Shown: positions 1-41,839 of the stretch, piece by piece
Position numbering within the stretch: position 1 is the first letter of the stretch
How the letters are laid out: every line of letters starts with the position of its first letter
DNA from: Marinifilum sp. D714
GTDB taxonomy: Bacteria; Bacteroidota; Bacteroidia; Bacteroidales; Marinifilaceae
NCBI RefSeq assembly: GCF_030851345.1
Contig: NZ_JALPNU010000029.1
Span: 1-41,839 of the forward strand
Length of the DNA stretch: 41,839 nt
Direction: 5' to 3'
Translations under genes and position numbers: made by a program
Notes under the pieces: model-generated
Database searches by the model: none
What the model was told of the DNA's origin: nothing
What the model saw: only the letters and a program-made list of their open reading frames with translations

Positions 1-20
1 AAGACTTTGGTTGTCTTTAG

Positions 21-93
21 TGATCCCTCTGGGGTTCGAACCCAGGACCCCAACATTAAAAGTGTTGTGCTCTACCAGCTGAGCTAAGGAATC
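21..93 (-). tRNA. tRNA-Lys (anticodon TTT)
   Basis: The minus strand folds into a full cloverleaf of 73 nt. The acceptor stem pairs GATTCCT with AGGGATC with one G-U, the D arm contains AGCTCAGCTGGTAGAGC, and the T arm is CTGGG-TTCGAAC-CCCAG. The anticodon stem CAACA/TGTTG encloses the loop CTTTTAA, so the anticodon is TTT, reading lysine AAA/AAG. The discriminator base is A and CCA is not encoded, so it must be added after transcription. Just downstream on the minus strand AAGAC (13-17) can pair with GTCTT (1-5), perhaps the start of a terminator cut off by the window edge. Confidence 0.96.
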
Positions 94-123
94 ATTGTGT
101 AGCCTTTGTTTTCAAAAGCGATG

Positions 124-155
124 CAAATATAGAGCGATTAAATTTAAATCGCAAA
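124..155 (-). promoter_or_regulatory. Promoter of tRNA-Lys
   Basis: On the minus strand TTTG (155-152) is followed after 20 nt by TATATTTG (131-124). This matches the Bacteroidota primary sigma consensus TTTG-N17-23-TAnnTTTG. Transcription would begin about 25 nt upstream of the mature tRNA 5' end. It is the best-formed promoter I found in the window. Confidence 0.75.
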
Positions 156-459
156 CTCAATTTTACGGAATTTGTAGGTTTTTCACCGCAGAAACCAACC
201 CGATTTAATTTATATCCTTGGTTCGTAAATTGATATAAAACCGAAAAGAAATTGAAAAAAAAATACAAAATTTAAAAAACTGCTTTGTCTGCTTATGATA
301 ATGGCCGTTTTTGGTGAAAAAATGAGCAAAATTTGATCTTCTTTTTAATTTCAAAAAATTGAAGAAGCTCGTAAAAAGCGTAAAAAATAATTCTAATTTT
401 GTGATTCATTATCTAAGTTCATGCAAATGGACACAAAAATTGCAAAATAAATCTTCCTT
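156..459. other. Intergenic region, nothing assigned
   Basis: AT-rich spacer between the divergent tRNA and the dehydrogenase gene. I see no open reading frame with coding character and no convincing promoter pair for the downstream gene. TTTG at 286-289 has only a weak -7 partner (CGTTTTTG). Confidence 0.4.
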
Positions 460-1269
460 ATGAATGATAAAATCGTAGTGATTACCGGAGCATCATCTGG
501 TATTGGAAAAGCATTGGCATTCGAGTTTGCTTCTCGTGGATCTAAAATTGTGCTTGCAGCAAGAAATGTTGAAAAACTAAAAGAAGTAGAAGAGGAGATT
601 CTTGCCAAAGGAAATGAGGTATTATCAGTAAAAACCGATGTTAGCATTGAGGAGGATTGTAAGAATTTAATTGACAAAACCGTTGAAAGATTCGGTGCAA
701 TTGATGTATTGATTAACAATGCAGGAATTTCGATGAGAGCGATGTTTGCAGATTTGGAATTGTCGGTGCTCAAACAATTGATGGACGTGAATTTTTGGGG
801 TACTGTATATTGTACAAAGTATGCAATGCCTTATATTACCAAAGCAAAAGGTTCGGTTGTGGGTGTAATTTCTATTGCAGGTTATATTGGCTTGCCAGCT
901 CGTACTGGATATTCGGCATCGAAATATGCAATTCGTGGATTCCTGGATACCTTAAGAGTTGAAAACCTAAAAACAGGTGTTCATGTTTTGGTGGCAGCAC
1001 CTGGCTTTACAGCATCTAATGTAAGAAATGTGGCTTTAACAGCTGATGGTTCTTCGCAGGGCGAAACACCACGTGACGAAAGCAAGATGATGAGTGCCGA
1101 AGAATGTGCACGTTTAATTGCCAATGCAGTTGTAAAGCGAAAAAGAGAGTTGATTATGACTTTTATGGAGGGGAAACTAACGGTATGGTTGAAAAAATGG
1201 TTCCCATCATTACTTGAAAAACTTACATATAATCATATGGCAAAGGAACCTAATTCTCCTTTAAAGTAA
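460..1269 (+). CDS. Short-chain dehydrogenase/reductase (SDR) family oxidoreductase
   Basis: A 269-residue classical SDR expected to be a cytoplasmic NAD(P)-dependent alcohol/ketone oxidoreductase. The Rossmann cofactor motif TGASSGIG is at residues 9-16, NNAG at 86-89, the structural Asn at 111, and the catalytic set Ser138, Tyr151 and Lys155 (YSASK) is intact. An Arg in the AARN stretch after beta-2 suggests NADP(H) preference, as is usual in this family. The C-terminal tail after residue 215 is basic and hydrophobic (VWLKKWFPSLLEK), as in 11-beta-HSD/DHRS7-like members that associate with membranes. The substrate cannot be told from the sequence. The gene stands alone and is closed by a terminator at 1286. 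Confidence 0.9.
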   Translation: MNDKIVVITGASSGIGKALAFEFASRGSKIVLAARNVEKLKEVEEEILAKGNEVLSVKTDVSIEEDCKNLIDKTVERFGAIDVLINNAGISMRAMFADLELSVLKQLMDVNFWGTVYCTKYAMPYITKAKGSVVGVISIAGYIGLPARTGYSASKYAIRGFLDTLRVENLKTGVHVLVAAPGFTASNVRNVALTADGSSQGETPRDESKMMSAEECARLIANAVVKRKRELIMTFMEGKLTVWLKKWFPSLLEKLTYNHMAKEPNSPLK

Positions 1270-1285
1270 AAAAGGATAATTTGAA

Positions 1286-1309
1286 GCGAGTTTAAATACT
1301 CGCTTTTTT
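1286..1309 (+). terminator. Rho-independent terminator after the SDR gene
   Basis: GCGAGT (1286-1291) pairs perfectly with ACTCGC (1298-1303) around a 6-nt loop and is followed by six T residues. Confidence 0.85.
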
Positions 1310-1398
1310 CTTGCATTTTGTAACATTTACAGGCCTTGTAAGTATAATTTACTTTTAAAAAACGGGTATCATACAATACATCTTCTACTACTTGACTA

Positions 1399-2121
1399 AT
1401 GGACAAATCTCACTTCAATACTTTTATCTTTTCCAACGCGAACAAGATATACTGCTATGTATTTTGTATTCTTAAGAATTCTGAACAAACCATTCAAATC
1501 GTTGGAAAAACATTCGAGGAGTGCTGGCACAAAAGGAAAGTGCTATCTCATTCCGATTTGACTCCTGTGTTTAAAATCGCGAGAGATTTGGCAAAAAAAG
1601 AAGTGAATAGTAAAATTGGATCGGGAGTAGCTCTTAATCAAAATGACGAAGTTGATCCTATACTGATACATTTTTGTAAGTTATTGGAAGAATTGGCCCC
1701 CATTCAAGCTGAGATCTTTTGTTTGCGCTCTTTGTTAAGAATGAGTATTGATGACATATCAAAAATTGTAGGACTCGGATTAAATAATGTACAGTCGATG
1801 TTGGCCGAAGCTCGAAAATTAATTCGTGTACAGGTGGACCCCGAAGGCATTCTAAAGGAATTTTCTTGTCATGAATTGCTTACCAAATACTATGCGGGAA
1901 GCACAAGCATAGAAGAGGAGGAGCAACTTCGCTTGTATGTATCTCGAATGGATTTATCGGAAATTCCGGAAATAGATCGGGAGTTGTTCCGCATGTTTTT
2001 AAAAATTGGAAATGCCGAAATCCCAATTGCGGGATCTGATATTTTACGCGATAAAATGAAAGAGCTACAGACGACAAAATTTCAAAGAGTATTGGCTAAA
2101 ATAAAAAAGCAATCCAAATAA
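1399..2121 (+). CDS. Divergent sigma-70/ECF-like protein with C-terminal extension
   Basis: 240 residues. Residues about 12-70 resemble ECF sigma region 2, and residues about 92-142 (from LLEELAPIQAEIFCLR to LAEARKLIR) resemble the region 4 helix-turn-helix. Both are weaker than in ordinary ECF factors: the -10 recognition part is short and the usual YRxSVVxP-type residues are not evident. After region 4 comes a stretch (CHELLTKYYAGSTSIEEEEQ, about 157-176) of the kind found in Bacteroidota anti-sigma and regulatory proteins (LLxKYxxGxTSxEEExxLxxY). The protein may thus join a sigma-like and an anti-sigma-like part, or be a degenerate regulator that no longer binds polymerase. There is no membrane segment and no FecR-type partner next door. 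The sigma assignment is moderate; the tail assignment is tentative. Confidence 0.6.
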   Translation: MDKSHFNTFIFSNANKIYCYVFCILKNSEQTIQIVGKTFEECWHKRKVLSHSDLTPVFKIARDLAKKEVNSKIGSGVALNQNDEVDPILIHFCKLLEELAPIQAEIFCLRSLLRMSIDDISKIVGLGLNNVQSMLAEARKLIRVQVDPEGILKEFSCHELLTKYYAGSTSIEEEEQLRLYVSRMDLSEIPEIDRELFRMFLKIGNAEIPIAGSDILRDKMKELQTTKFQRVLAKIKKQSK

Positions 2122-2135
2122 GGATTGCTTTCTGT
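2107..2135. terminator. Bidirectional terminator overlapping a stop codon
   Basis: AAGCAATCC (2107-2115) pairs with GGATTGCTT (2122-2130) around a 6-nt loop that contains the TAA stop of the sigma-like gene. A-rich sequence on the left and T-rich sequence on the right make it usable in both directions, which suits the convergent YitT gene. Confidence 0.75.
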
Positions 2136-2176
2136 TTTTATAAGGAACTGCATTATTTACATTGAACTCACGTTAA

Positions 2177-3187
2177 TCATGCAGGTTTATCATCTAAAGA
2201 TTTAAATCCTTTCCCCAAAATTTCGTTGGTTTCCATAACCGTTACAAAGGCTTCAGGATCGATTGAGTGGATGTAATCCTGGAGCATCGATAATTCACGG
2301 CGGTTAACTACCATGAAAATCATATTTTTTTCACTTCCGTCATACATTCCGGTTCCTTTTAAGAAAGTGCCACCTCTGTTCATATCTCCAATTACCTTGT
2401 TTTTGATCTCTTCGTATTGATCCGATACAATAAATAAAGCTTTTTCGTAGGATGAACCTTGCAAGGTAATATCAGTAACCTTACCAATAATAAATAGTAC
2501 TACCAGCGAATACAATGGAATTTGCCAATCGAGTTGGATGTATAAACAACTTAAAACGATTAGAAAATCGATATAAATAACGGTTTGACCAAGTGGTGTT
2601 TTTGCGAATTTAGCAACAATCATTGCCAAAATATCCGAACCTGCCGAAGTAGCTCTGGCTTTTAGAATTAAACCCAAGCCAAATCCAATAAAAATACCTC
2701 CGAAAATACAGGAAAGCAATACGTCATCAACCAATGGAATTACGCCCCACCAGGCTGTAATTGTATCTAAAAACAAAGCGCACAACACAAAAGACAGTAT
2801 GGTTTTTATACCAAATCGTGGTCCTAAAACTTTTACACCAATAAAGCTTAACGGAATATTAATAGCCAAACTTGCAATCCCAACTGGAATTCCTCCACCA
2901 AACTTTCGAAACAAATCGTTTGAATAATCCATAAAGTGGTACAGGATACTCGAGAAGAATCCGGTATAATCATCAGGATTTAAAGTGCCAAACAAACCTT
3001 GAGGAAATAGACCTTGAGTCAGTTTGTTGATTACAATTCCGATTCCATAAATACTACCTGGAACCAAATCGTGCGGAACTATAAAGAATACAAAGCCAGC
3101 AGCCATGATAAATGCTCCGACAATAACCAGTGAGTAATTATAAAACCATTTTCCTGAGAAAATTGCGTCTTTTTGTATAAAAGCCAA
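2177..3187 (-). CDS. YitT family membrane protein (DUF2179)
   Basis: 336 residues. Five or so hydrophobic segments (roughly 18-38, 92-118, 125-148, 155-178 and 200-226) form the YitT membrane domain. It is followed by a soluble C-terminal DUF2179 domain from about 245 to 330, with the typical run NRGGTFLKGTGMYDGSEKNM and a VVNRREL segment. The family is widespread in Bacteroidota and Firmicutes and its transport role is not established, so I give no substrate. The length is somewhat above the usual 280-300 residues because of an insertion between the first two membrane segments (about 55-90). The gene converges on the sigma-like gene. Confidence 0.88.
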   Translation of the reverse strand: MAFIQKDAIFSGKWFYNYSLVIVGAFIMAAGFVFFIVPHDLVPGSIYGIGIVINKLTQGLFPQGLFGTLNPDDYTGFFSSILYHFMDYSNDLFRKFGGGIPVGIASLAINIPLSFIGVKVLGPRFGIKTILSFVLCALFLDTITAWWGVIPLVDDVLLSCIFGGIFIGFGLGLILKARATSAGSDILAMIVAKFAKTPLGQTVIYIDFLIVLSCLYIQLDWQIPLYSLVVLFIIGKVTDITLQGSSYEKALFIVSDQYEEIKNKVIGDMNRGGTFLKGTGMYDGSEKNMIFMVVNRRELSMLQDYIHSIDPEAFVTVMETNEILGKGFKSLDDKPA

Positions 3188-3246
3188 AGTGAATATGTTT
3201 TTTAGTGTGTAAGCTTTAAATTAATTGTAAGAATAGTAAGATTCTG

Positions 3247-3254
3247 CAAAAATA
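3247..3254 (-). promoter_or_regulatory. Candidate -7 box for the YitT gene
   Basis: The minus strand reads TATTTTTG, a match to TAnnTTTG, 60 nt upstream of the ATG. The only candidate -33 element (TTGG, 3283-3280) is 25 nt away, longer than usual. Confidence 0.4.
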
Positions 3255-3371
3255 AATAATTTTTAGAGGAATACTTGGCCCAATCTGCGCTATTTTCAGA
3301 GATTTTCTTTGAGGAAAGGTTGTTTTACCGATAAAGAATTGATTGTTTTGCATTAGATTCAATACAAGATT

Positions 3372-3920
3372 ATGAGAGCAAGTATCAGTAGACTGATCAT
3401 GAGAATGTTCGGTTGGAAATATATTGGTGATATTCCGGAAGTAAAAAAAGCTGTAATTATTGCAGTTCCTCACACTTCCAATTGGGATTTTGTTTGGGGA
3501 AAGTTGGCTTTTCTGTCGCACAATGTAAAAACTACCATTTTAATGAAGAAAGAACTCTATGTTTTTCCATTAAAATATCTTCTAAAATCATGGGGAGTAA
3601 TTCCGGTTGATCGATCGAAAAAAGGGAATATGACCGATCAATTGGCCGAAGAGTTTTCGAAAAGAGAATCTCTATATATTTCAATAGCACCAGAAGGCAG
3701 CAGAAGTTTGAGAACAGACTGGAAGAAAGGATTTTACTTTATCGCTTTAAAAGCAAATGTACCCATTTACCTGGCGGAAATCAATTATGAGGATAAAACC
3801 TTAACTTGTGGAGAACCTTTTTATCCTACAGGAAATGTTGAAGAGGATATGAAAATTATTAAGAGCAATTATATAAACTCAAAGCCAAAACATCCTGAGA
3901 AATTTTCTACTGGCTTGTAA
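3372..3920 (+). CDS. 1-acyl-sn-glycerol-3-phosphate acyltransferase-like protein
   Basis: 182 residues, a compact member of the PlsC/LPLAT superfamily, which moves fatty acyl groups onto lysophosphatidate or related acceptors at the inner face of the cytoplasmic membrane. The HX4D catalytic motif is HTSNWD (His34, Asp39) and the phosphate-binding motif is PEGSRS (107-112), which replaces the more common PEGTRS. No clear membrane helix is present; this is typical of the short Bacteroidota form. The nitrilase-family gene follows after 11 nt, so the two are probably cotranscribed. The exact acceptor is not known. Confidence 0.85.
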   Translation: MRASISRLIMRMFGWKYIGDIPEVKKAVIIAVPHTSNWDFVWGKLAFLSHNVKTTILMKKELYVFPLKYLLKSWGVIPVDRSKKGNMTDQLAEEFSKRESLYISIAPEGSRSLRTDWKKGFYFIALKANVPIYLAEINYEDKTLTCGEPFYPTGNVEEDMKIIKSNYINSKPKHPEKFSTGL

Positions 3921-3931
3921 ATTTGTTTGTT

Positions 3932-4720
3932 ATGTCCGATCTGTTAAAAGTTAGCTTGGTTCAATCCGAATTGATTTGGGGAGATGTAGAAGCCAATTTG
4001 AATCATTTTTCTGAACTCCTTGGAAAAATTGAGGAGGAAAGTGATTTAATCGTCTTACCAGAGATGTTTACTTCTGGGTTTTTGATGAAGAACAAAGACA
4101 AGGTTTCGCCATTTGCTGAGATGACAATTAGTTGGATGCAGAAATGGGCATCGCAGCTTCAAACTGTAATACTGGGAAGCATTATTGTTGAAGAAAACTC
4201 TGAGTATTACAACAGGTTATATGTTGTAAATGCAGAGGGAGTTATGGCCCATTACGATAAAAGACATTTGTTTCGAATGGGAGAAGAAGAAAAGCATTTT
4301 CGAGCAGGAAATGAGCGAGTGATTTTTACGATTGGAAAATGGAGAATTTGCCCATTAGTTTGCTACGATTTGCGCTTCCCGGTTTGGAGTCGAGGAGTTG
4401 ATGAATATGATTTATTGCTGTATGTTGCCAACTGGCCTCAACCCCGAAGAGAAGTATGGAACACCCTTTTAAAAGCAAGAGCAATTGAAAATCAGAGTTA
4501 TGTGATAGGTGTGAATCGAGTAGGGGAAGATGGTATGAATTTATCATACACAGGAGATTCATCCCTTTTCGATGCCAAAGGAAAGCTTCTTACAAAATGT
4601 GAAGATCATAAAACAATCATTCAAACTTACAGCATAAGTTTGAGCCAATTAAACAATTTTAGGACCAAATTTCCTGTGCATCTTGATGCAGATTCATTTC
4701 AAATAAACAAGTATTACTGA
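3932..4720 (+). CDS. Nitrilase-family amidohydrolase, omega-amidase (YafV/NIT2-like)
   Basis: A 262-residue carbon-nitrogen hydrolase. The Glu-Lys-Cys triad is at Glu44 (VLPEMFTSGF), Lys110 (HYDKRHLF) and Cys144 (PLVCYDLRFPVWSR). The CYDLRFPVWSR signature and the HLF motif are characteristic of YafV-type omega-amidases, which hydrolyse alpha-ketoglutaramate and alpha-ketosuccinamate from transamination of glutamine and asparagine, including the methionine salvage transaminase step. I start at ATG 3932 because the frame extends upstream only to a TTG. The gene lies 11 nt behind the acyltransferase. A 53-bp repeat follows about 40 nt after its stop. Confidence 0.88.
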   Translation: MSDLLKVSLVQSELIWGDVEANLNHFSELLGKIEEESDLIVLPEMFTSGFLMKNKDKVSPFAEMTISWMQKWASQLQTVILGSIIVEENSEYYNRLYVVNAEGVMAHYDKRHLFRMGEEEKHFRAGNERVIFTIGKWRICPLVCYDLRFPVWSRGVDEYDLLLYVANWPQPRREVWNTLLKARAIENQSYVIGVNRVGEDGMNLSYTGDSSLFDAKGKLLTKCEDHKTIIQTYSISLSQLNNFRTKFPVHLDADSFQINKYY

Positions 4721-4762
4721 TTACGAATCAAAGCGATTGATAAAAAACAGTCTGTGATTCTG

Positions 4763-4815
4763 TATCGGCATTTCAATTTAATATTTCAAAGTTTCGCTTT
4801 AAGCTGACTTTGAAA
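4763..4815 (+). repeat. 53-bp palindromic intergenic repeat, copy A
   Basis: Matches the reverse complement of 18546-18598 at 49 of 53 positions. The right half forms a hairpin with arms TTTCAAAGT (4784-4792) and ACTTTGAAA (4807-4815), with an inner GCTT/AAGC pairing. It lies 43 nt after the omega-amidase stop, has no T tract, and is followed by the blaI promoter region. Family unknown; it behaves like a REP/MITE-type intergenic element. Confidence 0.75.
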
Positions 4816-4893
4816 TTTAAATGGTATAATAATACTATTACATCAAGCTATTGGTAGCTTATTGATTTTATTGATGATTTTTATTCATCAGTA

Positions 4894-4924
4894 TTGGAAA
4901 ACTAAATATATAGTTCTATATTTA
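4894..4924 (+). promoter_or_regulatory. blaI promoter with embedded operator dyad
   Basis: TTGG (4894-4897) and TATATTTA (4917-4924) are separated by exactly 19 nt and approximate the Bacteroidota TTTG/TAnnTTTG promoter. The spacer is filled by the dyad AACTA-N6-TAGTT (4900-4915). The same dyad recurs at 7214-7229 and 8016-8031. A second inverted repeat overlaps it, with TAAATATA (4903-4910) facing TATATTTA (4917-4924). BlaI-type repressors bind dyads with CTACA/TGTAG-like halves inside promoters, so autorepression by promoter occlusion is a natural reading (inference). Confidence 0.6.
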
Positions 4925-4993
4925 AGTCAGAAGTCAAAAAACAAGATTTATAAACAAAAACAAATTGTCCCACTTTAAATAATACAAATAATA

Positions 4994-5368
4994 ATGAAAG
5001 AATTAACTAGGGCTGAAGAACAGGTGATGCAGATCCTTTGGGAACTTGAAAGTGCCTTTGTAAAGGAAGTAATAGAGCGCATTCCTGAGCCAAAACCAGC
5101 TTACAATACCGTTTCAACAATTGTTCGAATTCTTGAGAAAAAAGGATTTGTTGGGCATGTTGCATTCGGTAAAAGTCATAGATATCACCCATTAATTACC
5201 AAAAAAGAATATACTCGCAAATTCATGAAAGGATTTGTAAGAAATTATTTCTCGAACTCCTACCGTGATATGGTATCCTTCTTTGCAAAGGAAGAGCAGG
5301 TTAGCTTATCGGAATTGGAAGAGGTTAAAAGAATGGTTGAAGAGCAAATAAAAAAGCAAAGCTCTTAA
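4994..5368 (+). CDS. BlaI/MecI/CopY family transcriptional repressor
   Basis: 124 residues, the normal length. The winged helix (about 1-70) begins LTRAEEQVMQILWE and continues with YNTVSTIVRILEKKG, both typical of BlaI/MecI. The C-terminal dimerisation helices span 70-124. In staphylococcal BlaI the activating protease cuts at an Asn-Phe bond in the stretch NFVEKEDLS; the matching stretch here is SFFAKEEQVS (about 95-104), so a Phe-flanked cleavage site is plausible. The gene is 13 nt upstream of the M56 peptidase gene, the usual repressor-sensor pair. In Bacteroidota such pairs are common outside beta-lactamase loci, so a resistance role should not be assumed. Confidence 0.93.
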   Translation: MKELTRAEEQVMQILWELESAFVKEVIERIPEPKPAYNTVSTIVRILEKKGFVGHVAFGKSHRYHPLITKKEYTRKFMKGFVRNYFSNSYRDMVSFFAKEEQVSLSELEEVKRMVEEQIKKQSS

Positions 5369-5381
5369 AAATTATCGGTGA

Positions 5382-7193
5382 ATGGTAACAGGCGTAATTC
5401 TATATTTTTTACAATCAGCAATTTGCATGGCATTCTTTTATGCCTTGTATTGGTTGTTTCTGAAAAGGGATACCTTTTTCAGGATCAACCGTGTGTTCTT
5501 GATGCTGACTTTGGCCGCCTCGTTACTAATTCCATCTCTTAAAATACCTTTTCAGCTTGAATCAAATCCAGTAGCATCAGACTATGCAATGCTTGATGCA
5601 GTTGTACTAACTTCTCAGCAATATTTGAGTGCAAATATGTTGCAGGAAGTTGTGGTTACTGCCGATAATCATATTAATTGGTACCAGTATATTGGATTTA
5701 TATATCTGATCGGATTATTATTACTCACTCTTCGTTTTTTCAAAAACCTGATTCAATTGTTTATTTGGACCAGAACAAATAAAAGAATTCGTGAGAATGG
5801 AGTACAGTTGGTAGTAATGAAGGATGATTATCCGCCATTCTCATTTTTAAATGCAATTTTCGTAAGCAATCAGGATTATAAAAAACCAGGATTTTCTTCC
5901 ATATTGGCTCATGAAAGAGTACATGTTGATCAATTGCATACATTCGATCTTTTGGTATTGGAAGTGCTTACGGTTGTTTTTTGGATTAATCCCTTTGTTT
6001 GGATGTACAAAAGTTCTATCCAGGAAGTACACGAGTATTTAGCTGATGACAAGGTGGTGAATGGTTCGGTTAACCCGAATGAATACAAAATGCATATTGT
6101 CAATCAATTTGCAGGAGGTGATTTATTCCGATTGGCAAATAATTTTGGTCAATCAACATTGAAGAAAAGAATTTCGATGTTGGGTAAAATTAAAACTCCA
6201 AAGATTGCGTTGGTTAAACTTTTACTGTTGCTTCCAATTGTTTTGGTATTATTATCAGCCTTCGCTTTTACGATTGAAGAAAAGGAAAAACTTTCCCAAG
6301 ATTTTTCATTTAATGAATTTATTCCTGATGGATTAAAGCAATTCTATTCTTTTTCGGATAGACAATACTCTACATACGATGATGAATTGCACTTCATTCA
6401 AGGATCAGCTGCAAGTGGTATTTCAGCATTAAAGCATAAGGAAGAAGTAAGCCCGAATCAAATTTATAGAATTGCTGATGAAATGCCTGAATATCCCGGA
6501 GGTATAAATGTATTGAAGAAGTATATCGCCAATGAAATAAGATATCCTAAGGCAGCAAAGAAAAACAAAACGGAAGGAAAAGTATTTATTAGTTTTGTTG
6601 TTGGGAAATCAGGAGAAGTTAAAAATGTATATGTAAATAAAGGTGTTTCCCCTGAATTGGATAAAGAAGCGTTGAGGGTAGTAAAGGGATTGCCTAATTG
6701 GACTCCAGGGAAGCATAAAGGTAATTTGGTAAATGTGGCTTATACATTTCCTATTGATTTTAAATTGAAAGATTTTGTAATTGAACAACCAATAGTGATT
6801 AGAAAACCAGTTTTTGCAAGAATTAAAAATGCTTCGGATTATCATACTGATAATTTAGCGAAATTGGAAAATTACAATCAGGAATATACAGTTGTTGAGA
6901 AAATGCCAGAATTCCCAGGAGGAAATGGAAGCTTAAGAAAGTGGGTTGCTCGAAATTTAAGATATCCAATCTTGGCTGCAGAACAAGGTTACGAAGGGAA
7001 GGTGTATGTGAAATTCAATGTGAATAAAGATGGCAGTGTTTCGGATGCAAAAATTATAAAAGGTGCTAATGTGGAGTTAAATGAAGAGGCTCTTCGTGTT
7101 ATTAATAGTATGCCTTATTGGATTCCGGGAGAGCAACAAGGAATAAAAGTTAAGGTGAGTTATACAATTCCTATTCGTTTTGCTTTGAAATAA
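5382..7193 (+). CDS. M56 (BlaR1-type) metallopeptidase fused to two TonB C-terminal domains
   Basis: 603 residues. N-terminal membrane segments lie at about 5-27, 36-52 and 101-120. The zinc motif HERVH is at 177-181, with the downstream acidic helix SIQEVHEYLAD at 212-222. Another hydrophobic span (LVKLLLLLPIVLVLLSAFAF) follows near 275-297. The periplasmic part then carries two TonB C-terminal-like domains beginning MPEYPGG (368) and MPEFPGG (508), each ending in the usual xPIxFxLK strand. In BlaR1 the periplasmic module is a penicillin-binding sensor; here TonB domains take its place, so the signal may come from an outer-membrane or peptidoglycan partner (inference). The expected target is the BlaI-type repressor 13 nt upstream. 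Confidence 0.9.
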   Translation: MVTGVILYFLQSAICMAFFYALYWLFLKRDTFFRINRVFLMLTLAASLLIPSLKIPFQLESNPVASDYAMLDAVVLTSQQYLSANMLQEVVVTADNHINWYQYIGFIYLIGLLLLTLRFFKNLIQLFIWTRTNKRIRENGVQLVVMKDDYPPFSFLNAIFVSNQDYKKPGFSSILAHERVHVDQLHTFDLLVLEVLTVVFWINPFVWMYKSSIQEVHEYLADDKVVNGSVNPNEYKMHIVNQFAGGDLFRLANNFGQSTLKKRISMLGKIKTPKIALVKLLLLLPIVLVLLSAFAFTIEEKEKLSQDFSFNEFIPDGLKQFYSFSDRQYSTYDDELHFIQGSAASGISALKHKEEVSPNQIYRIADEMPEYPGGINVLKKYIANEIRYPKAAKKNKTEGKVFISFVVGKSGEVKNVYVNKGVSPELDKEALRVVKGLPNWTPGKHKGNLVNVAYTFPIDFKLKDFVIEQPIVIRKPVFARIKNASDYHTDNLAKLENYNQEYTVVEKMPEFPGGNGSLRKWVARNLRYPILAAEQGYEGKVYVKFNVNKDGSVSDAKIIKGANVELNEEALRVINSMPYWIPGEQQGIKVKVSYTIPIRFALK

Positions 7194-7213
7194 TAAAATT
7201 TTTTACGTATATT

Positions 7214-7248
7214 AACTAAGAAATTAGTTCTAAGGACTAATTTCTTAG
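7214..7248 (+). promoter_or_regulatory. Operator dyad within a 13-bp inverted repeat, between the M56 gene and tonB paralogue 1
   Basis: AACTA-N6-TAGTT (7214-7229) is the dyad also seen at 4900 and 8016. Over 20 nt (TATTAACTAAGAAATTAGTT) it is identical to the site at 8016. Its right part joins a larger perfect inverted repeat, CTAAGAAATTAGT (7216-7228) with ACTAATTTCTTAG (7236-7248). There is no T tract, so it is more likely a protein-binding site than a terminator. Confidence 0.55.
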
Positions 7249-7294
7249 GAATAAAACCCAAAACCAATTTATTGTCTAACCAAAATTCAATGTT

Positions 7295-7999
7295 ATGGAA
7301 GTAAAAAAGAATCCCCGTTACGATTTAGAAAAGAAAAGAGGAATGTTCTTACAAATCGGTTTTTTGCTGAGTTTTTTAATTGTTTTAGCCGCTTTTGAAT
7401 ACAAAACACCAGTTGCCGAAACTGAGGAATTGACCATGGATATCCTTGAAGAAACTGATGAAATTATTCCAATTACTGTACAGGATAAACCCAAACCTAA
7501 AGAGCAGCCAAAAGTAAAGTTGATGGAATTGGCAGAACTTTTATTAGCAGATGACGACGAAGAAATTGATGATCTTGAGATCGAAGATGCAAGCATATCA
7601 GAAGATGATGAATTTGATATTGTTGCTGTAAATGAAGATGATGAAGAAGTTGATGAAGATACGCCATTTGTGAAAGTGGAGCAGATGCCAGTTTTTAATC
7701 CCAGAAAGAACAAAACTTACGAGCAAGGACAACGAGATTTGTTCATTACCATGCAAAAAATGGCTCGTTATCCTACAATTGCCCAGGAAAATGGAATACA
7801 AGGAAAAGTGTTTGTAAGATTTGTTGTCACCAAAACTGGTGAAGTTGCTAACATTAAAGTGGTTCGTTCAGTTGATCCATCACTAGATAAAGAAGCCGTT
7901 AGAGTAGTTAGTAATTTGCCTAAATTTAAGCCAGGTATGCAAAGAAATAGACCTGTAAGTGTTTGGTTTAGCGGATATATTTCGTTTGTGCTGCAATAA
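7295..7999 (+). CDS. TonB-domain protein, paralogue 1
   Basis: 234 residues. A short cytoplasmic start (NPRYDLEKKR) is followed by one membrane anchor (about 17-34), a periplasmic linker, and a TonB C-terminal domain from about residue 128 (MPVFNP) to the last strand SVWFSGYISFVLQ. TonB proteins transmit proton-motive energy from ExbBD to outer-membrane receptors. Here the linker has one short Pro/Lys patch (DKPKPKEQPK) and is otherwise strongly acidic (runs of Asp/Glu at 88-120), unlike the usual long Pro-Lys linker. No exbB or exbD is nearby. It is the first of three paralogues with the same N-terminus, length and architecture, behind the BlaI/M56 pair. A structural or sensory role is as likely as energy transduction. 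Confidence 0.85.
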   Translation: MEVKKNPRYDLEKKRGMFLQIGFLLSFLIVLAAFEYKTPVAETEELTMDILEETDEIIPITVQDKPKPKEQPKVKLMELAELLLADDDEEIDDLEIEDASISEDDEFDIVAVNEDDEEVDEDTPFVKVEQMPVFNPRKNKTYEQGQRDLFITMQKMARYPTIAQENGIQGKVFVRFVVTKTGEVANIKVVRSVDPSLDKEAVRVVSNLPKFKPGMQRNRPVSVWFSGYISFVLQ

Positions 8000-8015
8000 T
8001 TTTTTTCTAGGTATT

Positions 8016-8031
8016 AACTAAGAAATTAGTT
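8016..8031 (+). promoter_or_regulatory. Operator dyad before tonB paralogue 2
   Basis: The third copy of AACTA-N6-TAGTT, with the same six central bases (AGAAAT) as the 7214 site. It starts 17 nt after the stop of paralogue 1 and ends 27 nt before the ATG of paralogue 2. I found no equally good copy in the 188-nt gap before paralogue 3. Confidence 0.55.
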
Positions 8032-8058
8032 GTTGTTGAACCTTTAATTCTAAGAGTT

Positions 8059-8760
8059 ATGAAAGAGAAGAAGAATGTTAAATATAATTTGGAGAAGAAA
8101 AGAATCATGTTTTTGCAGTTTGGATTGATTTTTAGTTTTGTGTTGGTTTTAACTGCTTTTGAATATGAGGTTCCATTTGATGAACCTAAAGATGTTGTTC
8201 TTGAAGTATTGGACGATATGGATATGTTGATACCGATTACCTATCCAGAACCTGAAAAACCTAAAGAACCACCAAAAATTAAGAAAATAGAGTTGCTTAC
8301 ACCTTTATTGGTAGACAATGAAGAGGAAGAAATAGATTATGAACCTGAGGATTCATTTGGAAATCCTGATGAAGAAGTACCATTAGTGGTTACGGAAGAT
8401 CCAGAAGAGTTTGTTGAAGAAATTCCGTTTGCGGTTGTGGAACACATGCCAGTTTTTAACCCAAATAAAAATGATAATTACAAACAGGGAAATGTAGATC
8501 TGTTTCGAACTTTACAAAGGTCCGTAAAATACCCGGTTGCAGCTCAAGAAGCAGGGCTTCAAGGTAAAGTATATGTTCGGTTTGTAGTTACCAAAATCGG
8601 CGATATTTCTAATATTGAAATAACTCGTTCGGTTGATCCAATTTTGGACAATGAAGTAATTCGGGTACTTAAAAGTTTGCCAAAGTTTAAGCCGGGAATG
8701 CAAAGATTAAAACCTGTTCCGGTTTATTATTCTGCTTTTGTGAATTTTAGATTACAATAG
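8059..8760 (+). CDS. TonB-domain protein, paralogue 2
   Basis: 233 residues with the same plan as paralogue 1: NVKYNLEKKR, one membrane anchor (about 17-34), a short Pro/Lys stretch (PEPEKPKEPPKIKK), an acidic linker, then the TonB C-terminal domain from MPVFNP (about 130) to VPVYYSAFVNFRLQ. Within the TonB domain most positions equal those of paralogue 1 (for example GKVYVRFVVTK and LPKFKPGMQR), which marks a recent duplication. The linker has diverged more, in sequence but not in charge. The operator dyad upstream suggests joint control with blaI. Confidence 0.85.
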   Translation: MKEKKNVKYNLEKKRIMFLQFGLIFSFVLVLTAFEYEVPFDEPKDVVLEVLDDMDMLIPITYPEPEKPKEPPKIKKIELLTPLLVDNEEEEIDYEPEDSFGNPDEEVPLVVTEDPEEFVEEIPFAVVEHMPVFNPNKNDNYKQGNVDLFRTLQRSVKYPVAAQEAGLQGKVYVRFVVTKIGDISNIEITRSVDPILDNEVIRVLKSLPKFKPGMQRLKPVPVYYSAFVNFRLQ

Positions 8761-8948
8761 ATTGAATATCAAAGTGTAGCTGTTCGATTTTTCCGAAACA
8801 ATAAGGCTCAAAATTCGTACTATTAATAAGTAAAACGTTCTTTGAACTCATCCTCTCATGAGGTACGATTTTAGCATGGATCTTAATGAATTATGCTCTA
8901 AATGCACCTATTGTTGATTGCAATTTGTTACCATTAAAATGAACAGCT

Positions 8949-9668
8949 ATGATTCCTAAAAAGAATCCAAATGTTGATTTGGAAAAACGGAAATCCTTAT
9001 TCTTTGAAATTGGATTGGTCGTGGCTCTGGCTGTAACCTTTGTTTCGTTTGAATGGAAATCAAATGTAAAACAAGCTGCCCAATTTACTTCGGAGGCAGT
9101 ATTTACAATTGATGAGGAAATGGTTCCGATTACCAGGCAGGAAGAAATAAAGGCTCCACCCAAACTACCTCCTAAAATCAAGATTGCGGATGTTATCACC
9201 ATTGTTGAAGATGATGTTGAACTTGAAGAAGAATTAGAAATTGTTGAGGAAGAAATCAACCAGGAAACAGAAGTGGATATTCAGCCTATTCGAGAGGTTG
9301 TAGCAGAAGAAGAGGAAGAGGATGAAGCTCAGATCTTTGTTATTGTTGAAGAAATGCCAATTTTTCGACCTGATATTTGTAAAACCAGGAAGGAGGGCGA
9401 TGCAGAACTGTACCGACACATTTACAAAAGCCTAAGATACCCTGTATTGGCTCAGGAAAATGGAATTACAGGAAGGGTCTTTGTAAAATTTATCGTGGGT
9501 AAAGATGGTGGCATTTATGATGTGGAAGTATTGCGCGGGGTGGATCCTTCTTTGGATCAGGAGGCAATTCGTGTGATAAAGAATTTGCCAAAATTTGCAC
9601 CTGGTAAACAGCGTGGTAAACCTGTAAATGTATCTTATACTTCAGTGATTAAATTTGTATTACAATAA
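8949..9668 (+). CDS. TonB-domain protein, paralogue 3
   Basis: 239 residues: NPNVDLEKRK, a membrane anchor (about 17-34), a short Pro/Lys stretch (KAPPKLPPKIK), a very acidic linker (EDDVELEEELEIVEEEIN and EEEEEDEAQ), and a TonB C-terminal domain starting MPIFRPD. It is the most diverged of the three. It differs in having a Cys in the MPIFRPDICKTR segment and in a 188-nt leader with small hairpins (for example CCTC-TCAT-GAGG near 8851-8862) instead of the shared dyad. A bidirectional terminator closes the cluster. Confidence 0.85.
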   Translation: MIPKKNPNVDLEKRKSLFFEIGLVVALAVTFVSFEWKSNVKQAAQFTSEAVFTIDEEMVPITRQEEIKAPPKLPPKIKIADVITIVEDDVELEEELEIVEEEINQETEVDIQPIREVVAEEEEEDEAQIFVIVEEMPIFRPDICKTRKEGDAELYRHIYKSLRYPVLAQENGITGRVFVKFIVGKDGGIYDVEVLRGVDPSLDQEAIRVIKNLPKFAPGKQRGKPVNVSYTSVIKFVLQ

Positions 9669-9713
9669 ACTAAAGTGAGTAAGAGGTGAAATTACTACAC
9701 AGACTTGAAAATG

Positions 9714-9744
9714 AAAGTCCGCATTTGATGTGCGGACTTTTCTA
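9714..9744. terminator. Bidirectional terminator between convergent genes
   Basis: AAAGTCCGCA (9714-9723) pairs with TGCGGACTTT (9731-9740) around a 7-nt loop. T-rich sequence follows in the plus direction, and the A-rich left flank serves the minus direction. Confidence 0.85.
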
Positions 9745-9746
9745 CT

Positions 9747-10406
9747 TTATATGATTTGAGTTTCAATTTTGTCTCCTTTGGCATGTTTTTGTAGTAATGA
9801 AACGGCAAAGTCCATTGCTTTTTGTAATTCGTGATTTCCTTGAAAGCTTAAAATTATCATTAAAAATTGTGAGCATTCATTGGTAATCGATGTGCGAACA
9901 GAATCGCTGGTAGGACTTCCAAAAGCTCCCAATTCATCTCTGAAAATCGGTAAGAACTCAATATTTAATTCACCACGTCCTATTCCTTTATAAGGTTCAT
10001 CTTTTCTTCCGATTCCTAACCGAATATCACCATTTATTTTTTCTGCATTATAACCACCAATGGAGAATCCACTATCAATCGAGACCAAATTTAAAAGGTC
10101 TACAACATTATTGATTTTATACAAGCCTTTGCCACTTGCAACTCTTCTTAGTAAAGCCTCTGCAGAAGGTCTGTATCTGCTTGGATCCTTGCCAATTTTG
10201 CGATATCCCAATTTTGTACTTTTTACACTCGGTAATTGCCTTATTTTTTCAGGATCTAATTCTTTTTCCTTTCTCTCAATAAATTCATTTATTTCCTTCC
10301 AAAGTTCCGGACAATCCTCTTGTGTTTCAACATCACATTGAATAGCTCCTAGCTTAAGATCAGGCCACGTACTTTTAAGTTCCTCCTCAATTAGAATATT
10401 TATCAT
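9747..10406 (-). CDS. B3/4-domain protein (stand-alone PheRS-beta-like editing domain)
   Basis: 219 residues. The whole protein resembles the B3/B4 domain that, in the phenylalanyl-tRNA synthetase beta subunit, binds and hydrolyses mischarged tRNA. Typical parts are TKLGYRKIGKDPSRYRPSAEALLRRV (about 64-89), NNVVDLLNLVSIDSGFSIGGY (about 99-119), and RDELGAFGSPTSDSVRTS in the C-terminal half. Free-standing B3/4 proteins are common in bacteria, and a trans-editing or tRNA-related role is inferred rather than proven. No catalytic residue can be assigned with confidence. The gene is monocistronic, ends against the tonB cluster terminator, and is divergent from the pterin operon. Confidence 0.82.
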   Translation of the reverse strand: MINILIEEELKSTWPDLKLGAIQCDVETQEDCPELWKEINEFIERKEKELDPEKIRQLPSVKSTKLGYRKIGKDPSRYRPSAEALLRRVASGKGLYKINNVVDLLNLVSIDSGFSIGGYNAEKINGDIRLGIGRKDEPYKGIGRGELNIEFLPIFRDELGAFGSPTSDSVRTSITNECSQFLMIILSFQGNHELQKAMDFAVSLLQKHAKGDKIETQII

Positions 10407-10445
10407 TTTTACCTATTAAATTTCAGAATAGTTAAATCCAAAGAT

Positions 10446-10453
10446 CAAAAATA
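10446..10453 (-). promoter_or_regulatory. Candidate -7 box for the B3/4 gene
   Basis: The minus strand reads TATTTTTG, 39 nt upstream of the ATG. No good -33 TTTG at the usual distance. Confidence 0.4.
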
Positions 10454-10561
10454 GGAATTAAATAATGATATTTTCTGTGAATCTTTAAATTATCTTATCA
10501 TAAATTTCTTAATAGCTTGAATATTTTTTAATTTTAATGGAAAGCGATAAAATCATTTGAA

Positions 10562-11284
10562 ATGACAGAGAGAAATGCTTTAATAACTGGAGCTATAAAA
10601 AGAATAGGAAAAGAGGTAGCTGAACATTTGGCAGCTAAGGGATATAATATTGCATTGCACTACAACTCATCTAAAAAAGAAGCTCTCGAGTTGCAAGCAA
10701 AATTGATCAATACTTACCCTTCACAAAAATTCAAAATCTTTCAATGTGATTTGAGCAATGAATTGGAGTTGGAACAATTGATCGACAAGGTGATGAATCA
10801 CTTTAAGCAATTGGATTTATTGGTAAATAATGCTTCGGTTTTTGATCCTGGTGTTATTCGAGAAACAGATGTAAAACTTTTTAACCTGCAGATGGATGTG
10901 AATTTAAAAGCTCCATTCATTGTGTCAAGAGATTTTGTTTTAAATAACAATAGAGGATTGATTATTAATTTTTTGGATACGAGAATTTCGGGATATTCAA
11001 ATTTGCATGCCGCTTATAGCATTTCTAAGGTAGGGTTAGCTCACCTCACAAAAATGATGGCTCTGGAATGTGGACCAGAGATAAGGGTAAATGGAATTGC
11101 TCCTGGTGCAACTTTACCGCCTGAGGGAAAAGGGGAGGAATATTTAAAGAATTTGGCTAATAAAACCCCGATGAAAGTACCAGGCGGATTGCAGCCAATT
11201 CTTCAATCGATAGATTACATTTTGGAAAACGAAAACTTAACCGGGCAGATATTGTACTGCGATGGTGGAGAACAACTCTTATAA
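10562..11284 (+). CDS. Pteridine reductase-type SDR (PTR1/FolM-like dihydromonapterin/dihydropteridine reductase)
   Basis: 240 residues. The cofactor motif is TGAIKRIG (9-16), with the Arg that marks pteridine reductases (PTR1 and FolM have TGxxxRxG) rather than the usual TGxxxGIG. The catalytic set is Asp139, Tyr152 and Lys156. The Asp-to-Tyr spacing of 13 is that of Leishmania PTR1, where this Asp takes the place of the normal SDR Ser. The start ALHYNSSKKEA also fits. The expected reaction is NADPH-dependent reduction of dihydromonapterin or dihydrobiopterin-type pterins to the tetrahydro form, possibly also dihydrofolate. It heads a tight operon (9-nt gap) with a FolX-like and a FolK-like gene, which supports a pterin substrate. 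Confidence 0.82.
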   Translation: MTERNALITGAIKRIGKEVAEHLAAKGYNIALHYNSSKKEALELQAKLINTYPSQKFKIFQCDLSNELELEQLIDKVMNHFKQLDLLVNNASVFDPGVIRETDVKLFNLQMDVNLKAPFIVSRDFVLNNNRGLIINFLDTRISGYSNLHAAYSISKVGLAHLTKMMALECGPEIRVNGIAPGATLPPEGKGEEYLKNLANKTPMKVPGGLQPILQSIDYILENENLTGQILYCDGGEQLL

Positions 11285-11293
11285 AATTAGATT

Positions 11294-11650
11294 ATGGCAA
11301 TTATTCGCGTTAAGAATTTACTGATTAGAACATACATTGGATTTAATCCTGAAGAACTAAGAAACAAACAGGATGTGGTAATTAACATGAGCATTAAAGC
11401 CGATGTTAGTGAGGCCATTAAGAATGATGATGTTGACAACTCGTACAATTATAAAGTGATTACGAAGAAAGTAATAGCTTTGGTACAGGAAGGCAAATTT
11501 AAAATGCTTGAAAATTTGACTCAGCAGGTTCTGGATTTGATCATGAAAAATCCCAATGTGGAATGGGCTAAAGTAGAAGTTGATAAGCCTCATGCATTGC
11601 GATTTGCAGAGTCAGTATCCATAGAACTTGAAGCAAACCGGAAAATCTAA
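11294..11650 (+). CDS. folX: FolX-like dihydroneopterin triphosphate 2'-epimerase / FolB-fold protein
   Basis: 118 residues of the tunnelling-fold FolB/FolX family. The N-terminal run IIRVKNLLIRTYIG, the middle NYKVITKKVIALV, LENLTQQVLDL, and especially the C-terminal VDKPHALRFAESVSIEL match FolX more than FolB as I know these families. FolB normally has a KPxAVxGAxxVGV-like ending. The Lys of DKPHA corresponds to the catalytic Lys and a Glu in the NPEELRNKQD stretch to the substrate-anchoring Glu. FolX epimerises dihydroneopterin triphosphate towards dihydromonapterin, which the upstream PTR1/FolM-like reductase could then reduce. FolB (dihydroneopterin aldolase) remains a possible alternative, because folK follows 10 nt later. 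Confidence 0.75.
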   Translation: MAIIRVKNLLIRTYIGFNPEELRNKQDVVINMSIKADVSEAIKNDDVDNSYNYKVITKKVIALVQEGKFKMLENLTQQVLDLIMKNPNVEWAKVEVDKPHALRFAESVSIELEANRKI

Positions 11651-11660
11651 TTTAAAGAAT

Positions 11661-12032
11661 ATGAATTCGTGCATTATTGGAATAGGATCAAATATAAATC
11701 CCAATGAAAATATCAAAAGGATGTTATGTTTGCTTGCAAAAGACCATAGAGTGGGAAAGCATTCATCATGGGTTAAAACTGCACCTATAGGTATTACCGA
11801 TCAGGATGATTTTATTAATGGAGCGGTTAAAGTAGAAACGCAACATGATATTGATGAATTTCGAAACTACCTGAAGCGACTGGAGGATAGGATGGGAAGA
11901 GACAGAAGCTTGCCTAAATTTGGTCCGAGAGTAATTGATCTGGATATTGTGGTGTGGAATGGAGATATTGTTGATGAATACTACCATACCAGAGATTTTT
12001 TACGTGATTCGGTAAATCAATTGCTTGATTGA
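11661..12032 (+). CDS. folK: FolK-like 6-hydroxymethyl-7,8-dihydropterin pyrophosphokinase, short form
   Basis: 123 residues from ATG 11661; the frame is open further upstream, but only inside folX and without a better start. It has GIGSNINPNENI at the N-terminus, LEDRMGRDR in the middle, and the HPPK signature FGPRVIDLDIVVW near residue 100, whose two Asp bind magnesium. HPPK transfers pyrophosphate from ATP to hydroxymethyl-dihydropterin in folate synthesis. The family is usually about 155-170 residues. Here the protein ends soon after the DLD motif, so the C-terminal strand and the loop 3 contacts are missing or replaced. It may be a shortened but active form or a specialised paralogue. 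Its 3' end overlaps the convergent mutT-like gene by 16 nt. Confidence 0.75.
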   Translation: MNSCIIGIGSNINPNENIKRMLCLLAKDHRVGKHSSWVKTAPIGITDQDDFINGAVKVETQHDIDEFRNYLKRLEDRMGRDRSLPKFGPRVIDLDIVVWNGDIVDEYYHTRDFLRDSVNQLLD

Positions 12033-12418
12033 AGATGCTCAAGAAGTAAATCGACTAACTTGATATCGGCAAGAGCCCAGTCCATGCCTTTCAATTTATC
12101 GACATGTACCCACTTGATATTTTGGTGTACTCGTTTTTGAAATTCTCCCGATACATGTTCAACAAAAAATGCTTTTAGGCAAACAATTTTATTGCCATAA
12201 TTGTGAGTGTTTTCTCCCAGAAAACCTGTTACTTTTGATTGAATGCCAAATTCTTCATGTAGTTCTCTAACCATGCATGCTTCAGCAGTTTCGTTTGCTT
12301 CGATTTTGCCACCTGGAAATTCCCATTTTAATCCTAAATCATCGTGATGATTTCTTTGTGCGACTAAAATAAAATCTCCTTTTCGGATAATTGCAGCAGT
12401 TACTTGAATGGGTTTCAT
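12017..12418 (-). CDS. MutT-type Nudix hydrolase (8-oxo-dGTP diphosphatase-like)
   Basis: 133 residues. A complete Nudix box GX5EX7REUXEEXGU runs from GGKIEANE through RELHEEFGI (about 35-58). Together with the start VTAAIIRKGDFILVAQR and WEFPGGKIE it places the protein in the MutT/CTP pyrophosphohydrolase group, which hydrolyses oxidised or non-canonical nucleoside triphosphates. The start codon overlaps the stop of the upstream Cys-rich gene (ATGA, 12418-12415), so translation is probably coupled. The gene tail overlaps folK on the other strand by 16 nt. Confidence 0.88.
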   Translation of the reverse strand: MKPIQVTAAIIRKGDFILVAQRNHHDDLGLKWEFPGGKIEANETAEACMVRELHEEFGIQSKVTGFLGENTHNYGNKIVCLKAFFVEHVSGEFQKRVHQNIKWVHVDKLKGMDWALADIKLVDLLLEHLQSSN

Positions 12419-12798
12419 TCTGAATCCTTTTGTTCTGAATCAATTTCGTCTAGCAAATTTGCAGCCAGTTTTACCAGGTTTTTGCATGACATTGTGTAAT
12501 TAAATCTGATGTCGAAGCAAGTCAGATGATCAGATTTTTCTTGAAACCTTTTGGTGAACTCCTCTTTCAAATCAGGTTTATCTTTAATCAGTTCCAAAGC
12601 AGCATAGTAAGCTCCACAGTATCCGTTGGGAGCTTTACCATTGCCATATTTGGCAAGTTCAACAATCTGATTGTTTGTGATTTGGTATTCCTCCTGAAAT
12701 GCTTTAAAAATTGCTTGGGCGCAATTGTAATACCCCGGAGGTTTATGAAAATATTTTAAAGCAGTATCCGCTTTTGTTCTCTTATGGAAAAAACTCAT
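12415..12798 (-). CDS. C_GCAxxG_C_C-type Cys-rich redox protein (variant)
   Basis: 127 residues. Conserved Cys positions resemble the C_GCAxxG_C_C family of putative redox or metal-binding proteins: YYNCAQAIFKAF (about 22-33), GYCGAYYAALELI (about 58-70), then CFDIR and MSCKNLVKLAANLLDE near the C-terminus. The usual GCAxxG is altered to NCAQA, and the second motif is APNGYCGA, so this is an outlying member. Function unknown; electron transfer or a thiol-disulphide role is the usual guess. It is translationally coupled to the MutT-like gene, which suggests shared use in oxidative damage control (inference). Confidence 0.65.
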   Translation of the reverse strand: MSFFHKRTKADTALKYFHKPPGYYNCAQAIFKAFQEEYQITNNQIVELAKYGNGKAPNGYCGAYYAALELIKDKPDLKEEFTKRFQEKSDHLTCFDIRFNYTMSCKNLVKLAANLLDEIDSEQKDSE

Positions 12799-12823
12799 TA
12801 TAAAGGTTCAAGTTGGTTATCAA

Positions 12824-12831
12824 CAAATGTA
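12824..12831 (-). promoter_or_regulatory. Candidate promoter for the Cys-rich/mutT pair
   Basis: The minus strand reads TACATTTG at 12831-12824, with TTGG (12855-12852) 20 nt upstream as a -33-like element; the ATG follows 25 nt later. Confidence 0.45.
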
Positions 12832-12982
12832 GCTGTTTCCTTGATGAAACACCAATTAAATTAGGTCTTTTAGAACATGAAATTTGTCATATGTGTGTAA
12901 TAATCACGGAAAAATATTATATTTAACTACATTTAATATATTATTTGAATTATAGTATAAGTATAGCTAAATCTTTAATCGT

Positions 12983-13678
12983 ATGAATAAAATTAACCCA
13001 TGGGCTTTTGGAATTGTATTTCTTTCTTTTTTTGCTTTTTATGCATGGAATGGTTTTAAATTTCCAATCTTTTTTTTGGGTAAAACGTGTAAGCAAGATG
13101 CTATAATCTATGATACAAATATTCACACGGTTTCTTTCGGAGGGCAAGTAAATTGGAAACAGACGGTAAGATATTTTTATCGGGTGGATGATAATTGGTA
13201 TGACGGATACTATACTTTAAAAGGAGGGCAATCAAGACAAAAAATTGGAAATTTGATTTCTCTTGAAGTTTCAAAATTGCGACCAGCAAAGCATCGGGTT
13301 AGAGCCTTTTATAAATCAGACCGGAATATTATCAATGGAGAAAAGCATTTTGAGACAAGGCAAATATCTGGCTATAAAAAGCTTAATCTTGCCAATGATG
13401 TTTTTAGTTTAATTGATTTTAGTGTTCAGGAAGATTCAATTTCAAAGTATTATGGGATTTTGCATGAGAAAAATGACTCGATTAAAGAATTGGTTCCAAT
13501 AGTCCATTATTACAAATCTAAAACTTATTTAGAATACCAACTTGTTGGAGACGATCTTAGGAGCCAGTTCTATAAGAAGTATCAACAAGTGGAATTTGAA
13601 AAGAAAGATAATTCAATTCGAATTGATCCACTTGAGGAAATTTTTTATCAATCATATCGAAATGCTTACAACGAATGA
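12983..13678 (+). CDS. Uncharacterised single-pass membrane protein
   Basis: 231 residues. An N-terminal hydrophobic anchor (about 8-32, rich in Phe) precedes a soluble domain of about 195 residues. Part of the soluble region (AIIYDTNIHTVSFGG through VRYFYRVDDNWYDG) is beta-rich and recalls DUF3592-like domains, but the match is too weak to claim. No catalytic motif, and one Cys just after the anchor (GKTCKQD). The gene end overlaps the convergent DUF6483-type gene by 13 nt. Confidence 0.7.
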   Translation: MNKINPWAFGIVFLSFFAFYAWNGFKFPIFFLGKTCKQDAIIYDTNIHTVSFGGQVNWKQTVRYFYRVDDNWYDGYYTLKGGQSRQKIGNLISLEVSKLRPAKHRVRAFYKSDRNIINGEKHFETRQISGYKKLNLANDVFSLIDFSVQEDSISKYYGILHEKNDSIKELVPIVHYYKSKTYLEYQLVGDDLRSQFYKKYQQVEFEKKDNSIRIDPLEEIFYQSYRNAYNE

Positions 13679-14088
13679 TTCATATTCTTCTCAAGTAAAT
13701 TAATTCTCTGTTCTAATCTAATGGAAAAATTAGTTGAATTTTCGACAACGAAACTAAATAGAATTAAAGATTTCTCGTAATATTCGTTTGCGAGTGTTTT
13801 TTGTTCTTTTGCGCTTTGAATTTCGGCTTCAGCATAAAATAATTCTGCTAATACCTGTAGGTGTTCATCGGTATAGTTGTGTTCTTGCAATAAACTGTTG
13901 GTAAGATTTTCTTTTGGTAAACTCCTAAAGAAAGATGCATCCTCCTTCAAAAAATCGCGATATGCATTCTCAAGAATTTGGGTTGCTTTTTTAGTGTTTC
14001 TTTTTTTCAACAAACCTAAAATTTGAGCGATCAATTCACCGATCATTTCAATCATTCTTAAAACATAGTCTCTTTGATACATATTCAA
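13666..14088 (-). CDS. DUF6483-like helical protein
   Basis: 140 residues, nearly all helical and soluble. The start MYQRDYVLRMIEMIGELIAQ and the middle FLKEDASFFRSL, LLQEHNYTDEHLQVLAELFY fit the DUF6483 family as I recall it, a conserved protein of unknown function in Bacteroidota and Firmicutes; the second half resembles a TPR-like pair. I use Met 1 at 14088; Met 3 is equally possible. Convergent with, and overlapping by 13 nt, the preceding membrane-protein gene. Confidence 0.7.
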   Translation of the reverse strand: MNMYQRDYVLRMIEMIGELIAQILGLLKKRNTKKATQILENAYRDFLKEDASFFRSLPKENLTNSLLQEHNYTDEHLQVLAELFYAEAEIQSAKEQKTLANEYYEKSLILFSFVVENSTNFSIRLEQRINLLEKNMNHSL

Positions 14089-14139
14089 TCTTTATATTTG
14101 AATCAGAGGAGCCCAAGTTGAGGCAAAAACTCTTTTCTC

Positions 14140-14147
14140 CAAATTTA
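14140..14147 (-). promoter_or_regulatory. Candidate -7 box for the DUF6483-like gene
   Basis: The minus strand reads TAAATTTG, matching TAnnTTTG, 51 nt before the start codon; no clear -33 element. Confidence 0.35.
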
Positions 14148-14266
14148 CCAAAATCACAAATTACATCCTACTTATTGTTATGCGATAGTTTTAATTAATT
14201 TTATTGTTGAATATAAAATTTGTATTAATGATATGATAAATGTATATTTAAGTCATAATAATTGAT

Positions 14267-14620
14267 ATGCATATGAAAACGATAGTTTGTTTATTAGCAT
14301 TTGTATTGGTTTCTATTTCAGGTTTTGCACGAGTATTAAATGATGAGGATTATTTAAGGAAGTGGAAGGAATATAAGGAACAAAAAGCTCCTTTTAATTT
14401 TGAAGCAAAAAAGGAAGCGATTAGAATAGATTGTTTTAAGAAGTTTGAGAAACCAAATTTGGGTAATTTAAACTATAATAAAGAATCGTTTACTGTTGGA
14501 CAGGAAATAATTGGAATTGCCTTACATGTAACAGCTGCGTTTTATGAAGATGCTCAATACCATCAGCGAATAGCGCAAGATCCTGCCAAATTTTTTTTAG
14601 AGGGCTATTACAATAAATAG
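14267..14620 (+). CDS. Small secreted protein of unknown function
   Basis: 117 residues. A signal peptide (basic start, then TIVCLLAFVLVSISGFA) ends near residue 21, leaving about 96 mature residues with many Lys/Glu and one Cys (IDCFKKF). Met 3 (14273) is an alternative start. No domain is recognised. It lies directly upstream of the TPP riboswitch but is separated from the thi operon by the riboswitch promoter and terminator, so it need not be related. Confidence 0.65.
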   Translation: MHMKTIVCLLAFVLVSISGFARVLNDEDYLRKWKEYKEQKAPFNFEAKKEAIRIDCFKKFEKPNLGNLNYNKESFTVGQEIIGIALHVTAAFYEDAQYHQRIAQDPAKFFLEGYYNK

Positions 14621-14642
14621 AAGAGTTTTTGTGAAATAATTT

Positions 14643-14650
14643 TACCTTTG
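14643..14650 (+). promoter_or_regulatory. Candidate -7 box for the thi operon
   Basis: TACCTTTG matches TAnnTTTG and places the transcript start at about 14655-14657, exactly where the riboswitch P1 stem begins. No TTTG is seen at the normal -33 distance. Confidence 0.55.
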
Positions 14651-14656
14651 CCGAAA

Positions 14657-14737
14657 CGTTGGGGGTGCTTGAATCATGTATTCAGGCTGAGATATTACCC
14701 TTTTACCTGATCTGCATAATAGTAGCGTAGGGAAACG
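14657..14737 (+). ncRNA. TPP riboswitch (THI element)
   Basis: All conserved parts are present in order: P1 CGTT (14657-14660) with AACG (14734-14737), GGGGTGC (14662-14668), a P3 hairpin TTGAAT/ATTCAG, CTGAGA (14687-14692), ACCC (14697-14700), ACCTGATCTG (14705-14714) and GCGTAGGGAA (14725-14734). The element binds thiamine pyrophosphate. It precedes thiM by about 255 nt, with a terminator between, so control is by transcription attenuation. Confidence 0.95.
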
Positions 14738-14771
14738 ATTTGTCTGATATAAATTATAACCATATAGATAC

Positions 14772-14802
14772 AACCGTTTCACTTTCGTGGAGCGGTTTTT
14801 TT
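14772..14802 (+). terminator. Riboswitch-controlled terminator
   Basis: AACCGTTTCAC (14772-14782) pairs with GTGGAGCGGTT (14787-14797), an 11-bp stem with two G-U pairs and a TTTC loop, followed by a T run to 14802. CGTTTC of its left arm (14775-14780) can instead pair with GAAACG (14732-14737), the 3' strand of the riboswitch P1. With TPP bound P1 holds GAAACG and the terminator forms; without TPP the GAAACG-CGTTTC pairing can block it. Confidence 0.85.
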
Positions 14803-14992
14803 GTTTCCGACTGTTGTGTATAATAATCAAATTAAGAAAATTGATATCATAAAAAATGCTAACTTTAAGGAACTTCAATTTGCACAAACACTAACCAAGC
14901 ATCCTCTATATTCGAAAGGTGGTTGAAGAACCAATTGAAGGATATGATAGCGGTGATTACGTAGCGATTTGTGCTGTAAAAAACTAGATGCT
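14803..14992 (+). other. Untranslated leader between attenuator and thiM, with coding-like remnants
   Basis: 190 nt. One frame ends ELQFAQTLTKHPLYSKGG-stop (stop near 14922), and the next frame continues VVEEPIEGYDSGDYVAICAV and two more residues to a TAG at 14985-14987. Neither has a good start. Read together they look like the 3' part of a frameshifted gene remnant, but this is weak and may be chance. Confidence 0.25.
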
Positions 14993-15790
14993 ATGAACCC
15001 AAAAGTGATTATAGAAAACCTGGAAGCAATCAGGAAAAATTCTCCCTTAGTGCACAATGTTACCAATTATGTGGTGATGAATAATACCGCAAATGCACTT
15101 CTGGCCATTGGGGCATCGCCGGTTATGGCACATGCTCAGGAAGAGGTTAAGGACATGGTAGGAATTGCTTCGGCTTTGGTGTTAAACATGGGAACCCTAT
15201 CAAAAGAATGGGTTGAATCGATGATTATTGCGGGCTTAAGGGCCAATGAAAGAAAAATTCCAATTGTCTTCGATCCCGTTGGTGCTGGTGCTACAGCCTA
15301 TCGAAACGAAATCGCAACGAGAATTATTAACAATTGCAATCCAGAAATTATCAGAGGAAATGCATCTGAAATCATGGCTTTGGTGAACCAGGAAATGAAA
15401 ACCAAGGGTGTTGATAGTGTTGTATCTACCAATTCGGCACTCGATTCAGCCAAATACTTAGCTCAATTGCACGAGTGTATTGTTGTAATTAGTGGAGAAG
15501 TAGACTATATCACAGATGGAAATCGAGTTGAAAATGTTGGCTTTGGAACTTCCATGATGGAAAAAGTAACAGGAATGGGATGTACGGCAACTGCTTTATT
15601 GGGAGCTTTTGCTGCTACCAACGATAATTTATTTGAAGCAGCCGTTAATGGAATGACTGTAATGGGAATTACTGGAGAATTAGCAAGCGCAAAAGCGAAT
15701 GGACCTGGAAGTATGCAAATGCATTTCTTGGATTGTTTGTATAATCTAAGTCAAGTGGAAATTGAACAAGCATTTTGTGCGGTAGAATGA
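14993..15790 (+). CDS. thiM: Hydroxyethylthiazole kinase
   Basis: 265 residues from ATG 14993 (the frame opens earlier only with a TTG). Phosphorylates 4-methyl-5-(2-hydroxyethyl)thiazole with ATP in thiamine salvage. Family motifs: VHNVTNYVVMNNTANALLAI (20-39), ASPVMAHAQEE (41-51), FDPVGAGAT (93-101), RGNASEI (121-127), and VTGMGCTATALLGAF around the catalytic Cys. First gene of the riboswitch-controlled operon; its stop overlaps the thiE start (ATGA). Confidence 0.95.
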   Translation: MNPKVIIENLEAIRKNSPLVHNVTNYVVMNNTANALLAIGASPVMAHAQEEVKDMVGIASALVLNMGTLSKEWVESMIIAGLRANERKIPIVFDPVGAGATAYRNEIATRIINNCNPEIIRGNASEIMALVNQEMKTKGVDSVVSTNSALDSAKYLAQLHECIVVISGEVDYITDGNRVENVGFGTSMMEKVTGMGCTATALLGAFAATNDNLFEAAVNGMTVMGITGELASAKANGPGSMQMHFLDCLYNLSQVEIEQAFCAVE

Positions 15791-16440
15791 TGAGAGCAGA
15801 TTTAAGTTTATATCTGGTTACAGATAAAGAATTGGCAAATGGCAAAGCACTTGAAGATATTGTTGAAGAGGCAGTAAAAGGAGGTGTTAGCATGGTGCAA
15901 ATCCGAGAAAAGGAGGCAAGTTCGAAAGATTTTTACCAGCTGGCTAGTAAAATCAAAAAAGTGCTTGAAAAATACAAAGTGCCTTTAATTATTAATGATC
16001 GATTAGATATTGCTTTGGCGGTGGATGCAGAAGGTTTGCACATTGGTCAGAGTGATTTGCCTTATAAAGTAGCACGTGAGATTTTAGGACCAAATAAGAT
16101 TATTGGACTTTCGGTTGAGAATATTGAACAGGCAAAGCAGGCGAACCAATTGGATGTAGATTACATTGGTTTATCGCCGGTATTTTCTACTCAAACCAAG
16201 AATGATATTGCCAAGCCGTTGGAATTGGATGGTGTGAAGAAAATTATGAGTTTTTCAAAGCATGCGGCTGTGGCTATTGGCGGAATTAATTCGGCAAATA
16301 CAGCAGATATTATTAAGGCAGGAGCAGATGGAATTGCAGTTGTTTCAGCAATTGTTTGTGCAGAAGATCCCTACAATGCATCAAAAGAACTGAAGGAAAT
16401 CGTTAACAGGAGTTTATCACTTAAAGCAATTGATTCATGA
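15787..16440 (+). CDS. thiE: Thiamine-phosphate synthase
   Basis: 217 residues. Joins HMP pyrophosphate and thiazole phosphate to thiamine monophosphate in the cytoplasm. Motifs of the TIM-barrel family: LYLVTD (8-13), VQIREKEAS, PLIINDRLDIALAVDAEGLH, GQSDLP, YIGLSPVFSTQTKND and AIGGINSAN. Two adjacent ATG codons (15787, 15790) are possible; both overlap the thiM stop, so translation is coupled. Its own stop overlaps tenA (ATGA at 16437). Confidence 0.95.
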   Translation: MMRADLSLYLVTDKELANGKALEDIVEEAVKGGVSMVQIREKEASSKDFYQLASKIKKVLEKYKVPLIINDRLDIALAVDAEGLHIGQSDLPYKVAREILGPNKIIGLSVENIEQAKQANQLDVDYIGLSPVFSTQTKNDIAKPLELDGVKKIMSFSKHAAVAIGGINSANTADIIKAGADGIAVVSAIVCAEDPYNASKELKEIVNRSLSLKAIDS

Positions 16441-17084
16441 AATGGTCTGAAGAAGCCTGGAGAAGAATTGAAGGAATTTATACACAAATACTAGAGCATC
16501 CTTTTATAATTGAACTGATGAGTGGTGAACTGGACAGAGAAAAATTCAAATTTTATTTGACTCAGGATTCCCTTTATCTGGCCGAGTTTGGCAAAGTGTT
16601 GGCAGGAATTGCCGTTAAACTGGAAGACTCAGAACAAAGGAAAGATTTTTTAAACTTTGCCAGTGATACCGTTGCCGTTGAGCAAGCATTGCATCAGTTT
16701 TATTTGAAAGATCAAAAACAAAATGGTAGTGTATCACCTTCTTGTTTGCTTTACACTTCTTTTATTCATAAGCAATTAGCTGCCGCTTCGGTTGAAGAAG
16801 CTGCAGCAGCTGTCTTACCTTGCTTTTGGATTTATAAAAAAGTGGGAGATTATATTCTGAAAAATCAGGATCAAAAAGACAATCCATACCAAAATTGGAT
16901 AGATACCTATGGAGGTGAAGAGTTTGCTCAAGCGGTTAAAAAAGCCATAGAAATATGCGATCATTTGGCTGTAAATACTTCTATTGAGAAGAGAAAAAAA
17001 ATGTGGAATGCCTTTGTAAAAGCATCTAAAATGGAGTGGATGTTTTGGGATAGTGCTTATAAAAGGGAAACATGGCCTGTATAA
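16437..17084 (+). CDS. tenA: TenA family aminopyrimidine aminohydrolase (thiaminase II), first copy
   Basis: 215 residues. TenA hydrolyses aminopyrimidine products of thiamine breakdown to HMP, and can cleave thiamine itself. The active-site set expected from B. subtilis TenA can be placed: Asp in TQDSLYL, Tyr in LLYTSF, the nucleophilic Cys and the Tyr of LPCFWIY, Tyr of TYGGEEF, and Glu in MEWMFW. The full set suggests a functional TenA_C-type enzyme. Translationally coupled to thiE; thiD follows after 12 nt. The second tenA in the same operon is clearly diverged from this one. Confidence 0.93.
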   Translation: MKWSEEAWRRIEGIYTQILEHPFIIELMSGELDREKFKFYLTQDSLYLAEFGKVLAGIAVKLEDSEQRKDFLNFASDTVAVEQALHQFYLKDQKQNGSVSPSCLLYTSFIHKQLAAASVEEAAAAVLPCFWIYKKVGDYILKNQDQKDNPYQNWIDTYGGEEFAQAVKKAIEICDHLAVNTSIEKRKKMWNAFVKASKMEWMFWDSAYKRETWPV

Positions 17085-17096
17085 AATAGTAAATTA

Positions 17097-17915
17097 ATGA
17101 AATACAATAAAGTTTTAAGCATCGCAGGAAGCGATTCTGGTGGTGGAGCAGGAATACAGGCTGATATTAAAGCCATTTCGGCATGCGGCTCCTATGCAGC
17201 TACAGCTATTACTGCAATAACAGTACAAAATACAGTGGGCGTAAGCAATGTGCATGCGATTCCCAATCAGATATTAGCAGAGCAAATAGATGCGGTTTTG
17301 AGTGATATTGGTGCTGATGCCATAAAAATTGGAATGTTGCATTCTTCGGAAACCATTCATGTTGTGGCCGATGCTCTGAAAAAATATCAAATTAAAAATG
17401 TGGTTCTTGATCCCGTAATGGTGGCAACCTCGGGTGATAAATTGTTGTTGGATGAGGCCATTACAACTTTAAGAGAGGTGTTGATACCAATGGTTAGGGT
17501 TATAACTCCTAATATTCCTGAAGCAGAAATTCTTCTGGGAAGACAAATCCCAACACAGGAAGATGTGTTTGAATGTGCTGCTGATTTAGCGAATCAATAC
17601 AAGGTTTCGGTTTTGCTTAAGGCAGGACATTTGAATGAGAATGAGTTGATTGATGTGTTTTACGATTTTGAAGCACAGGAAAGTGTAGAGATGAAATCTC
17701 TTCGCATGACAACAAAAAATACTCATGGCACTGGGTGTACCATGTCATCGGCATTTGCTGCTTTCCTTTCACAAGGATACGATCTTCAGGAATCTGCTAA
17801 AAAGGCCAAAAAGTACATCAATAATGCAATAATTGCCGGATCAGATTACAAAATTGGAGAAGGGCATGGACCTGTAAATCACTTTTACCATCTTATGGAG
17901 ACATGCGAGTATTAG
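17097..17915 (+). CDS. thiD: Hydroxymethylpyrimidine / phosphomethylpyrimidine kinase
   Basis: 272 residues. Phosphorylates HMP to HMP-P and then HMP-PP. Ribokinase-fold motifs are clear: SIAGSDSGGGAGIQADIKA (8-26), AIKIGML, VVLDPVMVATSGDKLL, TPNIPEAEILLG, and the anion-hole/base segment NTHGTGCTMSSAFAAFL. It is the single-domain form without a fused ThiE or TenA. The next gene starts 13 nt inside its 3' end. Confidence 0.95.
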   Translation: MKYNKVLSIAGSDSGGGAGIQADIKAISACGSYAATAITAITVQNTVGVSNVHAIPNQILAEQIDAVLSDIGADAIKIGMLHSSETIHVVADALKKYQIKNVVLDPVMVATSGDKLLLDEAITTLREVLIPMVRVITPNIPEAEILLGRQIPTQEDVFECAADLANQYKVSVLLKAGHLNENELIDVFYDFEAQESVEMKSLRMTTKNTHGTGCTMSSAFAAFLSQGYDLQESAKKAKKYINNAIIAGSDYKIGEGHGPVNHFYHLMETCEY

Positions 17916-18544
17916 GAACATTTACAGAGGACCTTTGGGAAGTTGCTTTCCCAGTATATCAACAATTAATTTCCTGTCGCTTTGTAAGTGAGCTGGCGTC
18001 AGGAACTTTAAGTAAGGAGAGTTTCTCGCATTATCTGACTCAGGATATTTTGTATTTGAAAAAGGACGCCGAAGCACTTGGAATGGTAGCTGAGAGAAGT
18101 AAAAATGATGCGGACAGAGATTTCTTTAAAAACTTGGAAAAGGATGGTTTAGAGGTTGAGTTTGTGTTAAGAAATGAATATCTAAGGCATTTTAATTTGC
18201 AAGAGGTAGGAATTCAATCCAAGGCTTTCGCAGATTATTCCAATTTCTTGGTGACTCATGCGCAGAACTCACCTCTGGAAGTAGCTTATGCAGCATTATT
18301 GCCTTGTTTTTGGATTTATGGTGCTGTCGCTGATACCATTATTCAAAAGAATGTTAGCAATAATCCTTACCAGAAATTTATCGATACCTATGCTGGTGAT
18401 GAATACCAATATTACACTCAAAAATTTATCGAAATAGTTGAGAGCAATTCTGTTGAATCAGAACATAAAGAGCAAGTAAAAGAAGCATTTGTTGAAGCCT
18501 GTAAACATGAATTAGCTGTTTTCGAAGAATCTTATACCATTTAA
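17903..18544 (+). CDS. tenA: TenA family aminopyrimidine aminohydrolase, second copy
   Basis: 213 residues. It keeps LTQDILYL, AYAALLPCFWIYGAV with the catalytic Cys, DTYAGDEYQYY and KHELAVFEESY with the terminal Glu. The segment that holds YTS in copy 1 reads FADYSNFLVTH here, so one active-site Tyr is shifted or replaced. It may prefer a different aminopyrimidine. Starts inside the thiD end (13-nt overlap), so it is part of the same operon, and it is followed at once by a 53-bp intergenic repeat. Confidence 0.92.
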   Translation: MRVLGTFTEDLWEVAFPVYQQLISCRFVSELASGTLSKESFSHYLTQDILYLKKDAEALGMVAERSKNDADRDFFKNLEKDGLEVEFVLRNEYLRHFNLQEVGIQSKAFADYSNFLVTHAQNSPLEVAYAALLPCFWIYGAVADTIIQKNVSNNPYQKFIDTYAGDEYQYYTQKFIEIVESNSVESEHKEQVKEAFVEACKHELAVFEESYTI

Positions 18545-18545
18545 G

Positions 18546-18598
18546 TTTCAAAGTGAGCTTTAAGCGAAACTGTGAAATATTAAATCGAAATGCCGATA
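18546..18598 (-). repeat. 53-bp palindromic intergenic repeat, copy B
   Basis: Reverse-complement partner of 4763-4815 with four mismatches. It begins 2 nt after the stop of the second tenA. The dyad arms are TTTCAAAGT (18546-18554) and ACTGTGAAA (18568-18576), one mismatch from perfect. Flanking sequence (CCGAT near 18593, ATCGG near 18619) can form a further stem. Confidence 0.75.
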
Positions 18599-18656
18599 TT
18601 TAAATTAGTTAATTAATAATCGGTATTACGATATTTAGCTTAAATATATCTAGAAC

Positions 18657-19223
18657 ATGAATATAGACCATAAAACAGCATTGCTATTAATCGATCTTCA
18701 AAATGGATTTGAAGATATTGAGTATTGGGGTGGAGGTAGAAACAATCCGGATGCAGAGCTAAAAGCCTCAAAAATTCTAAAAGCCTGGCGCGATAAAGGC
18801 TTGCCTTTATATCATGTTCAGCACTGTTCTACTACTAAGGGCTCACCTTTGGAATCCAATATGCCTGGCAACGAGTTCATGGAATTGACAAAACCAATTG
18901 AGAATGAACCTATCATTCAGAAGAATGTAAACTCTGCCTTTATTGGAACTGATTTGAAAAAGCAACTCGATGAAAAAGGGATCACAAAATTGGTGATTGT
19001 TGGATTAACCACTGATCATTGTATTTCTACCACAAGCAGAATGGCGGGGAACTTTGGCTTCGAAACCTATTTAATCGAAGATGCGCTTGCCACCTTCGAT
19101 AAAATAGGAGTGAATGGAGAAAAATATCCTGCTCAGCTGATTCATGATACGGCATTGGCCAGTTTGCATGAGGAGTTTGCAATGGTAATTACAATGTCAG
19201 ACTTATTGGAGCAGGAAAAATAG
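18657..19223 (+). CDS. Isochorismatase-family cysteine hydrolase
   Basis: 188 residues of the nicotinamidase/isochorismatase fold. The catalytic triad is Asp13 (LLLIDLQNGF), Lys89 (IIQKNVNSAF) and Cys122 (TTDHCISTT), with the usual non-proline cis-peptide region before Cys. The substrate is unknown: the metal-binding DxHxxxH of true nicotinamidases is not evident, so an amidohydrolase of another small amide or an isochorismatase-like enzyme is likelier. It lies between the thi operon and the sensor pair, and probably has its own promoter in the 112-nt gap. Confidence 0.88.
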   Translation: MNIDHKTALLLIDLQNGFEDIEYWGGGRNNPDAELKASKILKAWRDKGLPLYHVQHCSTTKGSPLESNMPGNEFMELTKPIENEPIIQKNVNSAFIGTDLKKQLDEKGITKLVIVGLTTDHCISTTSRMAGNFGFETYLIEDALATFDKIGVNGEKYPAQLIHDTALASLHEEFAMVITMSDLLEQEK

Positions 19224-19235
19224 TTAGCACTTATC

Positions 19236-19350
19236 TTTCCAAACACTATGGAATACCCTTTCCAAACAGTTTGGAATTGCTTTTCCTTACATTTTGGAAC
19301 TATGGTTCCAAGATGTTTGGAATTAGAATTCCATGTGTGTTTTAGATAAG
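19236..19350. repeat. Array of five 23-bp tandem repeats, each an imperfect palindrome
   Basis: Units start at 19236, 19259, 19282, 19305 and 19328, exactly 23 bp apart. Consensus TTTCCAAACANTTTGGAAT plus four variable bases. Unit 2 contains a perfect dyad TTCCAAAC-A-GTTTGGAA (19260-19276); units 1, 3 and 4 are imperfect and unit 5 is degenerate. A further dyad TTGGAAC-TATG-GTTCCAA bridges units 3 and 4. Outer arms ACTTATCT (about 19229) and AGATAAG (19344-19350) can also pair. The array fills the gap between two convergent genes. Confidence 0.85.
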
Positions 19351-19359
19351 GTGAGTAAA

Positions 19360-20124
19360 TTAGAAAATCATTAAACTCTTAATTTTATCGTGATAATTCT
19401 TTCCACTTGTGATTTTGGTTTGCCTTTCATCATTAAGTTGAAGAATGTAACGTCCTCCCAGGTATCTTTTTATTTCTTTTATATACATGGTATTTACGAT
19501 ACAGGATCTATGAACACGTAAAAAGTTTTCATCTAACTTTTGTTCAAGGTAGTTTAAGCTATGATCAATAATGAATTCTTTTCCTTCATTATTATTTATG
19601 CTGACGTATTTATCTTCAGCTTTAAAATGAGTGATGTCTTCTATGGCGACAAAGGCTACTCGATCTCCTAGCTTTACAGGTATTGAGCTCAACTCTTTTT
19701 TTGTAATTGTACTGAACTGTTTTGCAAGAATTTCTTCCAGTTTACTTAAATTATTTTCTCTTTCGATGAGCTCTAATTTTTCAATGGTTTTTTCCAAACG
19801 TTCTTTTTTTATAGGCTTTAAAAGGTAGTCGATGCTTGCAGTTTCGAAAGCCAAAAGAGCATATTCATCGTGTGCAGTACAAAAAATCACAAGAGGTTGA
19901 TGATGCAGTTCCTTTAGTATGTCAAAACCTGATTTTTCTGGCATTTGAATGTCTAAGAAAATTAAATCAGGTTTCAAATGGTTAATCATTTCAATTGCCT
20001 GCTTGCCATTGTCTGCCTCTCCAATAATTTCAACTCTGTCATTATGCGGAGCTAATAAGTTGATCAAACGTAGTCTTGCCAGTTGTTCGTCATCAATTAC
20101 GATTGATTTGTATTTAGTTTTCAT
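19360..20124 (-). CDS. LytTR-family response regulator
   Basis: 254 residues. Receiver domain (about 5-120) with DDE acidic residues at 11-13, phospho-acceptor Asp58 (LIFLDIQMPE), a conserved Thr (FCTAHDEYA) and Lys (LLKPIKKER). A linker leads to a LytTR DNA-binding domain (about 150-254) with FKAEDKYVSI, FLRVHRSCIVNTMYI and LNDERQTKITSGKNYHDKIK. Acts as a transcription regulator for the kinase encoded just upstream on the same strand, whose 3' end overlaps this start by 11 nt. Targets unknown. Its own end faces the 23-bp repeat array. Confidence 0.93.
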   Translation of the reverse strand: MKTKYKSIVIDDEQLARLRLINLLAPHNDRVEIIGEADNGKQAIEMINHLKPDLIFLDIQMPEKSGFDILKELHHQPLVIFCTAHDEYALLAFETASIDYLLKPIKKERLEKTIEKLELIERENNLSKLEEILAKQFSTITKKELSSIPVKLGDRVAFVAIEDITHFKAEDKYVSINNNEGKEFIIDHSLNYLEQKLDENFLRVHRSCIVNTMYIKEIKRYLGGRYILQLNDERQTKITSGKNYHDKIKSLMIF

Positions 20125-21904
20125 GCGGTAAAGGTTTTTGTGAAAGTGGCAGGCTTATGCAAATGTATTTGTTGGGCTGGTTCTGCCATGTGATTCTTGC
20201 TGATTTTTCATAAATAATATCTAATTTCTCATACAGACTTCTTAGGCCATAACCAGAAATTGGAGTGTCAGGGAAATCCGGACCATTATCATGAACTTTA
20301 ATCGTCAATTCATCAGCTTTCTTTTTGATTTCCAGTTTAATTTTACCTGCATCCTGAATTTTCGAAATTCCATGTTTTATGGAGTTCTCAATAAGTGGTT
20401 GTATTAAAAAGCGTGGAACCAAACTGGTTTCAATTTCTTCATCTATATCAATTTGAAAATCTAATTTTTCACCAAAGCGAACTTTTTCTATTTGTAAATA
20501 AGTTCTAGTAATTTCAACCTCCTTTTTTATTTCAATCATATCCTGATTGTTGTGGTTTATTGCATATCTGAAAAAATCAGATAGTTCAAGAGCCATATCT
20601 TCGGTTTTTTCTGGGCTGATATGGGCAAGTGTTGCAATCGAGTTTAATGAATTGTATAAGAAATGCGGGTTAATTCTTGAATGTAATGATTGAAGTTCAG
20701 CCTTGGTTTTTAATAGCTTCAATTTTGACAACTCCATATCTCGAAGTCTGATTTCTTGTATGTTTTGAAAATTGGTAAAGTTAAAAATCAGCCTAAAGCA
20801 AACTATCATGATTACAATTGTCAATTGCTCAAAACTCAATTCCCAATTCCAATAAGCTTTATACGATAAACTTAAAGGCAAAATATAAGAATATCCAATA
20901 AAGAAGAAATAGGTAAAAACGAATGTTGTCACCGATTGTTTGATGAGCTTGGTTGAGATCTTTTGAACTTTGAATCTTTTCTCGATTAGATAAATGAATA
21001 ACAATTCAAAAAATAACAATACTTGCGTTAGCAAAACGATTTTTAGAATATCTGGCCAGACAATGAATTTATATTCAGTAAATCGTTGTGAAAGCAGATA
21101 AAAGAAAAGTATACAATTGATGATCAGAAAGCCTTGTTTTACAAACTCTTTCCAATTTTTTGATTCGGTTTTAATCAAATGGAATTTTAGCAGTAAGAGC
21201 AGAGAAACAAATCCTAGTATAATTGCGATTGCCTCACTGGTAAATCGAATTCTATCTCCAAACCGATAATAATAATATTCAATAAACGAACCATTAAAAT
21301 TGGATTTAAACTGACTGTAAAAATCTTTTGAATATAGTTTTTGTATCAAAAATTGATCTGCTTCGGTAAATTTAGTTTTGATGGGATCATCTTCATGAAA
21401 AATACTTTGCGCAATGCCTGTATCTCCAGTTGGATTTTGCTGCTTTGCAGTTAAACTACTAATCAAATAATATTCTAAATATGGTTTTCGTACAGTTTGT
21501 TCCATATCATCAAATGAGAATTGATGCTCTTGAGATATGATGGTTCCATACTTTTTTAGACCATAAAAATTATGAATTTCTCTAGCTCCAGTTCCACTTC
21601 TAATCCATAATGTAATATTAGGTAGTGAATCATTGAGTTCAATGTTTACAGTATTGATAAGAGGCTTTACTTTTCCGATCAATTGTTGAATACAAACAGA
21701 ATCTTGTTTGTTAAAACCTCCTTTAAGATGAATGCGAATATCTTTTTCGAATCGATAAGCTTTGGCATTAGGTGGTAAAATTTTATCACGAATAAAGTTC
21801 CAGTATGTATGTTCCATATTTGGGTGGATTTTATTTGATTGCCCAAATAGTAAAACTGGAGATAAGTTGCTTATTAAGAATATAGCTACTAATATTTGTC
21901 TCAT
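20114..21904 (-). CDS. LytS/YehU-type sensor histidine kinase
   Basis: 596 residues. A signal peptide (about 1-22) and a periplasmic domain of about 190 residues are followed by five or so membrane segments (about 220-380). Then comes the His_kinase domain with His414 in RINPHFLYNSLNSIA and an HATPase with FLIQPLIENSIKHGI, DNGPDFP and GYGLRSLYEKL. This is the histidine-kinase class that pairs with LytTR regulators, and the regulator gene overlaps its end by 11 nt. The periplasmic domain (SNKIHPNMEHTYWNF onward) is not one I recognise, so the signal is unknown. Confidence 0.9.
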   Translation of the reverse strand: MRQILVAIFLISNLSPVLLFGQSNKIHPNMEHTYWNFIRDKILPPNAKAYRFEKDIRIHLKGGFNKQDSVCIQQLIGKVKPLINTVNIELNDSLPNITLWIRSGTGAREIHNFYGLKKYGTIISQEHQFSFDDMEQTVRKPYLEYYLISSLTAKQQNPTGDTGIAQSIFHEDDPIKTKFTEADQFLIQKLYSKDFYSQFKSNFNGSFIEYYYYRFGDRIRFTSEAIAIILGFVSLLLLLKFHLIKTESKNWKEFVKQGFLIINCILFFYLLSQRFTEYKFIVWPDILKIVLLTQVLLFFELLFIYLIEKRFKVQKISTKLIKQSVTTFVFTYFFFIGYSYILPLSLSYKAYWNWELSFEQLTIVIMIVCFRLIFNFTNFQNIQEIRLRDMELSKLKLLKTKAELQSLHSRINPHFLYNSLNSIATLAHISPEKTEDMALELSDFFRYAINHNNQDMIEIKKEVEITRTYLQIEKVRFGEKLDFQIDIDEEIETSLVPRFLIQPLIENSIKHGISKIQDAGKIKLEIKKKADELTIKVHDNGPDFPDTPISGYGLRSLYEKLDIIYEKSARITWQNQPNKYICISLPLSQKPLPHEN

Positions 21905-22041
21905 AGTTTATTGTTTTAAAGATTTCAAGAGTAAAGAAACCTTTAGAAGCATAAAACTACAAGATAAATCGGATAAAGTATGTTAATATTCCGATAAACA
22001 GATTATTTCTTGTTGTTAAATCGTAACAGGTAAATAAGTAC

Positions 22042-24972
22042 TTATTTTTTTAAAGCCTCCCACAAAATCTCAACCGGATGCTGTGCTTCACGTTCAGTCT
22101 CATCTTTAATCTGATGACGACAGGAAGTACCTGAAGCTGCAATCAAAACAGATTGTGGTGTTTTTCGAACTTCTGGTAATAGAATTAACTCGCCTACCTT
22201 TTTGCTCAAATCGTAATGCTCTTTTTCATAACCAAAAGAGCCAGCCATACCACAGCAACCTGATTTGATTTCCACTGCTGTGTAGTTTACAGGAAAACTC
22301 AAAATCTCTTTAATTGGAAGTGAAGAAGCCAATGATTTTTGATAACAATGAGCATGAAATTTTATCTCTTTTGCTTCTGTGGTAAATTGATTTGGACTAA
22401 TGTTTCCTTTCTGCATTTCATTGTGCAGAAATTCTTCAATCATGAAAACATTGCTTGCCAATTGCTTGGCTGATTCACGCATATTTTCAGGAACCAAATC
22501 GATATATTCATCTCTGAATGTAAGAATCGCTGATGGTTCTATCCCAATTAGAGGATTTTCTTCGCTAATGATATCTTGCAAGAGGTTTACATTTTTAATG
22601 GCAAGGAATTTGGCTTTTTTTACCAATCCTTTAGAAAGATAAGTTCTCCCACTTTCTGCATGTTTAGGTATAATTATATCATATCCAAGTTTTTGAAGTA
22701 ACTCAATGGTTTTGATTCCAATGGGTGTATCATTGTAATCGGTAAATTCATCGGCAAACAGATAAACCTTTCTTTTTGATTCAATATTGCCATTATTGGA
22801 ATGCCATTTTTTGAGTGTTGTATGATGCAGCTTCGGGATGCTTCTCTCTTCTGCAAATCCCAAATTTCGTTTTACCAACTTTCCGATTATTGGATGCTGA
22901 TTCACAAAATTGAAAAGAGAAGGAGCATAGCTACCCAATTTGTTTATCCTGCTGATATTTGCAATGAGTTTGCTTCTTAAGGGAACAGGATTCGAATCGT
23001 AATATTGTTGCAAAAATTCGGCTTTCAGTTTGGCCATGTCAACATTCGAAGGACATTCCGATTTACAAGCTTTGCACGAAAGACACAAATCTAAAATGTC
23101 GTACAATTCTTTATGATCGAATGGATTCTTCTGTTCAGAATTGCTAATGAATTCTCTAAAAAGGTTTGCCCTGGCTCGGGTGCTTAGCTTTTCATCTAAA
23201 CTGGCCTGGTAACTTGGACATAAAGTTTTCCCCGTTAAATGAGTGTTTCTGCAATCTCCAGAACCATTACAGCGCTCTGTTGCACGAACAATTCCCATAT
23301 CAGACGAGAAATCAAAATAGGTGTTTATTTCTTTGGTTTCCTGATTGGGTTCATAACGCAAATGCGTATTCATTTTTGGCGTATCTACAATCTTTCCAGG
23401 ATTGAAAATATGATTAGGGTCCCAGGTATTTTTGATATCTCGAAGGAGTTTATAATTCTTTTCACCAATCATTACGGGAATAAACTCTCCTCGTAAACGT
23501 CCATCGCCATGTTCTCCACTTAAGGATCCTTTGTATTTCTTCACAAGTTTGGCAGAATCCAGGCCAATGGCATGGAACTTTTCCTGATGGCCTTGATCTT
23601 TTAGGTTTAATACCGGTCGCAAGTGAATTTCTCCACTACCAATATGAGCATGAAATACACAATTGATATCGTGTTTTTTCATTAACTCCTTAAATTCTGC
23701 AATGTAATCATACAAAACCTCTGGCATTACCGATGTGTCCTCAATCAAGGAAACCGGTTTGGCATCACCTGGCATATTGGAAAGTACTCCCAATGCAGAT
23801 TTTCGCAAATCCCAAACTCTTGAAATGTTTTCGACTCCTGTAACCATGGGAAAATGATATCCTAACGAGCTGGATTTGAATTCATCTTCCATTTTATTGG
23901 CAATCTTTTCGATTTCAGCTGTTGTTTCTCGTGCGAATTCTATAATCAATAAAGCTCCGGGATTTCCTTTTAGGAAAAACCTGTTTTTTGCCTGTAGAAT
24001 GTTTCCTTCTGTAAGTTTAAGGATTTGATCATCCATAAGTTCTACCGCACCAGGTTTGTATTTTAGGGCAATAAGATTACCTTGAATCGCTTCTTCAAGA
24101 CTTTCGAAGTGGGCACATATTAAAGCTTTTTCTTTTGGAGGAGCTGGAACGAGGTTCAACTTTATTTCAGTCGTAAAAGCCAAAGTTCCTTCAGAACCAG
24201 CCAGCAGTTTACTAAAATTAAATTGGTCACCACCCTTTGTATACAAATTAGACTCAAGCAAAAGGTCAATTGCATAACCAGTGTTACGCCTTTTAATATT
24301 TATATCGGGATATTCTTGTCGAATACCTTTCTGATTTTCCTGATTGGAAAGGATGGAGTGTATATTATTATATAGTTTCGACTCTAAATTGGAGCCTGCA
24401 CACTTTTGCTCAAATTCATTTTTGTTTAGATCTCCAAATACAGCTTTGCTTCCATCACTTAATATGGCACTTACCTCCAGAGTATGGTCTCTAGTACTTC
24501 CATATATAATAGAGTGGGAGCCGCAAGAGTTGTTTCCAAGCATACCGCCCATCATGCATCGCCCCGAGGTAGAAGTTTCCGGACCAAAAAACAAATTGTA
24601 ATCTTTTAAATACAGATTCAGTTCATCCAAAATGACCCCTGGTTGAACTTTTACCCACTTTTCTTCGGTATTTAGCTCTAATATTTTCGTAAGATGTTTT
24701 GATATATCTACCACAATTCCATTCCCAACAACTTGCCCGGCCAGGGATGTTCCGGCTGCTCTGGGGATTAATGATAATGATTCCTGATTGGCAAATTGAA
24801 CCAATGTTTTGATATCCTGTTCATTTTTCGGATAAACAACTGCCAAAGGCATTACTTTATATGCAGATGCATCTGTAGCATATAAAATACGTGTTGTATT
24901 ATCGGTAAAAACTTCTCCTGAAATTTGTTTTTGTAATTGGATAAATCGATTCGAATAATTATCGGTGTTCAT
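22042..24972 (-). CDS. FAD-linked oxidase with Fe-S domain (D-lactate / D-2-hydroxyacid dehydrogenase type)
   Basis: 976 residues from ATG 24972; a TTG 48 nt upstream extends the frame but is less likely. Order of domains: PCMH-type FAD-binding (YPKNEQDIKTLVQF, PRAAGTSLAGQ, MMGGMLGNNSCGSHS), FAD-oxidase C-terminal domain (HAHIGSGEIHLRP, SGEHGDGRLRGEF), a Fe-S domain with Cys568/Cys574 (CNGSGDC) and CLSCKACKSEC (Cys630, 633, 636, 640), then a CCG-type domain (HCYQKSLAS, SGCCGMAGSFGYE near 905). This YdiJ-like fusion oxidises a 2-hydroxyacid such as D-lactate or D-2-hydroxyglutarate and passes electrons to a quinone or carrier at the membrane. The substrate is uncertain. Divergent from pta, which could link it to lactate/acetate flow (inference). 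Confidence 0.9.
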   Translation of the reverse strand: MNTDNYSNRFIQLQKQISGEVFTDNTTRILYATDASAYKVMPLAVVYPKNEQDIKTLVQFANQESLSLIPRAAGTSLAGQVVGNGIVVDISKHLTKILELNTEEKWVKVQPGVILDELNLYLKDYNLFFGPETSTSGRCMMGGMLGNNSCGSHSIIYGSTRDHTLEVSAILSDGSKAVFGDLNKNEFEQKCAGSNLESKLYNNIHSILSNQENQKGIRQEYPDINIKRRNTGYAIDLLLESNLYTKGGDQFNFSKLLAGSEGTLAFTTEIKLNLVPAPPKEKALICAHFESLEEAIQGNLIALKYKPGAVELMDDQILKLTEGNILQAKNRFFLKGNPGALLIIEFARETTAEIEKIANKMEDEFKSSSLGYHFPMVTGVENISRVWDLRKSALGVLSNMPGDAKPVSLIEDTSVMPEVLYDYIAEFKELMKKHDINCVFHAHIGSGEIHLRPVLNLKDQGHQEKFHAIGLDSAKLVKKYKGSLSGEHGDGRLRGEFIPVMIGEKNYKLLRDIKNTWDPNHIFNPGKIVDTPKMNTHLRYEPNQETKEINTYFDFSSDMGIVRATERCNGSGDCRNTHLTGKTLCPSYQASLDEKLSTRARANLFREFISNSEQKNPFDHKELYDILDLCLSCKACKSECPSNVDMAKLKAEFLQQYYDSNPVPLRSKLIANISRINKLGSYAPSLFNFVNQHPIIGKLVKRNLGFAEERSIPKLHHTTLKKWHSNNGNIESKRKVYLFADEFTDYNDTPIGIKTIELLQKLGYDIIIPKHAESGRTYLSKGLVKKAKFLAIKNVNLLQDIISEENPLIGIEPSAILTFRDEYIDLVPENMRESAKQLASNVFMIEEFLHNEMQKGNISPNQFTTEAKEIKFHAHCYQKSLASSLPIKEILSFPVNYTAVEIKSGCCGMAGSFGYEKEHYDLSKKVGELILLPEVRKTPQSVLIAASGTSCRHQIKDETEREAQHPVEILWEALKK

Positions 24973-25142
24973 AGTAAATAAGCCAGTTTTAAGCAATTCT
25001 AGTGCCTGTGTGATTCTCAAAAATTGAAGTTACATTTTTATTTTTGAACCGCGTCTTATCAAGAATGATTATTTATTAAAAAAATGAAGCCAAAACTGAC
25101 AAAAATTATGAATTTAGAAATCTACAGTTTACTTTTTATTCC

Positions 25143-25150
25143 TAAATTTG
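25143..25150 (+). promoter_or_regulatory. Candidate -7 box for pta-ackA
   Basis: TAAATTTG matches TAnnTTTG, 41 nt before the pta ATG; no clear -33 partner. Confidence 0.4.
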
Positions 25151-25191
25151 CAATGTCGAGATTACAAAACTGATTAATATATTGATCTACA

Positions 25192-26193
25192 ATGGACTTA
25201 TTGCAAAAGATTAAAGAAAACGCCAAACTACACAACAAGAGAATTGTTCTTCCGGAAGGAACAGAGGAGAGAACTTTGCAAGCAACAGATATCTTATTGG
25301 AGGAAGGTATCGCACAAATTATTTTGATTGGTGCTCCTGAAGAAATCAAAGGAGAAGCTGATCGTTTGGGATTGAAAAACATCGATAAGGCAATTATCGT
25401 TGATCCTAAAAGTCATGACAAAATGGAAGCTTATGCTGAAATTTTGGTTGAATTAAGAAAGAAAAAGGGGATGACCATGGAACAAGCTATGGAATTGGTT
25501 CAAGATCCTCTTTATTTGGCTACTTTAATGATAAAGGCTGGTGATGCTGATGGAGAAGTTGCAGGTGCATTAAATGCAACAGGTGATGTATTGCGTCCAG
25601 CATTCCAGATTGTGAAAACTATGCCAGGTATTTCGGTTGTTTCTGGTGCTTTCATTATGATTTTGAAAGACAAAAACTATGGAGATGATGGTATGATGGT
25701 ATTTGCTGACTGTGCGGTTCATCCAAACCCAACAGCTAGCGAATTGGCTGAGATTGCAGTTGCAACAGCTAAAACTACAAAAGCAATTGCTGAAATGGAA
25801 CCTCGTGTTGCAATGTTGAGCTTCTCAACTATGGGATCAGCAAAACACGAAATGGTTGATAAAGTTGCAGAAGCAACTCGATTGGCTAAGGAAATGGCTC
25901 CGGAATTCCAAATTGATGGTGAAATGCAAGCTGATGCTGCAATTGTTGAAGCTATCGGTGTCAAAAAAGCTCCAGGTAGTAAAGTTGCAGGTAAAGCAAA
26001 TGTATTGGTATTCCCAACTTTGGAAGTAGGAAACATCGGATACAAATTGGTACAACGTTTAGCAGGTGCTGAAGCAGTTGGTCCTGTTCTTCAAGGTATG
26101 GCAGCTCCAATTAATGACCTATCAAGAGGTTGTTCGGTAAGCGATATCGTAAATCTTGTTGCGATTACTGCAAACCAGGCAGCAGGAATGTAA
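25192..26193 (+). CDS. pta: Phosphate acetyltransferase
   Basis: 333 residues, the short single-domain form without the N-terminal regulatory domain of E. coli Pta. Converts acetyl-CoA and phosphate to acetyl phosphate. Typical segments: VLPEGTEERTLQA (20-32), GDADGEVAGALNATGDVLRP, DCAVHPNPTASELAEIA, ARVAMLSFS-type (RVAMLSFSTMGSAKHE), DGEMQADAAI and VFPTLEVGNIGYKLVQRL. ackA follows after 51 nt, giving the pair that makes ATP from acetyl-CoA. The codon use looks more regular than in neighbouring genes, which fits high expression. Confidence 0.96.
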   Translation: MDLLQKIKENAKLHNKRIVLPEGTEERTLQATDILLEEGIAQIILIGAPEEIKGEADRLGLKNIDKAIIVDPKSHDKMEAYAEILVELRKKKGMTMEQAMELVQDPLYLATLMIKAGDADGEVAGALNATGDVLRPAFQIVKTMPGISVVSGAFIMILKDKNYGDDGMMVFADCAVHPNPTASELAEIAVATAKTTKAIAEMEPRVAMLSFSTMGSAKHEMVDKVAEATRLAKEMAPEFQIDGEMQADAAIVEAIGVKKAPGSKVAGKANVLVFPTLEVGNIGYKLVQRLAGAEAVGPVLQGMAAPINDLSRGCSVSDIVNLVAITANQAAGM

Positions 26194-26244
26194 ATGAATA
26201 TTAAGTAGTAAAATCCAAACTTAACAAATAAACAAAAAAATCTA

Positions 26245-27453
26245 ATGAACGTTTTAGTTTTTAATTGCGGTAGTTCTTCTTTGAAATATCAATTGCTTCA
26301 CATGGGTGATGAGGCTACTTTGTTAGCTAAAGGTCTAGTTGAAAGAATTGGTCTAAAAGAAGGAGTATTAACTCACAAGCCAGAAGGAAAAGACAAATTT
26401 GAGTTGGTACAGGATATTCCAAATCACAGTGTAGGTATTGATTTGGTGTTGAAGGCGTTGGTAAGTCCAGAGCATGGTGTAATTTCTGATTTGAAAGAAA
26501 TTAACGCTGCGGGTCACCGTGTTGCTCATGGTGGTGAGTTCTTTAAAGACAGTGCATTAATTGACGAAAAAGCTAAAGAAAACATAGCAGCTTGTTGTGA
26601 ATTGGCTCCACTTCACAACCCAGCTAACCTTGAAGGAATTCTTTCAATGGAAAAATTACTTCCAGGTTTGCCACAGGTTGCAGTATTCGATACATCATTC
26701 CATCAAACTCTTCCTGCTGAAGCATTTATGTATGGATTGCCATACGAATGCTACGACAAGTACAGAGTTCGTAAGTATGGTTTCCACGGGACAAGTCACA
26801 AGTATGTTGCAAGCAAAGCTTGTGATATCTTAGGATGGAATATTGAAGACAAGAAGATTGTTAGTTGTCACTTAGGTAACGGTGCTTCTGTATGTGCAAT
26901 TGATGGTGGTAAATCAGTTGAAACTTCAATGGGATTTACTCCAAATGAAGGTCTATTGATGGGTACTCGTACAGGTAACCTTGATTTGGGTGCACTACTT
27001 TATATCGCAGAGAAGAAAAATCTTTCTATCGAAGAAACGAATAAGTTAATTAACAAACAGTCTGGTTTGGCTGGTGTTTCTGGAATTTCATCAGATATGA
27101 GAGACCTTGAAATTGCTGCTGAAGGTGGAAATGAAAGAGCTCAATTGGCATTGGATATGTTTGCATATCGTGTGAAGAGATTCGTAGGATCATACTCAGC
27201 TTCTATGGGAGGTGTTGATTTGGTTCTTTTCACTGGTGGTATTGGAGAAAACGATTCAGTATCTCGTGAGAAAATCATTAAAGATTTTGGATACCTAGGA
27301 CTTGAATTCGATGCTGAAACAAACAAAGGCTTAAGAGGTAAGGATGCTATAATTTCTAAAGAAGGATCGAAAGTAACAGCAATGGTTGTAACTACTAACG
27401 AAGAGTTGGTAATTGCTTCCGATACTCAGAGAATCTTGAATGGATTAAAATAA
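26245..27453 (+). CDS. ackA: Acetate kinase
   Basis: 402 residues, full length. Makes acetate and ATP from acetyl phosphate and ADP. ASKHA-fold motifs: VFNCGSSSLKYQL (5-17), GHRVAHGGEFF, FDTSFHQTLP, RKYGFHGTSHKYV, CHLGNGASVCAIDGGKSVET, GLLMGTRTGNLD and LFTGGIGENDSVSRE. Cotranscribed with pta and closed by a terminator at 27477. Its stop sits in the context TAATATAT, as in two other genes nearby. Confidence 0.97.
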   Translation: MNVLVFNCGSSSLKYQLLHMGDEATLLAKGLVERIGLKEGVLTHKPEGKDKFELVQDIPNHSVGIDLVLKALVSPEHGVISDLKEINAAGHRVAHGGEFFKDSALIDEKAKENIAACCELAPLHNPANLEGILSMEKLLPGLPQVAVFDTSFHQTLPAEAFMYGLPYECYDKYRVRKYGFHGTSHKYVASKACDILGWNIEDKKIVSCHLGNGASVCAIDGGKSVETSMGFTPNEGLLMGTRTGNLDLGALLYIAEKKNLSIEETNKLINKQSGLAGVSGISSDMRDLEIAAEGGNERAQLALDMFAYRVKRFVGSYSASMGGVDLVLFTGGIGENDSVSREKIIKDFGYLGLEFDAETNKGLRGKDAIISKEGSKVTAMVVTTNEELVIASDTQRILNGLK

Positions 27454-27476
27454 TATATCCTTAAGATAAAATTTTA

Positions 27477-27505
27477 AAAGTCTGGTGAATAGCCAGGCTT
27501 TTTTT
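27477..27505 (+). terminator. Terminator after pta-ackA
   Basis: AAAGTCTGG (27477-27485) pairs with CCAGGCTTT (27493-27501), with one G-U, around a 7-nt loop; a T run reaches 27505. Confidence 0.85.
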
Positions 27506-27769
27506 ATGCTTACTCATCAAAAGTTTAATAATTGTTTTGCATAGAGCAACTTCTTATATTAAATCATATACTATCAATCCTATTTAGAATTCAATAGAAT
27601 ATTTTGAAATATACGCTTCGTGATTAAAGACAATAATATACATATGAAGTTTGTATTTAATTTGATGGATAGTCGATTTTGACGTATTTTGTTGTAACAA
27701 ATTAAAAGAATTATCGTTTAGAGCAATGACAGCTCGCTGAATCAGTGAGGATTCCTTAAAAATGACTAT
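27506..27769 (+). other. Leader of the propeller sensor kinase
   Basis: AT-rich 264-nt spacer that must hold the sensor kinase promoter. I see no clean TTTG/TAnnTTTG pair and no strong ribosome binding site before the ATG at 27770. No other feature seen. Confidence 0.35.
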
Positions 27770-30700
27770 ATGGCCAAGCTGCTACCTTATTGTAAAATTT
27801 CTATTACAGCATTACTGATGATTGTGTTTTGTGAGGTTTATGCTCAGAGAACCAATTTTCGATTCCACGAATACAATAAGCAGAACAAATTAAATGAAGA
27901 ACTTGTTAAACATACAGTTCATGATTCACTTGGGATCTATTACTTTGCTACAGATGCTGGCGTATATTCTTTAATCAATGATAATTTCCATTTATACAAA
28001 GTACCAGAAGGTAAATCACATTATTTTAAAGAGTTATTTAGGTTGCAAAGTGGCAACTTATTGGCTTTATCTGATGATGCAATTTACAAGATTACACCTT
28101 CTTTTGCATCCAACGATTTGGAATTGGTACTTGAATGTAACTTGGATCCTGTATCTCCAAAATATCCTAAGCATGTTTTTGAAGACAAGAAGCAACAGGT
28201 ATGGATTTCGGATTACAATCATTTGTATCGATTAAACAATGGTACGGTTGAGAAGTATCAAATGGATGAAAAAAATTTAACGAGCTCTTATGCAAGGTCT
28301 TTTCAGTTTTTGGAGTGTGATAATGGCAATCTTATCGTAGTTTCTCAAAAAGGATGGTTTTACAATTTTAACCAGAAAAGCAATTCATTTGATCAATCAG
28401 CATATCAACCTGGTTATTTGGTTCATTCTTCCTTTAAGATTGACTCCAATGAATTTTTATTGGGCACTTCATTAGGAATTATAAAAATCGTTTTTGATTT
28501 TACCGGAAGGGTAGTTCACACAGAAACCATATCGAAGGATATAATTGCTTCTTGTTTTGAACAGGTTAATGAAAGTAAAGTAATTGCAGGAACGTGGTTT
28601 CAGGGATTGGTTGAAATTGAATTGAATGATGAACACAAGTTTTATCCGGTTGGAGGATTTCCATATTTCACTGTAAATGACTTGCATAAAGATGATTTTG
28701 GTAAGTTGTGGGTGTCAACAAATTCAGGGGTAATTGTTATGGAGAAGAAGTTCTTTACTTCTCAGTTTTTGACTGCCAACTCAGAATATGTGGCTAGCAT
28801 AAGAAAATCACCTGATGGCAAAATAATTTGTGCTGGTAGAAACCAGTTGTTTGAAATTTCTGATAAACAACAGATTAATGTGCTGGATATAGATTTTGAA
28901 GGATCTTTGAATGTATTTCAGCAATTTGAGGAATATACTTTAATAGGAACCGAACAAGGACAACTCTTATTGTATCTAAGAAATGAATTGCTGAAAACCA
29001 TACAAATTAGTACCCAAAGTATATCGGAAATAGAATTTGAAAATGCCGATATTGTTTGGGTTGTAGCAGATAAGGAGTTGTTTCAAGTAAATTTGACTGA
29101 AGGTACAATTAAAAGCTATTTCAAAGATTTTAACGAAAGAAGAATCGTACAGGATGTATCAATGGATCAAAATCATACATTGTTCGTTGGAGGAGAAAAT
29201 AAAGATTCATATTTGTACCAATACAACCGGAATAAAGATATGTTTGAAAATATTAGTATTGATATTCCCGTTATTGATAACATAGATTTTTGGATACGTG
29301 ATATGTGGTGGGTAAATGATACCTTATACATTGGCAGTTCTACAGGATTATTTAAATATTTTGAGTCTAATATTAAACAAGTTAATCTTGGTGATTACAG
29401 CAATAGAGAAATAAATGCTGTTGTGGTTGATCAATTTAATGCCTTGTGGCTTACTACCAGCCATGGAATACTTCGAAAACATAAAGATGAATTCTCGTTA
29501 TTTACTCCAGATCAAGGATTGCCATCAAAAACTTTTACCGTTGGTAATCTGTTAATCGACGATAAGGGTTTTCTTTGGGTTGGAACATCAAACGGTTTGG
29601 CTTTTGCAAATATTACTGATACTATTCCCAATACGCCAAAACCAATTGTACATATTGCTAAAGAAGAATCTTGGTTTATTCAGCCGAATAGTTCTCTTGA
29701 AGTAACTGCAGGCTCAATGTTACTATTGGATGTAACAGCCATTATCTATCCTCAAAAACAAAATCAGTTTCAATATTGTGTGATGAGGGAAGATATTAAA
29801 ATAAAGGATTGGAAACCTCTCTCCGATAAGAATCAGGTAATTGTGTCAGATTTAGAACCTGGTAATTATGAAATTAGTATTCGTTGTAAGCATGAAGGAA
29901 ACTATTCCTGGAGTGAGAGTAGGATTATTCCTTTGCGTGTCAATCAGGTTTGGTACTTACGTTGGTACACTCTTTTCTCCGAGTTGATACTAATTCTATT
30001 GGTTGTATATTTATCAAGTCAATACAGTAAGCGAAGAGCGCAGCAACATATGATAGAGTTGGAGAAAATTGTTTCCGAACGTACTGTTCAGCTTCAAAAT
30101 GCCAATGAGAATTTATTATTGGCTAATAAGGCAAAAGACAGGTTCTTGTCAATTATAGCCCATGATTTAAGAAATCCATTTAATGCCATTCGTGGATTTT
30201 CCAGAATGCTGATACGCGATACAGATATGTTATCGGAAGAGGAGAAAAAGGAGCTTACCGAGATGATATACAAAAGTTCCGATGATACCTTTAAACTTTT
30301 GGAAAGTTTATTGGAATGGGCAAATGTTCAGAAAGGAAATTTCAAACTCAATAGAATAGAGTTCGATTTGGCTGAGGTATTACGAACAAACATCGAGCTT
30401 CATAAGAGTCAGGCTTCGCTAAAGGATATTCATGTAGAGGGAGATTTTACCAGCTTGCAAGTAAATGCTGACAAGTCAATGGTTGATACTGTTATCAGAA
30501 ACCTAATGTCGAATGCAATTAAGTTCTCTCACGCAAACCAAACCATTTTACTTAGAGCGATTAAGAAAGAAAATTTTGCCATCGTTCAGGTGAAGGATGA
30601 AGGTGTCGGAATGACAGAAACGCAAGTTAAAAACCTGTTTAAAATTGATACCGTGGTTACCAGTGAAGGAACTGCAAACGAAACAGGAACTGGTTTTGGT

Positions 30701-30811
30701 CTGATGTTGAGTAAAGAGTTCGTTGAATTGAACGGCGGACAAATTCGAGTAAGCAGTGTTAAAGGAAAAGGTACATCCTTCTATTTTTCTATTCCGCTTA
30801 AGAAAGACTAA
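27770..30811 (+). CDS. Propeller-domain sensor histidine kinase (half of a hybrid two-component sensor)
   Basis: 1013 residues. A signal peptide (about 1-25) is followed by a large periplasmic part with repeated two-component propeller blades (for example WVSTNSGVIVM, LWLTTSHGIL, FLWVGTSNGLAFAN) up to about residue 620, then a Y_Y_Y-type beta domain to about 725. One membrane segment is at 733-752, followed by a short coiled coil, HisKA with His798 (FLSIIAHDLRNPF), and HATPase with NLMSNAIKFSH, DEGVGM and GTGFGLML. Hybrid sensors of this shape usually go on with a receiver and an AraC-type domain; here the protein stops after the ATPase, so a separate regulator is needed and none is adjacent. 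Ligand unknown; such propellers often sense carbohydrates. Confidence 0.9.
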   Translation: MAKLLPYCKISITALLMIVFCEVYAQRTNFRFHEYNKQNKLNEELVKHTVHDSLGIYYFATDAGVYSLINDNFHLYKVPEGKSHYFKELFRLQSGNLLALSDDAIYKITPSFASNDLELVLECNLDPVSPKYPKHVFEDKKQQVWISDYNHLYRLNNGTVEKYQMDEKNLTSSYARSFQFLECDNGNLIVVSQKGWFYNFNQKSNSFDQSAYQPGYLVHSSFKIDSNEFLLGTSLGIIKIVFDFTGRVVHTETISKDIIASCFEQVNESKVIAGTWFQGLVEIELNDEHKFYPVGGFPYFTVNDLHKDDFGKLWVSTNSGVIVMEKKFFTSQFLTANSEYVASIRKSPDGKIICAGRNQLFEISDKQQINVLDIDFEGSLNVFQQFEEYTLIGTEQGQLLLYLRNELLKTIQISTQSISEIEFENADIVWVVADKELFQVNLTEGTIKSYFKDFNERRIVQDVSMDQNHTLFVGGENKDSYLYQYNRNKDMFENISIDIPVIDNIDFWIRDMWWVNDTLYIGSSTGLFKYFESNIKQVNLGDYSNREINAVVVDQFNALWLTTSHGILRKHKDEFSLFTPDQGLPSKTFTVGNLLIDDKGFLWVGTSNGLAFANITDTIPNTPKPIVHIAKEESWFIQPNSSLEVTAGSMLLLDVTAIIYPQKQNQFQYCVMREDIKIKDWKPLSDKNQVIVSDLEPGNYEISIRCKHEGNYSWSESRIIPLRVNQVWYLRWYTLFSELILILLVVYLSSQYSKRRAQQHMIELEKIVSERTVQLQNANENLLLANKAKDRFLSIIAHDLRNPFNAIRGFSRMLIRDTDMLSEEEKKELTEMIYKSSDDTFKLLESLLEWANVQKGNFKLNRIEFDLAEVLRTNIELHKSQASLKDIHVEGDFTSLQVNADKSMVDTVIRNLMSNAIKFSHANQTILLRAIKKENFAIVQVKDEGVGMTETQVKNLFKIDTVVTSEGTANETGTGFGLMLSKEFVELNGGQIRVSSVKGKGTSFYFSIPLKKD

Positions 30812-30888
30812 TCAGTTATCAGTTGCACTTATTTTGAACTTTTTTAATTGATCACTGCTTACTGTTCATTGTTTACTGATTTCTGTTA
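30811..30888 (+). repeat. Heptanucleotide (STRR-like) repeat tract, two blocks in opposite orientation
   Basis: Starting at the last base of the stop codon, ATCAGTT occurs twice in a row (30811-30824). From 30854 five heptamers follow: ACTGCTT, ACTGTTC, ATTGTTT, ACTGATT, TCTGTTA. The second block is roughly the reverse complement of the first (ACTGAT facing ATCAGT), so the region can fold back around a T-rich middle and may act as a weak terminator. Confidence 0.6.
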
Positions 30889-30978
30889 TTAAAATGTCAC
30901 ATTGTTAGAATAATTCTAATATTTGTAATTAATCGTAAGTTTTATTTGTAGTATTAGATGTGATTCGTAATTATTTCA

Positions 30979-30986
30979 TATTTTTG
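30979..30986 (+). promoter_or_regulatory. Candidate -7 box for the first phosphate butyryltransferase-like gene
   Basis: TATTTTTG fits TAnnTTTG, 61 nt before the ATG. The -33 TTTG at the right distance is lacking; the nearest (30945-30948) is 30 nt away. Confidence 0.4.
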
Positions 30987-31047
30987 CCTTACAACTAAAT
31001 CAAGCGGGAATTAATTCCTAAAAACAACACTAAAACACATAAAGAAG

Positions 31048-31953
31048 ATGATTACACGTTTGGAGCAAATCATTGACGTTCTGAAAAGTAACGAGAAAAA
31101 GCGTTTGGTAGCTGCTTATGCTAACGATGCACATACCATTGAAGCTGTTAACAATGCTGTAGAAAAAGGGATTGTTGATGCTACATTGGTAGGTGATGAG
31201 GAAACCATCAAGAAGACTTGTGCAGAGCACAATATTGATGTTACTAAATTCACTGTAGTACATGAGCCAGTTGAAATAAAAGCTGCTCAAAAAGCAGTTG
31301 AGTTGATTCGCAATGGCGAAGGCGATATGATTATGAAAGGATTGGTAAGTACTGATAAGTACATGAAAGCAATCTTGAACAAAGAAACTGGGTTAATGCC
31401 TCCAAAAGCTGTTTTGAGTCACGTTACAGTAATGGAGAATCCAAACTACCACAAGCTATTGGTATGTAGTGATGTTGCTGTTATTCCTCAGCCAGATCTA
31501 AACCAAAAAGTTGCATTAACAAACTACGTTATCAATGTAGCAAGAGCTTTAGGTATCGATACTCCAAAAGTTGCATTGGTTGCTGCCTCAGAGCAAGTTT
31601 TACCAAAAATGGAAGCTTGTGTTGATGCAACTATTATCTCAAAAATGGCTGATCGTGGTCAGATTAAAAATGCTTACGTTGATGGACCTTTGGCAATTGA
31701 TGTTGCTATCGATAAGGAATCAGTGGAGATTAAGAAACTTGAATCAAAAGTTGCTGGTGATGCTGACTGTTTGGTATTCCCAAATATCGAATCGGGTAAT
31801 GTTTTCTACAAAACAAATACCAAATTGGCTAAAGCTGAACTTGGTGCATTTGTAGTTGGCGCAAAATGTCCAGCTATTCTTTCATCTCGTGGTGATAGTG
31901 TTCTTACAAAATTATATTCGATTGCTTTAGCAGCTTTAGTTGCTTCAAAATAA
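31048..31953 (+). CDS. ptb: Phosphate butyryltransferase-like phosphate acyltransferase, copy 1
   Basis: 301 residues of the PTA/PTB family, the length expected for phosphate butyryltransferase. Motifs: KRLVAAYANDAHTIEAV (19-35), GDMIMKGLVSTDKYMKAILN, GLMPPKAVLSHV, VCSDVAVIPQPDLNQKVALT, DGPLAIDVA and CLVFPNIESGNVFYKTN. Converts an acyl-CoA (butyryl-CoA in the type enzyme) and phosphate to acyl phosphate. Copy 2 follows after 58 nt, with a strong palindrome in the gap. No butyrate kinase gene is present in the window, so a kinase elsewhere or AckA 4 kb upstream would have to use the product. Branched-chain or other acyl-CoA use is possible. Confidence 0.87.
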   Translation: MITRLEQIIDVLKSNEKKRLVAAYANDAHTIEAVNNAVEKGIVDATLVGDEETIKKTCAEHNIDVTKFTVVHEPVEIKAAQKAVELIRNGEGDMIMKGLVSTDKYMKAILNKETGLMPPKAVLSHVTVMENPNYHKLLVCSDVAVIPQPDLNQKVALTNYVINVARALGIDTPKVALVAASEQVLPKMEACVDATIISKMADRGQIKNAYVDGPLAIDVAIDKESVEIKKLESKVAGDADCLVFPNIESGNVFYKTNTKLAKAELGAFVVGAKCPAILSSRGDSVLTKLYSIALAALVASK

Positions 31954-31961
31954 TATATTTC

Positions 31962-31993
31962 ATTTAGAGACGCACGGGCGTGCGTCTCTAAAT
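31962..31993. repeat. Perfect 14-bp-stem palindrome between the two ptb-like genes
   Basis: ATTTAGAGACGCAC (31962-31975) and GTGCGTCTCTAAAT (31980-31993) flank the loop GGGC. It is GC-rich against an AT-rich background and lacks a T tract. Palindromes of the AGAGACGCxxxxGCGTCTCT kind are known dispersed elements in several bacterial groups (from general knowledge), so this may be a REP-like insertion that now works as an mRNA stabiliser or partial terminator. Confidence 0.7.
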
Positions 31994-32011
31994 ATTTAAA
32001 CTAAAAAATAT

Positions 32012-32923
32012 ATGTCCCCAATTCGTTCCCTTGACCAAATGGTCGATCATCTTCGCGAAAGCGGAAAAAAGAAAAAGATTGCTGTTGCTTATGCCCAAGA
32101 TCCTAATACAATTGGAGCTATTGCAAAAGCCATTAACGAAGGTTTTGTAGAAGCTGTAATGATTGGTGATGAGAAGGAAATTCGTTCAAAGGCTGAAGCG
32201 GAAGGAATCAATCCTGAAATTTTTACCATTGTTCACATTCCTAACGATGTTGAGGCCACAACAGAGGCTGTACGTATGGCTCGAGAAGATGAGGCGGATG
32301 TTGTAATGAAAGGTTTGGTAGGAACAGATAAATTCCTTAAAGCAGTTTTAAACAAAGAAAAGGGCTTGTTGCCTCCAAAGGCAGTAATGAGCTATGTTTG
32401 TGCTCTTGATTTACCAAAGTATGACAAGCTTCTATTTGTATCAGATACTGCAGTTTTGCCTTATCCTGATTTGAATCAGAAGGTTGCCATGGTGAACTAT
32501 TCGGTTAAGATGGCGAAGAAGTTCGGAATTGAAAAACCTAAGGTTGCTTTGATTTCAGCTACTGAAAAACCAAACCCTGCTTTCCAGGGATCAGTGGATG
32601 ATTCAATTATCTGTAAAATGGCTGATCGTGGTCAGATTAAAGATTGTATTGTAGACGGACCATTGGATGTTTTCCTGGCTTGTGATCCAGCATCAGTGGA
32701 AATTAAAGGGATCCCAACACCAATTAACGGGGAAGCAGATTGTTTGATTTTCCCTTCTTTGGAAGCATGTAATTCATTCTACAAAGGATTGATGTTGTTT
32801 GGCGGTGGAGAACTTGGTGGATTAATTCAAGGAACAAGCAAACCTGTTGTAGTAATGTCGAGAAGCGAGAGCGAAAAATCGAAATTCTACTGTATTGCAT
32901 TATCTGTTTTAATGGCAGACTAA
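32012..32923 (+). CDS. ptb: Phosphate butyryltransferase-like phosphate acyltransferase, copy 2
   Basis: 303 residues with the same fold and motifs as copy 1: KKIAVAYAQDPNTIGAI, ADVVMKGLVGTDKFLKAVLN, GLLPPKAVMSYV, FVSDTAVLPYPDLNQKVAMV, CKMADRGQIKDC and CLIFPSLEACNSFYKG. The sequence has diverged widely at other positions, so the duplication is old and the copies may differ in acyl-CoA preference. An 18-bp palindrome and then a terminator follow the stop codon. Confidence 0.87.
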   Translation: MSPIRSLDQMVDHLRESGKKKKIAVAYAQDPNTIGAIAKAINEGFVEAVMIGDEKEIRSKAEAEGINPEIFTIVHIPNDVEATTEAVRMAREDEADVVMKGLVGTDKFLKAVLNKEKGLLPPKAVMSYVCALDLPKYDKLLFVSDTAVLPYPDLNQKVAMVNYSVKMAKKFGIEKPKVALISATEKPNPAFQGSVDDSIICKMADRGQIKDCIVDGPLDVFLACDPASVEIKGIPTPINGEADCLIFPSLEACNSFYKGLMLFGGGELGGLIQGTSKPVVVMSRSESEKSKFYCIALSVLMAD

Positions 32924-32926
32924 GAC

Positions 32927-32944
32927 AATTGATAATTATCAATT
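32927..32944. repeat. Perfect 18-bp palindrome after ptb copy 2
   Basis: AATTGATAATTATCAATT is its own reverse complement and starts 4 nt after the stop codon. It has no loop, so it is more a protein-binding dyad or repeat remnant than an RNA hairpin. Confidence 0.5.
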
Positions 32945-32961
32945 TACAATGAATAATATAT

Positions 32962-32994
32962 AAGAGATGCGTTTTATAATGTGTCTCTTTTTTT
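32962..32994 (+). terminator. Terminator after the ptb-like genes
   Basis: AAGAGATGCG (32962-32971) pairs with TGTGTCTCTT (32980-32989) with three G-U pairs, followed by a run of T to 32994. Confidence 0.75.
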
Positions 32995-33103
32995 AATTTA
33001 ACCACAAAGTTAAAGCTTTAAATTAAGCTGTTATATCGAACTCAGGTTAATTACGTATATCATACCAAATCCTAAACAATCATAATAATCAGCGTCTAAT
33101 TTA

Positions 33104-33111
33104 TATCTTTG
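33104..33111 (+). promoter_or_regulatory. -7 box placing the radical SAM transcript start at or next to its ATG
   Basis: TATCTTTG, an exact TAnnTTTG match, ends only 4 nt before the ATG at 33116. With the usual 5-8 nt to the start site, the mRNA would be leaderless or nearly so, and there is no ribosome binding site. No -33 TTTG is seen at the expected place. Confidence 0.5.
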
Positions 33112-33115
33112 CAAA

Positions 33116-34270
33116 ATGTCGAAACAAACACCATACTGCTTAATGCCCTGGATCCACTATCATGTGGGAAATGCAGGAAAAGTAAAGGCCTGTTGTGTGG
33201 CCAATATCCCTTATGGAGATTGCAATACGCAAAGCTTTAACGATATCTGGAATGGAGATGAAATTAACGCGATTCGTGAGAAGTTCATAAAAGGAGAAGC
33301 GGATAACAGATGCGGTGTTTGTCAAAGATTGGAAGCAACAGGAGGGATGAGCATCCGACAAGAAACTCATGAGAAATTCGGGGATCTGTTTGAAAAAGAA
33401 TATCCTCAATTACCAATTTACTTCGACATTCGTTTTTCTAATGCCTGCAATTTTGCTTGCCGTACCTGTTGGCATGGAGCCAGCTCTGCATGGTTTCCAG
33501 AAGGCAAACAATTAAAGCGAAACCTGGGAGAAGTCGCTATACTACAAAATATTACTGATTTCGATAAGTTTATTGCTGAAACCGGAGAAGCTTTGCTGCA
33601 AGCCAAAGAAATTTACTTTGCGGGAGGTGAGCCTTTGGTTACCAAGGAGCATTATCAATTGCTCGACTGGTTGGTAAAGAACAAGGCCACACAAATAAAA
33701 TTGCGATACAATACCAATTTTTCAGTTTTAAAGTTTGGTGAATATGATGTACTCGAATATTGGAAACACTTTCCTGAGGTGGAAATTCTTGCAAGCATAG
33801 ATGCACATGGAAAATTAGGGGAATACATTCGAAAAGGTTTCAATTGGCAGCAGTTTCAAGAGAATAGAGAAGCAATTCGATCTTTAAAACACATTCGTTT
33901 TGTAATTGCTCCAACCATTTCAGTTTTATCCATTAAGAATTTACCAGTATTGTATCGTACATGCCTAATGGAACAAATTATTGAACCCGATGGACTTTAC
34001 ATTAACATGCTGGATAGACCACTGTACTACAACACCAAAGTAATGCCTGAAGACTTGAAACAAGCTGTTGTTGTAGAATATCAGAAGTTTTACAGCTGGG
34101 CAGAAAAAAAACAAATTCCAGAATCGGTAATTAGCCAACTAAAAGAGTGTGAGGCATACATGCTAAGCGAAGACCTTTCCAAACATTGGCCACAGTTCTT
34201 AAAGGAAACCAAATTGTTGGATGAGATGAGGGGAGAGAGTCTCCTACAATTTCAAATTGCGAATGAATAA
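33116..34270 (+). CDS. Radical SAM protein with N-terminal Cys-rich (twitch/SPASM-like) cluster
   Basis: 384 residues. The radical SAM CX3CX2C motif is CNFACRTC (Cys111, 115, 118), preceded by FDIRFSNAC and followed by the SAM-binding YFAGGEPLV. Unusually for the superfamily, the extra Cys set lies at the N-terminus: PYCLMPW (Cys8), KACC (26-27), and CGVC (66-69), likely ligands of an auxiliary Fe-S cluster. This order is typical of the twitch-domain radical SAM proteins of Bacteroidota, whose substrates are unknown. No precursor peptide or partner gene is adjacent. The promoter position suggests a leaderless mRNA. Confidence 0.87.
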   Translation: MSKQTPYCLMPWIHYHVGNAGKVKACCVANIPYGDCNTQSFNDIWNGDEINAIREKFIKGEADNRCGVCQRLEATGGMSIRQETHEKFGDLFEKEYPQLPIYFDIRFSNACNFACRTCWHGASSAWFPEGKQLKRNLGEVAILQNITDFDKFIAETGEALLQAKEIYFAGGEPLVTKEHYQLLDWLVKNKATQIKLRYNTNFSVLKFGEYDVLEYWKHFPEVEILASIDAHGKLGEYIRKGFNWQQFQENREAIRSLKHIRFVIAPTISVLSIKNLPVLYRTCLMEQIIEPDGLYINMLDRPLYYNTKVMPEDLKQAVVVEYQKFYSWAEKKQIPESVISQLKECEAYMLSEDLSKHWPQFLKETKLLDEMRGESLLQFQIANE

Positions 34271-34276
34271 TATATA

Positions 34277-34316
34277 ACCCCAGTGGGAGAGTTTTAGTAA
34301 TTGTTCCACTAGGGGT
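34277..34316. terminator. Long hairpin between convergent genes, possible terminator
   Basis: ACCCC-AGTGG (34277-34286) pairs with CCACT-A-GGGGT (34306-34316) with one bulged A and a 19-nt loop. It lacks a strong T tract. It sits 7 nt after the radical SAM stop. Confidence 0.5.
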
Positions 34317-34391
34317 GAATTTAAATATGGCTTTCATGGATCAAAACTGTTGATGTACAAAGTCTAAAACTAAAGAAAAGTGCAGTGTTCT

Positions 34392-34808
34392 TTAGTTATC
34401 ATCAGTTTCTGGATCGGAATAAATCACTACTGATCCGACCAGATGATCATGAATGGCTTTTCTCTTTTCGTTACCTGCTACTGTAAGCAAGGATATCCAA
34501 CCAAGTATTGCTTTTACAATAAATCTGATTAAAGCGAAAGGGAATAGAATATTCTTATCCTTGTTCTTTTCTTTTTTAACTCGAATGCCAAGCATAAAGT
34601 GCCCAATTGTTCCACCAAATAGGCTTGTGAAAATTGGATCGTATAAGCCAAAGATGAAGACAAATGCAATCAATCTCGCATTATCAGGTACATTCTCGAA
34701 TTTGGCGAACAAATAACTTGCAGTAAACATGAATATAATGATAACAATAGAATCACAGATTACAGCTTTAATTCTATCTGGTATTCCTGGATAGTGTTTT
34801 TCTGTCAT
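34392..34808 (-). CDS. RDD family membrane protein
   Basis: 138 residues. The RDD start is DRIKAVICDSIVIIIFM (about 11-27), with Arg-Asp-Asp positions largely kept. There are about three membrane segments, and the loop GGTIGHFMLGIRVKKEK plus the end RKAIHDHLVGSVVIY are typical. Proposed functions in the family (for example Na+/H+ exchange) are not general. Last gene of the minus-strand row; it ends against the radical SAM gene. Confidence 0.83.
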   Translation of the reverse strand: MTEKHYPGIPDRIKAVICDSIVIIIFMFTASYLFAKFENVPDNARLIAFVFIFGLYDPIFTSLFGGTIGHFMLGIRVKKEKNKDKNILFPFALIRFIVKAILGWISLLTVAGNEKRKAIHDHLVGSVVIYSDPETDDN

Positions 34809-34839
34809 AGTCTTAAATTAATGAATGGATTTGATGACT

Positions 34840-35427
34840 TTATTTTTCTTTATATATCTTCAAACTTTCCTCTTCTACCTTTTTCCATAGAGCTTGATTA
34901 TCAGGATCAGCCCAGGCTTTCTTAACGGCTTCCACATATTCTGGATGTTTTCTGTGTCTGATTTCCAAAATGCTTTCTTTAGGAGTGATGGTGAAAAGAA
35001 GTCCGAAAACTCCAATAAGGATAATTCGTTTTAAAATATCAACGTAGAATTTGTCTTTGCCTATTGAATATTTAATTATAGAAACTATGGCAGCAATTAA
35101 TAGTCCTAATATACCTGTAAGCAAATTTATGTCTGCCATTGGATACAATTGCAATTTGAAAAGCATTCCTATAAGGCTTAATGATAAAAACATCCCAGTA
35201 AGAACTGTTCCAAACATTCGTAATTTACTAATATTCAGGTAAGCTTCTTTCTTTAATATTCTCGAGAAAGGAATTTTGTTGAATAAAGCAAAACTTAAAT
35301 ACATGTACAAAAGTGCTAAAATGGTAAAGCTCAATACAGATATAGCTCCACCAAAAGGCACATGATTCATGCTAAGTATTATAGAGGTAAAGGCAATTAC
35401 AGCAAGTGTTTTTTCGGTTTTTTTCAT
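34840..35427 (-). CDS. Uncharacterised membrane protein
   Basis: 195 residues with about five hydrophobic segments (roughly 8-26, 30-48, 70-90, 98-118 and 133-150), then a charged cytoplasmic tail (RHRKHPEYVEAVKKAWADPD to the end). No family recognised. It lies 31 nt upstream of the RDD gene on the same strand and is probably cotranscribed with it. Confidence 0.7.
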   Translation of the reverse strand: MKKTEKTLAVIAFTSIILSMNHVPFGGAISVLSFTILALLYMYLSFALFNKIPFSRILKKEAYLNISKLRMFGTVLTGMFLSLSLIGMLFKLQLYPMADINLLTGILGLLIAAIVSIIKYSIGKDKFYVDILKRIILIGVFGLLFTITPKESILEIRHRKHPEYVEAVKKAWADPDNQALWKKVEEESLKIYKEK

Positions 35428-35449
35428 GTAAGTTTTATGTTTTGGTAAA

Positions 35450-35480
35450 CTTGCTTAGCATCTCCAGGATGCTTCGCAAG
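35450..35480. other. Intra-operon hairpin
   Basis: CTTGC (35450-35454) with GCAAG (35476-35480), and inside it GCATC (35458-35462) with GATGC (35468-35472), separated by a 3x3 internal loop. It lies in the 66-nt gap between two minus-strand genes. There is no T tract, so an RNA processing or stabilising role is likelier than termination. Confidence 0.4.
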
Positions 35481-35493
35481 TGATGCAAATAAA

Positions 35494-35928
35494 TTACTCC
35501 ATCAACTTTAACCTTTCCTCTCGGCGGAAAATGATCTTTGCAGAAGGAGTGAGGCCAATTTCCAATTCAATCTCCTCCAGGTTCATGCTGTCAATCTTTA
35601 CTTCCCCTTTTATTTCAACGGCTTTAAACAGACCTATTAATATAAAATTGAGAAACTTGTTCTTTTTGGTTTTGGTAAGAATAGCTTCTTTCTCTTCGTC
35701 GCTAATTTGATGCACTTGCTTAAATCGTGCAAACAATCGGGGCAGAAGAGCAATGTCAACATCCAAACGAACTAAAACGAAACCTGCTTTCTCAATATCA
35801 GGCAGAGCGTCGTTTAGTTTTTGTATCCCAACCTTTAGTTTATTCTTGCTCGAACTTTTAATATTGCTCCAAAGTTCAGAGCCTTTCTTTTTAGCATCGT
35901 CTAATAAGTCGTCCAGTCCGTTTGCCAT
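35494..35928 (-). CDS. Uncharacterised soluble protein
   Basis: 144 residues without a signal peptide. The N-terminal third is charged and helical (GLDDLLDDAKKKGSELWSNI), the middle has KAGFVLVRLDVDIALLPRLF, and the C-terminal part alternates like beta strands (AVEIKGEVKIDSMNLEEIEL). No family recognised. Placed among small membrane-protein genes downstream of an ABC transporter; a shared job is possible but unproven. Confidence 0.65.
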   Translation of the reverse strand: MANGLDDLLDDAKKKGSELWSNIKSSSKNKLKVGIQKLNDALPDIEKAGFVLVRLDVDIALLPRLFARFKQVHQISDEEKEAILTKTKKNKFLNFILIGLFKAVEIKGEVKIDSMNLEEIELEIGLTPSAKIIFRREERLKLME

Positions 35929-35990
35929 GGTGTAACTATTTTAATGTTTTTGATTTAAATAAATATAGGTGATAGAATTGTACTGTCGTC

Positions 35991-36404
35991 TTACAAATTG
36001 ACCAATATTGCAATAAAGGTTAGGACTCCAATAATCGTAGTAAATATTCCAGTTTTCCTTGATTTGGTCCAGCCAGAAAGAGCGATTAAAACTGAAAGAG
36101 CAATCACTCCCAATATAAACGCAATAAAACCAATGATCTTTGGAAGTGCAAGATCAGCATTCTCAACTTTGAAAGGGAAGCCATTGGTTGTCATCATTAG
36201 AATTTTAGTCATGGCAAACAAGGTGATTAAAAAGCAGGCTGCTGCAATGGTCGTAACTTTTAAAATATGATTTGATATTCTTTTTTCCGTACCGCTAACC
36301 AATAGATTCGCCATTACTGCAATCGAAAAACCGCTCAATAATGAACTAATGACAATTAACTGATTGGCAATTTTGTTTAAATACTCAGGTTCTAGTTCTA
36401 TCAT
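35991..36404 (-). CDS. Uncharacterised four-helix membrane protein
   Basis: 137 residues with four clear hydrophobic segments (about 14-34, 48-68, 86-107 and 114-135) and short loops. No motif recognised. 62 nt separate it from the next minus-strand gene. Confidence 0.65.
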   Translation of the reverse strand: MIELEPEYLNKIANQLIVISSLLSGFSIAVMANLLVSGTEKRISNHILKVTTIAAACFLITLFAMTKILMMTTNGFPFKVENADLALPKIIGFIAFILGVIALSVLIALSGWTKSRKTGIFTTIIGVLTFIAILVNL

Positions 36405-36459
36405 GTTTTATGAGTTTATGCTGTATTTGTATAAGTTTGAATAGTAATTGGTATTATTT

Positions 36460-37047
36460 CTATTTCATGATACCATTCACTTTCTTAATATTTCTTTTTA
36501 GTTTAAAAACATCAAAATTTATTCTGATTAATAGATACAAGCTAATGCCAAATACAGCTACCGGAAATTTATTCCAGATTGGATTCAAGTCGAACACTTG
36601 AAAAAAGGCGGCCAGCATGATTACGATCAAAGGAATTCCGGTAATGTATATGTATTTCGTACGATCATTCAATTTAGAGATCATGAATTCTAAATCCATA
36701 TTTACTTTTTCATTAAAGCTGATGTTTGAACCTTTAATTTCCTTCGCATGCTTTTTTAGTAAAACTTCCAGGTAAGCAAAAGGAGCCTTAAATGCAAACA
36801 ACATGGTAAACTGAACCAGCAATGCTGCATTATCCCACTTTTTAGATACAAAATCATACTCCAGGTAGGCAAACAAACTTGCATATATTACCAGGCAAAG
36901 CAATACCATAACGAATCCATAATCAAGAAAAGCATACTGCCTAAGCTTTTTATCCTTTTTCTCTTGGCTTTTGCCTTTCCATTGGTATGCAGGCCTGAAT
37001 CCTTCAATAATTTTTATTCGTTTCTCTATCGATTGTGTCATCTTCAA
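36460..37047 (-). CDS. Uncharacterised membrane protein
   Basis: 195 residues. A basic N-terminus (about 1-30) is followed by membrane segments at about 41-62, 74-96, 132-152 and 156-176 and a basic tail. No domain recognised. It follows the ABC ATPase gene by 104 nt, a gap long enough for its own promoter, though I see no clear one. Confidence 0.65.
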   Translation of the reverse strand: MKMTQSIEKRIKIIEGFRPAYQWKGKSQEKKDKKLRQYAFLDYGFVMVLLCLVIYASLFAYLEYDFVSKKWDNAALLVQFTMLFAFKAPFAYLEVLLKKHAKEIKGSNISFNEKVNMDLEFMISKLNDRTKYIYITGIPLIVIMLAAFFQVFDLNPIWNKFPVAVFGISLYLLIRINFDVFKLKRNIKKVNGIMK

Positions 37048-37151
37048 TCTTTTCTTTACTAATAATGCGAATCAAGAATTGATGATTTCAGAAGCACATG
37101 CCAAGCATCTCAACGATGCCAGACATGTTTATATCTATTCAAAGTTTTAAC

Positions 37152-37871
37152 TTAACTTTCTGTCTCAACAGCAACTTCAGGATTGAAATATCCTTCCAAC
37201 TCTTCAAGAGTATCATTAGAAGTGAATAGATCCTTAACCACTTGACCTTTTTCCAGAATAACAATTCGTTCACTTACTTCAGCAATATGATTCAAGTCGT
37301 GACTGGAGATGAGCATGGTCAGGTTCTTTTTCTGGTGTAGATCCTTCAACAACATCTTCAGACGTATCTGAGAAGAGGGGTCCAGGTTGGCAAAAGGTTC
37401 ATCCAGAATTAAAACTTCAGGTTGACTAATGATTGCACCAAAAATGCCAATTTTCTTTTGATTCCCTTTCGAGAAATCGCGAACATACTTGTTTTGATTC
37501 AGAATCTCATCACCAAAGAAATCAGCAAAATCATTGTAAAATGCCTGTAATTCTTCCTTGGTAACCCCATTGATATCAGCAATAAACTTAAAGTACTCTT
37601 CAGGTTTTAAAAAGTCAATTAAAAAGCCCTCGTCAAGAAACGAACCCGTATAGTTTTTCCACTGACTGTTTGCATTTACAGCAATGTTTTTACTCAATAC
37701 CTGTCCTTTGTCTGCTTGAATCAAATCTAGTATCAATCGGAACAATGTGGTTTTTCCTGCTCCATTATTCCCAACCAAACCAAACGACTGACCTTGTGGA
37801 ATCTCCAATTTCTCGATGTCTAAAACCTTTACGCTGTTATATGCTTTGCTTAAATTATCTATATGTATCAT
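37152..37871 (-). CDS. ABC transporter ATP-binding protein
   Basis: 239 residues. Walker A is GNNGAGKTT (about 33-41) and the Q-loop region follows. The signature is FSKGNQKKI, a departure from LSGGQ but common in the DUF5687/YhaQ-like group. Walker B is VLILDEPFANLDP, and the H-loop is SSHDLNHI. It powers the permease encoded 12 nt upstream (DUF5687). The substrate and the direction of transport are unknown; this ATPase class is usually in exporters. Confidence 0.92.
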   Translation of the reverse strand: MIHIDNLSKAYNSVKVLDIEKLEIPQGQSFGLVGNNGAGKTTLFRLILDLIQADKGQVLSKNIAVNANSQWKNYTGSFLDEGFLIDFLKPEEYFKFIADINGVTKEELQAFYNDFADFFGDEILNQNKYVRDFSKGNQKKIGIFGAIISQPEVLILDEPFANLDPSSQIRLKMLLKDLHQKKNLTMLISSHDLNHIAEVSERIVILEKGQVVKDLFTSNDTLEELEGYFNPEVAVETES

Positions 37872-37883
37872 GATCTTATGTAT

Positions 37884-39356
37884 TTACTTATTTCTAAATC
37901 CTTCTGACATTTGGTATCGTTTGTTAATAAAACGCTGGGTAATGATATCCAGTAACTTTTCGCGGAACAATAAACCCAAAACTCCAAGTATGCCGATAAA
38001 TGCAAACCCTAAATTGGCCTGATCGAACAAACCAAAAGGCAGGTAAATGAAAATTGGAATCACCAGCAACGGAATCATCAAAACAAAATGTCTTCCGCCT
38101 ACACCTTGGAAATTAAATGCCGAACCTTGTGAAAGATCCATGTGTTGGTTGTTGTTGGTTGCAAAATAGAGAAGCAACAGGCTATTAATACCGATATTAA
38201 ACAAGAAGCACATGCTGTTTATAATCAGGATATCGATACCATAATAAACATAGAATGTCGATAAAAGGTAAATCACCGTACTGGTCGACATCATCAAATA
38301 GTATTTGGCTTTGATGTAATCCTTATAAGTATTATTGGCGGTCAGCACCAAATCAAAATGTCCCGATTCCCAGGCAAAGAAGTACAAGCCAAAGCTCATC
38401 ATAAAACCACCTGAAATAAATATGCCTATAAAAATCAGAAAGCCATTCATATCCATGTTTTTAGGATCATTGTAAAAGATCAATCCATAAAGCAAAAATA
38501 GTGGTGCCATGAATAGCATGGTTCTGGTGCGCTTATTTCTTACGCACATTTTAAGTTCCAGTAGGGCAAAGGTTCCTATTTTTCCGAAACGATCCAGGTA
38601 GTTCAGATTCTCCAAGCTGCTTCTCTGGTTGGTATCGCCCTTTCCAAAGTCTTCCAACGAAAAGTGATTGTATAACAATTGGAAATTCAGGTAATAAGCC
38701 ACAACAAAAAGCAACAGTCCAAGCAGTAAGTACAATGGCTGTTCAATTACTTGCATAAACACAAGCGACGAAAAGGCCTGCAGATCGATAATGCCAAACT
38801 GATCCAGGAAAAGCAAAGCTCCAACAATGGCCAGGAACAGGTAAAAGACATATTCATGCTTTATCTGCACTCTTTTGATGTAGATAGACAGGTAGTTAAC
38901 AAACAAATCGCCAACCATTACACTACCAACAATCACCCAAAAACTATAAGCATCCATCTGCTTGTGCAAACCTAGTGTAATAGCCAAAACAAAACTAATC
39001 GGCAGGATGTTAAGACTGTTAAACAAAGGTTTGGTCAACATGAAATTAACCAGCTTGCTTTTCTTGATGGGTAGAATCAAATAAGGCTTTACCATTAAAG
39101 TTGGCAGTTTCTGTAGCATGTAGCGAAACAAAAGAATGGCCAAAAAGAAATACACTCCATAGCGCATTAAATCAGCTATAGGGTTTGCCGAGCTTTTGGC
39201 AAGTGCCGAGCCCAGGTAAAAGCCTCCTCCAAGTAATTCAAGGAATAAAATAAAAAAGACAAAGCCCATAAAGACTTTGATGCCAGCACTCTTGGAGACT
39301 GCCGCCGATCGGGTGGCCGCCTTCCATTGATGGCTCAATAATGTGAATTTTTGCAT
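37884..39356 (-). CDS. DUF5687-family ABC transporter permease
   Basis: 490 residues with about twelve hydrophobic segments through its length. It begins with a short cytoplasmic stretch (LLSHQWKAATRSAAVSKSAG), which resembles DUF5687 permeases of Bacteroidota. NLNYLDRFGKIGTFALLELK in the middle and the charged segment between TM halves fit that family. It is the first gene of a two-gene ABC unit with the ATPase 12 nt later. Five small genes on the same strand follow. Confidence 0.85.
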   Translation of the reverse strand: MQKFTLLSHQWKAATRSAAVSKSAGIKVFMGFVFFILFLELLGGGFYLGSALAKSSANPIADLMRYGVYFFLAILLFRYMLQKLPTLMVKPYLILPIKKSKLVNFMLTKPLFNSLNILPISFVLAITLGLHKQMDAYSFWVIVGSVMVGDLFVNYLSIYIKRVQIKHEYVFYLFLAIVGALLFLDQFGIIDLQAFSSLVFMQVIEQPLYLLLGLLLFVVAYYLNFQLLYNHFSLEDFGKGDTNQRSSLENLNYLDRFGKIGTFALLELKMCVRNKRTRTMLFMAPLFLLYGLIFYNDPKNMDMNGFLIFIGIFISGGFMMSFGLYFFAWESGHFDLVLTANNTYKDYIKAKYYLMMSTSTVIYLLSTFYVYYGIDILIINSMCFLFNIGINSLLLLYFATNNNQHMDLSQGSAFNFQGVGGRHFVLMIPLLVIPIFIYLPFGLFDQANLGFAFIGILGVLGLLFREKLLDIITQRFINKRYQMSEGFRNK

Positions 39357-39410
39357 ATCTGATGTATTAAATTTCTTTGTTTATCAATTCGTTCGCTTTT
39401 GATTCTCTTG

Positions 39411-39734
39411 CTAGTCTGATCTACTGTAATTCTGAAGTGCCATTTTAACAACATTTGCAACAGATTCAACGGTGATCCCTTTTTTCTTGCAGTAAGCACT
39501 CTCTAGCCAATTCTCTAATAATTTTGCACCTTTACTTGCATTACATGACATACAGCAAAGAGCAATATTATCACTACCATTAATTCTTATATCGTTTACA
39601 ATATGTTCCCATGATGGTTTATTCTTGCGGGACTTTTCATCAAGCTTAAATTCAATACCACAATAAACACATGAATTATCTCTTATTGTAACAAACTCCT
39701 CTACCTCTTTGGGAATTCCCCAACGATTTGCCAT
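39411..39734 (-). CDS. HNH endonuclease domain protein
   Basis: 107 residues, a compact HNH nuclease. The first zinc pair is CVYC (22-25). WEHIVND has the catalytic His44, NIALCCMSC has the Asn and the second Cys pair (61 and 64), and NASKGAKLLENWL completes the beta-beta-alpha metal fold. No partner methylase, phage or intron feature is visible, so its role (restriction, homing or repair) is open. It lies at the left edge of the repeat-rich zone. Confidence 0.83.
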   Translation of the reverse strand: MANRWGIPKEVEEFVTIRDNSCVYCGIEFKLDEKSRKNKPSWEHIVNDIRINGSDNIALCCMSCNASKGAKLLENWLESAYCKKKGITVESVANVVKMALQNYSRSD

Positions 39735-39780
39735 AGTCTTATTCTAAATATCTTAAATCTTTAAACTTAATACCACGTCA

Positions 39781-39806
39781 CTACTACATGAGTCCTCTCG
39801 TGTGGT
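39781..39806 (+). repeat. Repeat Z, copy 0
   Basis: Shares GAGTCCTCTCGTGTGGTT with the copy at 40850-40876, with a diverged left arm (CTACTACAT). It lies 46 nt upstream of the HNH start codon. Confidence 0.65.
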
Positions 39807-39860
39807 TTTTATTAGACAAATAAATGCGATAGGATTGTGCACAACCGGAACAGTAAAAAA

Positions 39861-40049
39861 TCATTTCTTACTCTTTCTTATTAGCTGTATTCCAATGGTT
39901 GGAAGAAAAATGGATACAAAAACTAATGCTGAAAATAGATACCTATTGTCAATTTTGTAAAAATCAGATCCTTTTACCAATAAGAGACATACTGCGATAA
40001 GACCTATAATAAGACATAAAAACCCGAATGATTTGTAGTATTGTTTCAT
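39861..40049 (-). CDS. Small two-helix membrane protein
   Basis: 62 residues with two hydrophobic segments (about 8-26 and 37-55) joined by a short polar loop (KGSDFYKIDNR), ending in RKSKK. No family recognised. It is plausible as a real gene because of its clean hydrophobic pattern and positive ends, but isolated among repeats. Confidence 0.5.
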   Translation of the reverse strand: MKQYYKSFGFLCLIIGLIAVCLLLVKGSDFYKIDNRYLFSALVFVSIFLPTIGIQLIRKSKK

Positions 40050-40101
40050 AGTTGTTAATGTTTATAGATACAATTAAAAGTTAATATTAAGTGCCCTCAG
40101 T

Positions 40102-40125
40102 TACCGCACGATCCTTTTGAGTCCT
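40102..40125 (+). repeat. Repeat Z, copy 1 (degenerate)
   Basis: TACCGCACGATCCTTTTGAG resembles the left arm of copy 2 (TACCGCACGAG) but has lost the right arm. It starts the Z-Y-X order that is repeated near 41282. Confidence 0.5.
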
Positions 40126-40169
40126 TCTAAGCTTCAAGTGGGTATAGATGCATAAATCCAATTTTAAGT

Positions 40170-40307
40170 CTACCAAATCTAATAAATCTATTACACAATA
40201 ACATTTATAAGATATTAAAATGTATTATGCTTATGTAATTTAATTCCATACTAAATAATAATGGCTCTGTATAATTCATAGTGGATAAATCCATAGAATT
40301 ATCATTA
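40170..40307 (+). repeat. Repeat Y, copy 1
   Basis: About 138 bp. The first 38 bp (40170-40207) are identical to 41343-41380. Later parts match with scattered changes, including AATGGCTCTG, ATTCATAGTGG and AGAATTATCATTA. No coding character. Confidence 0.8.
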
Positions 40308-40309
40308 CC

Positions 40310-40353
40310 GACCTTCACTTTACATCAGTGCCCACTATGGGCATTGGAAGGTC
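40310..40353. repeat. Nested hairpin
   Basis: GACCTTC (40310-40316) pairs with GAAGGTC (40347-40353), and inside it TGCCCA (40329-40334) pairs with TGGGCA (40338-40343). The structure starts 2 nt after repeat Y and is not found after the second Y copy. Confidence 0.5.
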
Positions 40354-40415
40354 AAGCTGCTTAGACGTAGAAAAAGTTGTATTAACCATGACTATGCAAA
40401 CCTAAGGGATATTTA

Positions 40416-40527
40416 TCGGACGCGATTCGAGACAAAACTTTGCTATGGAATGGCGAGCAATATCCGATTGGCTTGACTTTTTTGTTTCGTTTTTTGGATC
40501 TACCACAACAAAGTAGAGCTCATGAAC
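40416..40527 (+). repeat. Repeat X, copy 1
   Basis: The first 84 bp match 41675-41758 with few changes (TCGGACGCGATTCG, ATGGAATGGCGAGCA, ATCCGATTGGCTTGAC). The last 31 bp match 40813-40843 with seven differences, six of them in one codon phase. A minus-strand frame of 60 codons runs through it (40402-40584) but is not accepted as a gene. Confidence 0.8.
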
Positions 40528-40612
40528 GATAGTGAATGATCCAAATAAAGAACAAAACTTAATGCTTTGAAAGATCGGCATCATCTACGTAAGTGGGGCC
40601 CCATAGGCAGAG

Positions 40613-40676
40613 AAAGCGGTAAATAGAAATGCTGTCGAGCGAAGCATGAGTGAGACTATCTATTTCTATTCGCTTT
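40613..40676. repeat. Large interrupted inverted repeat
   Basis: AAAGCG (40613-40618) and AATAGAAAT (40622-40630) pair with ATTTCTATT (40662-40670) and CGCTTT (40671-40676), a 15-bp stem with a 3-nt bulge and a 31-nt loop. The surroundings are GC-richer than the rest of the zone. Confidence 0.65.
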
Positions 40677-40720
40677 TGAGCCGTATTGGGTCACTGAGTA
40701 GATGCGCCGTAGATTCTTTG

Positions 40721-40749
40721 CTTACTTTCTCATCAATGGAGAAAGTAAG
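40721..40749. repeat. Perfect 11-bp hairpin
   Basis: CTTACTTTCTC (40721-40731) and GAGAAAGTAAG (40739-40749) around the loop ATCAATG. It directly precedes repeat X copy 2. Confidence 0.65.
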
Positions 40750-40750
40750 A

Positions 40751-40843
40751 GCCTATCCGGCTCGAGGATAAAAAGACATTCGATTGGCTTGACTTTTTTG
40801 TTTCTTTTTTTTGATATACTATAATAAGGTGGAACTCATGAAC
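40751..40843 (+). repeat. Repeat X, copy 2 (rearranged)
   Basis: The left part, TATCCGGCTCGAGGATAAAA (40754 onward), matches the right end of copy 3 (41778 onward). The central part CGATTGGCTTGAC to TTTTTTGTTTC (40781-40804) matches copies 1 and 3. The right part (40813-40843) matches copy 1. The order of modules therefore differs between copies. Confidence 0.75.
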
Positions 40844-41249
40844 CCTTCGCTACCGCACGAGTCCTCTCGTGTGGTTCAGCTGAGATACTTCTTTCCACAA
40901 TCTCTTTCAAAGCCAGAGCTATTGCACCACTAATAAAGCTTGCAATAATGTCCTTCCAATCGAAAGTGCCATGAATTCCTAACCAACCAAGAGGTTCCCA
41001 TACCACACTATAAATAATGGTTGCCAGGAGGATATGTTTGTTCTTTTCTTTATTGGAATAATCTTTAAATCCCCATACGAAAAAGCAAAATCCAATTACA
41101 GATACAAGGCTACCAATGGTATCTGCAAAACCAAAATCACTTATTTTGTTGGCATAAATGTAAGGCCTGTAAAAATGAGTTAGCAATTGAGAGGCAGCCA
41201 ACACAATCAGAGCAACTCCAAGGTATATTTTTTGTTTCTTATTTTTCAT
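40836..41249 (-). CDS. Uncharacterised membrane protein whose C-terminus is encoded by a repeat
   Basis: 137 residues with four hydrophobic segments (about 7-24, 44-60, 75-92 and 101-117). The natural domain seems to end near ALKEIVERSIS; the last residues, AEPHERTRAVAKGS, are translated from repeat Z copy 2. The true ancestral stop was probably lost when the repeat inserted or expanded. No family recognised. The gene lies between the two Z-Y-X repeat blocks. Confidence 0.65.
   Translation of the reverse strand: MKNKKQKIYLGVALIVLAASQLLTHFYRPYIYANKISDFGFADTIGSLVSVIGFCFFVWGFKDYSNKEKNKHILLATIIYSVVWEPLGWLGIHGTFDWKDIIASFISGAIALALKEIVERSISAEPHERTRAVAKGS
40850..40876 (+). repeat. Repeat Z, copy 2 (best formed)
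   Basis: A hairpin of 10 bp: ACCGCACGAG (40852-40861) with CTCGTGTGGT (40866-40875) and loop TCCT, one G-U pair. It lies inside the 3' end of the minus-strand gene 40836-41249 and encodes part of its C-terminus. Confidence 0.75.
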
Positions 41250-41281
41250 TTAGAAATTACTTCCTTCTTATTTTTCCTCAG

Positions 41282-41308
41282 CTACCGAATGAGTCTTTTA
41301 GTATGATA
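41282..41308 (+). repeat. Repeat Z, copy 3 (degenerate)
   Basis: CTACCGAATGAGTCTTTTAG and GTATGAT follow the layout of copy 2 with many transitions; pairing of the arms is partly kept. Starts the second Z-Y-X block. Confidence 0.5.
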
Positions 41309-41342
41309 ACTAATTTAATGTGGATTGTAAACTCATTTATGC

Positions 41343-41482
41343 CTACCAAATCTAATAAATCTATTACACAATAACATTTATTTTTATAATAAAATACATA
41401 AACCTTATGTAATTTTGGTTGATCCTAAATAATTAATGGCTCTGCATGATTCATAGTGGGTAATTCTTTAGAATTATCATTA
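41343..41482 (+). repeat. Repeat Y, copy 2
   Basis: About 140 bp, the partner of 40170-40307. The first 38 bp are identical and the remainder is diverged, with small insertions and deletions. A 63-codon plus-strand frame starting here (41456) is judged spurious. Confidence 0.8.
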
Positions 41483-41674
41483 AATTCATTTACTATTGCT
41501 TTTAATACCTCAGTGATTACATATAGAACCATAAAACTTAAGTATTTTAGTTCACAGAATATTCAAATATCTATTATACTCCTTTGCCTGTCGGCTCCAC
41601 GAAAGTTTTGGAATCCCTTAAAAGAGATAAGTTTCCGAATTAGTTAATTAATAATTTCGATCGGGAGCTGCCAA
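41483..41674. other. Spacer between repeats Y and X
   Basis: AT-rich, no gene recognised; not alike to the corresponding spacer at 40308-40415. Confidence 0.4.
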
Positions 41675-41804
41675 TCGGACGCGATTCGGGACAAAATGTT
41701 GCCATGGAATGGCGAGCAGTATCCGATTGGCTTGACTTTTTTGTTTCGTTTTTGGGTCAAGCCAAAAATGAAAAGCCCATCCGGCTCGAGGATAAAAGAA
41801 GATT
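41675..41804 (+). repeat. Repeat X, copy 3 (longest)
   Basis: Contains the 84-bp core shared with copy 1, then an inverted repeat TTGGCTTGAC (41727-41736) / GTCAAGCCAA (41756-41765) whose right arm is missing in copies 1 and 2, and then CATCCGGCTCGAGGATAAAA (41778-41797), shared with copy 2. The plus strand has an open frame through the core (SDAIRDKMLPWNGEQYPIG) into LTFLFRFWVKPKMKSPSG; copy 1 keeps the same frame (SDAIRDKTLLWNGEQYPIG). Confidence 0.8.
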
Positions 41805-41839
41805 AATTTTTATTACCATTATCTGCCTGTAGGTATTTC

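Follow-up and report, generated by a model that had tools for sequence, protein, structure and literature searches.

The window, by which we mean the whole stretch of 41,839 nt analysed here, carries a cluster in which a blaI gene and an adjoining M56 metalloprotease gene are followed by three genes for TonB-like proteins (Table 1). The dyad AACTA-N6-TAGTT occurs three times in this region, at sites that we refer to as O1, O2a and O3.

Table 1. Genes, predicted promoter and candidate operators of the blaI/M56/tonB cluster, with positions in the window.
Feature	Position	Strand	Basis
Predicted blaI core promoter	4894..4924	+	TTGG -33-like, TATATTTA -7-like; encloses operator
Candidate operator O1, upstream of blaI	4900..4915	.	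exact; 10/10 genomes, six different spacers
blaI, BlaI/MecI-family repressor, 124 aa	4994..5368	+	Pfam Penicillinase_R 1.3e-33
M56 metalloprotease (BlaR1-like), two TonB C-terminal domains, 603 aa	5382..7193	+	Pfam
Candidate operator O2a, upstream of tonB1	7214..7229	.	exact; 10/10 genomes
Candidate degenerate operator O2b, 21 nt after O2a	7235..7250	.	ten-genome alignment
tonB1, TonB-like energy transducer, 234 aa	7295..7999	+	Pfam TonB_C 2.8e-21
Candidate operator O3, upstream of tonB2	8016..8031	.	exact; 10/10 genomes; in G009 not followed by tonB2
tonB2, TonB-like energy transducer, 233 aa	8059..8760	+	Pfam TonB_C 1.6e-16
tonB3, TonB-like, 239 aa, same cluster	8949..9668	+	Pfam TonB_C 5.5e-19

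The blaI product matched Penicillinase_R (PF03965) over 115 of 115 positions, as well as the Staphylococcus aureus structures of MecI (1okr) and BlaI (1sd4). According to the excerpted text of PMC9834060, S. aureus BlaR1 cuts BlaI next to Phe102; the BlaI encoded here keeps a phenylalanine at this position (P1'), and at P1, where S. aureus has Asn101, the aligned residue is a phenylalanine too. For the M56 protein, Pfam gave only Peptidase_M56 (4.6e-10) and, in two stretches, TonB_C (3.7e-38), with no penicillin-binding sensor domain with SxxK. Residues H177, E178, H181 and E218 of its HExxH (177-181) and ExxAD (218-222) motifs are invariant among 11 M56 orthologues. Its predicted structure had a mean pLDDT of 52.8, too poor for the membrane part to be judged. 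By eye, each of the TonB-like proteins (genes at 7295, 8059 and 8949) has a hydrophobic stretch near its N-terminus.

All three exact dyads were found where the first-pass annotation had placed them, at 4900, 7214 and 8016. O1 reads AACTAAATATATAGTT, while O2a and O3 are an identical 16-mer, AACTAAGAAATTAGTT, and reading of the sequence confirmed that the two have 20 nt in common (TATTAACTAAGAAATTAGTT). The promoter geometry proposed for blaI was also borne out by reading: TTGG (4894-4897) and TATATTTA (4917-4924) are separated by 19 nt and enclose the first dyad. The Bacteroides promoter consensus is given as TTTG/TAnnTTTG in an excerpt of PMC7366714; at the blaI promoter, TTG and TATATTTA are kept in all ten aligned genomes. 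The BlaI-family trait of a palindromic dyad in the repressor's own promoter, in a 16-bp frame, is thus present. The classical BlaI/MecI core, named as TACA/TGTA in the available part of PMC7253601, is missing from the dyads, whose spacer is AT-rich and variable and lacks CA..TG; the outer ACTA..TAGT is kept instead.

Two observations go beyond the first-pass annotation. A degenerate dyad, O2b (GACTAATTTCTTAGGA), lies 21 nt past O2a; three of its ten half-site bases deviate, and it is recognisable across the ten-genome alignment. The gap directly upstream of tonB3 holds no exact dyad in nine of ten genomes (this genome and eight of the nine relatives checked). In the exception, G009, the third dyad sits in the gap before tonB3 because tonB2 is missing there.

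The ten-genome set consisted of this genome and nine relatives (Marinifilaceae) with an M56 orthologue of 64% identity or more. Conservation upstream of orthologues had been named by the annotation as a check on its proposal, and the three cluster sites are exact in all ten genomes. They are also exact in 13 of 14 Marinifilum, Labilibaculum or Marinifilaceae loci, six of these 13 being apparently contigs of the same ten genomes; the dyad scan took in 28 of the 55 loci fetched. The fourteenth locus (L175) belongs to the divergent genome G014, in which the first dyad is missing, no exact copy preceding the blaI orthologue. In locus L172, the third dyad lies inside an open reading frame as extended by our script.

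The dyad was also found, across the ten genomes, upstream of three unlinked units: an exbB-(149 aa)-exbD-exbD operon, a gene encoding a TPR protein whose N-terminus is signal-like, and a gene for a LysM lytic transglycosylase (mltD). By reading, -7-like elements are present at blaI, the TPR gene and exbB, and no clear one is present at tonB1, tonB2 or mltD. When all six promoters are taken together across the ten genomes, 59 of the 60 dyads are exact, and mean column identity is 99.8% in the half-sites, 79% in the spacer and 72-74% in the 20-nt flanks. For blaI, tonB1 and tonB2 the sites listed were the exact matches in the region, three per genome in ten genomes (the third site of G009 having no tonB2), and for exbB, the TPR gene and mltD they were the best match within 200 nt. 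The exbB promoter dyad is exact in all ten genomes with a close M56 orthologue. None of the 19 family or order members that lack such an orthologue has it upstream of exbB; these 19 come from a comparison set of 20 from which G029, with only a distant exbB relative, was left out. The exbB dyad is likewise found in none of G014, G020 and G030 (0/3). The mltD dyad is missing from these same three genomes, a weak observation since the alignment starts within the gene and 220 nt upstream were read. The conserved dyad is thus common to the exbB operon and the tonB cluster. Comparison therefore supports the earlier proposal that the repressor may control itself, the M56 gene and at least two TonB-like genes, and enlarges the predicted set beyond it.

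A further dyad (C17:27388) lies 43 nt before a gene for a GAF-domain protein of 788 aa. It is exact in six of the ten cluster genomes and has two mismatches in G009, G012, G015 and G023; in G014, G020 and G030 no match at this gene is better than two mismatches. The GAF-domain gene is a possible further target outside the core six. Another dyad, at C17:435626, lies within a coding frame; the same 16-mer is among the sites of G001, G009 and G011, and we do not claim it as a target. The extra sites inspected in relatives comprised four each in G009 and G015 and one in G001, and a second set of five spread over G001, G011 and G023, the GAF-gene site of G001 not counted. They led again to the GAF gene (G011) and to two paralogous blaI promoters, with no further shared target among them. 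In G014, where 21 of 34 sites plus two more were inspected, two unlinked tonB genes (TonB_C confirmed) have dyads upstream, which are at most suggestive as targets.

BlaI/M56 pairs are numerous, with seven in this genome. Its seven BlaI paralogues were taken from eight PF03965 matches, C8 (23.8 bits, partial, ArsR-like by eye) being left out. Similar dyads lie upstream of all seven, five with ACTA/TAGT halves, one mixed and one ACGA/TCGT, and tandem dyads 20-21 nt apart occur upstream of several other blaI genes. The same holds for many BlaI genes across Bacteroidota: in the fetched loci, a similar dyad precedes 53 of 69 distinct BlaI genes, the 69 being those left after removal of partial or low-scoring matches, of genes with under 150 nt of upstream sequence and of duplicates. 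The link between dyad and BlaI, which the annotation had drawn from a resemblance to known operators, is supported by the similar geometry of the dyads before our own paralogues and before most of the fetched genes. Across the 69 BlaI, one recognition-helix residue tracks the outer operator base, with one exception (L213); because these proteins are related by descent, the association does not consist of independent events. The 16 BlaI without a recognised dyad comprise three with Asn and 13 with Thr, and C10 (L008), with mixed halves, falls among them. The helix-base association points to a code by which operator bases might be read from the residues of the recognition helix.

The comparisons show that the sites are conserved, that they go with blaI genes and at which promoters they lie, and the dyad is very likely the binding site of the repressor encoded at 4994-5368. 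We conclude, with a probability of roughly 0.83, that AACTA-N6-TAGTT is the BlaI operator and that a BlaI/M56-TonB circuit controls a Ton regulon. An unlikely alternative, although the one with most weight, is that the dyads are mainly operators of a BlaI paralogue (C10 or C15), or are common to several, in a merged envelope network. In this genome, the dyads before the C10 and C15 BlaI genes show AACGA/AACTA half-sites or a 7-nt spacer, and exact AACTA-N6-TAGTT stands before a C15-type blaI in G011 and a C10-type blaI in G023, so that cross-binding is possible. The paralogue sites within our own genome nevertheless differ (C15 mostly with a 7-nt spacer, the C17 pair with TACTA, C12 with GACTA, C10 mixed), and the exbB dyad tracks whether the C27 cluster has a close orthologue in the genome. 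An unrelated transcription factor that owns the dyads and also regulates blaI would suit their presence at promoters unlinked to blaI, but we consider this very improbable: the same dyad class recurs before the 53 of 69 BlaI genes, its base changes follow the BlaI recognition helix, and its frame is that of the CopY operator (excerpt of PMC7253601).

Slightly less probable again is a role of the dyads as RNA hairpins, whether as terminator, attenuator or stability element. By reading, the sites at 7214-7229 and 7235-7250 come close to being reverse complements of each other, which would allow them to pair, but in the alignment this pairing is imperfect or broken in G001, G011 and G015 while the half-sites stay, and we put a hairpin at 7214-7250 aside because pairing is not kept in relatives. 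The arms of a lone dyad are only five bases long, and the invariant half-sites offer no compensating changes.

Shuffled windows contained a mean of 0.07 and a maximum of 1 exact dyad, and none reached the 3 observed; with two mismatches allowed, the window holds 40 matches versus 34 expected. The whole genome has 8 exact dyads versus 36 for the reversed control pattern, and about 8 are expected by chance, an arithmetic extrapolation from the window shuffles. The first-pass annotation had staked its proposal on the dyad's frequency relative to random intergenic DNA, and here the result is divided: the raw genome count is at chance, whereas six of the 8 sites lie at promoters whose dyad is conserved in 9 or 10 of ten genomes. 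A seventh lies at a promoter with an exact dyad in six of ten. Six cluster-bearing genomes have 8 to 15 exact dyads each and five genomes that lack a close orthologue have 2 to 5, but AT-rich G014 has 34, versus 39 for its reversed control. Since the genome count is at chance, dyad frequency alone is no evidence, and clustering, position and conservation carry the case. Chance occurrence of an AT-rich 10-base pattern three times, with which the genome count of 8 agrees, was rejected by conservation rather than by count and is vanishingly improbable, given three dyads within 3.2 kb and the 59 of 60 exact promoter positions.

With the dyad as BlaI operator, a BlaI dimer bound to it would cover the core promoter and repress at least six units, namely blaI-M56 (by autoregulation), tonB1, tonB2, the exbB operon, the TPR gene and mltD. 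The M56 protein would act as the anti-repressor. Its two TonB C-terminal domains would probably receive a periplasmic signal that switches on the zinc protease, which would cleave BlaI and release the Ton machinery genes. The steps of binding, repression, BlaI cleavage and sensing are inferred. Such a circuit would set the amount of Ton machinery through a sensor domain of the same type as several of its targets. A tentative and rather doubtful extension is that the system gauges itself, the TonB domains of the M56 protein sampling TonB partners, either the TonB boxes of outer-membrane receptors or the pull on them. When receptors exceed working TonB, the sensor domains would be engaged and the protease would cleave BlaI, so that ExbB/ExbD, TonB and the peptidoglycan-opening lytic transglycosylase would be made together.

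Among the matches listed from the open-licence literature, we found no BlaI-TonB regulon or operator in Bacteroidota and no account of BlaI setting the level of Ton machinery in this phylum, and the excerpts of PMC12578637, PMC8986121 and PMC5294843 contain nothing on a BlaI-TonB regulon. The family names BlaI and M56 suggest antibiotic resistance; the circuit proposed here points to control of nutrient uptake, as the Ton machinery powers uptake across the outer membrane. Our finding would assign to BlaI/M56 pairs an operator, a regulon in which no resistance gene is obvious, and a sensor with a domain of the kind found in its targets. If the helix-base code holds, BlaI regulons would become predictable in related bacteria, and if self-gauging is true, the energy supply of the outer membrane would be under homeostatic control with no need for an iron signal.

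MecR1-TonB fusions were reportedly described by Chu, Peacock and Vogel (2007, Biometals), without operator, regulon or targets, in work that is also said to cover TonB proteins carrying two consecutive C-terminal domains; these fusions have the same architecture of a MecR1-like part and a TonB C-terminal domain as the M56 protein here. The S. aureus BlaI/BlaR1 and MecI/MecR1 systems, as excerpted in PMC9834060, pair a small repressor with an adjoining M56 gene, and have the M56 catalytic motif and palindromes in the repressor's own promoter in common with our cluster. They differ in that the sensor here consists of two TonB C-terminal domains, that the regulon predicted here comprises Ton machinery and envelope genes rather than beta-lactamase or PBP2a, and that the central CA..TG of their operators is missing. 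The related repressor CopY has an operator, RNYKACANNTGTMRNY (CopR/CopY; excerpt of PMC7253601), with the same 16-bp frame, AACTA fitting RNYKA and TAGTT fitting TMRNY; in the same excerpt, however, CopY is released by metal and not by proteolysis, and needs an inner ACA..TGT that is missing here. In Clostridium thermocellum, BlaI_1845 and BlaI_0696 recognise the half-sites GACTAT and GTCTAT, obtained by DAP-seq and confirmed by EMSA, and their regulons of one and three operons have no TonB link in the available part of PMC8457756. The same excerpt describes paired dyads, autoregulation and a blaR1 gene in the operon, all of which resemble the arrangement proposed here.

The first-pass annotation had reported the 16-nt dyad AACTA-N6-TAGTT three times around blaI, an M56 metalloprotease gene and a run of tonB-like genes, and had proposed it as the operator of a BlaI-family repressor controlling itself, the M56 gene and at least two of the tonB-like genes. 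All three copies are exact matches (4900, 7214 and 8016, preceding blaI, tonB1 and tonB2, respectively), and shuffles of the window gave a mean of 0.07 matches and a maximum of one. A scan of the whole 4.77-Mb genome for further sites, as had been suggested, found eight exact dyads. Since this total is close to that extrapolated from the window shuffles and lower than the 36 found for the reversed control, counting exact sites gives no help; their positions, by contrast, are informative. Six of the eight lie at promoters that carry the same dyad in relatives, namely the three in the window and those upstream of exbB, a TPR-protein gene and the lytic transglycosylase gene mltD (see table). The seventh (L065:4389-4404, contig C17:27388-27403) is 43 nt upstream of a gene for a 788-aa GAF-domain protein; it is exact in 6 of the 10 cluster-bearing genomes, each of the remaining four showing two mismatches, and its spacer appears more conserved than those at other promoters. 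The eighth lies within a coding frame.

Genes of the window cluster, unlinked exact dyads, and sites upstream of the seven own-genome blaI genes
Feature	Position	Dyad, half-site or basis
Carbon-nitrogen hydrolase	3923-4720	Pfam
blaI	4994-5368	Pfam
M56 metalloprotease with two TonB C-terminal domains	5382-7193	Pfam
tonB-like gene 1 (tonB1)	7295-7999	Pfam
tonB-like gene 2 (tonB2)	8059-8760	Pfam
tonB-like gene 3 (tonB3)	8949-9668	Pfam
exbB, exbB-(149 aa)-exbD-exbD operon	site starts 85 nt upstream	exact dyad
TPR protein with signal-like N-terminus	site starts 49 nt upstream	exact dyad
LysM lytic transglycosylase (mltD)	site starts 107 nt upstream	exact dyad
C27 (window) blaI	upstream	AACTA-N6-TAGTT
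C17 blaI, two genes	upstream	TACTA
C12 blaI	upstream	GACTA
C15 blaI	upstream	AACTA, seven-base spacer
C10 blaI	upstream	mixed AACGA/TAGTT
C105 blaI	upstream	TACGA-N6-TCGTA

Conservation upstream of orthologues was evaluated in the own genome and nine relatives with a close orthologue of the M56-TonB protein (64-100% identical). The dyad was exact at 59 of the 60 sites (six promoters in ten genomes), the sole exception being mltD of G011, with one base changed. Mean column identity over sites was 99.8% in the half-sites, 79% in the spacer and 72-74% in the 20-nt flanks; near-invariant half-sites around a drifting spacer are the trace expected from a dimeric DNA-binding protein. Among 14 loci from Marinifilum and Labilibaculum, the nearest relatives, or from Marinifilaceae, 13 had all three window sites exact (six of these duplicate genomes in the ten-genome set), and the fourteenth (L175, from the divergent genome G014) lacked the first. 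In one relative (L055, G009) the third dyad persists at about 5824 of the reversed locus, with no tonB2 reading frame or obvious remnant between tonB1 and tonB3.

Genomes lacking the cluster served as a control. A clear orthologue of the TPR gene was found in 10 of 13 genomes searched, the same ten, with the dyad exact in each. Upstream of exbB the dyad was exact in all ten genomes with a close M56 orthologue and in none of 19 members of the family or order that lacked one (nearest, G007, with one mismatch), nor was it exact in G014, G020 or G030. The exbB-149aa-exbD-exbD gene order also occurs in G020 and G030; in the own genome this operon (L062:1312-3679, contig C12) contains no tonB gene, and its 149-aa protein has no Pfam match. 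Upstream of a fourth tonB gene (L223, contig C10:101500-104500), [TCG]ACTAA[AG]TTTATAGTT lies at -251/-252 from the start in 9 of 9 genomes with a located start, and G023, the tenth genome, also contains this string. Its outer base is free and the flanking stretch is also fairly conserved; this near-site may be a weak operator belonging to the same regulon.

More distantly, Bacteroidetes bacterium GWF2_35_48 (L179) carries a TPR-protein gene followed about 1 kb away by blaI, with two exact dyads upstream of each (2922-2973 and 5306-5376); the TPR protein is 24% identical to that of the own genome, which may be just general likeness between repetitive TPRs. G014, an AT-rich genome, has 34 exact sites, including some upstream of two tonB genes outside the cluster. 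At its loci L147 and L149 the dyads occur in pairs: one pair precedes a gene whose start resembles, by eye, a SusC-type receptor, and the other is flanked by a tonB and a divergent sigma-factor-like gene.

At the blaI promoter, the first dyad does lie inside the 19-nt gap separating TTGG from TATATTTA, as had been claimed. Four blocks are conserved in the order TTG, AAAACTAA, ATAGTT and TATATTTA; the gaps between them are one base, four free bases and one base long, respectively, and the candidate operator occupies the whole interval from the -33-like to the -7-like element (compare TTTG and TAnnTTTG in the text available from PMC7366714). A BlaI dimer on the dyad would block polymerase. By reading, the dyad directly adjoins TATATTTA at the TPR gene; at exbB it overlaps the -33 region about 20 nt upstream of TAATTTTG. 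In the alignments of tonB1 and tonB2, a T run stops 9-10 nt upstream of the dyad and no good -7 element was seen. Two oppositely oriented operator copies at 7214-7250 could form a hairpin in the own genome; we discarded this candidate, as the aligned sequences of G001, G011 and G015 lose the pairing.

The own genome encodes seven full BlaI proteins (an eighth, weak match was left out), each with an adjoining M56 gene, and dyads of similar geometry precede all seven, several in tandem 20-21 nt apart. We compared one predicted recognition-helix position with the operator in 69 distinct BlaI proteins from the fetched loci. Of the 47 with Asn, 44 had a recognised dyad, always with outer base A on at least one side, and three had none recognised upstream. 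Among the 22 with Thr, the outer base was T in seven, G with A in one and A in one (L213), with no dyad recognised upstream in 13. Because BlaI proteins are related, this is an association rather than a test. Helix residues vary among paralogues, as do the operator's outer base, core or spacer length, and a specificity code is possible. The exact 16-mer also occurs upstream of a C15-type blaI in G011 (L280:1477-1492) and a C10-type blaI in G023 (L281:1525-1540); paralogues may therefore share sites, and cross-regulation, contrary to a one-to-one reading, is possible.

Release of the repressor would probably be proteolytic. In S. aureus, BlaR1 cleaves BlaI between Asn101 and Phe102 (available text of PMC9834060), residues that align with Phe/Phe in the window BlaI. 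As the M56 orthologues also retain HExxH and ExxAD (11 of 11), cleavage of BlaI by its M56 partner is likely. Among own-genome M56 paralogues (L219, L220, L218), the extra parts include CarboxypepD_reg with TonB_C, and peptidase M23; the C105 protein has a terminal stretch that by eye resembles a TonB-receptor plug.

BlaI/BlaR1-type pairs are of an already known kind, and MecR1-TonB fusions were reportedly described earlier by Chu et al. in 2007. Among the matches listed from the open-licence literature, we found no paper on the operator or regulon of such BlaI/M56-TonB systems; what is new here is the candidate operator, the predicted Ton regulon and the putative operator variants of the paralogues. 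Unlike BlaR1, the window's M56 sensor carries two TonB C-terminal domains, and Pfam found no penicillin-binding domain in it; with TonB, ExbB and ExbD among the predicted targets, the natural reading is that it would sense the state of the Ton system. The window dyad matches the frame of the CopY consensus RNYKACANNTGTMRNY (available text of PMC7253601), and for a Clostridium BlaI the available text of PMC8457756 gives the half-site GACTAT, from DAP-seq and EMSA.
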